Of a stretch of 47,842 nt of DNA, positions 1-47,842 are shown piece by piece. The DNA lies in IMG/VR virus record IMGVR_UViG_3300042465_001780, positions 1 through 47,842 of that record. One strand, given 5' to 3'. The translations under genes were made by a program, and so were the position numbers. How positions within the stretch are numbered: the first letter of the stretch is position 1; each line of letters begins with the position of its first letter. Below the pieces are notes generated by a model that saw only the letters and a list, made by a program, of their open reading frames with translations, did no database searches and was not told the DNA's origin. This stretch comes from a virus.

Positions 1-216
1 AGAGCCACCAAGGTTATTGGTAGTTAAGTCTGCGCCGGTAGCGGTACACAAAGCGATATAACCGTCTGCATTGATGAGAACAGCTTGTCCAAAGAACAAG
101 TTAGTACCAGCGCCGCTAGTTGGGTCAATCAGGAACTGACTCGTAGCGCCAGCATAGGGCATGCCGTCGTTACGATTAATGGCTCGAAGGCCATAGGGGG
201 TATTGGTCATTGACAT
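1..216 (-). CDS. Head decoration-like protein, N-terminal part (cut by window edge)
   Basis: The frame opens at ATG 216 behind a good Shine-Dalgarno (GGAG, 6 bases upstream) and stays open to base 1, giving 72 residues that begin MSMTNTPYGLRAINRNDG. The N-terminus, the GQAV..NADGYIALCTA stretch and the following Thr/Gly-rich segment resemble small beta-rich structural proteins I remember next to capsid genes in podoviruses from aquatic samples, often treated as decoration or capsid-stabilising proteins. It follows the scaffold block, where capsid-shell genes are expected. The C-terminus lies outside the window, so function is an inference. It could also be the start of the capsid protein itself, although the sequence does not look like an HK97-fold N-terminus. 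Confidence 0.6.
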   Translation of the reverse strand, partial: MSMTNTPYGLRAINRNDGMPYAGATSQFLIDPTSGAGTNLFFGQAVLINADGYIALCTATGADLTTNNLGGS

Positions 217-234
217 TTAAGTCTCCAAAAAAAT

Positions 235-687
235 TTAAGTACCTTTTCCGAAAGTGACCGTGGACTTACGTTCTTTAAACATAGGCATCCTCGGATCATT
301 CTCGCGCATGTATGTGTTGTCAACTGATTGCATCTGCGCGTCCGCTTGTTGGCGATAGTACGCATTACGCTGTTCAGTAAACTCCACAGGTGTTTTGCAA
401 AGCAGAAGACCACCTATCTCGATACTGTCTGGAAACTTAGCCGCAGCAGAGTTAAACAGACGAATCTCGGGATGATCAGAAGCTCTAACGGGTTCCCAAC
501 CCTCGGCAAGCTTGGAAGAATAGTTTGTGGCGTCATCTTTTCCCTGCGACGCGATTCTGATCCAGCGAAACGCATAACCCGGTTCCGGATTGGGATCGGG
601 TAGAAGTTTAGGGGGCATCCACTGTTTAGGGCGCTCCGCTTTTTCGCGTGTGTCATGTTCACGTATCGTACGAGTAGATTTTTCCAT
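235..687 (-). CDS. Conserved head-region protein of unknown function
   Basis: Encodes 150 residues. ATG 687 has a GAGGA Shine-Dalgarno and overlaps the stop of the scaffold gene, so the two are probably translationally coupled. The protein is hydrophilic and lacks membrane segments. It has a basic N-terminus, a Pro-rich segment (PPKLLPDPNPEPG) and a central GYAFRWIRIAS..GKDD..N motif followed by EGWEPVRASDHPE. I recall similar proteins between scaffold and capsid genes of podoviruses but know of no assigned role. Position suggests a minor head or assembly protein, which is inference only. Confidence 0.75.
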   Translation of the reverse strand: MEKSTRTIREHDTREKAERPKQWMPPKLLPDPNPEPGYAFRWIRIASQGKDDATNYSSKLAEGWEPVRASDHPEIRLFNSAAAKFPDSIEIGGLLLCKTPVEFTEQRNAYYRQQADAQMQSVDNTYMRENDPRMPMFKERKSTVTFGKGT

Positions 688-1643
688 TATGTTTTCCTCA
701 TTTCTTCAGCAACCTTACGGGCGTACAGTTCCAATGGAACTCCCAACCGCTTGGCGAGATTTACCTGCGTTTGCGTAAGCACGATTTTGCGCGGTGCTGT
801 ACTGCGGCTCGCAGGTGCGACAACGTTGGATTTGGTACGTTGAGGTTTCGCATCAACGGACTCTTCGGCTCCAAACTGATCCGAGAATCTTTCCCTAATG
901 TCAGCGTTGATACGTTTATAGTATTCATCGCTACCACTTGGTATTCCTTCACTTACTAACTCTTCATGTAGACCCAAAGCATAGGCCGTCATGCGTTTGT
1001 TGCTTCCAAACCACTGATTTTCGTCTTGCCATGCAAGCAGTTTGTCGTCAACAGGTGCAGCTTTAGTAGGCTGTTGGGCGATTTGTACAGGAGTTTCATC
1101 TACCTGTAAAGGGGCTGGCCTAAAATTATTTACTTTATCCGCACGAATTTTAGCTTGAGTAAGTGCTTCTTGAGCCTCTACTAGCTTATCCGTGTCCCCA
1201 GCTTCATAGGCTTCGCGGTACATACGCTTAGCAGTTTCAACCTCACCAGACACCACTCTCTTGGCTTGTTCTAAGAGGGCAGCTTGATTCTGATTGACCG
1301 AACCTTTGAGTTTTTTATTCTCTTCTAGTACGGCTTGTGCTAGGCGAAGTGCCTCATCTTTTTCACGTTCAGCCGACTCTTTAGCTCGGCGTTCTTCGTG
1401 ATAGCCCTTGGTAAAGTGTTTAATGCGTTTTTGTACGCCTTCGTCGTATTTTGCCAACTCCTCGTCCGTTACCTCTTTGGGAGGCTCGGTCATAGGCTTG
1501 CGACCACGGTCTTCTTCAGGCGTATCGTCTACAACCTCAATCTCTGGGCTATTAGACTCAGGTTCTACTACATTACCGCCCTTGCGGGGGTTTTCTTCCT
1601 TTTCATCAGGAAACTCAAATTCGGTCTTTTCAATTTCAGCCAT
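687..1643 (-). CDS. Capsid scaffolding protein
   Basis: Encodes 318 residues. ATG 1643 has an AAGGA Shine-Dalgarno. The sequence is what scaffolds usually look like: an acidic, Pro/Glu-rich and probably disordered first 75 residues, a long charged helical middle (roughly residues 80-175, rich in Glu/Lys/Ala/Arg and likely coiled coil), and a short basic C-terminus (LTQTQVNLAKRLGVPLELYARKVAEEMRKT region) of the kind that contacts the capsid protein. It lies downstream of portal and terminase and upstream of the head-shell genes. The role would be to template procapsid assembly and then leave the shell. The call rests on composition and gene order, since scaffolds diverge quickly. Confidence 0.75.
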   Translation of the reverse strand: MAEIEKTEFEFPDEKEENPRKGGNVVEPESNSPEIEVVDDTPEEDRGRKPMTEPPKEVTDEELAKYDEGVQKRIKHFTKGYHEERRAKESAEREKDEALRLAQAVLEENKKLKGSVNQNQAALLEQAKRVVSGEVETAKRMYREAYEAGDTDKLVEAQEALTQAKIRADKVNNFRPAPLQVDETPVQIAQQPTKAAPVDDKLLAWQDENQWFGSNKRMTAYALGLHEELVSEGIPSGSDEYYKRINADIRERFSDQFGAEESVDAKPQRTKSNVVAPASRSTAPRKIVLTQTQVNLAKRLGVPLELYARKVAEEMRKT

Positions 1644-1653
1644 GATTTATTCC

Positions 1654-2058
1654 TTAGTTAGGGCGTTGGATACCACGAGGGTCTTGCACAACGGCTTGAA
1701 TAGAGTCATCATTAATGAGTCTCCACTCTGTACCATGAATCTTCATGCGGGTTCCCGTGTTAGGACGTACTAACACAAAGTCCCCAACCTTGCAGGATGG
1801 GCCTGAAGGGAAGCGGGCTGGATCTTTGAATGCATCAGGGCCAATTTTCGCTACAAACAACACGGGGGAGAGAAGCTCCTCGTGATGCATAGCTGTGGCA
1901 GATTTTAAAATCCCTGTCTCGCTAAACTCTTCTTCTGCCTTTGGCAACATACACAGTATGTGATATGTAGCCGGATCGGGCACTTGTTTGGCTTTCTCTT
2001 CAGCGGAGGTATTAAGCACCCCACTTAGATCAACCGCCTTGACATCAAATTCAGTCAT
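1654..2058 (-). CDS. GroES-like co-chaperonin
   Basis: Encodes 134 residues from ATG 2058, chosen because AAGGA lies 8 bases upstream; ATG 2064 is possible. The frame extends further upstream, but there it overlaps the preceding gene and is unlikely to be used. The C-terminal 95 residues follow the Cpn10 pattern: ILCMLPKAEEEFSETGI, a mobile-loop-like stretch (KSATAMHHEELLSP), then LFVAKIGPDAFKDP, CKVGDFVLVRPNTGTRMKIHGTEWRLINDDSIQAVV. The VGD and NDD turns are typical of GroES barrels. Phage co-chaperonins such as T4 gp31 adapt host GroEL to fold the capsid protein. A location between portal and scaffold fits a role in capsid folding. Confidence 0.78.
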   Translation of the reverse strand: MTEFDVKAVDLSGVLNTSAEEKAKQVPDPATYHILCMLPKAEEEFSETGILKSATAMHHEELLSPVLFVAKIGPDAFKDPARFPSGPSCKVGDFVLVRPNTGTRMKIHGTEWRLINDDSIQAVVQDPRGIQRPN

Positions 2059-2245
2059 CTTCATATTCCTTGGTTTTTCGCACGAGGTCAGCAAGTTCGT
2101 ACTGTGCGGTTTGCAGACCTCGGATAGTTCCGCACAGTTCTTTGTAGTGGTCGTAGGATTTAGCTCCACCACCACTGACAACATCAACCGACTGCTTGAT
2201 GTGTTCTTCAAGCTTTTTGTTTAACACTTCAAGCATCGTAGTCAT
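2051..2245 (-). CDS. Small helical protein downstream of portal
   Basis: Encodes 64 residues. ATG 2245 overlaps the portal stop codon (TAATG) and has AAGGA in the last portal codons, so translation is coupled to portal. The 3' end overlaps the start of the GroES-like gene by 8 bases. The sequence is mostly charged helix (LEVLNKKLEEHIKQS ... CGTIRGLQTAQYELADLVRKTKEYEDD) with a Gly-rich break, which suggests a small oligomeric coiled-coil protein. I do not recognise a characterised family. Position suggests a head-assembly accessory. Confidence 0.7.
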   Translation of the reverse strand: MTTMLEVLNKKLEEHIKQSVDVVSGGGAKSYDHYKELCGTIRGLQTAQYELADLVRKTKEYEDD

Positions 2246-4857
2246 TACTCATCCTTTTTTGGTTTCTTAGGTTCTTTGTTAGCCGCCATTGCTGCTTGAC
2301 GCATTTTCTGCATGTGCGTCATATTTTTGTGCTGCAGATTCTGACCGTGTACCTGTCCGCCATGAGCCATCTTCTGGGCATGCACCTGTCCGCCGTGAGC
2401 CATCTTCTGCTGTTGCTGTGCCATAGCTTGCTGCTGTTGTGCTTGTGCTTGTTGAAGCTCCATCCGTTTAGCGGCCATCTCCATACCGTGCAACTCTTGG
2501 GCTTGTGCAATCTCTTGCTGTAGACGCATCGCTGCCATAGCTGGATCTTCACCAACTTTAGCCGCGCTTTCCTGCGCCTTGAGTGATAGCTCTTCAGCTT
2601 TAAGCTGCAAGTCACCCTTAACCTTGAGTTGTTTAGTATCAGCGTCTTGCTTCTTAATCTGAAGCTCAGCTTGTTGCATCTGGATGATGGGGTCTTGCGC
2701 TTGTGCCAGAGCTTGCTGCTGTGCGGCCTTGGCTTTATCCATTGCAAGAAGTTGAACCGCGGCTTGAGCCACAAGCTTAGACACCTGCACTTCAATCTGT
2801 GGATCAAGTTGTGCATCTGGTTCAGGCAACGTTGCACCCAACTGTTCTTGAACTTTCTGGCGATACTGAAACGCTAAGTGCTCTGCAACGTGAGCCATGA
2901 TCGCTCCTTGCATTTGTTGAGCCATTGGGTTCTGACCTAACTGACCCATGATCACCGGATCCTGCATCATGGATGTATGTACAGCAATGTGTGCATCGTG
3001 GTCTTGATGGATAAACGCCTTTGTAGGTTTGCCAGTGAGGAACGACATGTTCTCGCTAACAGGATCGCGTGGTGTCTGATCGTCATCAATTGGCACAAGC
3101 TTGTCCGCATTCTTAATGCCAAGCACCTCAATCATCTGTCTATGCAACTGAGGTAAGTCATAGATCTGCGGCGCACCTTGAGCCAACTGAATGACTGCTT
3201 GGTACTGCATGATCCGTTGTGCCATCGTTGCACTGTTGGGATCACTGACTGGAATAACAGATACTAGGTCGTAGTCAGCTTGCTTAGCCTTGCGATCACC
3301 TTCTATTGGATCAAAGCTGTACTCGGGTGGTGTGTTATCACGGATGATGTCACGCAACAACTGAAACTCTTGTTTCATGCTATAGTGAACACGAGCCTGC
3401 ACAGCACTCATTGTCTTAAGCTGGCGTTCTAATAGAGCAAGCGTTGTACCCACGGGTGCATTAGCACCCATGTCGCTGATATTCATATCAGCAATAGAGC
3501 CAAGCCTTCTGCCCTCATCTGTGATGCGTTCAAGCAAGCCAGCTAGAACCTGTGATGGTTCCTTGTACGGCAGTGGCATGATGTTGTCACGGATGGAACC
3601 TGACGGTACATCCATGTCGCGGAACTCACCGGGGTTGATCGGGGTATCGTCGTCTTTAATGCGAAGACCACGAGTCTTAAGTCCACCGGGCAAGTTAGCC
3701 AATGTGCCGGCATCAACCAACTGACGGATGATGGAAGTACCCGCGCGTGCGTAGCCACCGATCAAATGGATTAAACCTAGACCATAAGCACCGAAGCCGG
3801 GCACGTATGTGTACTGTACGAAGTGCTGACGTTTTAATTTCTTCTTGTCAGACTCGTTCCAGTTACGGCGAATAGCCAACACAGTGTTTGTGCCGCGGTC
3901 AATTGTGATGATGTAAGGACGAGCAATCTCATCCTCATCCTCATAGCCGGGTAAGTCATAGTCGATGTGGACTTCAAGTATCTGGTATCTGTCATCATCA
4001 GTCAGGCTGTAGCCTTGGTCGTCAGCTTTCTTCTTCTCGACGTCTGTGTGGATGTTCTGTGGCTCACCCAAATCCTCGTCAACATAAAAGCCCGCAACTT
4101 GTAGCTTCTTAATCTCATTCTTAGTTTTACGCATGACGTGTGTAAGACGTTCTGCGGTAGCTGCGCTAGACGCGCCGTAAGGAATGATGATGTCTTCAGC
4201 AGGAATAAACATCGCAATCTGACGATCAAGCGATGGGTCAAAATAAACTTTCTTGAACGCGGCTCCGGCTAATCCTAAGTTGTACAACATGCGCTCATGC
4301 TCTGGGCGATACTCAGTCATCACCTCAGTGAGCTGGTAGTTCATGTCGTCTCTGACACGCTCCGCCGCCTGTTCTTTAAGGCGATCAATTGCGCCGATGA
4401 TCTCGGTTTTGACCGGGCCTTGAGCAGGGAACGTCTCAATAATAGTCTCGCTCTGGAACCGTACAGCAGCTTCTGTGAGTACCGTTGAGAAAACACCGCA
4501 AGCACCGAGCCACGGTTCAGTACGTTCCTCATACTTCATCCCCAAAACGTCTAGACCTTTAACGTACATCTCAACCCAGTCTTTGCGACTAGATATGTCT
4601 GCGTCCACCATCTCAATAATGTCGCTTGCAACTTTCTGTAAGTCACCCTTGCTCATCTCTTCCGCAAGGTTGTCGTCAAAGTCTTCCTTATCAGTCTCGG
4701 GCATCAAATCAATCTCTATGCCATCGATCCCAACACGCACGCCGTCTGGGTTCTCAATCTCAATCTCAATCTCAGTGCCGGGGCCTTCCTCCATAGGATC
4801 TAATGCGCTCAAGCCCAGTGGTGCTTGCGACAATGAGGGAACCATATTCGTAGCCAT
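2245..4857 (-). CDS. Portal protein (P22-like, podovirus type)
   Basis: Encodes 870 residues. ATG 4857 has AAGGA upstream. The protein forms the dodecameric DNA channel at one capsid vertex and binds terminase during packaging. The region of about residues 75-620 matches large podovirus portals: DISSRKDWVEMYVKGLDVLGMKYEERTEPW, a conserved RPEHERMLYNLGLAGAAFKKVYFDP block, and GPGFGAYGLG-like and PLPYKEPS segments before the long helices. The last ~230 residues are Gln/Ala-rich coiled coil, ending in two copies of QKMAHGGQVH and a Lys-rich tail. This resembles the C-terminal barrel extension of P22-type portals but is unusually Gln-rich. It is preceded by TerL, the normal packaging order. Confidence 0.92.
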   Translation of the reverse strand: MATNMVPSLSQAPLGLSALDPMEEGPGTEIEIEIENPDGVRVGIDGIEIDLMPETDKEDFDDNLAEEMSKGDLQKVASDIIEMVDADISSRKDWVEMYVKGLDVLGMKYEERTEPWLGACGVFSTVLTEAAVRFQSETIIETFPAQGPVKTEIIGAIDRLKEQAAERVRDDMNYQLTEVMTEYRPEHERMLYNLGLAGAAFKKVYFDPSLDRQIAMFIPAEDIIIPYGASSAATAERLTHVMRKTKNEIKKLQVAGFYVDEDLGEPQNIHTDVEKKKADDQGYSLTDDDRYQILEVHIDYDLPGYEDEDEIARPYIITIDRGTNTVLAIRRNWNESDKKKLKRQHFVQYTYVPGFGAYGLGLIHLIGGYARAGTSIIRQLVDAGTLANLPGGLKTRGLRIKDDDTPINPGEFRDMDVPSGSIRDNIMPLPYKEPSQVLAGLLERITDEGRRLGSIADMNISDMGANAPVGTTLALLERQLKTMSAVQARVHYSMKQEFQLLRDIIRDNTPPEYSFDPIEGDRKAKQADYDLVSVIPVSDPNSATMAQRIMQYQAVIQLAQGAPQIYDLPQLHRQMIEVLGIKNADKLVPIDDDQTPRDPVSENMSFLTGKPTKAFIHQDHDAHIAVHTSMMQDPVIMGQLGQNPMAQQMQGAIMAHVAEHLAFQYRQKVQEQLGATLPEPDAQLDPQIEVQVSKLVAQAAVQLLAMDKAKAAQQQALAQAQDPIIQMQQAELQIKKQDADTKQLKVKGDLQLKAEELSLKAQESAAKVGEDPAMAAMRLQQEIAQAQELHGMEMAAKRMELQQAQAQQQQAMAQQQQKMAHGGQVHAQKMAHGGQVHGQNLQHKNMTHMQKMRQAAMAANKEPKKPKKDE

Positions 4858-4865
4858 ATCAATCC

Positions 4866-6371
4866 TTAATAGTACGCAACTCTCTTGCTGCGGAAGTATT
4901 TCTGCTCTTCAGGCTCATCAGTCGGTAACCGTATGAACCCGCCTTGTCTAAACCTCATTAACGCTTGTGTGGTTGAGTCAACCAAGTCGTCGTTAGTGCC
5001 GCTAGGGAAATCATTGCACTCTTCTATGACTTCTCTAGCCCAACGTCGGTCAGGAGCCCATACTATGCCAGACGCTAGCAAATCTGACACTGCATTCACA
5101 CGCGATATTTTGTCCTGTCCTTTGCCCGGAGTAAACTCCCCCACGGGTACACCCATGCGGCGAAGTTCCTGATATAGAGCCGCACCGTTAGATTTCTTCT
5201 CCACAACAAACGCGTCTGGCTCCCACTCCTTGTACTCTTCTAGCACAAGTTTCTTCAGGTCGGGGAACTCCAACCGCCTCTTAATCGCATTAAGCAGAAT
5301 GATGTTGTAGTTGTTTGTATCTTCATTGAAGAAGACACCCCACATCGTAAGTGCGTTGTAGTCAGCCCTATTATTAGTCTCTTGCGCGGCATCCAGCGAC
5401 ATGATGGTGAACTCGCATTCGGGAGGATCGTCCTTCTCCCAGATCTGCCACCACTCACGCTTAAGTAGCGCCCCTTCCTCAGACACAGGATTCTGCATGT
5501 ACTGGGCTTGCCAGTAGCGCGGATCCATACCTGCTTTTTTACCCAGTAGTTCTTCTAGCGACCAGAAGTCTCCCCACAGGGGTTTGTCGTTCAGAATGGC
5601 AGGAAACTCAACAATCTCCCACTGATCCACGTCTTCTTCTTTTGCCATCTGGTTGACGATCATCCCCGTCAGATCCAGCTTAGACCAGCGGGTCATCACT
5701 ATAATGATAGAGCCACCCGGCATAAGACGCTGGAGAGGGCCAGACTGAAACCACTCCCAAGCAGGAAGAAATACGTCCGGTCTCCCAGTCTTAGCTTCTT
5801 GTTCCGAATGAGGGTCGTCAATAATAAATAGATCAGCGCCACGACCAGCAAGAGCACCTCCGACACCAATAGCAAAGTATTCTCCTTGGAAATTAGTGCC
5901 CCAACGTGAGGCAGACTTACTATCAGCTTGCAGTTCTACCTGCGGAAAGATGTCTTTGTAGCCCTCAGAACCCACCAAATTACGTACTCTACGGCCAAAG
6001 TTCACAGCCAAATCAGCCGTGTGGGAGGACATAATGATCTTTTTATGAGGGTATTTACCTAGAAACCATGCCGGTGCAAGGTAGGAAATCATCTCAGATT
6101 TGCCGTGACGAGGGGCAATATTGACGATAACACGTCGTTTTTTACCCGCAGCTATGTCTTCAAAGATCTTTGCAAGCCTTCTGTGGTGCGGGCCGACCTT
6201 ATAACCGGGGTAAACGTGGTCAATAAAGGTTAAAAAGTCAGTTTTTCCTACAGATTCAACAGATTTGCTGTCATACGTCTTCAAAAGCTCTAAAGTTCGA
6301 CGTTTTTCCTCTCCCTGCATAGTAATTAGGGAGTCTCTGATCTTTTTTAGGTCTTCAGGCGTTACTTTCAT
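4866..6371 (-). CDS. terL: Terminase large subunit (packaging ATPase/nuclease)
   Basis: Encodes 501 residues from ATG 6371 (MKVTPEDLKKIRDSL). A TTG nine codons upstream is an alternative, but neither has a strong Shine-Dalgarno. The N-terminal ATPase shows a Walker A variant APRHGKS (about residue 90), a GGALAGRGADLFIIDDPH Walker B block and the MTRWSKLDLTG coupling motif. The C-terminal RNase H-like nuclease shows MSLDAAQ, FVVEKKSNGAALYQEL and DDLVDSTTQAL, which carry the acidic metal ligands. The enzyme cuts concatemeric DNA and pumps it into the procapsid through the portal. The gene overlaps the terS 3' end by 17 bases. Length and motif order are normal and nothing is missing. Confidence 0.95.
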   Translation of the reverse strand: MKVTPEDLKKIRDSLITMQGEEKRRTLELLKTYDSKSVESVGKTDFLTFIDHVYPGYKVGPHHRRLAKIFEDIAAGKKRRVIVNIAPRHGKSEMISYLAPAWFLGKYPHKKIIMSSHTADLAVNFGRRVRNLVGSEGYKDIFPQVELQADSKSASRWGTNFQGEYFAIGVGGALAGRGADLFIIDDPHSEQEAKTGRPDVFLPAWEWFQSGPLQRLMPGGSIIIVMTRWSKLDLTGMIVNQMAKEEDVDQWEIVEFPAILNDKPLWGDFWSLEELLGKKAGMDPRYWQAQYMQNPVSEEGALLKREWWQIWEKDDPPECEFTIMSLDAAQETNNRADYNALTMWGVFFNEDTNNYNIILLNAIKRRLEFPDLKKLVLEEYKEWEPDAFVVEKKSNGAALYQELRRMGVPVGEFTPGKGQDKISRVNAVSDLLASGIVWAPDRRWAREVIEECNDFPSGTNDDLVDSTTQALMRFRQGGFIRLPTDEPEEQKYFRSKRVAYY

Positions 6372-6915
6372 CTCTAATTGTCCGTGTTTGAACGTCAATA
6401 GTACGTTTTTCTAGTTTCTGAAGCGTCTCAAGCAGTTCTTGCTCAACTTCTTCCATAGATTGGTGCTTAACTGTGATCTCAGAACGCTTTTTAAACGCAT
6501 CAACACCGTCAATTTCACCTAATTTAGTGATTGCGGCTATCCGGATACGGCCATCAGGGTGGTCTGTCTCTTTAATTAGCTTATTAATAACAAATCGTTT
6601 GAGTTCAGCGTACTCTTTAACAAGATCTGCTTGAAACGCACCTACCATGCCGGCGAGGTAGGCCATTGTTTCGTTGGGGTATACGGATAAATTAAGTTTT
6701 GTCTCGGGATTAGACATAACTTGATTGGCCAACTGCGTGGCTTGGGCACGGGAATCAGCGGATGGTTCGATGGGAACCCCCTGAATGTCGGCAATTAGTT
6801 TGACAGTTCTGCCCCGCATCTGAATTTCTTCAAGATCGGTTAGTTCTGGCATAGCTTCCGTGGCGTTAGCGGGAAGCGGGATCGAATCTTCAATAGCTGC
6901 AAGCAGTGTTGTCAT
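6355..6915 (-). CDS. Terminase small subunit (probable)
   Basis: Encodes 186 residues and is the first gene of the leftward operon. It overlaps terL, the usual arrangement. The central to C-terminal region (LKRFVINKLIKETDHPDGRIRIAAITKLGEIDGVDAFKKRSEITVKHQS) matches the pattern I know from podovirus TerS-like proteins, followed by an acidic helix (EEVEQELLETLQKLEKR) suited to oligomerisation. The role would be recognition of the packaging start site and stimulation of TerL ATPase. There is no strong Shine-Dalgarno before ATG 6915: GGAG lies about 18 bases upstream, and the intervening bases could fold (GAGCGCTC). Confidence 0.75.
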   Translation of the reverse strand: MTTLLAAIEDSIPLPANATEAMPELTDLEEIQMRGRTVKLIADIQGVPIEPSADSRAQATQLANQVMSNPETKLNLSVYPNETMAYLAGMVGAFQADLVKEYAELKRFVINKLIKETDHPDGRIRIAAITKLGEIDGVDAFKKRSEITVKHQSMEEVEQELLETLQKLEKRTIDVQTRTIRDESNA

Positions 6916-7065
6916 AGAGGAAAGAGCGCTCCATGTTAAAAAATGTTGAGGTTAGAGCCACTCGTCTGCAAGCAAAATTGCGTAGCCCGCCTCAACGAGC
7001 GGACTTTACCATAAAAATAATTTTTTACGCAATATGTTTTTTGGTTCCATTGACGGGGGGGTTCC

Positions 7066-7092
7066 AAAAAAAGACCCCCGGGGGTGGGGGTC
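7066..7092 (-). terminator. Intrinsic terminator reading leftward, upstream of terS
   Basis: Read on the minus strand: GACCCCC (7092-7086), a 6-base loop ACCCCC, GGGGGTC (7079-7073), then seven T (7072-7066). This is a 7-bp GC-only stem directly followed by a T run, the classic intrinsic terminator form. It would stop leftward RNA before the virion operon. A second C-run just beyond (complement of G 7055-7061) could pair with the GGGGG arm instead and destroy the terminator, so it could act as a switch. Confidence 0.65.
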
Positions 7093-7250
7093 AAAAGGAG
7101 AGGAGACAAGAGCAACTGCTTGCTCACAAATAATGTAACACAAAACTTTGTAAATAGGTACGTTTCGGCGGGCGGGAAATTCTGGGAGGGGGAGTGTGTC
7201 AAGTAAGCGGGCGGAAGTTGGAAAAGTTTGGGATTATTTGTGCGGATTAT

Positions 7251-7307
7251 GGGGTATGGGGGGCACGGGAGTCGCTCAGAGGATTTGGGGGGTCGGGGGC
7301 GGGTGGG
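7251..7307 (+). other. G-quadruplex-capable G-tracts
   Basis: Bases 7287-7307 contain four G-runs of 6, 5, 3 and 3 bases separated by loops of 2, 1 and 1, which meets the usual G3+N1-7 rule with very short loops. A second cluster (G4, G6, G3 at 7251-7269) lies just upstream. The tracts are on the strand that is template for leftward RNA and non-template for rightward RNA. A role in transcription or replication control is inference. Confidence 0.5.
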
Positions 7308-7326
7308 TTGAGTTCAGGCCGGTTTC

Positions 7327-7355
7327 TTGAAAAACCTATGGGCTACCTGTATACA
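7327..7355 (+). promoter_or_regulatory. Early rightward promoter P1 (sigma70 type)
   Basis: -35 TTGAAA (7327-7332), 17-base spacer, -10 TATACA (7350-7355). The predicted start near 7362 begins a nested stem-loop (ATGCA 7362-7366 with TGCAT 7382-7386, inner GCG 7369-7371 with CGC 7377-7379). It drives the first early gene at 7407. Confidence 0.8.
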
Positions 7356-7406
7356 TAACTTATGCAAAGCGATAGGCGCGATGCATTAACCTAAAGGGAG
7401 AATCAA

Positions 7407-7595
7407 ATGATCAAATCATTGTGGCGTTGGTTGACTCACTACAAAGTTGTAGTGCAGTGGGAAGATAGAGTATTCGTTCACTATGGCTACACTTTGAACG
7501 AAGCCCTCCAATGGGCGAATCAATACAAGCTGAGCAACACGGTTGTGTTGATCGGTATCAGAGGCAAGCTTGTCGCGGCGCGAGGCGATTGGTAA
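7407..7595 (+). CDS. Small early protein, unknown function
   Basis: Encodes 62 residues. ATG has a clear GGGAG Shine-Dalgarno and is the first gene after promoter P1. The sequence is Trp-rich and compact (MIKSLWRWLTHYKVVVQWEDRVFVHYGYTLNEALQWANQYK...), with alternating hydrophobic strands and one amphipathic helix; no membrane segment or known motif. First genes after the earliest phage promoter are often host-takeover proteins. That is inference from position only. Confidence 0.75.
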   Translation: MIKSLWRWLTHYKVVVQWEDRVFVHYGYTLNEALQWANQYKLSNTVVLIGIRGKLVAARGDW

Positions 7596-7602
7596 TAACA
7601 AC

Positions 7603-7618
7603 GGGGGCCTCGGCCCCC
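7603..7618 (+). terminator. GC hairpin after the first early gene (T-less)
   Basis: GGGGGCC (7603-7609), TC loop, GGCCCCC (7612-7618), a 7-bp GC stem 7 bases after a stop codon. There is no T run, so it may be an RNase barrier or a pause site rather than a full terminator. Confidence 0.5.
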
Positions 7619-7634
7619 ACATTGGGAGAAACAA

Positions 7635-7943
7635 ATGGAAAAAGATATTGAATTGGATCTTGGCTACTTAGCTTGGGATGTTCGCGTCACATTGGAAGAA
7701 TGCGAACAAGATGGTATCCCTTGCCAATACATTGGAATTGGTCGCGTTGATGCTGACAATGCCAAGTCGAACTACTACGCGATGTATGAAGTCGACAAAG
7801 ATGGTTTCATCATCAAGGACATGACCAACAACGAGATTTGTATTCGTTGCAAAGAAACAGGCGAAGCGGGTGTGTTTAACCGCGACGCATACTGGACACG
7901 AGGCGAGCAATCAGTCGCTGAGTTTTACGCAAAGAACTTCTAA
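7635..7943 (+). CDS. Early protein, unknown function
   Basis: Encodes 102 residues. ATG has GGGAG 8 bases upstream. It is acidic and soluble, with an even mix of strand and helix and three Cys (CEQDGIPC, ICIRCKETG). The CIRC pair might bind metal but has no second CxxC. I do not recognise a family. Its stop codon (7941-7943) directly abuts the hammerhead ribozyme, so its mRNA would be trimmed 46 bases after the stop. Confidence 0.75.
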   Translation: MEKDIELDLGYLAWDVRVTLEECEQDGIPCQYIGIGRVDADNAKSNYYAMYEVDKDGFIIKDMTNNEICIRCKETGEAGVFNRDAYWTRGEQSVAEFYAKNF

Positions 7944-7995
7944 GGACAACTGATGAGGCTTTAGTAGCCGAAACCGCAGGGATGCGGTCTTGTTC
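7944..7995 (+). ncRNA. Type I hammerhead ribozyme
   Basis: All conserved hammerhead parts are present in order. Stem I 5' strand GGACAA (7944-7949). Core CTGATGA (7950-7956). Stem II GGCT/AGCC (7957-7960, 7966-7969) with loop TTAGT. Core GAA plus A15.1 (7970-7973). Stem III A-CCGCA / TGCGG-T (7973-7978, 7983-7988) closed by a GGGA tetraloop of GNRA form. Cleavage-site C17 at 7989. Stem I 3' strand TTGTTC (7990-7995), pairing with one G-U. The first pair of stem II is G-C and the cleavage triplet is GTC, both as in active ribozymes. Stem I is the open helix, which makes it type I. Predicted cut is between 7989 and 7990, separating the mRNA of the gene at 7635 from that of the gene at 8015 while leaving the latter's GGGAG site intact. 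Confidence 0.87.
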
Positions 7996-8014
7996 ATTAA
8001 TATAGGGAGATAGC

Positions 8015-8272
8015 ATGAGCTATGAAATAACGTACGCTGACATTGGGTCAGCAGAGACAGAGCAAAAAGCTTTATCAGATATCAAAGACTATTGGGGTGC
8101 AAAGCACTTCAAGAAAGTTACCGAAGCATTAGCTGATGATCATGGTAGATCTAGTAGGCAAATGATCATCATTAGTTTAATGATGTGCGGTGTGCAGGGT
8201 TACCCAGCCGAAGTGTTACTCAACACCTACTGGACACCACAGATGTTGCTTGAGCTTGAGGAAACAGCATGA
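8015..8272 (+). CDS. Small early protein, unknown function
   Basis: Encodes 85 residues. ATG has GGGAG 7 bases upstream and lies 25 bases after the predicted ribozyme cut. The stop overlaps the next start (ATGA), so the two genes are coupled. The N-terminal half (YADIGSAETEQKALSDIKDYWGAKHFKKVTEALAD) and C-terminal half (PAEVLLNTYWTPQMLLELEETA) look helical. No motif recognised. Confidence 0.72.
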   Translation: MSYEITYADIGSAETEQKALSDIKDYWGAKHFKKVTEALADDHGRSSRQMIIISLMMCGVQGYPAEVLLNTYWTPQMLLELEETA

Positions 8273-8502
8273 CTCAACTTGAACTGTTTGACACACGCGA
8301 TGATGTGCAATACGCGCTGAGCCTGACAATGTTTGAACTACGCAACATATGTCGCAACAATCGTCGGGCTTTTGATTACTTCCATGAGATACGAAGCAAA
8401 GAACGCGAGCGTATCAACTACCAAGTAGCAAGGGCGATGTTCATTGCAAAGCTAGAGGGTAACGAGTTCAGCAAGATATCAAGACATGTGTTGATACCTT
8501 GA
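8269..8502 (+). CDS. Small early protein, unknown function
   Basis: Encodes 77 residues, overlapping the previous gene by ATGA. The sequence is charged and helical (FELRNICRNNRRAFDYFHEIRSKERERINYQVARAMFIAKLEGNEFSKISRHVLIP), with net positive charge that would suit nucleic acid binding. The last gene before the strong terminator at 8504-8531. Family not recognised. Confidence 0.72.
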   Translation: MTQLELFDTRDDVQYALSLTMFELRNICRNNRRAFDYFHEIRSKERERINYQVARAMFIAKLEGNEFSKISRHVLIP

Positions 8503-8503
8503 T

Positions 8504-8531
8504 AAGAGGAGGCTTCGGCCTCCTCTTTTTT
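8504..8531 (+). terminator. Intrinsic terminator T1
   Basis: 10-bp stem AAGAGGAGGC / GCCTCCTCTT with a TTCG tetraloop and a T run to 8531. It ends the first early transcription unit, just after the stop codon at 8502. Confidence 0.92.
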
Positions 8532-8542
8532 GTGCCCGGATT

Positions 8543-8568
8543 GATACCAGTTATTTGTTCCCGCGAGC
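8543..8568 (+). repeat. 26-bp intergenic repeat, copy A
   Basis: First of three copies (also 9359-9384 and 10154-10179) sharing ACCAGTTATTTGT and CCGCGAGC with two variable bases between. Each copy lies 11-15 bases after an intrinsic terminator. Similarity continues more weakly for about 50 bases, to an ATCAG...CTGAT inverted repeat before the next promoter. Confidence 0.85.
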
Positions 8569-8622
8569 CGTCGTGAGCAAGTGCCTGCCACGCTATTCTT
8601 CGCATCAGTTCCGGCTGATTAG

Positions 8623-8651
8623 TTGAATAATCTATCAAGTTCCGGTATACA
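8623..8651 (+). promoter_or_regulatory. Promoter P2 (sigma70 type)
   Basis: -35 TTGAAT (8623-8628), 17-base spacer, -10 TATACA (8646-8651). The predicted RNA begins with a 9-bp stem (8659-8667 with 8672-8680, loop GGTC). It drives the gene at 8707. Confidence 0.8.
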
Positions 8652-8706
8652 TATATTAGTGGTTGACGGTCGTCAACTACGCTAACGCTTCACTATGGGA
8701 GAAATC

Positions 8707-9303
8707 ATGGAAGCAATCAAAGGGACAGATTCGTTTAAGAATCTGATGTACCGCTTCGCTACATTGAAAGACGAAGAGTTGAGCATTGCAAAGATCGTTT
8801 ACGAACGATGCAATACTTTCCACGAAGAGCAACCAGAAGAAATTCTGGAAGAGATGAAAGCCGGTTCAGTAATGAAATGGCAAGAACTCAACGACCCCAT
8901 TTCTTACACTAAAGAATGGACACCATGCAAAGCAAATTCGAAAGAAGTTGCTTTCATTGCTACCGCTGAATGGGCATTGTCCTACTCAACGCAAAAGACG
9001 AACGGTCTGAAAGAATCAGACCCAAAGATGCATGCTGTACTTCGTCTGGTTCAGATACCGCTGAACAAGTACATCAACGCTAACAAGCAAGCGCTTGTTA
9101 AGAAAGTTGAAGAGTATCACAACAAGCTGAACAACATTCAGCGAGTTCGTGCCGTGACCGCTGACTTCACCCAGACGGTGAAAGACGCTATAGACAGTCT
9201 TAAGACTAGATGCAAGAACGCTAAAAACCGTGGTGATACAAGTGCGGATGACAAGCGCTTGCACGAAGCAATCAATGCTTTCAACAAGGTCTGGCTGAAG
9301 TAA
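8707..9303 (+). CDS. Tandem paralog 1, unknown phage protein
   Basis: Encodes 198 residues from ATG 8707, chosen because GGGAGA sits just upstream; an in-frame ATG at 8695 precedes that Shine-Dalgarno. The protein is soluble and mainly helical and closely related to the next gene (9517). Nearly invariant blocks are CNTFHEEQPEEILEEMKAG, FIATAEWALSYSTQKTNGL, KESDPxMHxVLRxVQIPxNKY and the C-terminal DSLKTRCKNAK. Conserved Trp, His, Cys and acidic residues look structural or ligand-binding, but no catalytic motif is evident. It forms its own unit: promoter P2, gene, terminator T2. A host-directed early role is inference. Confidence 0.85.
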   Translation: MEAIKGTDSFKNLMYRFATLKDEELSIAKIVYERCNTFHEEQPEEILEEMKAGSVMKWQELNDPISYTKEWTPCKANSKEVAFIATAEWALSYSTQKTNGLKESDPKMHAVLRLVQIPLNKYINANKQALVKKVEEYHNKLNNIQRVRAVTADFTQTVKDAIDSLKTRCKNAKNRGDTSADDKRLHEAINAFNKVWLK

Positions 9304-9321
9304 TAGCTAGATCAACAAAAG

Positions 9322-9345
9322 ATGGGGCTTCGGCCCCATTTTTTT
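9322..9345 (+). terminator. Intrinsic terminator T2
   Basis: 7-bp stem ATGGGGC / GCCCCAT with TTCG tetraloop, followed by T 9339-9345. It ends the transcript of the first paralog. Confidence 0.92.
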
Positions 9346-9358
9346 GGTCTGCCTTTTT

Positions 9359-9384
9359 GAGACCAGTTATTTGTCTCCGCGAGC
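9359..9384 (+). repeat. 26-bp intergenic repeat, copy B
   Basis: Second copy of the ACCAGTTATTTGT..CCGCGAGC repeat, 14 bases after terminator T2. It is followed by the palindrome GATCAGgCTGATC (9421-9433) and promoter P3. Confidence 0.85.
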
Positions 9385-9435
9385 GCCCACGCGAGGGCTT
9401 GCGCCTAGTTTATCGAGTCAGATCAGGCTGATCGC

Positions 9436-9464
9436 TTGAATTTCCCGTTTGTATCATGTATACG
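9436..9464 (+). promoter_or_regulatory. Promoter P3 (sigma70 type)
   Basis: -35 TTGAAT (9436-9441), 17-base spacer, -10 TATACG (9459-9464). The predicted RNA begins near a short stem (CCAC 9472-9475 with GTGG 9491-9494). It drives the second paralog. Confidence 0.75.
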
Positions 9465-9516
9465 ATATATACCACAAGGCAATCGGCTGAGTGGAATAAC
9501 CTTTATGGAGTCCGTT

Positions 9517-10095
9517 ATGGAACAGTCATTTAAAAGTTTGATGTACGATTTCTCTGATCTGAAAAGCAAAGAGAAAACAGTCGCGAAATTAGTGTTTGAG
9601 AAATGCAACACATTTCACGAGGAACAGCCCGAGGAAATACTCGAGGAAATGAAGGCTGGCGCAGTCCTGCGTTGGTCAGAGGAACACCCGCCAGTCGGTT
9701 ATACGGCTGAGTGGCGACCATGTGGTAAGGGCGAGAAACCCGCCTTTATCGCGACTGCTGAGTGGGCCTTGTCATATAGCACTCAGAAAACAAACGGCCT
9801 CAAAGAGTCCGATCCATTGATGCACAAGGTATTGCGCTCAGTCCAAATCCCAGTGAACAAATACTGGAACGCCAACAAAAATGCGCTGATCGCCAAGGTC
9901 AAAGAGGTGCATGATGAGGTGAATGGGATCACGCGCCAACGCGCTCCGACTGCTGACTTTGCAGTCACCTTGAAGCAGACCTTGGAAAGTCTGAAAACCC
10001 GATGCAAAAATGCAAATGGGCGAGGCGATGAAACGGCTGACCTTAAAAAGTTGGATCGGTGCATCGCAGTGTTCAATAAAGAGTGGACTAAATAA
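9517..10095 (+). CDS. Tandem paralog 2, unknown phage protein
   Basis: Encodes 192 residues from ATG 9517. GGAG at 9507-9510 is 6 bases upstream and itself lies inside an upstream in-frame ATG GAG, so the second ATG is preferred. A longer frame beginning inside promoter P3 cannot be used. The protein shares the NTFHEEQPEEILEEMKAG, FIATAEWALSYSTQKTNGL and NKYxNANKxALxxKV blocks with its neighbour at 8707 and has the same length, with divergence in between. This marks an older tandem duplication in which both copies were kept. Codon choice differs: this copy is richer in GC at third positions, suggesting one copy may have arrived by exchange with a relative. Function unknown. Confidence 0.85.
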   Translation: MEQSFKSLMYDFSDLKSKEKTVAKLVFEKCNTFHEEQPEEILEEMKAGAVLRWSEEHPPVGYTAEWRPCGKGEKPAFIATAEWALSYSTQKTNGLKESDPLMHKVLRSVQIPVNKYWNANKNALIAKVKEVHDEVNGITRQRAPTADFAVTLKQTLESLKTRCKNANGRGDETADLKKLDRCIAVFNKEWTK

Positions 10096-10105
10096 CCACT
10101 AGCCA

Positions 10106-10142
10106 AAACCCCGCAGATCGCAAGGTCTGCGGGGTTTTTTTT
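10106..10142 (+). terminator. Intrinsic terminator T3
   Basis: 12-bp stem AAACCCCGCAGA / TCTGCGGGGTTT, 8-base loop, T run to 10142. This is a strong terminator just after the second paralog. Confidence 0.93.
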
Positions 10143-10153
10143 CGCCCGAATAA

Positions 10154-10179
10154 GAGACCAGTTATTTGTCCCCGCGAGC
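10154..10179 (+). repeat. 26-bp intergenic repeat, copy C
   Basis: Third copy of the ACCAGTTATTTGT..CCGCGAGC repeat, 11 bases after terminator T3. Here no TTGAAT/TATAC promoter or paralogous gene follows. The repeat leads instead into the heptamer array. Confidence 0.85.
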
Positions 10180-10256
10180 ATGCTTGGCTAGTGCCTTATT
10201 TATCGCATCAGCCGCATCTGACGCACTAATTAGCAGATCAGCCATAGCTGACAGTT

Positions 10257-10743
10257 TGTTCTACTTTTCCTGTTTTGTTCTACTTTTTCTAGAACAAATT
10301 AATTTTGTTCTACTTTTTCTAGAACAAAACGCAATTTGTAGAACATGTTCTAACCCCGCATTTGGCCTTGTTCTACTTTCCCCCAGTTTTGTTCTACTTT
10401 TATTCGTCAAGTTAGAACAAACTTTCTTCTTTAAAATCAACAACTTAACTCACTTTGTTCTAATGTTCTACGTTTTTTGGGAAATACATGTCTGGTGGCA
10501 ATAAATTTATGATCGTTCATCTATGCCAGCAAGTGCAAACCCAACTCTTAAAAAAATCAGTCCCCAACCCTGCATACCCTAAAACAGTAGAACATTAGAA
10601 CAAAAAAATATTATTAATATTAATTAATTACTTTTTCTTTTTTTTCTTCGTACTTTCTTCACCGAAATGAATACTTTAGTGAATGTTCTATCGTGTTCTA
10701 CTTTTTCCCTCCAGATTGTAAAGTTTCAAAAATTCTTAGAACA
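10257..10743. repeat. Array of 17 TGTTCTA heptamers in both orientations
   Basis: Exact forward copies start at 10257, 10276, 10306, 10346, 10369, 10390, 10456, 10464, 10684 and 10694. Exact reverse copies (TAGAACA) start at 10290, 10320, 10339, 10413, 10588, 10596 and 10737. Two identical 21-bp inverted units (10276-10296, 10306-10326) lie 30 bases apart. TAGAACATGTTCTA at 10339-10352 is a perfect 14-bp palindrome. The pair TGTTCTAATGTTCTA (10456-10470) recurs as its exact reverse complement at 10588-10602. Many forward copies continue as CTTTT. Chance would give far less than one copy in 487 bases. It looks like iterons or operators for a dimeric DNA-binding protein. Confidence 0.93.
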
Positions 10744-10782
10744 ACATCCCACAGCCCTATAGAAAAAAGTCATCTAAATGAT

Positions 10783-10811
10783 TAGGTTTATTTGTAAAGT
10801 TATGTTATAAT
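10783..10811 (+). promoter_or_regulatory. Promoter P4, copy 1 of duplicated promoter
   Basis: -10 TATAAT (10806-10811) is perfect; -35 is weak (TAGGTT, 10783-10788) at 17-base spacing. 10785-10811 is identical over 27 bases to promoter P5 at 12222-12248. The predicted RNA begins with a 6-bp stem (ACGCTG 10818-10823 with CAGCGT 10842-10847). Confidence 0.75.
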
Positions 10812-10911
10812 CGCAAGACGCTGGAGGAAGAACAATCCATACAGCGTACCAAACCCTGACTAGCTAATCGTTACGTCAGACCCTTCTGATCTGTTAATTA
10901 TGGAGTCCGTT

Positions 10912-11265
10912 ATGAGAGCCAAATATGTACGTGGTGAGCCTTCGATGTTGCCACGCATCACCCCTGAGTTGCACAAGATGTTTCCCCGCAGTATCCGCAA
11001 GGCTTTGCGCCATGTGAAGCATCGCAAGATAACTACTACCTATTCGGACAATGACGCTGACCGCGTTGTTTCTGATTGGCTTGCAGTCAATGACCCCATG
11101 AATGAGGCGCATTACTACTGCACTAACACAGTTGACGCTGACTTTGACTTTACGTCTAGCGCAGAGTTTGCTGATATCGACGATGACTTTGCTGACCTTA
11201 CCAAGGTCGAGGCAATGGATGAAGTTGCCCTGTGGAAGTTCTGCACTGGCTACGATGTTTTATGA
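10912..11265 (+). CDS. Unknown protein, first gene after promoter P4
   Basis: Encodes 117 residues from ATG 10912. GGAG at 10902-10905 lies 6 bases upstream, inside an upstream in-frame ATG GAG. The 17 bases around the start are identical to those of the paralog at 9517. The N-terminal half is basic (MRAKYVRGEPSMLPRITPELHKMFPRSIRKALRHVKHRK) and the C-terminal half strongly acidic (DADFDFTSSAEFADIDDDFADLTKVEAMDE), so it may bind nucleic acid or act as a DNA mimic. No family recognised. Confidence 0.75.
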   Translation: MRAKYVRGEPSMLPRITPELHKMFPRSIRKALRHVKHRKITTTYSDNDADRVVSDWLAVNDPMNEAHYYCTNTVDADFDFTSSAEFADIDDDFADLTKVEAMDEVALWKFCTGYDVL

Positions 11266-11310
11266 ATCAGCCCCGGCTGACACACTAAGTTAACTATACC
11301 AAGGAGATGT

Positions 11311-11619
11311 ATGAGAGATAAAGAATTGACAATGAACATCACCCTCACTGTCTCAGGCGGTGAAGGGTGGGCAGAGCGTTTTGTCACGGCACTTGATGGC
11401 GTGAACGTTCTCTTGCATGAGACTACCCTGATGAGTGCCAAGGGGGATGGCAACGAGTACTCATTTGAGTACAAAATCGGCTTGACCGATGGCAAGCAGT
11501 ACGACTGCCCCGCATGCGGTAGCCACTTAATCTTTGAATCAGATGTAGCTGATCTGAAGAATACGTTCGGCTTAACCGAGCCGGACTTTGACCGCATGTT
11601 GAAGAGGGAGACGAGATGA
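11311..11619 (+). CDS. Unknown protein with one CxxC pair
   Basis: Encodes 102 residues. ATG has AAGGAGA upstream; a second in-frame ATG at 11332 has no ribosome site. The N-terminus is strand-rich (MNITLTVSGGEGWAERFVTALDGVNVLL). The YDCPACGSHLIFES segment near residue 70 looks like half a zinc ribbon, so the protein may dimerise around metal or have lost the other half. The stop overlaps the next start (ATGA). Function unknown. Confidence 0.72.
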   Translation: MRDKELTMNITLTVSGGEGWAERFVTALDGVNVLLHETTLMSAKGDGNEYSFEYKIGLTDGKQYDCPACGSHLIFESDVADLKNTFGLTEPDFDRMLKRETR

Positions 11620-11900
11620 ACTACGTAATAGGTAACGATCGCGTTGTCATTAATGACATAAGCAAGACCGGCAGAGAGAACGCACACTTGTGGACTGTCT
11701 CACTAAAAGACAACCCGCCTGTGTTTTGGTTTTGGGAGAACGTTGGTGGCAATCACATATGGGAACGCATTGCGACTGAGGATGTACCGACACAGATCCT
11801 GAATGTCTACAGTCAGGTGAAAGATGAACATATCACAAAGGAAATGCGTAGCGCAATACTACGTCTGATCCTTGAGCGCACTGTGGGAGATGAAGCATGA
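11616..11900 (+). CDS. Unknown small protein
   Basis: Encodes 94 residues. ATG overlaps the previous stop (ATGA) and has GGGAG within that gene's end. Soluble, with a Trp-rich centre (HLWTVSLKDNPPVFWFWENVGGNHIWERIA) and a helical C-terminus. No recognised family. Coupled on both sides, so it belongs to a translationally linked stack (11311-12183). Confidence 0.7.
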   Translation: MNYVIGNDRVVINDISKTGRENAHLWTVSLKDNPPVFWFWENVGGNHIWERIATEDVPTQILNVYSQVKDEHITKEMRSAILRLILERTVGDEA

Positions 11901-11986
11901 TGACACGATGGGAGAAGTTTGAGCGTGTGTTGTTTCTGCTGGCAGTCATGGTGCTACTGCTTGACCTTTTCTATTGGAGACCATGA
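11897..11986 (+). CDS. Tiny single-pass membrane protein (29 aa)
   Basis: ATG 11897 overlaps the preceding stop (ATGATGA), and the TGA at 11984-11986 overlaps the next start (TGATG). The 29 residues are MMTRWEKFERV followed by a hydrophobic segment LFLLAVMVLLLDLFYW and RP. One transmembrane helix with a basic N-terminus is clear. The tight overlap on both sides supports it being real. Function unknown; tiny phage membrane proteins often target host envelope functions. Confidence 0.6.
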   Translation: MMTRWEKFERVLFLLAVMVLLLDLFYWRP

Positions 11987-12183
11987 TGCCAATATACAGA
12001 GTGCTAGTAGATATATCAATGAAGGACTTGTTAGTAGAAGCAGACAGTGAAGAACATGCGATGGAGAGAATACGCAAAGAATACGTTTACCCACTACGCC
12101 AACATTCGTTTGGTGGAAGCCCAAGCAAGTGGGGTATGCGAATAAGAAAGCCTTGGAAGAAGCAACTGAAGGAGGTGCAGTAA
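11986..12183 (+). CDS. Unknown small protein
   Basis: Encodes 65 residues from ATG 11986. GGAG at 11976-11979 is 6 bases upstream, better spaced than for ATG 11983. Sequence MPIYRVLVDISMKDLLVEADSEEHAMERIRKEY... begins with a beta strand plus an amphipathic helix, as in small ferredoxin-like folds. The C-terminus is basic (RIRKPWKKQLKEVQ). No family recognised. Confidence 0.68.
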   Translation: MPIYRVLVDISMKDLLVEADSEEHAMERIRKEYVYPLRQHSFGGSPSKWGMRIRKPWKKQLKEVQ

Positions 12184-12219
12184 GGCAGTGCGCCTACGAA
12201 AAAAAGTCATGTAACATGC

Positions 12220-12248
12220 TTGGTTTATTTGTAAAGTTATGTTATAAT
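12220..12248 (+). promoter_or_regulatory. Promoter P5, copy 2 of duplicated promoter
   Basis: -35 TTGGTT (12220-12225), 17-base spacer, -10 TATAAT (12243-12248). It shares TTTATTTGTAAAGTTATG and an upstream AAAAAAGTCAT element with promoter P4. The RNA would begin with GTTGGG (12255-12260), which pairs with CCCAAC (12285-12290). A second hairpin follows in the leader (GAATCAG 12309-12315 with CTGATTC 12322-12328). Confidence 0.8.
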
Positions 12249-12358
12249 GTATTTGTTGGGTCGGGAAATACGCAGTCAACACCGCCCAACACATTCAGTC
12301 TATGTATTGAATCAGCTAACCCTGATTCGCAGTTTATTCATTCAGTAAAGGATCAGTT

Positions 12359-12625
12359 ATGGGACAGTTCAAGAGTATCGATTCCGTCTTGCAAGCAATC
12401 AGCAATGACGAAAATGTACATCATTCATTGCGTAGCGCAATCAGCCACGCAATGCGTCGTGAGGTGTACATCCTAGTATGCAACGAGACAATCCTCGACG
12501 TGTACGCCAACAAAGACACCGCTGAGTATGAGATGCGCCTGTGCATCCAAGGTGATCTACTTGATGGTGAGACAACCACTAACTATCGTGTGCTGACCAA
12601 AGCACTCAATCAAACCCGCCTGTGA
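12359..12625 (+). CDS. Unknown protein after promoter P5
   Basis: Encodes 88 residues from ATG 12359, with AAGGA 8 bases upstream. This is about 104 bases after the predicted transcription start, so it has a folded leader. Sequence MGQFKSIDSVLQAISNDENVHHSLRSAISHAMRR then strand-rich. Soluble; no motif recognised. It heads the unit leading into the MoxR/VWA genes. Confidence 0.72.
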   Translation: MGQFKSIDSVLQAISNDENVHHSLRSAISHAMRREVYILVCNETILDVYANKDTAEYEMRLCIQGDLLDGETTTNYRVLTKALNQTRL

Positions 12626-12632
12626 GGTATCC

Positions 12633-12845
12633 ATGTCTCGCATGAAACCAATCTGCAATCGCTGTGGTGATCACTACAGTGCCAAGCGCGCAAACGCTGG
12701 CTTTCGCCTGTGCATGCCATGTGGGGAAGCTGACTCACGTACGCGAACACGTACGATCGCGCCAATGCACAAAAGCAATTACATGCTTATCACAGACCTG
12801 ACTGATCTCAGAGGTATCAACAACAAGGGCGGTCTATACCGCTGA
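12633..12845 (+). CDS. Small zinc-ribbon-like protein
   Basis: Encodes 70 residues. Two CxxC pairs (CNRC at residues 8-11 and CMPC 17 residues later) form a likely four-Cys zinc site. The segment between and after is Arg/Lys-rich (SAKRANAGFRL, ADSRTRTRTIAP). Probable DNA- or RNA-binding or protein-contact role. GAGG lies upstream of ATG, 7 bases after the preceding gene. Specific function unknown. Confidence 0.72.
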   Translation: MSRMKPICNRCGDHYSAKRANAGFRLCMPCGEADSRTRTRTIAPMHKSNYMLITDLTDLRGINNKGGLYR

Positions 12846-12858
12846 TCAGGAGGGTCTG

Positions 12859-13053
12859 ATGGACAACAAAATTACTGTGCGCATAACCGAGAAGTATGGG
12901 GTTAGGCGTGTGTACCCTGTTTGTGATAGGGCAAAGATCTTTGCTTCTATTGCGAAAGATGTAACTCTAACTGACGCGACTATGAAGTTGGTCAAGCAGT
13001 TAGGTTACGACATTGTGCCAACTGAAATATCGTTTAACTTTTTTGAGGATTGA
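12859..13053 (+). CDS. Unknown small protein
   Basis: Encodes 64 residues with a strong AGGAGG ribosome site. Sequence is strand-rich at the N-terminus (MDNKITVRITEKYGVRRVYPVCDRAKIFASIA) and ends FNFFED. No family recognised. Followed at once by the 307-residue protein. Confidence 0.7.
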   Translation: MDNKITVRITEKYGVRRVYPVCDRAKIFASIAKDVTLTDATMKLVKQLGYDIVPTEISFNFFED

Positions 13054-13055
13054 CT

Positions 13056-13979
13056 ATGAACTTTGAACTACAAACCCCCGAGCATGTGATCAGCCTTGCT
13101 TCGTCAGGCATGATCGTCAACGTAGACGTCAATGTGTGGAGTGCTACTAAGCAAGACCGCGCCATCACTAATGAGGTGATTAACGCATACAAAGCAGATC
13201 AGAATAGCGGTCGCTTCACCAAGAACTTACTAGCCAATCACCCCACGCACAAGTCGTTGGTCAATTATCGGCAGACAGTCAGCAACTGGCTTCAGCGTCG
13301 GACTTACGACTGGCAAGGCGCATTGCGCTATTTGCCCACTGTTTCGATCGAGGTGTTCATGAAGGAATATCGTGAGCATGAGGTCGCCTTCGCTAAATTG
13401 ATCGCTGAGTTTGAGACGCAATACCCAAGCATTGTCTCTGACATGGCGTTCAAGAATGGCGATATGTTTAACAAATCAGACTACCCTGATCAGAAAGATA
13501 TCGGTGGTCGGTTCAAGATCAATCTGTATGTGACAGAGGTTCCAACGGCAGACTTTCGCAACAACATCGCGACTGAGATCGCAGATGACTTGAAGCGTCA
13601 CTACATGAAGCAAGCACAGAGCAAGGTCGATGAGATCATGCAAGACGCGGCGTCGCGTCTGGTTCTCTATGCGGAGCGCATCTCTTATGCATGTGGTGAC
13701 AACGATGCAGAGTTAACTGAAGATGGTAAGAAGAAACGTAAGCGCAAGATTTACGACACGACTATCGAGCAGACCAAGGAGTTGTGTAACACGTTGCAAC
13801 ATTTCAACTTAACTAACAACAAGGAGTTAGAGAACGCAAGGGTTGCGTTAGCAGAAGCACTACGGAATGTAGATGCTGAAGGGTTGCGCGATAGCGATGC
13901 TATGCGCATGAGTGTGAAAGCCAAAGTGGATGACGTGATCGAGAAGTTCACTTTGAATACATCATTGTTCGAGGACTAA
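13056..13979 (+). CDS. Unknown protein upstream of MoxR/VWA genes
   Basis: Encodes 307 residues from ATG 13056. GAGG lies 9 bases upstream; a TTG two codons earlier overlaps the previous stop. The protein is largely helical, soluble and charged. A KQDRAITNEVINAYKADQNSGRFTKNLL segment comes early and a KKKRKRKIYD basic stretch near residue 230. I recall similar proteins in other phages immediately before a MoxR-type ATPase, without known function. The context suggests it belongs with the 14214-18536 module, as adaptor or substrate. Confidence 0.78.
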   Translation: MNFELQTPEHVISLASSGMIVNVDVNVWSATKQDRAITNEVINAYKADQNSGRFTKNLLANHPTHKSLVNYRQTVSNWLQRRTYDWQGALRYLPTVSIEVFMKEYREHEVAFAKLIAEFETQYPSIVSDMAFKNGDMFNKSDYPDQKDIGGRFKINLYVTEVPTADFRNNIATEIADDLKRHYMKQAQSKVDEIMQDAASRLVLYAERISYACGDNDAELTEDGKKKRKRKIYDTTIEQTKELCNTLQHFNLTNNKELENARVALAEALRNVDAEGLRDSDAMRMSVKAKVDDVIEKFTLNTSLFED

Positions 13980-13980
13980 T

Positions 13981-14181
13981 ATGACTGAGTTAGAAATTGT
14001 TTTACTGTGTGCGTTCGCGTTCATGGTCTATCTGTGGCACAGAGCCAATCATATGGCTAAGTACTATAGGTGCGCCATACTTGCGGTCGGACTCAATCAA
14101 GCCACTGTCACTGTCGATGAGGATGAGAAAACATTCTCTATTGAAGTTGACGTGGAAGGTCTTAGAAATCGGATCAGCTGA
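13981..14181 (+). CDS. Small membrane-anchored protein
   Basis: Encodes 66 residues. GAGG lies 7 bases upstream, and the gene starts 1 base after the previous stop. One N-terminal transmembrane helix (residues 4-20, LEIVLLCAFAFMVYLWH), then a short basic turn and a soluble tail with acidic strands (TVTVDEDEKTFSIEVDVEG). It may tether the neighbouring proteins to the membrane, which is inference. Confidence 0.7.
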   Translation: MTELEIVLLCAFAFMVYLWHRANHMAKYYRCAILAVGLNQATVTVDEDEKTFSIEVDVEGLRNRIS

Positions 14182-14184
14182 TCC
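14171..14184. repeat. Perfect 14-bp palindrome GGATCAGCTGATCC
   Basis: It spans the stop codon of the membrane protein gene, 30 bases before the MoxR gene. One of several ATCAG...CTGAT inverted repeats near gene starts (also 8604-8619, 9421-9433, 10875-10890, 11267-11280, 12309-12328). Possible operator or RNA hairpin. Confidence 0.55.
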
Positions 14185-14213
14185 TGAATCATTAATTAAC
14201 TGGGAGAAATCAA

Positions 14214-15290
14214 ATGGCTAAAGTAAGTACAACACCAATGGTGTCGATCGATGAGTGTATCAAGTTGGTGAAGCACATTGGTGCGCACCTAACCCCAATG
14301 ATTATGAGTGAGCCTGGGGTTGGCAAGTCATCTATTCTGGAAGCGTTGCGCAAGGAGTTGGGTGAGGATGAGTATGACTTCATCTATGTTGACTGTCCTA
14401 ACAAAGAGTTGATGGATGTAGCTGCTTCTATTCCGAACCATGCATCTAAGTCTCTTGAGTATTACGTCTCTGATCTGTTCAAGATGGACAACGGCAAGAA
14501 GAAGGTGATCATGCTCGACGAGATGCTCAAAGCACCGAAGATGCTACAGGTGTTGTTTACTCGCATGGTGCTAGAGCGTTACGTCGGTGATCGTGCGTTG
14601 CCCAACGGGTCGTTGATGTTTGCTACTTCTAACAATACCACAGATGGTGTTGGCGACAACATGTTGGCGCACGTCGCCAATCGTGTGTGTAAGGTACAGA
14701 TGCGTAAGCCAACCGCTACCGAATGGAATCAGTGGGCTGGTGCTAATGGCGTTAGTCGTGTGATTCGTTCATGGGTAGCGCGGTATCCCAAGGTCATGGC
14801 ATCGTACTTGGATGGTGAGCAAGAAGACAATCCGTATATCTTCAAACCTAGTAGCACTTCCAAGCAGTTCGCCTCGCCTCGTTCATTGGCTCGGGCTGAC
14901 GTTATTGTGCGTCAGACTGACCTGATCGGAGAGAATGCGACGATGGTTGCACTGGCGGGTACTGTCGGTGAAGCATGCGCTAGAGATATGGCTGCTTTCT
15001 TGGCGTTAGAGCATAAGGTTGCAGACGTAAAGGACATCATCAAAGCGCCATTGACTATTGATTGTCCTAACGATGATGTATCAGCGTTGCTGTTGATCAT
15101 GTTCCAAGCGATTGACGTTGTTCAAGAACACGATGAGTTGAGTAAGTTCATGCAGTTCGTTGACCGAATCAAATCGTCAGAGGTTCAGTCTATCTTCTTT
15201 ACGATGATGTTGCGTAGCAAGACCAAACTTGCACGTCACAACGATCGCATTAAGAAGTGGGCTATCGATAACTATGACTTAATGACTTAA
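14214..15290 (+). CDS. MoxR-type AAA+ ATPase
   Basis: Encodes 358 residues with GGGAG before ATG. The AAA+ core is clear: Walker A EPGVGKSS (about residues 33-40), Walker B KVIMLDEMLKAP (about 95-107), sensor 1-like SLMFATSNNT, and an arginine-rich NRVCKVQMRKPTATEWNQWA region with the C-terminal helical lid. MoxR ATPases form hexamers and remodel or load metal into partners that usually carry a VWA domain. Such a partner is encoded by the next gene, 18 bases downstream. Presumably one transcript with 15309-18536. The target is unknown. Confidence 0.88.
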   Translation: MAKVSTTPMVSIDECIKLVKHIGAHLTPMIMSEPGVGKSSILEALRKELGEDEYDFIYVDCPNKELMDVAASIPNHASKSLEYYVSDLFKMDNGKKKVIMLDEMLKAPKMLQVLFTRMVLERYVGDRALPNGSLMFATSNNTTDGVGDNMLAHVANRVCKVQMRKPTATEWNQWAGANGVSRVIRSWVARYPKVMASYLDGEQEDNPYIFKPSSTSKQFASPRSLARADVIVRQTDLIGENATMVALAGTVGEACARDMAAFLALEHKVADVKDIIKAPLTIDCPNDDVSALLLIMFQAIDVVQEHDELSKFMQFVDRIKSSEVQSIFFTMMLRSKTKLARHNDRIKKWAIDNYDLMT

Positions 15291-15308
15291 TAACAAGGAG
15301 AGAAGACT

Positions 15309-16565
15309 ATGACTATCAATGCAGAGACAAGGCTTAAGAGAAGCCATATCAAGCTGATGAAGAGCAAGCATACCGCCCTGTACTCAGGCGTGATTATGCT
15401 AGGCGAATCGTCAGTAGAAGAGAAGGTCAAGACCGCATTCACTGATGGCGTTAACAAACGCTATGGTCGTGCGTTCATGGATGCACTGAGTGACCCCGAG
15501 CATAACGCAGTTGTGTTGCATGAGAATCTACATGTGGGATTGAAACATCTACCGCATCATAGATCCAAGTGGAAGGAGAACAAGAAGCTAGCCAATGTCG
15601 CGGCTGATCTTGTTGTTAACTCAATCATCAAGGATATCGAGGCGAAAGACCCGAACCTTGTGACGTTGCCTAAGTGCGCTATCTATAGCCCACAGTTTAA
15701 GGATTGGTCATTCACTGAGATCTACAACTTCCTCAAAGAGAAAGGTGGCAAAGGTGAAGAGGGTGAAGGCGATGGTGATGGTAAGGGTAAGGGTAAAGGT
15801 AATGGATCAGGGGGGTCTGACTCGCAAGATGGCGATGACGTTGGTAACGAGTATGGTGAAGGCTTCGATGAGCATGACATGACTGGCGATGGTCAAGAGT
15901 TGTCTGAGCAAGAAGCCAAAGACCTTGACGAGCGTATCGACAAAGCCTTGCGTGAGGGTGGCATTCTTGCGGGTAGCATGGGTGGTGATACACCTAGAGC
16001 AATCAAAGAGTTACTCGAACCCAAGATCGATTGGCGTGAAGCATTGCGCGAGTTCATCTCTGAGTTCTCTGTCGGTAAGGATGAGTACACATGGCGCAAG
16101 TTCAATCGTCGTATGTTGCCTAACGATCTGTATCTGCCTAGCACTATCAGCGAGACAGTCGGTGAGTTGGTGGTCGCGATCGATACATCAGGCTCGATCG
16201 GTAGCGTGGAGTTGGCAGAGTTTGCTACTGAACTGGCAAGCATATGCGAAAGCGTTACACCGAGTGGAGTCCGAGTGCTTTGGTGGGACACTATGGTAGC
16301 GGGCGAGCAGAAGTTCACCGAAGGTGAGTATCAACAACTGGCATCTATGTTAAAGCCCAAGGGTGGTGGGGGAACTAGGGTGTCAGCCGTAGCTGATTAC
16401 ATAAAGAAGAAAAACATCAATGCAGAAGCGGTGATCGTGTTCACCGACGGATACGTTGAGGGTGATATCAAGTGGGATATCACTACACCAACTCTGTGGT
16501 TAGTAACACAGAACAAATCATTAACAGTCCCAAGCGGACACAAGAAACTCATGAAGGAAGACTGA
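15309..16565 (+). CDS. VWA-like metallopeptidase-fold protein (DUF2201 type)
   Basis: Encodes 418 residues with AAGGAGAG before ATG. Domain 1 (residues 1-140) contains HENLH (about 71-75), an HExxH zinc-protease-like motif. A Gly/Asp/Lys low-complexity linker follows (about 143-200). Domain 2 (about 230-418) is a VWA fold with MIDAS residues DTSGS (about 292-296), Thr in GGTRVS and Asp in FTDGYVEGD. The order of putative metallopeptidase then VWA matches the DUF2201 family. With the MoxR ATPase it forms an ATPase/MIDAS pair like RavA-ViaA or CobS-CobT. Whether the HENLH site is active is unknown. Confidence 0.87.
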   Translation: MTINAETRLKRSHIKLMKSKHTALYSGVIMLGESSVEEKVKTAFTDGVNKRYGRAFMDALSDPEHNAVVLHENLHVGLKHLPHHRSKWKENKKLANVAADLVVNSIIKDIEAKDPNLVTLPKCAIYSPQFKDWSFTEIYNFLKEKGGKGEEGEGDGDGKGKGKGNGSGGSDSQDGDDVGNEYGEGFDEHDMTGDGQELSEQEAKDLDERIDKALREGGILAGSMGGDTPRAIKELLEPKIDWREALREFISEFSVGKDEYTWRKFNRRMLPNDLYLPSTISETVGELVVAIDTSGSIGSVELAEFATELASICESVTPSGVRVLWWDTMVAGEQKFTEGEYQQLASMLKPKGGGGTRVSAVADYIKKKNINAEAVIVFTDGYVEGDIKWDITTPTLWLVTQNKSLTVPSGHKKLMKED

Positions 16566-16566
16566 T

Positions 16567-17619
16567 ATGTTTGACGATCTTATTGGCAGAATCAATTACA
16601 CAAAGCTTTACGATATCCACACAACCGTAGCCCCGATTCGGGGACATAATGCGTACCCGATCGGCAATCGCACATATAGCGCAAGGCACTTTACTCCAAG
16701 AGACGATGGTGCTTATGAGTTGTGGTATTGGAATCTTAGTTCCAAGAGTGTCACTAAGGAAACTAAGCCGGAGAAGTTGTCGCCTCTCGCGGTCGTTCAC
16801 CCTGACAACACGATTGAGATCGTTACAACAAGACCGATGTATCAGTCGGACTACTGGATGCTCAATAGTGGTATGCGTAATACTTCCTCATGGGTGAGTC
16901 GTACTGACCTAAACCCTACACTTGCCACGTCTGTGAGGTATGGCGGTGTTTATGCGGGTTACAGAGGTAAGCGTGTATTACCTGTGTTCCAAGGGATGCG
17001 TTGGAGTTTGGATACTGGCAACTTCCATGATGACCATGCGTTCACTGTGCGCAAATGGGTGGTCGATCGCAAACTGTCTGATGGTATCCGTAAGAGATAC
17101 GCAGAGGAGATCAAAGCCTGCAAGGTCATGGTGCGTCAGTTCGATGAGAAGTCGTTCACCAAGTTTATCACCGATATAGCCATTGATGCTGAAGACTTCG
17201 TTAAACCATACTTAGACAAGGAAGAGCTAGACATGCATTACGCACATGGCTTGGTATGGGACAAAGTTAACTGGGGGCCAACCTCAGAGAAGATAGAACG
17301 TGTGAGCGAGAAGGTAAGGCCACATATCATGGATATGGCAAGTAAGGATCTTCTTGGCGCACTCTATAGCTATGCGATGTACAAAGGTGTCGGTGGTGTA
17401 TCGCGCGTTCGTCATCACCAATCATGGGCGATGCGCAGACTGATCGAGTCGGGGGACTTCGAGTTTGAGTTCATCTTGAATAAGTTCTTCTACGAGTTGA
17501 TCAATGAGGAGGATGCGTTCAAGGCGATTACCTACGAATGCAATGACCCGCAAGCGTCATTGGGTAAGTGGGGGTGCGAGATTGAGTTGGCAAATGGTTC
17601 AATAGTTCAACAACTGTAA
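16567..17619 (+). CDS. Unknown protein of MoxR/VWA module
   Basis: Encodes 350 residues with AAGGA before ATG, starting 1 base after the VWA gene. Soluble, with many aromatic residues (YELWYWNLSSKSV, YQSDYWML, WSLDTGNFHDDHAFTVRKWVV), strand-rich in the first half and helical in the second. It contains HYAHGLVWDKVNWG and RHHQSWAMRRLIESG. I recognise no domain. Tight coupling suggests it is a substrate or partner of the ATPase/VWA pair. Confidence 0.8.
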   Translation: MFDDLIGRINYTKLYDIHTTVAPIRGHNAYPIGNRTYSARHFTPRDDGAYELWYWNLSSKSVTKETKPEKLSPLAVVHPDNTIEIVTTRPMYQSDYWMLNSGMRNTSSWVSRTDLNPTLATSVRYGGVYAGYRGKRVLPVFQGMRWSLDTGNFHDDHAFTVRKWVVDRKLSDGIRKRYAEEIKACKVMVRQFDEKSFTKFITDIAIDAEDFVKPYLDKEELDMHYAHGLVWDKVNWGPTSEKIERVSEKVRPHIMDMASKDLLGALYSYAMYKGVGGVSRVRHHQSWAMRRLIESGDFEFEFILNKFFYELINEEDAFKAITYECNDPQASLGKWGCEIELANGSIVQQL

Positions 17620-17627
17620 GGAGAGAT

Positions 17628-18536
17628 ATGTATTACGAACACGCAAAGAAGCAAGAGATCGAAGCGTTCTTAGTCGATCAGCCCAAGCTGACGCAATTAA
17701 TAGCGGAGACCAACCACAAGCTAGGTCTGCTTGCTATCAGTACAGTAGAGTTACCCGCGTTCAAGTGGCAAGCGAAACGCGACAAGGGTGTACGCATGGT
17801 AACGCCCAAAGGCATCTATGTTGCAGATGTATTCTTGCGCGAGAACGAGGGCGATGATAACGACACGAAGTCGTTTGCTATCTATTCACCTAACATTGAT
17901 CGCTCGCGTATACCAAGAAGCCACGATAGGGAATTCGGACATACCCGCATATCCGCTAAGTTATCTTCTTTGTTTACCGCACTCAAGAAGGTGAATGAGG
18001 ATATCACTAATACTAAATATCTGCATGAGCATCTCAAGAGACAGAGCCGTCAGCTTCTAGGTGTTATTGCTAATAAGAAACACATGCCCAATAGATTGAA
18101 AGATGCGTATGATGAATTTAAGTTATTAAACTTTGCATTAGGTATTGACACAAACTTGACAATCTCGGATACTGATCGCTACAAAAAGATTAGAACAGAA
18201 TTGGAGATGGAGATGAGAGAAGCAACTGAGAGAGCGTCTGACTACCATAAGTTCTCTGAGTCTATGGATATACTATGCCCTCTTGATTACGGCTACTACC
18301 TAGCGCAAGGCCGTGGTGACGGAGATCAGCAACTGGTATTAGAGTCAGAGCCTCAGTTCATTCCTGATCTTGAGAAGTACCCCGACTTGAAGGTGGCGAC
18401 GCTCATGCTCAGAGAGATGGAGGTGGCTTCAGGCAAGTCCTTCAACTATCAGCATTGGGATGACTTGGGTATTGCCAAAGCATACCGAGGCGGTAGACAA
18501 ATCGATCACCCTGTATTACTGATCAGCAAGGGCTGA
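17628..18536 (+). CDS. Unknown protein of MoxR/VWA module
   Basis: Encodes 302 residues with AAGGAGAG before ATG, 8 bases after the previous stop. The middle (about 105-215) is charged helix with coiled-coil character (KLSSLFTALKKVNEDITNTKYLHEHLKRQ, ELEMEMREATERASDYHKF). Both ends look globular. No recognised motif. It is probably co-expressed with the three preceding genes. Confidence 0.78.
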   Translation: MYYEHAKKQEIEAFLVDQPKLTQLIAETNHKLGLLAISTVELPAFKWQAKRDKGVRMVTPKGIYVADVFLRENEGDDNDTKSFAIYSPNIDRSRIPRSHDREFGHTRISAKLSSLFTALKKVNEDITNTKYLHEHLKRQSRQLLGVIANKKHMPNRLKDAYDEFKLLNFALGIDTNLTISDTDRYKKIRTELEMEMREATERASDYHKFSESMDILCPLDYGYYLAQGRGDGDQQLVLESEPQFIPDLEKYPDLKVATLMLREMEVASGKSFNYQHWDDLGIAKAYRGGRQIDHPVLLISKG

Positions 18537-18537
18537 C

Positions 18538-18936
18538 ATGTTATTGACCGCAGTAACATATGGGAAGAAACATGATCATTACCGCGTTCCGGTTCTAGTG
18601 TTTGATCGCGGGGAAGTGTATGAGGTATTCATTGGTGACACTATGATTCTCAGGTACGACAGAGAAAGACTGCCGACTTGTATCAAAGAAAGAATCGCAA
18701 TGATTAACGCTATACCCGCGCCCAATCATGTGATACGAGAACGCAGCACGATGACATTTACAACCGATATCTATATCAATACGCATGACCCACGTCTTAA
18801 CGATATTGGCTGGCAATGGGCAAATGATGCTTATGTGGTAGTTATATCAGAAACGGAGATAGATGAATTGAAAGGAGATCTAGTCCCCATGAACGAATCG
18901 AGAATGGCGTATGAGTACACCCGAAGTAAAGGTTAA
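18538..18936 (+). CDS. Unknown protein
   Basis: Encodes 132 residues; ATG follows an AAGGG ribosome site and starts 1 base after the previous stop. Strand-rich (YRVPVLVFDRGEVYEVFIGDTMILRYDRERLP), soluble, with a C-terminal acidic segment. The 3' end overlaps the VRR-NUC gene by 26 bases. No family recognised. Confidence 0.72.
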   Translation: MLLTAVTYGKKHDHYRVPVLVFDRGEVYEVFIGDTMILRYDRERLPTCIKERIAMINAIPAPNHVIRERSTMTFTTDIYINTHDPRLNDIGWQWANDAYVVVISETEIDELKGDLVPMNESRMAYEYTRSKG

Positions 18937-19204
18937 GAAGGTCGTAAGCCAAGCATTGAAAGAGATGCAGGCTTACGTCGTAAAGCCGGTGACAGGTGGA
19001 TTTGGCAACTCAGGTGTGCCTGATCTATTAGTTTGTGTCTCAGGCAAGTTCGTTGGTATTGAGTGCAAGGCGGGAGGTAACAAGCCAACCGCTTTGCAAC
19101 TACACAATCTCAATGCGATCGAGTTAGCCGGAGGCATTGCGCTTGTCATTGATGAGTCCAACATGCATTTAGTTAAGCAACTTATAGGAGACAGACTGAA
19201 ATGA
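18911..19204 (+). CDS. VRR-NUC domain nuclease
   Basis: Encodes 97 residues, a stand-alone VRR-NUC domain. The catalytic PD-(D/E)xK signature is complete: GVPDLLV with Asp38, then GIECKAG with Glu51 and Lys53, followed by a conserved TALQLHNLNAIELAGGIALVID. Small phage VRR-NUC proteins are thought to resolve branched DNA, such as Holliday junctions, during replication and packaging. The start overlaps the previous gene by 26 bases and the stop overlaps the next start (ATGA). Confidence 0.88.
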   Translation: MSTPEVKVKKVVSQALKEMQAYVVKPVTGGFGNSGVPDLLVCVSGKFVGIECKAGGNKPTALQLHNLNAIELAGGIALVIDESNMHLVKQLIGDRLK

Positions 19205-19380
19205 TGACTACAGAACAACTGCGTCGCAAGGCGAGAGTAATCTATAACAACGATATGGTTTCGGATCGTATCAATCAACACAATCAACGCAAGTGGGTTC
19301 GCGCCATATTGCGTTTAGGCGACCGATGGGTGCATGCCAAACCAATGGGGAGACTTCATGCAGAGCAAAGCGGTTCTTGA
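19201..19380 (+). CDS. Small basic protein (59 aa)
   Basis: ATG 19201 overlaps the VRR-NUC stop (ATGA). The 59 residues are basic and helical (MTTEQLRRKARVIYNNDMVSD, NQRKWVRAILRLGDRWVHAK), suggesting nucleic acid binding. The stop lies inside the next gene. No family recognised; support is the coupling and the composition. Confidence 0.62.
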   Translation: MMTTEQLRRKARVIYNNDMVSDRINQHNQRKWVRAILRLGDRWVHAKPMGRLHAEQSGS

Positions 19381-19552
19381 GTTTAACTACCCCGAGGATG
19401 AGGACAAACTATTGTTCGCGCTCAAGGGGCAAGAGATGTACAAGGCATTGGCAAGTATCAAGATGGTCTTGTCTGCGCCATACACAAAGGCTGAGATGGT
19501 AAGCCAAATCAAAACTGTACTTAACGAAATCTTTGAGGAGTTAGGTGAATGA
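19358..19552 (+). CDS. Unknown small protein
   Basis: Encodes 64 residues from ATG 19358, chosen because GGGGAG lies 5 bases upstream. A longer frame from 19334 lacks a ribosome site. Sequence MQSKAVLEFNYPEDEDKLLFALKGQEMYKALASIK... ELGE is acidic and helical. I recall similar short phage proteins beginning with LEFxxPED, of unknown role. The stop overlaps the next start (ATGA). Confidence 0.7.
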   Translation: MQSKAVLEFNYPEDEDKLLFALKGQEMYKALASIKMVLSAPYTKAEMVSQIKTVLNEIFEELGE

Positions 19553-19731
19553 AAACACAACGCAAAGAGAAAGATGTTGAGAATCTACTTAACCTATTGT
19601 CTTCTCTACCCAAAGCCGAACCTACAGCAGTGTTGGCCGAACCAATAGTAAAAAAGAATGATAAGTGGAAACATAGATCAACCAACAACATCTCGACCAA
19701 AGGCCGAGTCAACAGAACAAGAGGGAAGTAA
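19549..19731 (+). CDS. Unknown small basic protein
   Basis: Encodes 60 residues, coupled to the previous gene by ATGA. Low complexity: a Leu/Ser/Ala N-terminal half and a Lys/Arg/Asn-rich tail (KKNDKWKHRSTNNISTKGRVNRTRGK). Probably disordered and able to bind nucleic acid. No family recognised. Confidence 0.58.
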   Translation: MKTQRKEKDVENLLNLLSSLPKAEPTAVLAEPIVKKNDKWKHRSTNNISTKGRVNRTRGK

Positions 19732-19734
19732 GGT

Positions 19735-19977
19735 ATGGCCTTTCCCTCTATTTCCAAACCCGAAGGACAAGGGCAACCGAGTCCCAAAGTTCAACCCCGA
19801 CAACCACGAAGACGCTCCGTTCTGAGTGAGACTACGGCAAGGACAACCATAGGCATGATGCGCTCAATCGCAAGCCACAAACCAATCAGTCCGTTTCATT
19901 TGATGGCGGCTGACGAAATGGAAAAACTATTAGAAGAAGTATTGGAATACCGAAAGGAGAAGAATGCCAAGACCTAA
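19735..19977 (+). CDS. Unknown small protein
   Basis: Encodes 80 residues. GAGGG lies about 11 bases upstream. The N-terminus is Pro/Gln/Arg-rich and probably disordered. The C-terminal half is helical (HLMAADEMEKLLEEVLEYRKEKNAKT). The 3' end overlaps the next gene by 14 bases. No family recognised. Confidence 0.6.
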   Translation: MAFPSISKPEGQGQPSPKVQPRQPRRRSVLSETTARTTIGMMRSIASHKPISPFHLMAADEMEKLLEEVLEYRKEKNAKT

Positions 19978-20152
19978 ACCGCCCGAGCCACTGATAGGTA
20001 GACAGGTACGAATGTCCGATAGACAGTTCTACATTCTTAATCACCTTGGTGGTGCTGAATGGTTAAGAAACTTATTGGATAAGAAAGATCCGTTTCCTAA
20101 AACATACTATAAAAATATTTTGAAAAAGGAGGAAAACCCACTTGACAAATAA
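19964..20152 (+). CDS. Unknown small protein
   Basis: Encodes 62 residues with AAGGAGA before ATG. Sequence MPRPKPPEPLIGRQVRMSDRQFYILNHLGGAEWLRNLLDKKDPFPKTYY resembles a short helix-turn-helix-like segment that may contact DNA. I do not recognise the family. A TTGACA overlaps its 3' end, but no good -10 box follows. Confidence 0.62.
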   Translation: MPRPKPPEPLIGRQVRMSDRQFYILNHLGGAEWLRNLLDKKDPFPKTYYKNILKKEENPLDK

Positions 20153-20201
20153 ATTTTAACCCTCATCATAGCAATCCCTTTTAAATTTTTGGAGAAAGAC
20201 A

Positions 20202-20705
20202 ATGGCTAAAAAACTTAGCAAAGTACAGAAGATCCGTAACTACATCAAGGATCATCCCACAGCAAAACCAAGAGAAGTCGCAGAAGCACTCGGCACAACT
20301 ATCCAGTATGTGTATTCTGCAATACACCAAGAGCGCAAGAAACTTAAGGCATCAGCTACACCTGATTCATTAGTTAAAGTGCAAGGTGTAACGATGAGTC
20401 AGCACGACAAAGCTAATTTGACTGACGATCAGATGCGACGAGTTGTGATTAACTCGATGAAAGACAAGGCGCGTATGCTGAGACAATCATCAATCGATGA
20501 TGTTAATCAGCCCCCGCATTACAAGATCGGTGGCATTGAGACGATCGACATGATCAAAGCCAAGCTAACACCGGAAGAGTTCCGTGGGTATCTTAAAGGT
20601 AACGTCGTCAAGTACCTGACGCGAGCAGGCTACAAAGATGATGCAGGCAAAGACGTGGACAAGATGGTTTGGTACGCAACCAAACTGCAAACACTCTACG
20701 CTTAA
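20202..20705 (+). CDS. DUF3310-like protein with N-terminal HTH
   Basis: Encodes 167 residues with TTTGGAG before ATG. Residues 1-55 look like a helix-turn-helix (KVQKIRNYIKDHPTAKPREVAEALGTTIQYVYSAIHQERKKL). Residues 102-167 match DUF3310: VNQPPHYKIGGIETIDMIKAKL, then GYLKGNVVKYLTRAGYKDDAGKDVDKMVWYATKLQ. DUF3310 proteins are common in phage replication regions and have been called nucleotide-kinase-like, but the activity is not established to my knowledge. The HTH makes this a possible regulator or a binder of the array at 10257. It lies directly before DNA polymerase. Confidence 0.82.
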   Translation: MAKKLSKVQKIRNYIKDHPTAKPREVAEALGTTIQYVYSAIHQERKKLKASATPDSLVKVQGVTMSQHDKANLTDDQMRRVVINSMKDKARMLRQSSIDDVNQPPHYKIGGIETIDMIKAKLTPEEFRGYLKGNVVKYLTRAGYKDDAGKDVDKMVWYATKLQTLYA

Positions 20706-20722
20706 TTCATCCTTTCACACAC

Positions 20723-20748
20723 AGCAGGGGCTAGCCCCTGCTTTTTTT
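20723..20748 (+). terminator. Terminator/attenuator before DNA polymerase
   Basis: 8-bp stem AGCAGGGG / CCCCTGCT with loop CTAG, then T 20742-20748. The ribosome site of the polymerase gene begins directly after the T run, so polymerase mRNA must come from read-through. Confidence 0.85.
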
Positions 20749-20758
20749 GGAGTTCGCT

Positions 20759-22657
20759 TTGTCCCTAATTACCCTTGACTTCGAGACGTTTTACTCAAAG
20801 TCTTTCAGTCTGACCCGATTCCCTACAGAAGAATACATCCGCTCGAATGAATTCGAGGTGATTGGCGTTGCCGTTAAAGTTGACGATGGCAAGCCTGTGT
20901 GGTACTCAGGCAACCGAGAGGCATTGCGTAAGACACTGCTGTCCTTTGACTGGCGCAACAGTACGTTGCTTTGTCACAACACTATGTTTGATGGCGCGAT
21001 TCTTAAATGGTTCTTTGGTATCTCGCCCAAGTTCTATCTTGATACCTTGTGCATGGCAAGGGCGGTTCATGGCGTAGAGGCCGGCGGCTCTCTCGCGGCC
21101 TTGGCTGAGAGGTATGAGATTGGTAAGAAGGGTACTGAGGTTGTTGAGGCAATCGGCAAGTACCTGATTGACTTTACGCCCGAGGACTTGGCGCAGTATG
21201 GTGAGTACTGCAAGAACGACGTGCAGTTAACCTTTGACCTTTTCGCAAGGCTTGCAACTAAATTCCCCGCGAGTGAGTTACAACTGATAGATATGACAAT
21301 ACGGATGTTCACACATCCCAAGCTCATTCTTGATGAGCCTCTACTGCATGAGCGATTAGAGTTATTGAAGAAAGAAAAGAACGAACTGCTGGCTTCGCTC
21401 AAGGAAAGTATGGAGTGCGAGGATGAGGAGGCGGTGCGCAAGAAACTGTCAAGTGGTAAACAGTTTGCCGACGTACTGCGGTCGTTCGGTGTCGAGCCTA
21501 AGATGAAGACTAGCAAGACAACCGGAAAACCCACGCTAGCCCTTGCCAAGGGTGACCCCGAGTTTATTGAGTTGATCGAGCATGAAAACACATTCATTCA
21601 GCACCTCTGTGCTGTGCGCCTTGGTACGAAGTCAACGATCGAGGAGTCACGCATTCAGCGGTTCATTGACATTGGCATCCGCAACAAGGGCGCATTGCCT
21701 ATACCTCTAAAGTATTATGGTGCGCATACAGGGCGGTGGGCAGGCTACGACAAGGTTAACTTTCAGAATCTACCTAGCCGTGACCCCAAGAAGAAAGCCC
21801 TTAAACGTGCGGTAAGAGCGCCAGAAGGTTACGTCGTTATCAACTGTGACTCTTCTCAGATTGAGGCTAGGGTGCTGGCTTGGCTATCAGGACAGACTGA
21901 TCTAGTAAAAGCGTTTGCAGACAAAGAAGACGTGTACAAGATCATGGCATCAAAGATCTATAAGAAACCTATAGAAGAGATAAACAAAGATGAGAGGTTT
22001 GTGGGTAAGACTACGATTCTTGGCGCAGGGTATGGCATGGGTGGTAAGAAGTTCGTGATGCAACTCAAAGGCATGGGGCGCACCCTTACCGAGTCAGAGG
22101 GTTCAACAATCATTGACGTGTACCGCGAGACCTACCCTAGCATTAAAAACTTGTGGAAGGAAGGCGATACTGTTCTTAATAAGATGATTGATAAAACCTT
22201 CGAGGAAGATACAAGTTTGTACTTTGGTGAACACAAGTGTGTCTTAGTAGACGAAGACGGGATTACCCTACCCAATGGTTTAGGTATCCGCTATAAGAAT
22301 CTACGCAAGGAAGATGAGACTATTGTGTCCGAGGTGGAGGATGAGGCTGACATAACTAAGAGCCGGACTGTCTATGACTCTCGCAAGGGTTCTGTATCTA
22401 TTTGGGGTGGCACGTTCGTAGAGAACGTGGTGCAAGCCCTAGCAAGGATCATCGTGGGCGAACAGATGGTTCAGATAAACAAGTACTATCAGGTTGTGCT
22501 GACTGTGCATGACGCGGCAGTTGTTGTCGTGCCGGAAGACGAGGCAGAGAAGGCGGTAGAGATAATAACTGGTCTCATGTCTACGCCTCCAGCGTGGGCG
22601 AGTGGACTGCCTGTCGCGTGTGAAGCTGAATTTGCAGAAAGGTACGGAGACTGTTAA
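20759..22657 (+). CDS. DNA polymerase, family A, with 3'-5' exonuclease
   Basis: Encodes 632 residues from TTG 20759. GGAG (20749-20752) is 6 bases upstream and the frame has no suitable early ATG. Exonuclease: LDFETF (Exo I, residues about 6-11), CHNTMFDGAI (Exo II) and YCKNDVQLT (Exo III). Polymerase: motif A NCDSSQIEARVLAW (about 361), motif B KTTILGAGYGMGGKKF (about 417, O-helix) and motif C TVHDAAVV (about 582). No 5'-3' exonuclease domain, as usual for phage enzymes. It replicates the phage genome with the primase-helicase at 27232. Length is normal. The TTG start and preceding terminator should keep expression low. Confidence 0.95.
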   Translation: MSLITLDFETFYSKSFSLTRFPTEEYIRSNEFEVIGVAVKVDDGKPVWYSGNREALRKTLLSFDWRNSTLLCHNTMFDGAILKWFFGISPKFYLDTLCMARAVHGVEAGGSLAALAERYEIGKKGTEVVEAIGKYLIDFTPEDLAQYGEYCKNDVQLTFDLFARLATKFPASELQLIDMTIRMFTHPKLILDEPLLHERLELLKKEKNELLASLKESMECEDEEAVRKKLSSGKQFADVLRSFGVEPKMKTSKTTGKPTLALAKGDPEFIELIEHENTFIQHLCAVRLGTKSTIEESRIQRFIDIGIRNKGALPIPLKYYGAHTGRWAGYDKVNFQNLPSRDPKKKALKRAVRAPEGYVVINCDSSQIEARVLAWLSGQTDLVKAFADKEDVYKIMASKIYKKPIEEINKDERFVGKTTILGAGYGMGGKKFVMQLKGMGRTLTESEGSTIIDVYRETYPSIKNLWKEGDTVLNKMIDKTFEEDTSLYFGEHKCVLVDEDGITLPNGLGIRYKNLRKEDETIVSEVEDEADITKSRTVYDSRKGSVSIWGGTFVENVVQALARIIVGEQMVQINKYYQVVLTVHDAAVVVVPEDEAEKAVEIITGLMSTPPAWASGLPVACEAEFAERYGDC

Positions 22658-22693
22658 TATTTAGCTCTCTAAAAACTTTAGTAAGGATTCAGT

Positions 22694-23353
22694 ATGCAAG
22701 AAATTAAATGGTCTTATTCAGGTCTCAAAGACTTTGTTAACTGCCCACGGCAGTACAACGAGGTTAAAGTCCTCAAGCGTTACGAGAAGAAAGCCACAGT
22801 CGAGATGCGTTATGGGACTCAAGTCCACAGTGCGCTAGAAGACTACGTGAAGGAGGGTAAACCCTTAGCTAAGAACTACGAACACTTTGCCAAACAGCTA
22901 GACCCCCTGCGTGACATGGAAGGCGTCAAGTACCCCGAGTACCGCATGGCACTAACCATAAACAGACAACCCTGTACTTTTGGCGCAAAGGATTACTGGG
23001 TGCGTGGCATTGCTGACTTGATGGTGGTCGATGGTGATCAAGGCTATATCGTTGACTATAAAACCGGAAGCAACAAGTACCCCGATCCCAAACAGCTTCA
23101 ACTCATGGCGCTGATGGGGTTTGAGTATTTCCCCGAGGTCACGCATTTCAAGGCAGGACTTTTGTTTGTTGCTCACAACGATTTCGTGACTTCTGAATAT
23201 CAGCGTGAGAAAATCGACAAGTACTGGGATGACTTTGCGCCCCAACTAAAACGTCTGCAACTCTCGTACGAGAATGGCGTGTGGCAAGAGAACCCTACAC
23301 CACTTTGCGGTTGGTGTCCGGTGTCTGACTGCACCCACTACAAGGGGAAGTAA
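22694..23353 (+). CDS. RecB/Cas4-like PD-(D/E)xK exonuclease with Cys cluster
   Basis: Encodes 219 residues with AAGGA before ATG. Fold markers: WSYSGLKDFVNCPRQY at the N-terminus, GTQVHSALEDY (His45), VRGIADLMVV (Asp108), YIVDYKTGS (Asp121, Lys123) and a QLQLMAL motif. Cys17 plus Cys205, Cys208 and Cys213 match the one-plus-three iron-sulfur ligands of Cas4 and AddB nucleases. Probable role: DNA end resection or recombination during replication. It lies between polymerase and helicase. There is no CRISPR array or other Cas gene nearby, so an adaptation role is not supported. Confidence 0.88.
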   Translation: MQEIKWSYSGLKDFVNCPRQYNEVKVLKRYEKKATVEMRYGTQVHSALEDYVKEGKPLAKNYEHFAKQLDPLRDMEGVKYPEYRMALTINRQPCTFGAKDYWVRGIADLMVVDGDQGYIVDYKTGSNKYPDPKQLQLMALMGFEYFPEVTHFKAGLLFVAHNDFVTSEYQREKIDKYWDDFAPQLKRLQLSYENGVWQENPTPLCGWCPVSDCTHYKGK

Positions 23354-23550
23354 TGGCTAGCGAAACTTGGTACTATATTAAAGATGGCTTTCTCTATCGA
23401 CACAAAGAAAATGATGGGTACACAGTTATGCGAAGAGGACTAGAGCCTGTTGATACACGCTTGTGTACTGTTGAAAGAGCAGAGGCCGAATACCCCAAAG
23501 AACTTGACAGAGCATTAAAGGATACATATGGCATACGTCAACAAGCCTAG
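23353..23550 (+). CDS. Unknown small protein
   Basis: Encodes 65 residues, starting in the stop codon of the nuclease gene (TAATG) with GGGGAAG upstream. Sequence MASETWYYIKDGFLYRHKENDGYTVMRRGLEPVDTRL..., strand-rich and soluble. The 3' end overlaps the next gene by 23 bases. No family recognised. Confidence 0.68.
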   Translation: MASETWYYIKDGFLYRHKENDGYTVMRRGLEPVDTRLCTVERAEAEYPKELDRALKDTYGIRQQA

Positions 23551-23842
23551 ACCCTACAAGAAAGAATATGAGCAACAAGTTGCTCGTGGCGAACATGAGC
23601 GTCGCATGGAACGTCAGCGTGGTCGTCGTTCAATCGACAAGACCGGAGATGATGCTAACGGCAATGGCAAAGCTGATCGACGTGAGGGCAAAGATGTGTC
23701 GCACGTTAAAGCTTTAGACAAAGGCGGCTTGAACAAAGATGGCTTGCGCATTCAAAGCGTGGCAAAGAATCGTTCATTCAAACGCGACTCTAAGGGAAAC
23801 CTCGTATCAGAAACAAGCAAAAAAGAACGAAAGAAAACTTGA
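23528..23842 (+). CDS. Unknown basic protein of aquatic-phage type
   Basis: Encodes 104 residues, highly basic. Arg/Lys-rich start (MAYVNKPRPYKKEYEQQ, RRMERQRGRR), then GDDANGNGKADRREGKDVSHVKALDKGG and SVAKNRSFKRDSKGNL. I recall short proteins with HVKxLxKGG...KNRSF in pelagiphages and cyanophages, near polymerase or helicase genes and sometimes likened to HNH proteins. A complete HNH site is not present. Probable DNA-binding protein. Its TGA stop is embedded in the -35 box of promoter P6. Confidence 0.7.
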   Translation: MAYVNKPRPYKKEYEQQVARGEHERRMERQRGRRSIDKTGDDANGNGKADRREGKDVSHVKALDKGGLNKDGLRIQSVAKNRSFKRDSKGNLVSETSKKERKKT

Positions 23843-23866
23843 CAAACTAAATATTGCCCATATACT
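23839..23866 (+). promoter_or_regulatory. Promoter P6 (strong sigma70 type)
   Basis: Perfect -35 TTGACA (23839-23844), 16-base spacer, -10 TATACT (23861-23866). The predicted start, near 23873, is the first base of a GTGACT/AGTCAC stem. It drives helicase, downstream unknown protein, SSB-like, HTH and primase genes. Confidence 0.85.
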
Positions 23867-23872
23867 TTAGAT

Positions 23873-24018
23873 GTGACTGTAAGGCGAGGGTGAGTCACAG
23901 GGGGATTTGTCGTTAGGTGTTTCACCCCATTAACTTCGTCAGTCAAGCGGCATCGCGGACTCCCCGCATACTTTCAGATGCGTCAGGCTTGACACCAACA
24001 ATTTAGTTCAAGGATAGT
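23873..24018 (+). ncRNA. Structured 146-base 5' leader of the helicase operon
   Basis: No gene fits here. Three folded parts can be drawn by eye. (1) GTGACT 23873-23878 with AGTCAC 23893-23898 at the RNA 5' end. (2) GGTG/CACC hairpin at 23916-23926. (3) A nested element at 23942-23993: outer 7-bp stem GTCAAGC/GCTTGAC, middle GCATC (23950-23954) with GATGC (23977-23981), inner GCGG (23955-23958) with CCGC (23964-23967). ACCA follows the outer stem directly. AAGGA and ATG 24019 lie 25 bases further. It may be a regulatory leader or a tRNA-like mimic. The element is too short (52 bases) for a tRNA. Confidence 0.6.
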
Positions 24019-25596
24019 ATGCAAGTAGTTTTAGATAGCGCAGTGAAATTCAAAGCCCCGACTGAAGAGGCTGAGTTCATCTGCAAGTGTATCGAGAAGA
24101 GTGAAATTCTAAACACTGAATCAGGATTGTCTGAAGTGTTAGTTAATTGGGAACTGCCCGAGATGGAGCGCCTTGCTACTCTCGTACCGCGTGATGTAAA
24201 AGTTCCCTCACCGATACTCAAGGAATACAACTGGCCGGGTTTGTTCCAACCTTTCGTTCACCAAAAAGAAACATCAGAGTTTCTTTCTTTGCGCAGACGC
24301 GCATTCTGTTTTAACGAAGCAGGCACAGGCAAAACATCTGCCGCGATATGGGCGGCTGATTACCTAATGAACAAAGGCATTATCCGCAGAGTGCTGGTGA
24401 TTTGCCCTCTTTCCATTATGTTTTCTGCGTGGCAAGCTGATCTGTTCAAGACAGCAATGCACCGCACATGTGGCGTAGCGCATGGCTCTGCAAGCAAACG
24501 TAAAAAAATTATTGAGGGTGGCTACGACTTCGTTGTAATTAATTACGATGGCGTGGGCGTAGTGCAGAAAGAAATTTCAGAGGGCAACTTTGACCTCATC
24601 ATCATTGATGAAGCTAACGCATACAAAACAACGTCAACACAACGCTGGAAGATCCTTGCTCGCATCCTAAAGATGGATACATACCTATGGATGATGACAG
24701 GTACGCCTGCCTCGCAGTCTCCGCTTGACGCATTCGGTTTAGCCCGACTGGTTAATCCAAGCGGTGTACCTAAATTCGTAACGGCGTGGCGCGATAAAGT
24801 CATGCAGCAAGTGACTCGGTTCAAGTGGTTGCCAAAGAGTACTGCGCGTGACGCAGTTTTCAATGCACTTCAACCAGCCATTCGCTTTGAGAAAGCGCAG
24901 TGCCTTGATTTGCCTGATGTTGTTTACCAGATTAGGGAAGTCCCTCTGACACCTCAAGCTCAAAAGTTTTATCGTGACCTGAAGAAGGACATGCTAATCA
25001 AAGCGGCAGGAGAGCAGATCAGCACTGTCAATGCCGCGGCAAGCCTTACGAAGCTATTGCAGATCTCGGGTGGCGCAGTTTACACCGATAGTGGTGAAGT
25101 TGTTGAGTTTGACATTTCACCACGCAAGCAAGCGTTGAAGGAAGTTTTAGAAGAGACAAAGCATAAGGTGATTGTGTTTGTGCCGTATCGACACACAATT
25201 ATAGTCGTCAGTAATTTTTTAACTCAGGAGGGATACACAAACGAAATCATTTCAGGAAGCGTATCAGCGCGAGAGCGCGGTGAAATCTTTAATAGGTTTC
25301 AGACAGCAACAGACCCGCGTGTGCTAATCATTCAACCACAAGCGGCATCACATGGCGTAACACTTACCGCGGCTAACACAGTTGTGTTTTGGTCGCCCGT
25401 TATGTCAGTGGAAACATATTTGCAGTGCATTGCACGAATGGATCGTTACGGTCAACAAAACAAAATGACGGTTGTACATCTTCAAGGCTCAGAAGTTGAG
25501 CGCAAAGTTTTTGAGATGTTGCAAAACAAAGTTGACTTGCACGATAAATTAGTTGATCTGTATAAATTTGAATTGGAGATTGAAGACAATGGTTAA
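24019..25596 (+). CDS. SNF2/DEAD-like superfamily II helicase
   Basis: Encodes 525 residues with AAGGA before ATG. Motif I NEAGTGKTS (about 99-106), motif II IIIDEANAYK (about 195-204), motif III MMTGTP (about 226). The second RecA-like lobe has VIVFVPYRHT (IV), PQAASHGVTLTAANTVVFWS (V) and QCIARMDRYGQQNKM (VI, with the arginine fingers). The SHGVTLT...RMDRYGQ pattern is typical of SNF2-type translocases. Likely role: branch migration or remodelling of replication forks, as for T4 UvsW, or displacement of bound proteins. First gene after promoter P6. Confidence 0.92.
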   Translation: MQVVLDSAVKFKAPTEEAEFICKCIEKSEILNTESGLSEVLVNWELPEMERLATLVPRDVKVPSPILKEYNWPGLFQPFVHQKETSEFLSLRRRAFCFNEAGTGKTSAAIWAADYLMNKGIIRRVLVICPLSIMFSAWQADLFKTAMHRTCGVAHGSASKRKKIIEGGYDFVVINYDGVGVVQKEISEGNFDLIIIDEANAYKTTSTQRWKILARILKMDTYLWMMTGTPASQSPLDAFGLARLVNPSGVPKFVTAWRDKVMQQVTRFKWLPKSTARDAVFNALQPAIRFEKAQCLDLPDVVYQIREVPLTPQAQKFYRDLKKDMLIKAAGEQISTVNAAASLTKLLQISGGAVYTDSGEVVEFDISPRKQALKEVLEETKHKVIVFVPYRHTIIVVSNFLTQEGYTNEIISGSVSARERGEIFNRFQTATDPRVLIIQPQAASHGVTLTAANTVVFWSPVMSVETYLQCIARMDRYGQQNKMTVVHLQGSEVERKVFEMLQNKVDLHDKLVDLYKFELEIEDNG

Positions 25597-25990
25597 CATG
25601 GAAGAATTAGTAAAAGCATACTTGACAATTCGCAACGAACGTGAAAAACTCAAGGCATTATTTGAACAACAAGATGAAGCCCTCAAGGGCGACATGGAAG
25701 GTCTGGAGAAGGTAATGCTACAAGCTTGTAGTGAAGTCAATGCGGACAGCATCCGCACCCAACACGGCACAGTCATGCGTTCAGTCAAAGAACGTTTCTT
25801 CTGTACAGATTGGGACAACTTTAAAGAATTTGTTCTTGCGCATGGTGCAGTCGATTTGTTCGAGCGTCGCATCCATCAAAAGAACTTCAAAGAATTCATG
25901 TCTGAGCATAAGGACGATGGTCTACCGCCCGGAGTGAATGCCATGCGTGAGATGGCTATTACAGTACGTAAAGCCACTGAGCGCGTTTAA
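25589..25990 (+). CDS. Conserved phage protein of replication module, unknown
   Basis: Encodes 133 residues from ATG 25589, which overlaps the helicase 3' end by 8 bases; an earlier in-frame ATG lies deep in the helicase gene. The first 50 residues are charged coiled coil (LTIRNEREKLKALFEQQDEALKGDMEGLEKVMLQAC). Then come RTQHGTVMRSVKERFFCTDWDNFKEFV and a PPGVNAM tail. I recall this arrangement (coiled coil, T..GT, DW, PPGV) as a widespread family of unknown function beside phage recombination genes. Confidence 0.75.
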   Translation: MVNMEELVKAYLTIRNEREKLKALFEQQDEALKGDMEGLEKVMLQACSEVNADSIRTQHGTVMRSVKERFFCTDWDNFKEFVLAHGAVDLFERRIHQKNFKEFMSEHKDDGLPPGVNAMREMAITVRKATERV

Positions 25991-26022
25991 TTAAATCAGT
26001 TTTAAAACAGTCGGAGAAACAA

Positions 26023-26862
26023 ATGAGTAACGAACTCGCAAACTTTTTTGAGAATAACCCAGCCCTTATTGAACAGGGGCTTGACGAAGATACACTTGCT
26101 GTAGCAGGCGGTGCAACGAAAGGCTCTAAGCGCATTTCGATCAAGGGACGAGTGTTCCGCAAGATCGTTGGCGGCAAAGAAGTCAGCGTTAACGAAGAGA
26201 ATTGGATGAACGTCATCTTTGTAAAGATGGCACACGAAGCGTCACGTACTTGTTACGAAGGCGCGTATCGTGAGGGCGAGAAGACTGCACCTTCTTGCTG
26301 GTCTAGTGACTCTAAGAAGCCTGACCCATCTGTACCAACGCCGGCAGCGGCTTCGTGCGACAACTGCCCTAACTCTGTTAAGGGTAGCGGTCAGGGCGGT
26401 AACGGAACTAAGTGCAAGTTGTCATGGCGCACTGCCGTGGTGTTGCCTAACGATCCCGCAGGCGATGTGTATCAGTTGGTGTTGCCAGCGATGAGCGCGT
26501 TTGGTAAAGAGGAAAACGGCAGATGGCCTTTCCGCCCCTTCATTCAAATGTTGGCTAACAACAACGTGAGTGCAGGCAAGATCATTACCAAGATGCAATT
26601 CGATATCAAGGCTCCCGTGCCTCGCGTGTTGTTCTCTCCTGCTCAAGCAGTACCGCCTGAGTTGAAAGACACAATCATGAAGCAGAGCAAGAGCATGGCG
26701 GCAGAAAACGCTATCAAACTGACAGTGTTCCAAGCTGACTCACCCGATGAAGTTGAAGCACCTGCTTTAGCTGAACCCGTAAAGCGCGAGAGCGTGAAGA
26801 AGGCCGCTGTTGAACCCGTAGAGGATGCAACAGAGATCATCAAGAAGTGGACTAAAAAATAA
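26023..26862 (+). CDS. Possible ssDNA-binding protein
   Basis: Encodes 279 residues with CGGAGA before ATG. The core is strand-rich (RISIKGRVFRKIVGG, NWMNVIFVKMAHEASRTCYE, SWRTAVVLPND). It contains a Cys cluster CDNCPNSVKGSGQGGNGTKCK (about residues 108-128) that could bind zinc. The tail is acidic and Lys-mixed, ending in EIIKKWTKK. Helicase and primase lie on either side. Phage SSB-like proteins often combine an OB-type core with an acidic tail, so SSB is the best guess, but I see no decisive OB signature. Confidence 0.55.
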   Translation: MSNELANFFENNPALIEQGLDEDTLAVAGGATKGSKRISIKGRVFRKIVGGKEVSVNEENWMNVIFVKMAHEASRTCYEGAYREGEKTAPSCWSSDSKKPDPSVPTPAAASCDNCPNSVKGSGQGGNGTKCKLSWRTAVVLPNDPAGDVYQLVLPAMSAFGKEENGRWPFRPFIQMLANNNVSAGKIITKMQFDIKAPVPRVLFSPAQAVPPELKDTIMKQSKSMAAENAIKLTVFQADSPDEVEAPALAEPVKRESVKKAAVEPVEDATEIIKKWTKK

Positions 26863-26863
26863 T

Positions 26864-27181
26864 ATGGCACGACCCTACGGATTGGAATTACTGCAAGCCC
26901 TTGACAACGAAATGGATGGTCGGCTTGGTACTGAGTTAGCGCGTGTTTGTGTAAGAGCAAACTTACCTACTCAGCACCTTGCCCCTGTCTTCGGTGTATC
27001 GCGCATGACGATACACAGTTGGTTTCGTGGTAAGCCGATCCGTAGTGCCAGACATGGCGCTATTGAACGATTTATGAATAAGGTCGAGGAAGACATTAAG
27101 ACGGGGATTCTGCCAGCAGTTAATCTTAAGAAAGCAAAAGTCTATCTAGCCCAAGTTCGTAAGACATTCAAAAGCAAATAA
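26864..27181 (+). CDS. HTH DNA-binding protein
   Basis: Encodes 105 residues from ATG 26864, just after the previous stop; a longer frame starts inside the previous gene. Residues 22-60 fit a helix-turn-helix of the Cro/CI superfamily (ELARVCVRANLPTQHLAPVFGVSRMTIHSWFRGKPI), with GVSRMTIHSWFRG as recognition-helix region. Probable regulator of phage genes and a candidate binder of the heptamer array or of the ATCAG palindromes. No strong ribosome site, so it may depend on coupling. Confidence 0.78.
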   Translation: MARPYGLELLQALDNEMDGRLGTELARVCVRANLPTQHLAPVFGVSRMTIHSWFRGKPIRSARHGAIERFMNKVEEDIKTGILPAVNLKKAKVYLAQVRKTFKSK

Positions 27182-27192
27182 GTTTGCTAGTT

Positions 27193-27212
27193 GGGCGGGC
27201 TAGTTCCCGCCC
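27193..27212 (+). other. GC hairpin before the primase-helicase gene
   Basis: GGGCGGG (27193-27199), loop CTAGTT, CCCGCCC (27206-27212), 19 bases before ATG 27232. There is no T run. It could pause transcription, shield RNA or set translation of the primase gene, which lacks a clear Shine-Dalgarno. Confidence 0.6.
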
Positions 27213-27231
27213 TAATTGTCTCTGCGATCCA

Positions 27232-30162
27232 ATGACTAAACAATTTTACGAAACAATATCGCCTACGCAGGGCTACTACTGCGTGGCAGGGATCAATATG
27301 CAGGGGAAGATCATTCCTCGCTATTGCGAAACAGTAGACGAAGTTCTTGAGCTGATTGATTATTTCAACTCTCAAAAGGGCATGAATACATACTTCACAC
27401 CTAGCACGTTTGAAGGATTCAGCCGACAAGCAGTAAACAGTATCTACATTAAGTCCTTCTTTTTGGACATTGATTGTGGAGAAGACAAGCCGTATGCCAC
27501 CCAAGAGGATGGCATGTTGGCTCTCGATAAGTTCATCAAGGACTCAGGGTTTCCTGAACCTGTGCGTCTCAACTCTGGGAGAGGGTTGTATGCGTATTGG
27601 ATCTTTGACGAACAGATCGCTACATCAGTCTGGAAGCCCTATGCCGAGAAGTTTAAAAAGCTTGCGCTCGACCTTGGGTTTGAGATTGACACCAGCGTTC
27701 CGGCAGATGCGGCACGATTGATTCGTTGCCCTGACACGTTGAACTGGGGTAGGGAAAAGCGCCCCAATGTTCCGCCTCTACCAACCGCTTTACTTAGCGA
27801 CTTGATTACGTATCCGTTTGAAGAACTGACTGCGCTATTGGATAGCGTTCAGATCGATGCGGCCCCGGATGACAGTGTGTTTAGTTTGAAGAACGTTCAG
27901 AAAGGAATCGATGACGAGACTCGCAAGATGCTTGGCATGGATAACTACGAGTTTCGCTTTAACAAGATCGCTGTCGATAGCATGGAAGGCAAGGGATGCA
28001 ACCAACTTAAGTGGTATCTGACGCATCAGAACGATGCTGATGAACCTATATGGCATTCAGTTCTAACTATTGCTGAAGCTTGTGTCGACGCTGATGAAGC
28101 AACACACATGGCGTCTAACGAACACGACGACTATACATACGAAGAAACGGAGAGAAAGCGCAATGAGATACGCAAGGCAATCGAAGGAACGCATACCTGC
28201 ACTGTTATTGAAGACAGATTCAAACACAAGAATCCAAAAGGATGCGATGGATGCCAATTTAAAGGAAAGTTTAGATCACCCTACGCCCTTGGAAAAACAT
28301 TCCTTATCGCCAAAGCCCCAGTCCAACCCGAGCCAACGCAAGACGCCACCAATGAAGCGGAGCCAATTCGGGAGATTCCGAAAGACGCACCTCTTCACTT
28401 ACCGGACTTCCTGAAGCCGTTTGTTAAAGGTGTGCATGGCGGCATCTATTACCAGCCACCAACTAAAACAAACAAGGATGGATCAATCACAGAGCATGAC
28501 CCAATCCTGCTAACTAAGTACGACCTCTACCCAACGAAACGTTTGTTCAGTCCATACGACGGCGAGTGTTTAAACATGAGGCTTGTATTGCCACGCGACG
28601 GTGCAAGGGAGTTTATGTTGCCGATGAAGTCTGTATCGGCACAAGAGGAATTTAAAAAGATCATGTCCAGCAATGGCGTGTTTTTTGACAACCCAACGAA
28701 AGTGCAATTACTAATGACATACATAACCAAATGGGGCAACTACATGATCGAGACAGACTCTGCTCAGACCATGCGCATCCAGCAAGGTTGGACAGAGACA
28801 GGCTATGTGCTTGGTGAAAAAGAGTATCACCCGAATGGAAAGGTCAGCGAATGCCCTCCATCACCATTGTCTAAACCGATTGTTAATCTACTCAGGACTA
28901 AGGGTACGTACGAAGGCTGGCGCAAAGCGGCTGACATGTTGAACGATCCGGGCTATGAGTTCCATGCGTTTGCATTGTTATATGCTTTAGGGTCACCCCT
29001 GCTTAAGTACACAAACGTGCATGGCGCAGTTGTAGGTTTGCTTGGTGATACAGGCGTTGGCAAATCAGGCGCGTTGTACGCTGGCTTAAGTGTCTATGGC
29101 GAGCCTAAACCTCTCGCAGTCATGGAAGCAACGGACAATGGTTTGATTCAGCGCATGCTGACTTTTAAGAATCACATGTTTGGTTTGGATGAGTTCTCCA
29201 ACGCTACAGGTGAGTCACTGTCTAAATTAATCTATGCGCTGTGCGCAGGGCGCGGCAAGATCAGGTTGCAGTCATCAACAAACGCCGAGCGCCCTCTATC
29301 GCTTATGTCTTGTTTGCTGTCTATGGTTAACATGAACCAATCTGCACGGGAGAAGATTGCTCAGTACAAGAAGAACGTGGGCGCAGAAGAAGTACGTTAC
29401 TTGGAGTTCACAGTCGAGAAGCCTATGGTTCCCGGCTTTGAGTTAGATGATGCACGCGGCATAGAGATGTTTGAGCCGTTTCACTTTCACTACGGTCATG
29501 CAGGCCCACGCTTTATTGCCGCCCTTCTCAACATCCCCGAAGAAGAAATCCGTGAACGCATTAACCGTTGGAGACTACGCCTAACCGCAGACCTGACTAA
29601 CTCAAGTGAGTACCGTTTTATTAACAGTTCGTATTCGGCTGTGTTTGCTGCCGGAGAGATTGCTGTAGAAGAAGGCGTCATTAAAATCGACATTGAACGT
29701 GTGTATCAGTACATGGTAGTTGAGACTCGCAAGATCATCAAACAGAACACAACTCGCGGTATCGACTACGAGAATATGCTCGGTGAGTTCTTGAATCAGA
29801 ACCTGCCAAGCATGTTGGCTTTCCGTGATAACAAAGTTGTAATGGAACCACGCAATGCGCTGATCATGCGAGCCGACGCTGATCTAGGAATACTGCAGAT
29901 TGCTAAGACTCCACTTAAAGAGTTCCTTGCCAAAGGTCAGGCGGGTGTCAAGGCATTTGAAGAAGCGCTTAAGAACAGCGGTGTTCTAGTTAGTACTGAT
30001 AAAAAGGTACGCCTTGGTACGGGATGGAAGGCCGCGGCAGGTATAGCAAGTGTCTATGTCTATGAGTTTAAAACGGATTTAAGCGGAGTAATTAAACATG
30101 TCGAAGAAGAGCCCACCGGAGGCAATGCCACTGGAAGAGCCGGAGTGGATCTTTCCGTTTAG
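27232..30162 (+). CDS. Primase-helicase (AEP primase plus SF3/DUF927-like helicase)
   Basis: Encodes 976 residues from ATG 27232. The frame extends 48 bases upstream through a hairpin with no ribosome site, so this first ATG is preferred, with some doubt. N-terminal AEP primase: FFLDIDCGED (catalytic Asp79 and Asp81), LNSGRGLYAYWIF and DAARLIRCPDTLNWG. A zinc-like knuckle follows (CTVIEDRFKHKNPKGCDGC, about 318-336). C-terminal ATPase: Walker A GDTGVGKS (about 604-611), Walker B FGLDEFSN (about 650) and sensor 1 CLLSMVN. It primes and unwinds DNA for the polymerase at 20759, like a single-protein T7 gp4 analogue of different ancestry. Confidence 0.9.
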   Translation: MTKQFYETISPTQGYYCVAGINMQGKIIPRYCETVDEVLELIDYFNSQKGMNTYFTPSTFEGFSRQAVNSIYIKSFFLDIDCGEDKPYATQEDGMLALDKFIKDSGFPEPVRLNSGRGLYAYWIFDEQIATSVWKPYAEKFKKLALDLGFEIDTSVPADAARLIRCPDTLNWGREKRPNVPPLPTALLSDLITYPFEELTALLDSVQIDAAPDDSVFSLKNVQKGIDDETRKMLGMDNYEFRFNKIAVDSMEGKGCNQLKWYLTHQNDADEPIWHSVLTIAEACVDADEATHMASNEHDDYTYEETERKRNEIRKAIEGTHTCTVIEDRFKHKNPKGCDGCQFKGKFRSPYALGKTFLIAKAPVQPEPTQDATNEAEPIREIPKDAPLHLPDFLKPFVKGVHGGIYYQPPTKTNKDGSITEHDPILLTKYDLYPTKRLFSPYDGECLNMRLVLPRDGAREFMLPMKSVSAQEEFKKIMSSNGVFFDNPTKVQLLMTYITKWGNYMIETDSAQTMRIQQGWTETGYVLGEKEYHPNGKVSECPPSPLSKPIVNLLRTKGTYEGWRKAADMLNDPGYEFHAFALLYALGSPLLKYTNVHGAVVGLLGDTGVGKSGALYAGLSVYGEPKPLAVMEATDNGLIQRMLTFKNHMFGLDEFSNATGESLSKLIYALCAGRGKIRLQSSTNAERPLSLMSCLLSMVNMNQSAREKIAQYKKNVGAEEVRYLEFTVEKPMVPGFELDDARGIEMFEPFHFHYGHAGPRFIAALLNIPEEEIRERINRWRLRLTADLTNSSEYRFINSSYSAVFAAGEIAVEEGVIKIDIERVYQYMVVETRKIIKQNTTRGIDYENMLGEFLNQNLPSMLAFRDNKVVMEPRNALIMRADADLGILQIAKTPLKEFLAKGQAGVKAFEEALKNSGVLVSTDKKVRLGTGWKAAAGIASVYVYEFKTDLSGVIKHVEEEPTGGNATGRAGVDLSV

Positions 30163-30322
30163 TCAAATGCAAGTGGGGCAGAGTTTCTTTATACCAACTC
30201 TGCGCCCTGCATACATGCTGTACGCAATACAGAATGGCGCTAAACGCGAAGGCATAGGAGTCAAAGTGCATAAGACAACCGAGGATGGATTCCTCGGTGT
30301 CCGTGCGTGGCGCATCAATTAA
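30098..30322 (+). CDS. Conserved small phage protein
   Basis: Encodes 74 residues, starting 65 bases inside the primase-helicase gene. Sequence has PFSQMQVGQSFFIPT and ends GVRAWRIN. Short phage proteins with P[FS]xxMxVGxSFF ... RVWRx are common and of unknown function; they often sit at the end of replication modules. It is the last plus-strand gene, and its stop overlaps by 4 bases the stop of the convergent giant virion gene. Confidence 0.78.
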   Translation: MSKKSPPEAMPLEEPEWIFPFSQMQVGQSFFIPTLRPAYMLYAIQNGAKREGIGVKVHKTTEDGFLGVRAWRIN

Positions 30323-33300
30323 GGTTTTACACCCATTGCGGCAAACTCATTTAGGATTCCAAGCTTGACAATGTTTTCGCCTAGCGTCAGGTAACGTAGC
30401 ATTGCTGTGCGCTCTGCCTGCGTAAGTTCCTGCATCTTGCGTACACTGTTCTTTTGCTCTTGGAAATCTTTTAGAGCGCCATTAATTGCAGAGTTGTAAT
30501 GTTCAACAAGGAATTCGTGCGTAGGATTCTTAGCTAAATACTTAGCGTAGCGCTCTGGGTCATCCTGCAAAGTCTTAACCGTACTTGCAATATCTTTAAT
30601 TTCTTTAGATACTTTAGAGAATTCACGAGCATCCACATTAGACACCGCGCCAAAGAAACGGTCAAACAAAAGTGTGTCAGTGCGGGGGTCAAACTCTTTG
30701 TTACCTACAAGTGATTGCGCAACATTGACACCGTTGTGCATCAACCGGGCCAAACCATCTGCGTAGTTATTAGCAAAGAAATACATTACGTTAGGTGACA
30801 CAGGTACACCGGTAATGTCGTAAAGCATTCTTGCCGCGCCTTTGTACAACTCAGGTATGTTGTCACCACCAACAAACACTTCACTTACTCGGCTCTTCTG
30901 AGCGTTGTAAATATCACGACCCAATGCATCCGTGTTCATTGCATATTCAATCATGGGGCGCAAGATAGAAGGGGCAAAAGTATCCGCAATCCACTCAGCA
31001 GGCTTATCGTATTTGTCAATTCTAGACACCGGTATAGGCAAGAATGAGTCTTGCGTAACCTCCATGATGTTACTTAACATGCCGAAGAAGCCGCGGTCTC
31101 CCTCTGGGCGCATGACTGCGCCATGTACGTAACCAGCTATCTGAGCGCCAGCAGAAGCAAATGCGCCAAGGCCAAAACCCCAAGGTAGTTGGAACACAAA
31201 GTCTCTGTCACCCACGCGGAAATGGAACCGTGCGTAGCGGGTGTAACGTGCCATGTCGTCAGTCACTGCTTTGTTGCGACCTAAATCATCATCGCCACCA
31301 GCCAATGCAGCCATTGTGTAAACCATCATACCCATGCCGATTAAGCCACCTGCGACAGCGCGAGCGTGCTGCCGACGCTTGTCGTGTTCTTTTTTATACT
31401 TCTCAATAGCGTCAGGGTCTTTGTATACGCGTTGCTCATCCTTAAACTCGTAAGCAAATGTTCCCTCATTAGGTAGCATCTTCACGGCCTTGTCTGCGCT
31501 AACAAACGCAGGAGCCAGAGCCTCGATTGCACGCACCGCACCTGTAGCGGCTGGGCGGAAGAACATGAACATAGCGCCCATAGCCTGACCCCACTCACCG
31601 ACCTGTTCAAAGTTTGCTAAGTTTTTGCCATCGCCTACGGCTTTCTGCTTTGCTTCCGCTTCGCTCATACCTTTACTCATGTATTGCTGCTTAAGGATAC
31701 GGTATGCAGCTACACGACTGGCCAATTCAAAAGAGTCAGACCAAACGTCAACAACTTTATCTACGCCTTTTTTGCCTTTAACAAAAACGTTAGTACCCTT
31801 GACGTCGGCTTCAAAGTCTTCAGCCAAACCTTCTGCAGTCAAGCTCCTGATATAAGAAACTTTACCGCCAGCGTTTACATAATCGTTAAGGTCTCTAAAG
31901 TCTGGGTCTGTTTTGGCAAGGCGCTCAATCTCGCCAAACTTCTTAGCTGTGTACATGGCAGAAAACTTACCGGCTTTGTACAGACCACCATGAAGAACCT
32001 GCTTACCAATCAACTGTTTTAGATAGTCAACGCCAATGCCCCAGCCTTCTTTAGAAGCTATGTTAAATGTGTTAGTTAATCCATCAATTAAGAAGTTAGC
32101 CGGCGCAAATGATATGTTGTAACGAGTGTGCATTTGCCCAAAGAAACTTGTAGCAGAATTAAGCACGCCCACCACCGGATTAGCATCGCGGTACGTTCTA
32201 CGGATAGCTTCGCGTAGCTGTGGGTCATCAATTTTAATAATTGTGATCGTGCCGTCAGGCTCGTAATGGAAGATTGCATTTGCGCCACGCAACTTAGCAA
32301 CGTCTACATCACCTTTGTATCGGTCTTCAAACTTAATCTTAAGGCGTTTGTCTTTGTCGCCCGTTATGCCTTTAATCATGCCGGAGTTAACCGCATTCTT
32401 AATTGCTAAAGTTAAACCTTGTCCGTCTATACCACTGCGACCAGCACGCGCTGCGGCATGAGTTGCATCAAGCATTGTCTGCACGATTGTATTATTAGAG
32501 TCAGAGATACGGCCTTCAAATGTATTCTGCACCTCTTGCATCTCTCGACCGACACCAGTCTTAATATCAAACTGATCATCAGTATCTTTATTGGCGCGAC
32601 CTTTAAACGGTACGTAGTGTTTAAAGTCATACAACTTAACAACGCTATCTACGGGCTGCGACCAATAGTTAGCGTCTCTATTAAGTTTAATTGTTTTCTT
32701 CTGAAGGTTTTCAAGCTTCTTTAGAATTGCGTCAACTTCAGCTTTGTTTGCATAGTTTTTATACGCCTCATACGCTGCTTCTCGCGAAGGTAAGTCATAG
32801 TTACCAATCACGTTGTATTGCGTGCTTTGCTCATCAGCAGAAGTGTAGCGTGCGTTTTTATCGCCAATTTGAACGGGTGATGCAGGATCTGTGTACCACG
32901 AGTAGCCGTTTGTATCGTCAATACTGCCGCCCTGACTCTTTGGTTTTGCAAACTTCTCAAGCTCTGCGCGATAACCTTCAATCTCTTTGTCGGTCATCTT
33001 TTCGCCCTTGCGGAACTTCTGGATGATTTCTGCGCGACGTGTAGCAGAAGCTAAATCAAGGGGTGCGTAAAACAAAAACTTAATGTGGCGACGCTCACGT
33101 TCGTGCAACGTACGAGCAAATACATGCATTGTTTTAAGAGTGCGGTCAAAGTCTACGCCAGACTTATCAGCCAGCTTCTGCATCATGTCATGGATAGACT
33201 GAATGTCTTGCTCTAACTCGCGCTCGTATATGTTACGCGCACGGCCTGTAGACATTGTGATTTCGTTGTATACAGCATTAATCTTCTGGCCCGCGTACAC

Positions 33301-36300
33301 AATCTTGTTAACCATCTCGTTTGAAGCTTCCCATGCTTTGATAGCATGGCGGTTGTTTGCAAAACGACGGATGATATCCCTGCCACCCTCTGCGGTTGTA
33401 AATAGTTTGTACAGACTTTGTTTTGTCCTTGGCATCTGCGAGCCAACTGCATCATCAACTTGTTCTTCAAACGAAGCCGTTGTCTGAGTCTTTGGTTGGT
33501 TCTTAGGCGTTGCGGGAGTAGCGGGTGTAGGAGGCGGTGTTGCAGCAGCGCTTCCTTGTGTTGCCAACTCTGGTACTTCTTCTACGGCTTCAGGCGCAAC
33601 CATGATGTCGTTAAAAGCCGCGGCAGCTTCTATTAGCAGGTTACCTTTGTAGCCGGGCTGTGTGTACGTATCTTTACGTAGATTAGTGATACCACCTTTG
33701 GTAACGGTTGCACCAACACGAGCCTCCATACCCGGAGCAAGGCTATCCATAGTTGTGTTGAACGGAATGCTTTTAACGCCAGCAAGGGCGGCTTCGCCAT
33801 CGCTAATGCCTTCGTCAAAGGTTGACTCTTCGTCTTTGATGGCTTCGTCAGCGCCTGTTAGCAACGCAATCTCATCGGGTAGTGGTGGCCCTTTTTCCTG
33901 CATTCTTTCAAGAAAAGCTTCGTCTGCTTCAGTTACTTTATCCCTTGCACCTTTAGGTAATGCTTGCACACCTGTAGTAACGTTTCGCTTACCGTAATTT
34001 TCAACGGGAACCAGATAGCTAGTCTTTCTCTTGCTAGGCGTAAAGGCTTTATAGATGTAAGCAAGTGCTGTGGTGAACGCATCCCATACAGTTTTACCTG
34101 TAGGGAATTCATAGTCACGCATTACTTGCCCCACTCGAGCGCGTCCTGTAGCGCGGACTGCATCATCTAGCTGTATCTTGACAAGTTCATTTTGGAACTT
34201 CAAGTCAGTCATTGAGTACGCAACAAACTCGTACAAGTTCTTAAACGCTGCTGGGAACTTCTTACCCAGTCTGCTCTGTGATAAAGCAAAGATTGATTGC
34301 AGATGCTCAACACCCTTGCGCTGTCTTTCAGTCAAGACAGATGGATCTTTAAAGAACTGACGAATAATCTTGGCTGTAACTGCGTGCGTTATCTCATGCA
34401 GTACGGCAGTTTCTGTAAACCCAAATGGGCCAAACGTCATTGTGTTTGTCTTGGGGTCGTATTTAGCCAGACCTTCTTTGGGGTCAAGGTTAGCATCAAA
34501 TACTACTTTGATCTTAGTGTCACCAATTGTCGACAGCAGGGACTCGGCAAGGTTGCGATAAACCTTTGAACTCATCTCACGAGATACACGGATCAGTTGC
34601 CCTGCAAGACTGCCCTCACGCACCAATGTACCGCGCTTGTATGTAAGGCGCTCTTCAGCGGTCTTAACTGCTTGCTTAACTTTACGCTCAATAGCAACTG
34701 GATCTTCTTCAGTTTCAAGCAAACGCTTACGCTCATTATCAGCAACAAGTTTTAGATACTCTTCTTGCTTAGCCTTCTGTGTTTTAATCTCTGTTTTGGT
34801 AACGCCCACACGAGTGAGGGGCGCAGTCTTAGCGCCACGAGCGTTATCTGACAGCCACTGAAGAACACCCTTAACATCGCCTTCTTGCAAACGACGAATC
34901 ATCTGCACGGTTAATGCATCGCCTTGGCTCTTAGGGTCATTCTCAATCATTGCCTCAGTTGCGGCATGCATCTGTGCAACTAAATCATCATTAGCTTGCT
35001 GCTCTCTTTGACGTTTGTCTTCGGCCTCTGTCTGAGAAAACTTTGTTTCTGTTTTGCGTATCTTACGAAAAGCAAGCTCTTGTTCTGCAGGGCTGCCTCG
35101 CTGCACTGTGTCACGGTATACCTGTTTGTTTTCTTCAGATAAGCTGTTCCAGTTGGGCAACGTGCTTGGTTTGTTCTGCTCGTAGTCGTGCTGTATTTCA
35201 AAGTCTTTTCTAGCTTCATCTGCCGCAGCTTTAGCGGCAATTTCTGTTGACTCTTTAGAGGCTGCGCCACGCTTAGCTTCATTACGAGCTTTCTTACGCG
35301 CATCGCGTTGAACAGCAAGCAAGTCGGCACGGTACTCTAACAAGCGCTGAGTAGCCTTAATGTGTTCTGATACGCTGTTACCAAACTTTGCAGCCTGACC
35401 GCCAAAGTAAATGCCCTTCTCATAGGGCGTTAGATCGCTAAATGAAGGCAGCTTAAGCAGCTTGCCTAACTGTTCCGTAACAAAACTTCTGTCGTCTTCA
35501 ATGTCTTCTGCAGTAGCTTCTGGAAGATTGCCTTGTTCCTTAATTAAATCTTCCGCAATTTCTTTAGCGGACTGTTCAATGTTTTCAGAATGCGCTTGGC
35601 GTTGCTCGTTGTACAGTTCCTGCTCTTCTTTGCTTAGCTTGTACAAGCCCTCGCGTTTTTGCTGGCGTAACTCATCAACAGTCTTCTGTAGGTCTTCATC
35701 AGTTTGACCTGCAACTCTTGTCTTGTCTGGCAACTCTTGAAACGCCCCGCGTTGAGGTGCTGGCGCTTTTTCTTTTGATGCATCTTTTAGTGAGTCAACA
35801 TCATTCCAAAAACGGTTGTCGTCAAACCCTTGATCAGACGCGTAGTCAGTAAGGTCAAGTTTAAATCTACCAGCAGCAGCTTTAATTTCTGCGGCCTGCA
35901 AGTCAGTGTAGAAGCGGTCTTCATCAAGGCCGGCTTGTGTGATGTAACTATCGTAGTTAAGCCCGTACCATTTTGCTTGTTGACGCTCCTCTTGCTCAAT
36001 TGGATCTTCACCGCCGACTGGCAAATCAGTGGGGTCTATTTTCTGTTGCTTACGTTTATTGCGTAGGGCTTGCGCTTGGCTTCCCTTTACTTGAGTATTT
36101 ACTGCAGGGGGCTCTCCTCCTGTTCCTGCAGGAGGCTTTCCAGCATCCGACTCAGGAGGAACCACTCCATCTGCTGGAGGTGTCGCAGCTCCTTCGGTAT
36201 CGGTTTCGGTAGGGGGTCGTAGATCCACGCCAGCGCCTTCTCCACCTGCTGATTCGATAGGTTTTGTAGCATTTGCGCCTCCCGCGGCTTGTAGCTCCGT

Positions 36301-37653
36301 AATTCTTTTAGCAAGATTATCCCTCGCTGTAATAATATTTTTGTTAAAAGCATTTGATGTTGCTCCAGCCGCTTCAGCCTTTGCAATGCTTTCGTTGTAC
36401 TGATTAAGAATGCCATTAAGTTCGTCTAGGTCAGTGCTAGTCTTAGCAATCTGCCCACGAGACTGTTTCTTAATTGCTTCTTTAAGTGTGTTGGGTTTTT
36501 CTTCTGCAGGCTTTTCTTCTACGAGTGGTTCACCTTGCTTGACTACATCAAGCGCATCGGGTTCTTCAGCAGCTTTTTTACCGCCCTCTACAGCGGGTTT
36601 ACCACCACCGCTAACAATACCTGCCGCACCACCCATACCCGCAGCGCCCAGCGTAGCTTGAGCGGCAGTTTCACCAAAGCCTTCGGTAAGCGCTTGCTTC
36701 TCATTAACTTGACGCATTGCCAAGTTCTGCAGCGCACGACCGCCAACTTCCTCAATGTTCTCACTGGGAGTTTCTTTAATAGCGCCAGCAAGTGCGCCAG
36801 TAATACGACCCATGCCGGTTCTCTCGCCAGCCAACGCACGCTCAAACGCTTGCGCTCCGGGAAGTTTTTGAGCTAACAACGACAAAGCCGCACCGCCAAG
36901 ACCTGCAGCACGGGCATAGTTAAGCGTTGTATCTGCCGCTTCTGCCTCACCCATCTTTTGCTGTTCAGTAAGGTACTTATACATAGACTCGTAAGTACCC
37001 GTACCTACGTCTGCGCCCTGTTGAACTGCGGCAGTTCTTATTGCGCCCTTTGCACCTGCGCTAACGGCGGCTTTCTTAGCTGCGGCTTCAGCTTCTTCTT
37101 TAGCTAGACCAGAGGCGGCTTTCTTAGCAACTTCGCGAAGTGCGGCTACGTTAGCAGAAGCAGCGGGAGTACCGATAGCGGCAAGTAACGCCGGTATTTG
37201 TTGCGGTAGTTGTTCAGCAAAGAAGTTGGCCAACAGCGCAGGGTCAGAAACAGTTTGACCAAGCGAGGTTTTAAACGCTTCAAACTCGCCTTTCTTTTGC
37301 GCTTCTTGTACAGCACGTTGTGCAGCAGCTTCTCGTGCTTTAAATCCAGCGGACTTTAATCCCTTACCGTATTCTTCAAGTTCTTGAGCTGCGCCATAGA
37401 GACCAGTTTTTGAGAAGTCGCCTGTAGCCAATCCGTAAAGCTGACCGGGAAACTGACCAAGGCCACCCAGACCCGACAATAAGCCAGCGCCTACGTCAGA
37501 GACCGATTCGCCCATAGTACGCTCTTTAGCCCGCGCCTCAACTCGCGGCATTTCCCGCGCCATCATCTGTTGAGCCTGCTCTGGCGTAGTGCCCTCTGGT
37601 ACTTCAAACCGGGCAATCCGGCCATCGGGCATTTCAAAGCGTGCTATTGGCAT
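30319..37653 (-). CDS. Giant internal-virion/ejection-type polyvalent protein with HEITH motif
   Basis: Encodes 2444 residues. The first residues (MPIARFEMPDGRIARFEVPEG) match the start of other large phage virion proteins. Hydrophobic Gly/Ala segments occur at about 45-75 and 320-345. A disordered Pro/Gly region spans about 470-540. Long charged helices cover about 540-1000. A zinc-peptidase motif VLHEITHAVTAK is at about 1085 after an FDANLDPKEGLAKYDPKTNTMTFG lead-in. A C-terminal part (about 1800-2200) resembles large polyvalent protein domains (NISFAPANFLIDGLTNTFNIASKEG) and includes a hydrophobic GGLIGMGMMVYTMAALAGG segment. Likely packed in the head or tail base and ejected with DNA, with the peptidase acting on wall or host protein. 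Role inferred. Confidence 0.85.
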   Translation of the reverse strand: MPIARFEMPDGRIARFEVPEGTTPEQAQQMMAREMPRVEARAKERTMGESVSDVGAGLLSGLGGLGQFPGQLYGLATGDFSKTGLYGAAQELEEYGKGLKSAGFKAREAAAQRAVQEAQKKGEFEAFKTSLGQTVSDPALLANFFAEQLPQQIPALLAAIGTPAASANVAALREVAKKAASGLAKEEAEAAAKKAAVSAGAKGAIRTAAVQQGADVGTGTYESMYKYLTEQQKMGEAEAADTTLNYARAAGLGGAALSLLAQKLPGAQAFERALAGERTGMGRITGALAGAIKETPSENIEEVGGRALQNLAMRQVNEKQALTEGFGETAAQATLGAAGMGGAAGIVSGGGKPAVEGGKKAAEEPDALDVVKQGEPLVEEKPAEEKPNTLKEAIKKQSRGQIAKTSTDLDELNGILNQYNESIAKAEAAGATSNAFNKNIITARDNLAKRITELQAAGGANATKPIESAGGEGAGVDLRPPTETDTEGAATPPADGVVPPESDAGKPPAGTGGEPPAVNTQVKGSQAQALRNKRKQQKIDPTDLPVGGEDPIEQEERQQAKWYGLNYDSYITQAGLDEDRFYTDLQAAEIKAAAGRFKLDLTDYASDQGFDDNRFWNDVDSLKDASKEKAPAPQRGAFQELPDKTRVAGQTDEDLQKTVDELRQQKREGLYKLSKEEQELYNEQRQAHSENIEQSAKEIAEDLIKEQGNLPEATAEDIEDDRSFVTEQLGKLLKLPSFSDLTPYEKGIYFGGQAAKFGNSVSEHIKATQRLLEYRADLLAVQRDARKKARNEAKRGAASKESTEIAAKAAADEARKDFEIQHDYEQNKPSTLPNWNSLSEENKQVYRDTVQRGSPAEQELAFRKIRKTETKFSQTEAEDKRQREQQANDDLVAQMHAATEAMIENDPKSQGDALTVQMIRRLQEGDVKGVLQWLSDNARGAKTAPLTRVGVTKTEIKTQKAKQEEYLKLVADNERKRLLETEEDPVAIERKVKQAVKTAEERLTYKRGTLVREGSLAGQLIRVSREMSSKVYRNLAESLLSTIGDTKIKVVFDANLDPKEGLAKYDPKTNTMTFGPFGFTETAVLHEITHAVTAKIIRQFFKDPSVLTERQRKGVEHLQSIFALSQSRLGKKFPAAFKNLYEFVAYSMTDLKFQNELVKIQLDDAVRATGRARVGQVMRDYEFPTGKTVWDAFTTALAYIYKAFTPSKRKTSYLVPVENYGKRNVTTGVQALPKGARDKVTEADEAFLERMQEKGPPLPDEIALLTGADEAIKDEESTFDEGISDGEAALAGVKSIPFNTTMDSLAPGMEARVGATVTKGGITNLRKDTYTQPGYKGNLLIEAAAAFNDIMVAPEAVEEVPELATQGSAAATPPPTPATPATPKNQPKTQTTASFEEQVDDAVGSQMPRTKQSLYKLFTTAEGGRDIIRRFANNRHAIKAWEASNEMVNKIVYAGQKINAVYNEITMSTGRARNIYERELEQDIQSIHDMMQKLADKSGVDFDRTLKTMHVFARTLHERERRHIKFLFYAPLDLASATRRAEIIQKFRKGEKMTDKEIEGYRAELEKFAKPKSQGGSIDDTNGYSWYTDPASPVQIGDKNARYTSADEQSTQYNVIGNYDLPSREAAYEAYKNYANKAEVDAILKKLENLQKKTIKLNRDANYWSQPVDSVVKLYDFKHYVPFKGRANKDTDDQFDIKTGVGREMQEVQNTFEGRISDSNNTIVQTMLDATHAAARAGRSGIDGQGLTLAIKNAVNSGMIKGITGDKDKRLKIKFEDRYKGDVDVAKLRGANAIFHYEPDGTITIIKIDDPQLREAIRRTYRDANPVVGVLNSATSFFGQMHTRYNISFAPANFLIDGLTNTFNIASKEGWGIGVDYLKQLIGKQVLHGGLYKAGKFSAMYTAKKFGEIERLAKTDPDFRDLNDYVNAGGKVSYIRSLTAEGLAEDFEADVKGTNVFVKGKKGVDKVVDVWSDSFELASRVAAYRILKQQYMSKGMSEAEAKQKAVGDGKNLANFEQVGEWGQAMGAMFMFFRPAATGAVRAIEALAPAFVSADKAVKMLPNEGTFAYEFKDEQRVYKDPDAIEKYKKEHDKRRQHARAVAGGLIGMGMMVYTMAALAGGDDDLGRNKAVTDDMARYTRYARFHFRVGDRDFVFQLPWGFGLGAFASAGAQIAGYVHGAVMRPEGDRGFFGMLSNIMEVTQDSFLPIPVSRIDKYDKPAEWIADTFAPSILRPMIEYAMNTDALGRDIYNAQKSRVSEVFVGGDNIPELYKGAARMLYDITGVPVSPNVMYFFANNYADGLARLMHNGVNVAQSLVGNKEFDPRTDTLLFDRFFGAVSNVDAREFSKVSKEIKDIASTVKTLQDDPERYAKYLAKNPTHEFLVEHYNSAINGALKDFQEQKNSVRKMQELTQAERTAMLRYLTLGENIVKLGILNEFAAMGVKP

Positions 37654-37655
37654 AT

Positions 37656-39527
37656 TTAAGACTTAGATGGTTCAAAACCTAAAAACTTAGCGCCACCTGT
37701 TAAAGGCGCTGGCTTACCTGTTGCAACAGCGGCGGGGCTAGAACCCGCAATGTTTCCTAACGGAGCTAAGATCATATCAATTCTATGCTGAGCGTCTTCT
37801 GCTCTAGCCAAAGACGCCGCAGCTTTATCTGGATCCCGGTCTTTTAAAGCCTCGTATATCATTCTATGCATCTTAGCTTCTTTTGCAGCCGCATCAATTG
37901 CAGGGCGTTGAGCAGTTATACCAGCCTGCGCAATTTTAATTTGCTGCGCACGCTCAGCTTGCTTAAGTCTTTCAAGTTGAAGATCAGTCTGATTCTTTGC
38001 AGCAGCACGTTTTGCTTCAGCCGCTTGAGCCGCAACATCGCGCCTTGTTTGAGCAGCAATATTTGCAGTCTGTTCCCGGCTTCTAGCGTTCTCTTTAGTA
38101 TTAAGTAAGCTTGTGCCAGAAGATTCAGCCTGACGTTTGTCAGCAAGCATATCTTTAATAGCGTTCTCGCCAGCGGCGGCAGCTTTGTACTTGCCTTCCA
38201 GCCTAAGTTTAAGAACCTCGTCCTTCATGTCGCTAATCTGGTCAAAGAACTTTACATCTTCAGCAGAGTAAGCTTGACGTTTGTCTTGCATTCCAGAACC
38301 TAGATTATCCAATATCGTACCAATTCCACCGCTTACGATAGGTTTAGAAGCGCGTGAGAAACCTTCAACCCATGCAGGCAAACGCTCGCCTTGAATCTTT
38401 CTTTGCATACCTTCGCGCTCTGCAATCCGTGCTTCCCTTGGCGCGAGTAATTTATCTAGACCCATAAAGTCTTGATAGCGCTTAGAGCCTTTCTCAAATT
38501 CTTGATCTTCATTTTTACCCAACGTCTTCATTATGGCAGCGCGAATAGCAGCTTCCATTGGATCCATAGCCTCTGCAACCGGTTTAGTAGTATTAGCATC
38601 GGGCCTGTTACCGGGAACATTAGTAGTTGGTTTAACTGCAATGGGAGGGATTTCTATTTCTGGTTGTCCCGGCTGCAGGGCAGGGTTTGTATTTTGAGCC
38701 GCTGGTGGGTTGGCAGCTAAACGTTTAAGTTTTTCTACTTCTGAATCCATGTATGGGGTAGGAGCTTTAGGGGCAGCTTTAGGAGCAGCGGGGTTGCTTT
38801 CACGATTTCCCAATCCGCCTATTAGCGCCATCAAGCCACGGATACCACCAGAAAAACCTTTAGCCACACTAGCGCCGGGCATAGCTGCCATAGTGTTATT
38901 AATATTACGTGTTAATTCAGTATCGGGTGCTCCACCGGAAGCGGCTGGAGCTTCTTGCCCACCCGTTGGAATCTGGCTAAGCAATTCTTGACGGCGTTTT
39001 TCATTTTCAATTTCAGCTTTAGCAGCCGCTTCCCTTGCCGCTTGTTTACGAGCCTGATAATCTGCGCCCTGTTCTTGCAATGTGTACTGGCGAAGTTTTG
39101 GTTTTGATTTTGGTTCTTTAACGTCGCTATCATCTTCGCCATTAAACGCAATAATTCCACCACTTGCGTAGTGACGACCAAGGTTAGACATAAGCTGATC
39201 GATGCTACCGCCACGCGCCGCCATTACAGGCTGTTGAGGCATGCTTGCAGGCATTGGTTGTTGACCCATTTGCGGTTGACCTTGCGCACGCGCTGTGCCC
39301 ACCATCTGACGTAGCTTTTCCATAATAGTTGGCGAAGGGCCACCAGCTTGTATAGCTTGTTGGTTTTGTGCGCTTTTTTGCAACTCAAGGATTTCTTGAA
39401 GTGCTAACGCTTCTTCCATATCGGGCGCAATAAAACCGGGTGGTTGGCTTTGTTGGGCTTTCTGCACCTTAGCTTGTAAAGGCTGAGGGTTACCTTTAAA
39501 CGTATCTACTAATTGTTCAATACCCAT
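37656..39527 (-). CDS. Virion-associated protein, probable ejection or tail-complex component
   Basis: Encodes 623 residues with AAGGA before ATG. Order: Gln/Pro-rich N-terminus (QPQMGQQPMPASMPQQPVMAARGG), an RHYASGGIIAFNG motif, an Ala/Glu coiled coil, a Pro-rich linker (about 235-315) and a long Lys/Ala/Glu coiled coil (about 400-570). RHYASGGIIAFNG is a motif I associate with internal or tail-tip proteins of aquatic podoviruses. It is adjacent to the giant protein and to two repeat-rich proteins. Function inferred from context. Confidence 0.7.
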   Translation of the reverse strand: MGIEQLVDTFKGNPQPLQAKVQKAQQSQPPGFIAPDMEEALALQEILELQKSAQNQQAIQAGGPSPTIMEKLRQMVGTARAQGQPQMGQQPMPASMPQQPVMAARGGSIDQLMSNLGRHYASGGIIAFNGEDDSDVKEPKSKPKLRQYTLQEQGADYQARKQAAREAAAKAEIENEKRRQELLSQIPTGGQEAPAASGGAPDTELTRNINNTMAAMPGASVAKGFSGGIRGLMALIGGLGNRESNPAAPKAAPKAPTPYMDSEVEKLKRLAANPPAAQNTNPALQPGQPEIEIPPIAVKPTTNVPGNRPDANTTKPVAEAMDPMEAAIRAAIMKTLGKNEDQEFEKGSKRYQDFMGLDKLLAPREARIAEREGMQRKIQGERLPAWVEGFSRASKPIVSGGIGTILDNLGSGMQDKRQAYSAEDVKFFDQISDMKDEVLKLRLEGKYKAAAAGENAIKDMLADKRQAESSGTSLLNTKENARSREQTANIAAQTRRDVAAQAAEAKRAAAKNQTDLQLERLKQAERAQQIKIAQAGITAQRPAIDAAAKEAKMHRMIYEALKDRDPDKAAASLARAEDAQHRIDMILAPLGNIAGSSPAAVATGKPAPLTGGAKFLGFEPSKS

Positions 39528-39536
39528 GATGTTTCC

Positions 39537-42287
39537 TTACAAGCCTAAGTCTTTTAGCAAATCGGCTACAGTTCGTTCGCTCTTGCCCACCGCTTTTGCA
39601 CCACCTGCCGCACCAGCCATAATTTCTTGTAGCTTAGTGGGTTGTGCAATGTTGTAGCTAGTCGCAGAAATTGGCATGCCTTGGAGCATAGACTGCTGGA
39701 ACTGAAGCATCTTGTAGGGGTTTTCCCTAGCGCCTTCAAACGCCGATTTGTCTGCTGCTATACCTTCAGCTTCAATACCGCGTTGAGTAGCGCCTTGCTG
39801 TGCCATAAGGTCAGCCAATGACCTGCCTTGCGCTTGTTCTGCGTTGAATTGTTGCTGAGCTCTGTCGTACGCACTTGCGTACCCTTGGCCAACGGTCTTG
39901 TTCATCTCTTGCATTAAATTACGGTTGTTTTCCGCATTCATAATAGCTTGACGACCGCCACCAAACGCACCCGCTTGGGTTAGTTTTGCATTAGTGCCCA
40001 TATTGGTAATGTCGTTTTGACGACGCAGCTCAGCCAACTGAGGATCAAGCACACCCTGCAGGTAAGGGTTCATGTATTGCGAAGCGATACCAGTTGGTTG
40101 AGTAGGTGTTGTGGGTGCTGCCATGCCGTTAGCCCCCAAGGTAGGCGCTTGATATGCCCCTGCTGAACTAAACGATTGACCTAAATTACCGGGAAACGTA
40201 GTGTTTTGCAGTCCAGTAAACACTTGGTTTTGCAAACCAGAAGCGCCTGCAGTTAATGGCCCCATGTATTGTTGGTATGGGGACTCAGTTAACGCTTGGG
40301 TTTTACCAAGCATGTTAGATATATAGTCGCCTGCAAAACTATTAGGGCCGGTCTCTGTGCCAAGTACGCCAGCGCCTACGGCGCTTCCAATGCCCGTTGC
40401 TGCAGTGCTACCGCCAGTATTAAACCGCCTAACAGAGCCACCGTTAACATAAGCTTTTGCCAAACCGCCGGGCATAAACTTGTCAGGGTTAATTTGCTTA
40501 CCTTGTTTTTTGTTGCCAGTACGGGCTAAGCGAATGTTGTCCATCATTTGATAAAGTTTTTTAGCGCCGGCATCAGAGTTGCCGTTACCCATATGAGACA
40601 CAACATCGGCAGGGATAACAAACTCACCGTGGCTAAGCGCAGCGGGTTGTTTTCTACCAATACGGGCGGGGATTTTGTCAGCCATACCATCGGTGTTTCC
40701 CTGTAAGTATCGACCTTTTGCCATATTAATCTTTCCGCCCCTTGCGAAGTCGTAGTCACTTAAATCAAAACTGAAATCATCGCCACCGCCAAAGTCAAAG
40801 TTAGAGTAGTCCCCGTCGCCAAGGTCAAACTCACTCAGGTCTAAATCGTTACTGCCAAAGTCAAACCCAGAGTAGTCAAAGTCACCGTAGTCAGTGTTAG
40901 ACATGTCACCCGTGTAGTCATAGTATCCGTCATCACCACCAGTAAAACTGCCAGTATCAATGTTGTCTATACCGGTAAAGTCATGGAAACTGTCACCGCC
41001 AGTAATGTCGGTAGTATTGCCAGCGCCATCTTCACCCGTGCCGTATTCTGCGTCTGCTTCAGCGGCCAAACGGTCATATTCAGCTTGAATTTCTTCGTCA
41101 GATAGCACATCTCGAGTATCAAGGTCTCTTTCGTTGGCAGCAATTTGCTCGTCAACTCCAGCAAATTCATCGCCGCCCATGTCATTAATAACTTCCTGAA
41201 TGCCCTCAGTTGTTCCATCATCTGCAACTTCAGCATTAGTACCACCAGCACCCCCAATACCTCTAGTACCACCAGCGCCACCACCTTTGGTAGCTGTTCC
41301 TGCACCGCCTTTGGTAACTGCATTAACTATTGCGCCTGCTAAGCCCGCGTTCCCTGCAGTGTTAGTTCCAGTTTTTGTACCGCCAGTATTTGTAGTTGTA
41401 CCACCTGTAGTTTTTGTACCGCCCGTAGTAGTTGTACCACTACCACCAGTAGTTTTTGTACCCCCGCCAGTGAGCGTATTGACTAAGTTTTGTAAACCAG
41501 TTGTAGTTTTATTGCCGCCCGTACCACCAAGAACTTTGTTTACCAATGCAGCAACGCCAGCGGTTTTTGCAAGATTGGTTAGGGTGGAATTCTTTTTAGC
41601 AGCGGTAGTATTAGCTTTAGCTGCGTTAGCCGCAGCAACAGCAGCGGCAGGAGTCATGGTTCCAGTCATGCCTTCAGGTACTGTACCTCTAGGAGCGTAG
41701 AACACATCAGCATTGTAGTTAACGCCACCTTGTCCGGGACGGTAGTTTGCCGTAGGAGGAGCCAGTACCATATTACGGAAAGCTTGCAGCTGTGGGATGC
41801 TACCTTCGTATGCTTTTTTAGGTTTGTTTGTAAACGCGCCCGTTGCACCAGCCAGCGCACCAGCTATGCCGCCAGCCGACGTTAAGTCCAAGGATTTTAG
41901 ATAGTTAGCAATCCCGCCATCGCCACCGCCAGTGTTTACAGGAACAGCGTTAGCACCGCCGCTAAAAATAGATCGCATATTAGTAGCAGCAGGCAAACCA
42001 AACTGGCCGCCATAGGTAGGATCAAATACGCTTTCGCCAGCTACATTACCAAACTGACCGCCGTAGTTAGGATCAAATACATTTTCAGCGCCAGCGCCAT
42101 ACTGACCACCATAGGTAGGATCAAATACGTTTTCGCCGCCGCCCAAACCAAACTGACCGCCATAGGTAGGATCAAAAACGTTTTCAGCACCGCCCTCGCT
42201 CATACCAGTAAAGTCATGGAAGCCTTCGGAGTTGCCGCCAGTGCCGTCGTCGTAGTAGTTACCAAGCTCGTCTTGAACCATTGCCAT
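39537..42287 (-). CDS. Repeat-rich virion protein with conserved GRY/EFVIPADVVSHMGNG domain
   Basis: Encodes 916 residues with AAGGA before ATG. The N-terminus has four copies of a (E)xVFDPxYGGQ(F/Y)G repeat (residues 35-98). Residues about 190-330 are Ala/Gly/Thr-rich low complexity, including TTTGG units. About 400-510 is acidic Asp/Gly/Phe/Tyr-rich. A conserved block GRYLQGNTDGMADKIPARIG ... LSHGEFVIPADVVSHMGNG follows, as in many phage structural proteins. The C-terminal 250 residues are Gln/Ala/Gly helical (GAFGGGRQAIMNAENNRNLM). Probably an internal or tail-hub virion protein. Not enzymatic by sequence. Confidence 0.72.
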   Translation of the reverse strand: MAMVQDELGNYYDDGTGGNSEGFHDFTGMSEGGAENVFDPTYGGQFGLGGGENVFDPTYGGQYGAGAENVFDPNYGGQFGNVAGESVFDPTYGGQFGLPAATNMRSIFSGGANAVPVNTGGGDGGIANYLKSLDLTSAGGIAGALAGATGAFTNKPKKAYEGSIPQLQAFRNMVLAPPTANYRPGQGGVNYNADVFYAPRGTVPEGMTGTMTPAAAVAAANAAKANTTAAKKNSTLTNLAKTAGVAALVNKVLGGTGGNKTTTGLQNLVNTLTGGGTKTTGGSGTTTTGGTKTTGGTTTNTGGTKTGTNTAGNAGLAGAIVNAVTKGGAGTATKGGGAGGTRGIGGAGGTNAEVADDGTTEGIQEVINDMGGDEFAGVDEQIAANERDLDTRDVLSDEEIQAEYDRLAAEADAEYGTGEDGAGNTTDITGGDSFHDFTGIDNIDTGSFTGGDDGYYDYTGDMSNTDYGDFDYSGFDFGSNDLDLSEFDLGDGDYSNFDFGGGDDFSFDLSDYDFARGGKINMAKGRYLQGNTDGMADKIPARIGRKQPAALSHGEFVIPADVVSHMGNGNSDAGAKKLYQMMDNIRLARTGNKKQGKQINPDKFMPGGLAKAYVNGGSVRRFNTGGSTAATGIGSAVGAGVLGTETGPNSFAGDYISNMLGKTQALTESPYQQYMGPLTAGASGLQNQVFTGLQNTTFPGNLGQSFSSAGAYQAPTLGANGMAAPTTPTQPTGIASQYMNPYLQGVLDPQLAELRRQNDITNMGTNAKLTQAGAFGGGRQAIMNAENNRNLMQEMNKTVGQGYASAYDRAQQQFNAEQAQGRSLADLMAQQGATQRGIEAEGIAADKSAFEGARENPYKMLQFQQSMLQGMPISATSYNIAQPTKLQEIMAGAAGGAKAVGKSERTVADLLKDLGL
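41993..42185 (-). repeat. Four tandem repeats encoding xVFDPxYGGQ(F/Y)G
   Basis: Four units of about 15-17 codons lie in the first 100 codons of the 39537-42287 gene. All keep VFDP and YGGQ; the spacers vary (GLGGGEN, GAGAEN, GNVAGES). The DNA repeats remain similar, so the array is fairly recent or under selection for the motif. Confidence 0.85.
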
Positions 42288-42288
42288 A

Positions 42289-44484
42289 TTAGTTCCTTAA
42301 AATTTGCAACAAGGCATTAAGATCATTTACGTGCCCGCCGTTAAAAAAGTCTTCTTCCGAACCTTGTTCCTCAGAGCCACCTGCTGAAGGGGGTACGTAA
42401 TTGTCCCCAAACAAGTCATACCCGTAAAGGTCTTTGTAGGATTTTATATTAGCAAGCTGATCTTTACCACCACTACTCATTACGTTGAGTAAATTGGTTT
42501 GTTGATTCTGCTGTTGATCAGCCATGTTGGTAATTGCATCGACTACGGGATTTGCAGACGTAGCTGCTGTTTTAGCTGTTGTGGGCGTGGCTGCTTTTGC
42601 AGTCTTTGCACCTGTCACTAATCCAGCAAGGGTTTTGGCTACGTTTGTACCGCCAGTGGTTTTAGTCCCGCCAGTGGTTTTAGTCCCGCCAGTGGTTTTA
42701 GTTCCGCCCGTTGTGGTCTTTGTCCCGCCGGTGGTTTTAGTCCCGCCCGTTGTAGTCGTACCACCTGTGGTTGTTCCGCCAGTAGTTGTACCGCCTGTGG
42801 TTCCGCCAGTTGTGGTCGTAGTTGTACCGCCTGTGGTTCCACCCGTCGTAGTTCCGGTTCCACCAGTTGTGGTTGTAGTTTTGGTTCCACTAGTTGTGGT
42901 TTTAGTTCCACCCGTGCTGCCGGTGCTGTTAGTTACACCTTTGACTACGTTAGCTATATTACCTAAAGTCCCACTATTTAATAAACCGTCAAGGCCGTCC
43001 CCAGTGTCGCCCGTATAGGTTGACGGGAAGTCATCATCAACACTGGCTAAATTAAGGTCTGCGTTATCTACATAGGTAGAGGGAAAATCGTCGTCAACAC
43101 TGGCTAACCCCTCAAGCCCGCTTAAATCACCGTAGTCGCCAGTAACTAAACCATAGATGTCAGCATTACTCAGACCGCTGTCTGTAAGCTCGTCAACGCT
43201 GTTGATACCAATGGATCGCAGGAAGTCATCAGTGCTGTCGCTATTTAAAACATTAAAGCCTTCTCCACCGGGAGTAAAGTAACCTTCTTCAAAGTCTGCA
43301 CTGTTAGGGCCGTCAACGCCACTATTGCCAAAGAAACTGTCTACAGCGCCACTACCAAGCAGAAGCTTGACGGGATCAATGCTTTTACCGCCGCTACCGA
43401 CAAACTGTTTAGCTGCATTAGCCGCTATGTTTGTTCCGGTTTCACCTAGTAAGTCTGTTATACCTTCTGCGCCAGATACAAAACTACCGGCTTGACCCCC
43501 AAGGTATGACAACGCTGCGGACTTAAGAATGTCTTCCGGGGGTTTACCAGAAAGCACCCCCATTGCAGCCACCGCATAGGGGCCACCAATAGCAGCAAGA
43601 GCAATGTTACCTAGTGGGCCAAGGTCTTGCATTAGCTGGGCAAAGTCATTAGATGACGCGCCAGCGGTGTAAAAGATTGGAGTTCCGTTATCTGCAAACT
43701 TTACGCCGTACCCAGTGTTACCCTTACCCGCAAACGTACCGCCAAAGAAATCACCCGTTTGACGTTCTCCGTATGTACTACCTACTTCTTGCCCTGTTTT
43801 CTTATTGCCAAATACTTCTTGCTTGCCTACAGGCGCAATGTAGGCAGTGCTATCACTTCCGCTTTCGCCGCCATAAACAGTTTCAGTTTTAACTAACTTA
43901 GGGTCAACTGGCTTGCCGTCTTGGTCTACATAACCAACAATTTTTTGAGTGTAGATGGGGCCATTTTCATCATATCCTACGATATCACCAGACTCAAAAA
44001 TAGGTTGCACAGCGGCATCAACAGTTTTAGTAATTTTTCCAAAGTCTTTAATACTTGTAGCGCCTGTGGCCGCAATAATCTCGGCCATATCTCTAGCATT
44101 GGCTTCAGCCGACCCCTTGCCTTCACCAGACCATTTTGAGCTTAAGTTTTGCGCAAGTATTTGTTTGGTAATTGTGTCTACCGCTGAAGGCTTAGTGGTA
44201 GTTGTAGCAGTGGTTGTGGCGGCAGGGGGCGGAGTTGCAGCCGCAGGAGGGGCATAAACATCAGGCGCAAACTGCTGCGCAAAATAATCAACTTCTTGTG
44301 TAACGGGGGCAGCACTTAAAGCTGCGTCATATCTAGCCTGTATAGCGCCTACGTCTGTATTTGTAACCTGCGCCATTCGGTCTGGAGACACCCCAGCTTC
44401 TTGCATTGTTTGGGCAATCAATGCATCACTTGCGTCGGGGTTAGCATTAAGCCAACCAAGAATGTCTGCGTCTGAGACTGCCAT
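42289..44484 (-). CDS. Gly/Thr-repeat virion protein
   Basis: Encodes 731 residues from ATG 44484, which overlaps the stop of the upstream gene (TAATG) and has GGAAGG 8 bases upstream; a TTG five codons earlier is less likely. The N-terminus (MAVSDADILGWLNANPDASDALIAQTMQEAG) is a small helical domain I associate with tail or internal proteins. Residues about 240-330 include a hydrophobic Ala/Gly segment (LGPLGNIALAAIGGPYAVAAMG). Two copies of a SVDDDFPSTY motif occur near 475-500. About 530-620 is a long Gly/Thr/Lys low-complexity tract (TTGGTK units). Structural role inferred from the block. Confidence 0.72.
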   Translation of the reverse strand: MAVSDADILGWLNANPDASDALIAQTMQEAGVSPDRMAQVTNTDVGAIQARYDAALSAAPVTQEVDYFAQQFAPDVYAPPAAATPPPAATTTATTTTKPSAVDTITKQILAQNLSSKWSGEGKGSAEANARDMAEIIAATGATSIKDFGKITKTVDAAVQPIFESGDIVGYDENGPIYTQKIVGYVDQDGKPVDPKLVKTETVYGGESGSDSTAYIAPVGKQEVFGNKKTGQEVGSTYGERQTGDFFGGTFAGKGNTGYGVKFADNGTPIFYTAGASSNDFAQLMQDLGPLGNIALAAIGGPYAVAAMGVLSGKPPEDILKSAALSYLGGQAGSFVSGAEGITDLLGETGTNIAANAAKQFVGSGGKSIDPVKLLLGSGAVDSFFGNSGVDGPNSADFEEGYFTPGGEGFNVLNSDSTDDFLRSIGINSVDELTDSGLSNADIYGLVTGDYGDLSGLEGLASVDDDFPSTYVDNADLNLASVDDDFPSTYTGDTGDGLDGLLNSGTLGNIANVVKGVTNSTGSTGGTKTTTSGTKTTTTTGGTGTTTGGTTGGTTTTTTGGTTGGTTTGGTTTGGTTTTGGTKTTGGTKTTTGGTKTTGGTKTTGGTKTTGGTNVAKTLAGLVTGAKTAKAATPTTAKTAATSANPVVDAITNMADQQQNQQTNLLNVMSSGGKDQLANIKSYKDLYGYDLFGDNYVPPSAGGSEEQGSEEDFFNGGHVNDLNALLQILRN
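42640..42915 (-). repeat. Gly/Thr/Lys-encoding repeat tract
   Basis: About 275 bases of repeats encoding (T)TTGGT(K) units. Three nearly identical 18-bp units lie at 42650-42703 (plus-strand CCGCCAGTGGTTTTAGTC). The tract makes long spurious open frames on the opposite strand. A similar but separate tract lies at 41370-41480 in the next gene. Confidence 0.85.
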
Positions 44485-44825
44485 TATCCGACCTTCCAAT
44501 TCGTTCCGTCAGAGTAGACAGGCACAGCCACTGCTCCGCCAGTCACAACGGTTGCCCCAAATGTTGGGCCTAAAGCATCAGTTACAAAAGCCCTTGCACC
44601 TTTACCAGAAGTGACCGCGCTAGGTAACGTAGCCACTGTGTAGTTAGTTAAGGCTGGGATAATCTCATCTGTCTTTAACTGTTCAAGAATAGCATCAAGC
44701 CGATTAAAGTACAGACGAAGCACGTTGTTTAATTGATCTTGGTACTGACGGTTGTATTCAATAGGCGCTAACGGCAAATTAGGCGCGGCAACCTGATTAA
44801 TCTCAAACTCAGAAATAACAATCAT
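44484..44825 (-). CDS. Small virion-associated protein with adhesin-like C-terminus
   Basis: Encodes 113 residues; ATG 44825 overlaps the upstream stop (ATGA). The N-terminal half is helical (IEYNRQYQDQLNNVLRLYFNRLDAILEQL). The C-terminus (LPSAVTSGKGARAFVTDALGPTFGATVVTGG then VYSDGTNWKVG) is a motif frequently found at the ends of phage tail and appendage proteins. It probably joins the tail complex or serves as an adaptor. Exact role unknown. Confidence 0.75.
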   Translation of the reverse strand: MIVISEFEINQVAAPNLPLAPIEYNRQYQDQLNNVLRLYFNRLDAILEQLKTDEIIPALTNYTVATLPSAVTSGKGARAFVTDALGPTFGATVVTGGAVAVPVYSDGTNWKVG

Positions 44826-46708
44826 GTGTTACCCCTTCTGCCGTCTTGTTTGATGTCAATACGGGGTGAACCCAACTGCCAAGCGCAACCCAGTTGATTA
44901 GACTCAATCTGAATAATCATCTGACGGCCACGAACCCTAACATAGACCTGACCAGTAAATTGCTCAATCACTGAAGTAGATGTTCGGGTTACTGTTGCGT
45001 TTGAATTACCACCTAAAGAAATGGGATCGTTATATCCAGAACCTGAGTTCTGCATAGGAATCAACGTCATTGTGACCTGTGGCGAGGCGGTACTTGATCC
45101 ACGGAACGTAATGTCTGGGAGCATCCTCCAGACAAAGCCAAAATGATCACCATCATCAATGTCAAACTCAGCAGAACTGATAATAGCGTTGATGGCCGCA
45201 GGCGTTCCTGTTTGATTGTCATCAGCACCTTGCTCATGGTTAACAAGGTTGTAAGAATAGGTTGCCGCCAATGGAAAATCACGAAGGCCAGAATCCAGCC
45301 AAGCTGTACGGCCTAGTGTTCCGTATGCCCATACATCTTCTAAGTAGTTGTACGTTACATACAGGTCAATTGCAGTGCTGTTTTGTGAGCAATAGAACCA
45401 CCAAACTTCGTTAAAACCTTCGTTGGTTCCTGCAAAAACCTGAGAAGCTTGAGAAGTATTAATGTCTTGGAAAATGTATTGCTTAAGATCACAACGCAGA
45501 GTTTGCACACGACCATCATATTTATAGAATTTATCTACGCCCATCCAGTAAATAACGCCAGAAGCAATAACGGCGGCATTAGGGCTATAGATTGAAATGT
45601 TGTCACCCAATAACTGGCTAGACCAAATGACTGGAGGCCCTTGGTACTGAAGCGAATAAATGGCGGAATCAGTCCAAACTACAATTTCTTGACGAGCTTG
45701 GACGGCAGTAATAATTTCAGAGCCGTGAGATAGCTGAATACTACCGGCTTGATTTGTGGCGGAAACTGCCCATGTCGTAACGGACTCTTGGTCTGACCAA
45801 CGAATTAACATAGGGTTTAAAACTGAACTACCGTAATCATCACAACCAAAACAAAACACAAAACGGCTGGTATCTGATACATAGACAAAATTAACAACTT
45901 GTGGAACTTCAGCATCTGCACCTATAAGGCTAGACACCAACACACCACGCGACGTTAAACCGGTTGTTGCATCCCAATAATACAAAGCACCACCACGGGG
46001 ATTGAAAATTAAGTCTTCTCCAAAGTTACTTTGACTCCATAAGCGAATAGTACTTAGAGATGTTCCGCCAGTACCCCAAACACCGGAACCCCATGAACCA
46101 GCACCCCATCCAAGCAAAGGAACGGCAGTGGCTGGGCCTACATTAATTTGATACGCTGCTACTACAGAAGCTCCACCACCGGGTGATCCAGCCGCATCTG
46201 TTGCATTTGCTATTGCTGTTGCTGTAATTGTGTATGAGTCAACGCTAATAAAAGTAATCTGATATTCAGCATTTAAAACGGCAGCCGTAATGTTTCCACC
46301 AAGACCAACAGCGCCACTAAAAGTAACAAAATCACCATTTATTGCGCCATGCGCTGTGTCTGTAACAGTGATAATTGCCGACCCATTTGTAGCTACAAAC
46401 GGATTGTTGTTAATTGTGCTTGTAGCCCGAATGGGGGTGATGTCGTTATACGCACCGCCAGACTCAATGTAGAACTTTAAGTTAGTACCTACACCTACAA
46501 GGTTTAACCCACCTAATGTGATCCAGTTCCACAAAGAACGGCAAACGCCTTGAAATATAGCGCCAGAAATACGAACCCAGCCGCCAATCTTCTCTGGCGT
46601 ACCCTGACGAAACCGCATCTTGTCGGATACATACCAGCCATTCTCGGCGGTATAGCGGGTGTTTTCTTTGTTTACACCAGATTTTAGGGTTAGTTTTTTG
46701 AGCGGCAT
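44822..46708 (-). CDS. Tail-hub or stabilisation protein, P22 gp10-like candidate
   Basis: Encodes 628 residues with AAAGG before ATG. Opening KSGVNKENTRYTAENGWYVSDKMRFRQGTPEKIGGW is highly characteristic of a family common in podovirus genomes. Beta-rich throughout, with propeller-like units (GWGAGSWGSGVWG, RLWSQSNFGEDLIFNPRGGALYYWD, LIRWSDQESVTTWAVS). The C-terminus has RVRGRQMIIQIES. The pattern and position suggest the P22 gp10-like head-completion/tail-hub group; I cannot confirm this without a profile search. It lies downstream of the lysis genes in the leftward operon. Confidence 0.68.
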   Translation of the reverse strand: MPLKKLTLKSGVNKENTRYTAENGWYVSDKMRFRQGTPEKIGGWVRISGAIFQGVCRSLWNWITLGGLNLVGVGTNLKFYIESGGAYNDITPIRATSTINNNPFVATNGSAIITVTDTAHGAINGDFVTFSGAVGLGGNITAAVLNAEYQITFISVDSYTITATAIANATDAAGSPGGGASVVAAYQINVGPATAVPLLGWGAGSWGSGVWGTGGTSLSTIRLWSQSNFGEDLIFNPRGGALYYWDATTGLTSRGVLVSSLIGADAEVPQVVNFVYVSDTSRFVFCFGCDDYGSSVLNPMLIRWSDQESVTTWAVSATNQAGSIQLSHGSEIITAVQARQEIVVWTDSAIYSLQYQGPPVIWSSQLLGDNISIYSPNAAVIASGVIYWMGVDKFYKYDGRVQTLRCDLKQYIFQDINTSQASQVFAGTNEGFNEVWWFYCSQNSTAIDLYVTYNYLEDVWAYGTLGRTAWLDSGLRDFPLAATYSYNLVNHEQGADDNQTGTPAAINAIISSAEFDIDDGDHFGFVWRMLPDITFRGSSTASPQVTMTLIPMQNSGSGYNDPISLGGNSNATVTRTSTSVIEQFTGQVYVRVRGRQMIIQIESNQLGCAWQLGSPRIDIKQDGRRGNT

Positions 46709-46716
46709 GGCTACCT

Positions 46717-47154
46717 TTATTTACTGGCAACGCCTTTGGTCTTCTCAAAAGAACGCATACCGGCAATGCCCAAGATGCCTGATAATATCACCCATAGCTG
46801 GTCTGCGTCCAGTACCGGAGGAGGATCCATGCCCACCGGAACCCAGCCCATAGCCTGCAAGTATTTCCAGCACCATTGGAACAGTGGATAGAGCAAAAAC
46901 TGATAGCCCATAGCCGCCACACCGATCCAACCGATGGCAGGTCGCCAGCCGCTGACAAACACACTGGATGATGCAGCTTCAATCTTGTTGACCTCAATCT
47001 GAGCTAGGTCTGTAGCTTGGTCAATGCGCTTCTCTTCAAGATCAAGCTTACGCTGCTCGATCTCCATCTCCATCTTTTCTTTGTCAGTGGTGATTAGGTC
47101 GCCCGCAACCTTACCCACAGCTTCAATGATTGATCCAACGGCTAGTAAGCTCAT
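46717..47154 (-). CDS. Holin, 3TM family
   Basis: Encodes 145 residues. ATG overlaps the endolysin stop (ATGA). Short N-terminal helix, charged coiled coil (about 25-58, KEKMEMEIEQRKLDLEEKRIDQA), then hydrophobic segments at about 70-103 (SGWRPAIGWIGVAAMGYQFLLYPLFQWC) and 118-135 (LWVILSGILGIAGM). SGWRPxxGW followed by a late hydrophobic helix is the signature of the 3TM holin family. It would permeabilise the inner membrane so that the endolysin reaches the wall. Confidence 0.85.
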   Translation of the reverse strand: MSLLAVGSIIEAVGKVAGDLITTDKEKMEMEIEQRKLDLEEKRIDQATDLAQIEVNKIEAASSSVFVSGWRPAIGWIGVAAMGYQFLLYPLFQWCWKYLQAMGWVPVGMDPPPVLDADQLWVILSGILGIAGMRSFEKTKGVASK

Positions 47155-47666
47155 TTCAAACCTTTCAGTGTGCGGTTCAACCAGCCTTTGAGGAACTTAA
47201 CCTGCACGGGGTTCTTGTTGCAAATCTCAACGTAGCGGGCGATCTTTGCCAAGGCGTAGGATTCTTTGAACCGCTGACCGTCTGTAACTTGGTTGAGCTT
47301 CTCGATGGTCTTAGCACCAATGCCGCCGTCAGGGGTAGCACCCACAATCAACTGAGCCAGCTTGACAGCCATGCCCATACCTGCGTTTACGCCAAAGTTA
47401 AAGATGGTATTAGCCACCTCTTGGTTAGAAATCTCATTCCCGCGCATCTTGTCCCAAAACTCAGTGCGGTAGAACTCACGCACCATAGGGGTCAGGGAGC
47501 CACCAAACTCTTTTTTATCCACAAGCGCCCAGCCGGGCCACTGCGGGTTCTTGTTACGAGCAATACCAGCATAGGTCATACCACCCGTGTCGCCGGGTAC
47601 TTCATGGAGGACGTAGCCGCCCTCGTCTTGCATCATTTGCTCAAAGGCTGGTTCAAACTGCGCCAT
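47151..47666 (-). CDS. Endolysin, glycoside hydrolase 108 family
   Basis: Encodes 171 residues. N-terminal GH108 domain: FEQMMQDEGGYVLH carries catalytic Glu15, and GDTGGMTYAGIARNKNPQWPGW is the second family block. Then VANTIFNFGVNAGMGMAVKLAQ and a peptidoglycan-binding-like C-terminus (GATPDGGIGAKTIEKLN...). It cleaves the glycan strands of peptidoglycan as a muramidase. No signal peptide, so it needs the holin. The ATG overlaps the stop of the upstream gene (TAATG). Confidence 0.92.
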   Translation of the reverse strand: MAQFEPAFEQMMQDEGGYVLHEVPGDTGGMTYAGIARNKNPQWPGWALVDKKEFGGSLTPMVREFYRTEFWDKMRGNEISNQEVANTIFNFGVNAGMGMAVKLAQLIVGATPDGGIGAKTIEKLNQVTDGQRFKESYALAKIARYVEICNKNPVQVKFLKGWLNRTLKGLK

Positions 47667-47842
47667 TATTTGTCCTTGCAGGGGGGATTGCTTTTAGTGT
47701 CTTCATTTTGCATGAGTTTGATACCAGACAGGAACCCAATCATGCCTCCGATAAGAGTAGAAAAAGCGGGTGAAATCATTTTGAAAATCTCGGCGTTGTC
47801 CACTTCCTTGGCCCACAGACCCAACATAAAGCTGACCACCAT
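47666..47842 (-). CDS. Small membrane protein of lysis cassette (cut by window edge)
   Basis: The frame is open from the window edge. An ATG lies exactly at 47842, so either 58 residues are complete or the gene extends further. One transmembrane helix (MISPAFSTLIGGMIGFLSGIKLM) lies in the middle, with a hydrophilic C-terminus ending PPCKDK. The stop overlaps the endolysin start. Candidates: second holin, antiholin or spanin-like protein. Confidence 0.6.
   Translation of the reverse strand: MVVSFMLGLWAKEVDNAEIFKMISPAFSTLIGGMIGFLSGIKLMQNEDTKSNPPCKDK

Follow-up and report, generated by a model that had tools for sequence, protein, structure and literature searches.

Genomic Context of the Ribozyme Locus

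The window, by which we mean the whole stretch of DNA that was analysed (47,842 nucleotides), is a 47.8-kb virus record. It belongs to a tailed phage whose terminase and portal genes lie to the left and whose DNA polymerase, helicase, and primase genes lie to the right. A block of small accessory genes lies between the terminase and replication blocks, and it is within this block that a type I hammerhead ribozyme motif is found (Table 1). The window terminase is approximately 49–53% identical to those of the nearest cultured phages, including Pelagibacter phages HTVC027P and HTVC023P, and no useful DNA relatives were returned by megablast of 10 kb or by a distant blastn search of the locus in the phages collection. 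A search of the window for a second ribozyme, using both the motif finder and the covariance model described below, found none.

Table 1. Features of the ribozyme locus in the window.
Feature	Position	Strand	Remarks
Hairpin ACGGGGGCCUCGGCCCCCAC ahead of 102-aa gene	7601..7620	+	Same slot holds a hammerhead in three relatives
Upstream gene, 102 aa	7635..7943	+	No PHROG match; stop abuts ribozyme
Upstream stop codon TAA	7941–7943	+	Abuts ribozyme
Unpaired conserved A, stem I 5′ flank	7943	+	Also final base of TAA stop
Type I hammerhead ribozyme	7944..7995	+	Stem I 6 bp, open; by sequence, fold, finder and covariance model
Stem I 5′ strand GGACAA	7944..7949	+	Pairs with 7990–7995; 6/6 pairs covary across relatives
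Core CUGAUGA	7950..7956	+	Contains tandem UGA UGA; direct reading
Stem II GGCU/AGCC with loop UUAGU	7957–7960/7966–7969 (whole 7957..7969)	+	3/4 pairs covary
Core GAA	7970..7972	+	Direct reading; invariant in alignment A1
Stem III hairpin ACCGCA/UGCGGU with GGGA tetraloop	7973–7978/7983–7988 (whole 7973..7988)	+	5/6 pairs covary
C17 and predicted cleavage site, C17/U1.1	C17 at 7989; cleavage 7989/7990	+	Deduced from the family rules for hammerheads
Stem I 3′ strand UUGUUC	7990..7995	+	One G-U pair; predicted 5′-OH start of downstream mRNA
Unpaired conserved A, stem I 3′ flank	7996	+	AUU in window, AAC in most relatives
Shine-Dalgarno-like AGGGAG of downstream gene	8004..8009	+	Sequence
Downstream gene, 85 aa	8015..8272	+	No PHROG match; in relatives preceded by hammerhead, plain hairpin or nothing
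Next gene, 77 aa	8269..8502	+	Overlaps 85-aa gene; directly after ribozyme in L002
Terminator-like hairpin with U run	8504..8527	+	Closes gene block; sequence feature

Right after the terminator-like hairpin, at 8539–8560, is a sequence near TTGATACCAGTTATTTGT that is conserved in many relatives, including L004, L008, and L104, and could be a promoter or other phage signal. Elsewhere in the window, a 2444-aa reading frame on the negative strand (30319–37653) has no PHROG match, and the same is true of the adjoining frames of 623, 916, and 736 aa.

Structure of the Hammerhead Motif

Direct reading of the positive strand at 7944–7995 gives stems I, II, and III of 6, 4, and 6 bp with all core bases present, and the minimum-free-energy fold is exactly the hammerhead structure at −17.7 kcal/mol, a folding energy that is by itself only modestly unusual (z −1.97). 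The fold and the 14 of 16 covarying pairs described below place stem I as the open helix, with stems II and III closed by loops. The core CUGANGA ... GAA, with its A15.1-U16.1 and G10.1-C11.1 pairs, is complete in the window and invariant across alignment A1, and the GUC at the predicted cleavage site agrees with the NUH triplet rule, in which H17 is not G. Judged by its sequence, the motif is a canonical type I hammerhead. An earlier note on this DNA had drawn such a ribozyme here, and every base was found as drawn by direct reading, fold, and finder: all core bases are there in the right order, with a GTC triplet and a 6-bp stem I containing one G-U pair, the motif starts right after a stop codon, and 19 bases separate its end from the ATG at 8015.

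Covariation and Conservation of the Core

An alignment of 67 diverse sequences formed 16 of 16 pairs, 14 of them with changes on both sides, which bears out the covariation in related phages that the earlier note had put forward as a check. The covariation score is 0.806, compared with 0.17 for shuffled sequences and less than 0.09 for slid structures. Since the finder demanded pairing, the percentage of paired positions is partly circular. Most of this circularity was removed with a sequence-only pattern that gave 118 distinct matches: the stem II pairs tested are all formed in 117 and the four tested inner stem III pairs in 110, while the two outer stem I pairs are formed in all 118 through seven pair combinations. 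Seven of the eight remaining matches for stem III have three of the four pairs and lack the fourth only, mostly because stem III is one pair shorter.

The core is likewise conserved. Substitutions in 23 near relatives of the window ribozyme fall at N7, in loops, or at paired positions, never at invariant core bases. Weak covariance-model matches mostly retain the core as well, with rare departures that are mainly U4C (two variants). This change (CCGANGA) was observed in otherwise well-preserved ribozymes at L280 4985–5042 and L292 13840–13901, and it is known from viroids to lower activity (PMC3088659). When position 17 was left unconstrained, the 192 type I relatives among the matches listed had C in 175 cases, A in 16, U in one, and G in none. 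The compensatory changes and the sparing of the invariant core show that the ribozyme structure is under selection.

Chance Controls and Detection by Covariance Models

The core pattern was matched once in the window and in none of 100 shuffles. Across 2.63 Mb of fetched loci, which are interrelated and in which reading frames were called by simple rules, a three-permutation hammerhead finder that requires pairing gave 369 matches, against one match in the reversed and none in the Markov-shuffled sequence. Eighty loci, many of them fragments, were also fetched by terminase similarity and hence blind to the ribozyme; they yielded a further six hammerheads, every one of type I and, like that of the window, encoded opposite to the terminase gene. 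Two pattern scans of viral contigs gave at least hundreds of hammerheads, and type I is abundant in the phage contigs. The controls, the related phages, and the covariation show that the window hammerhead is not a chance product.

In the Rfam search proposed in the earlier note, Rfam 15 at gathering thresholds gave no match in the window, and the best sub-threshold match was RAGATH-1-hammerhead at 19.3 bits (threshold 56.3). That model (RF03152) shares the hammerhead core, and its upstream hairpin is poorly matched here. Rfam Hammerhead_1 (RF00163) has the same topology and core, yet its gathering score is reached neither by the window nor by 40 of the 41 finder-positive relatives from ten loci; the one ribozyme recovered lies in L270 (36.2 bits). 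The miss in the window shows limited model sensitivity rather than absence of the motif. A covariance model built here scores the window site at 73.2 bits (E 8e-18), the window being one of its 67 training rows. Because Rfam finds one in 41, the group is easily missed, and the Rfam thresholds overlook almost all of these ribozymes.

Loop II Class and the Flanks of Stem I

Stem I is 6 bp long in 301 of 308 cases. No outer helix was found beyond it in the relatives, where the mean is 1.74 compared with 1.87 in shuffled sequences. In the window, an extended stem I could be drawn through the UAA/UUA flanks with A7996 bulged; this was rejected, as the relatives lack an outer helix. What is conserved at the open end is the flanking base itself, with an A on both sides of stem I in 151 of 152 relatives. 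The few flank exceptions had a stem II tetraloop, mostly GNAA, and not the UNANU pentaloop.

A prediction of the flanks from the loop II class was written beforehand, and contigs were scanned blind with patterns that fixed the core and loop II only, leaving stem I and its flanks free. Among the matches listed, a UNANU loop II is accompanied by A/A flanks in 109 of 110 cases, while a GNAA loop II is accompanied by a pyrimidine/U combination in 64 of 65 and by A/A in none of 65. The association of loop II class with flank gives a Fisher p of approximately 8e-48, uncorrected for kinship, and L270 has both classes in one contig. The window loop, UUAGU, is a UNANU pentaloop and so belongs to the first docking class, for which A/A flanks are predicted. 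Such covariation is what would be expected if loop II touched the end of stem I, and the data are therefore consistent with, and point to, docking of loop II onto the open end of stem I. A comparable contact is known in the Schistosoma and newt type I hammerheads, in which loop II contacts distal stem I (PMC6155905); there, however, it uses an internal loop in an extended stem I, whereas the outer helix is absent here.

The GNAA loop II pattern was also observed in at least 23 type III hammerheads in viral contigs (loci L299 and above). A further hammerhead with a GNAA loop II, in the region of L320 1438–1461, lies inside an array of approximately 11 tRNA genes, suggesting that it is used in tRNA processing.

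Placement between Genes and Copy Number

As in the hammerheads grouped by Perreault et al. in 2011, the ribozyme sits at a gene border, on the strand of the genes, in a phage genome. A start codon follows the ribozyme at a median of 19 nt (interquartile range 18–22) in 304 of 308 cases, 266 of these start codons having a Shine-Dalgarno-like motif. The two blind sets are more spread, with medians of 21 and 25 nt; nevertheless, a start codon at 15–22 nt was found in 46 of 105 and 17 of 65 of their ribozymes, versus 9 of 560 and 14 of 400 random same-strand positions. Where several copies occur in a locus (up to nine), they are all on one strand in 84 of 84 loci. Whole-record covariance-model searches found 14 copies each in L280 (record G002, 22.5 kb) and L270 (record G003, 39.8 kb), many of them directly between adjacent small genes.

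Exchange of Ribozymes and Hairpins at Gene Borders

The slots occupied in the window differ in content among its relatives. In the near relative L004, the 102-aa gene is followed by the 77-aa gene, and both the ribozyme and the 85-aa gene are missing; L002 has the ribozyme and lacks the 85-aa gene; and in L019 and L022 a GGGGCUUCGGCCCC hairpin stands ahead of the 85-aa gene. The slot before the 102-aa gene holds a hammerhead in L167, L083, and L191 and a plain hairpin in the window, L002, L003, and L004. It thus seems that ribozymes and hairpins can stand in for each other at gene borders, as would suit elements that make mRNA ends. The ribozyme itself is dispensable at this site, as it is missing from L004 and only six of the 80 terminase-selected loci carry one, and the exchanges show that no single site requires it. 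Separation of the messages is not essential because ribozyme-free relatives have hairpins or nothing in its place.

Proposed Role in Phage mRNA Processing

The reading that we consider probable is that the motif is a type I hammerhead acting in cis to punctuate a polycistronic phage transcript. The 52-nt motif would fold as the RNA polymerase passes, and loop II would dock on the two unpaired A bases that flank the 6-bp stem I at its open end. The RNA would then cut itself after C7989 in a constitutive cis-cleavage. The upstream mRNA, carrying the 102-aa gene, would be left with the stem III hairpin, capped by its GNRA loop, and a 2′,3′-cyclic phosphate as its 3′ end, which should resist 3′ exonucleases. 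The downstream mRNA, carrying the 85-aa and 77-aa genes, would start with a 5′-hydroxyl and a 25-nt leader bearing only the ribosome-binding site. The same module at many gene borders of the relatives would give uniform mRNA ends to genes with differing neighbours, with no need for host RNases. Cleavage in the cell, the docking contact, the chemistry of the ends, and the effects on stability and expression are what we infer.

A wider proposal, in our view somewhat less likely than not, is that a standard 52-nt self-cleaving module separates whole phage gene blocks; it would close the upstream frame, form the 3′ hairpin of the upstream mRNA, and define the leader of the downstream one. Either of two interchangeable docking classes (UNANU with A/A, or GNAA with pyrimidine/U) would serve in this module, and the outcome would be mostly single-gene mRNAs made without host RNases or internal promoters.

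The overlap of the ribozyme with the preceding gene suggests another role, that of a translation-coupled switch. In 167 of 308 cases, the stop codon of the upstream frame falls within the ribozyme, most commonly on the core UGA at +7 (75 cases), and it overlaps the first base or bases in 32 more; in the blind sets, it lies inside or overlaps the ribozyme in 71 of 100 and 41 of 62. The tandem UGA UGA of the core is the stop of the upstream gene in many relatives, though not in the window. A terminating ribosome could thereby hold stem I open, so that cleavage would occur only when the upstream gene is untranslated or the ribosome has gone, making the ribozyme a regulator and not a constitutive punctuation mark. 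However, in 137 of 308 cases, the window included, the stop directly adjoins the ribozyme, overlaps it by the first base, or is located further upstream, and the core has a UGA in one frame by necessity, so that the overlap is partly unavoidable where genes are tightly packed. We consider such a switch unlikely as the main role.

An equally unlikely role, in our estimation, is that of an insulating linker for gene exchange, which would join any two accessory genes safely by supplying an upstream stop, an mRNA 3′ end, and a fresh leader, and whose repetition would also aid recombination of modules. L086 and L105 share the upstream gene and differ in the downstream gene across one ribozyme, and the exchanges described above, with the ribozyme and 85-aa gene missing as a unit in L004, the ribozyme alone in L002, and hairpins in the same slots, are of the kind expected from it. 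A pure recombination role, however, would require neither fold-preserving compensatory changes nor covariation of the docking bases, and copies within one genome are often similar only in the core. Both translation coupling and gene-exchange linking are compatible with a processing role and could coexist with it.

A ligand- or condition-controlled ribozyme, or natural aptazyme, that cuts in certain cell states only is improbable. Structured inserts in stem III of some relatives (35–64 nt in L352, L353, L409, and L347; 42–64 nt as given for these four together with L436) are possible regulatory domains, but a search of the inserts of five loci, L352, L353, and L347 among them, gave no Rfam riboswitch or aptamer match, most relatives are short-looped, and the bare GGGA tetraloop of the window leaves no room for a sensor. 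Hammerheads are simple motifs and four of 18 consensus matches were inactive in vitro in the study of Perreault et al. (PMC3088659), but a chance or decayed look-alike without function is contradicted by the covariation, by 369 finder matches against 0–1 in controls, and by the sparing of invariant core bases in the 23 near relatives, core departures being rare and mainly U4C, and we give it hardly any credence.

Relation to Known Hammerhead Ribozymes

Clustered hammerheads around prophage genes were described by Perreault et al. in 2011, who put forward the idea that they serve to process long phage transcripts into mRNAs of gene length (PMC3088659). In vitro cleavage was shown for tandem hammerheads of prophages, and for the A. 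tumefaciens ardA triple cleavage was also shown in E. coli; the HHphage ribozyme of HF1/HF2 is located 13 nt ahead of a start codon, and the 5′ end of the HF2 transcript falls within 3 nt of the hammerhead site (PMC3088659). The role of prokaryotic hammerheads was still an open question in a 2017 review (PMC6155905). A literature search on RNA ends in hammerhead-bearing phages found only the 2011 study to be relevant. The processing idea itself is therefore not new, having been known since that study, and the description of this arrangement in the earlier note as little described does not hold; nor does its impression that type I is unusual in phages, since types I, II, and III are about equally frequent in bacteria (PMC3088659) and type I is abundant in the phage contigs scanned here.

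The prophage and bacterial hammerheads of 2011 are like those described here in lying between small phage genes, in occurring several per genome, and in the mRNA processing proposed for them. In contrast, the present group is of one highly uniform type I form, with an un-extended 6-bp stem I and A/A or pyrimidine/U flanks tied to the loop II class; a start codon lies approximately 19 nt away, the upstream stop commonly falls within the ribozyme, and a contig can hold as many as 14 copies. Provisionally, a 6-bp stem I that lacks an extension and comes with paired docking classes, the close spacing of stop, ribozyme, and start, and the 14 copies per phage contig were not found in the literature searched.

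Members in Cultured Phages and Implications

Matches were also found in Cellulophaga phage phi18:3, Flavobacterium phage elemoB, Pelagibacter phages HTVC131P and EXVC012P, and Agrobacterium phage OLIVR1, and a weaker member in a Giesbergeria anulus genome contig (L195). The Pelagibacter and Cellulophaga phage hammerheads lie within a few kb of ardA (L294 822–1689 and 3487–4713; L296 10433–10999), resembling the Agrobacterium prophage arrangement described in 2011, and those of the Pelagibacter phages are also near marR and integrase genes.

Because five cultured phages carry a member, the role of the ribozyme can be tested in infection, and the fixed geometry and conserved docking bases make that role testable in specific terms. 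The geometry predicts that a 5′-OH end lies approximately 25 nt ahead of each start codon and that the upstream message finishes on the stem III hairpin, and the docking rule predicts that activity would be lost on swapping loop II or the flanking base alone, and retained on swapping both. The hammerheads at phage gene borders probably cut a shared message into separate mRNAs.
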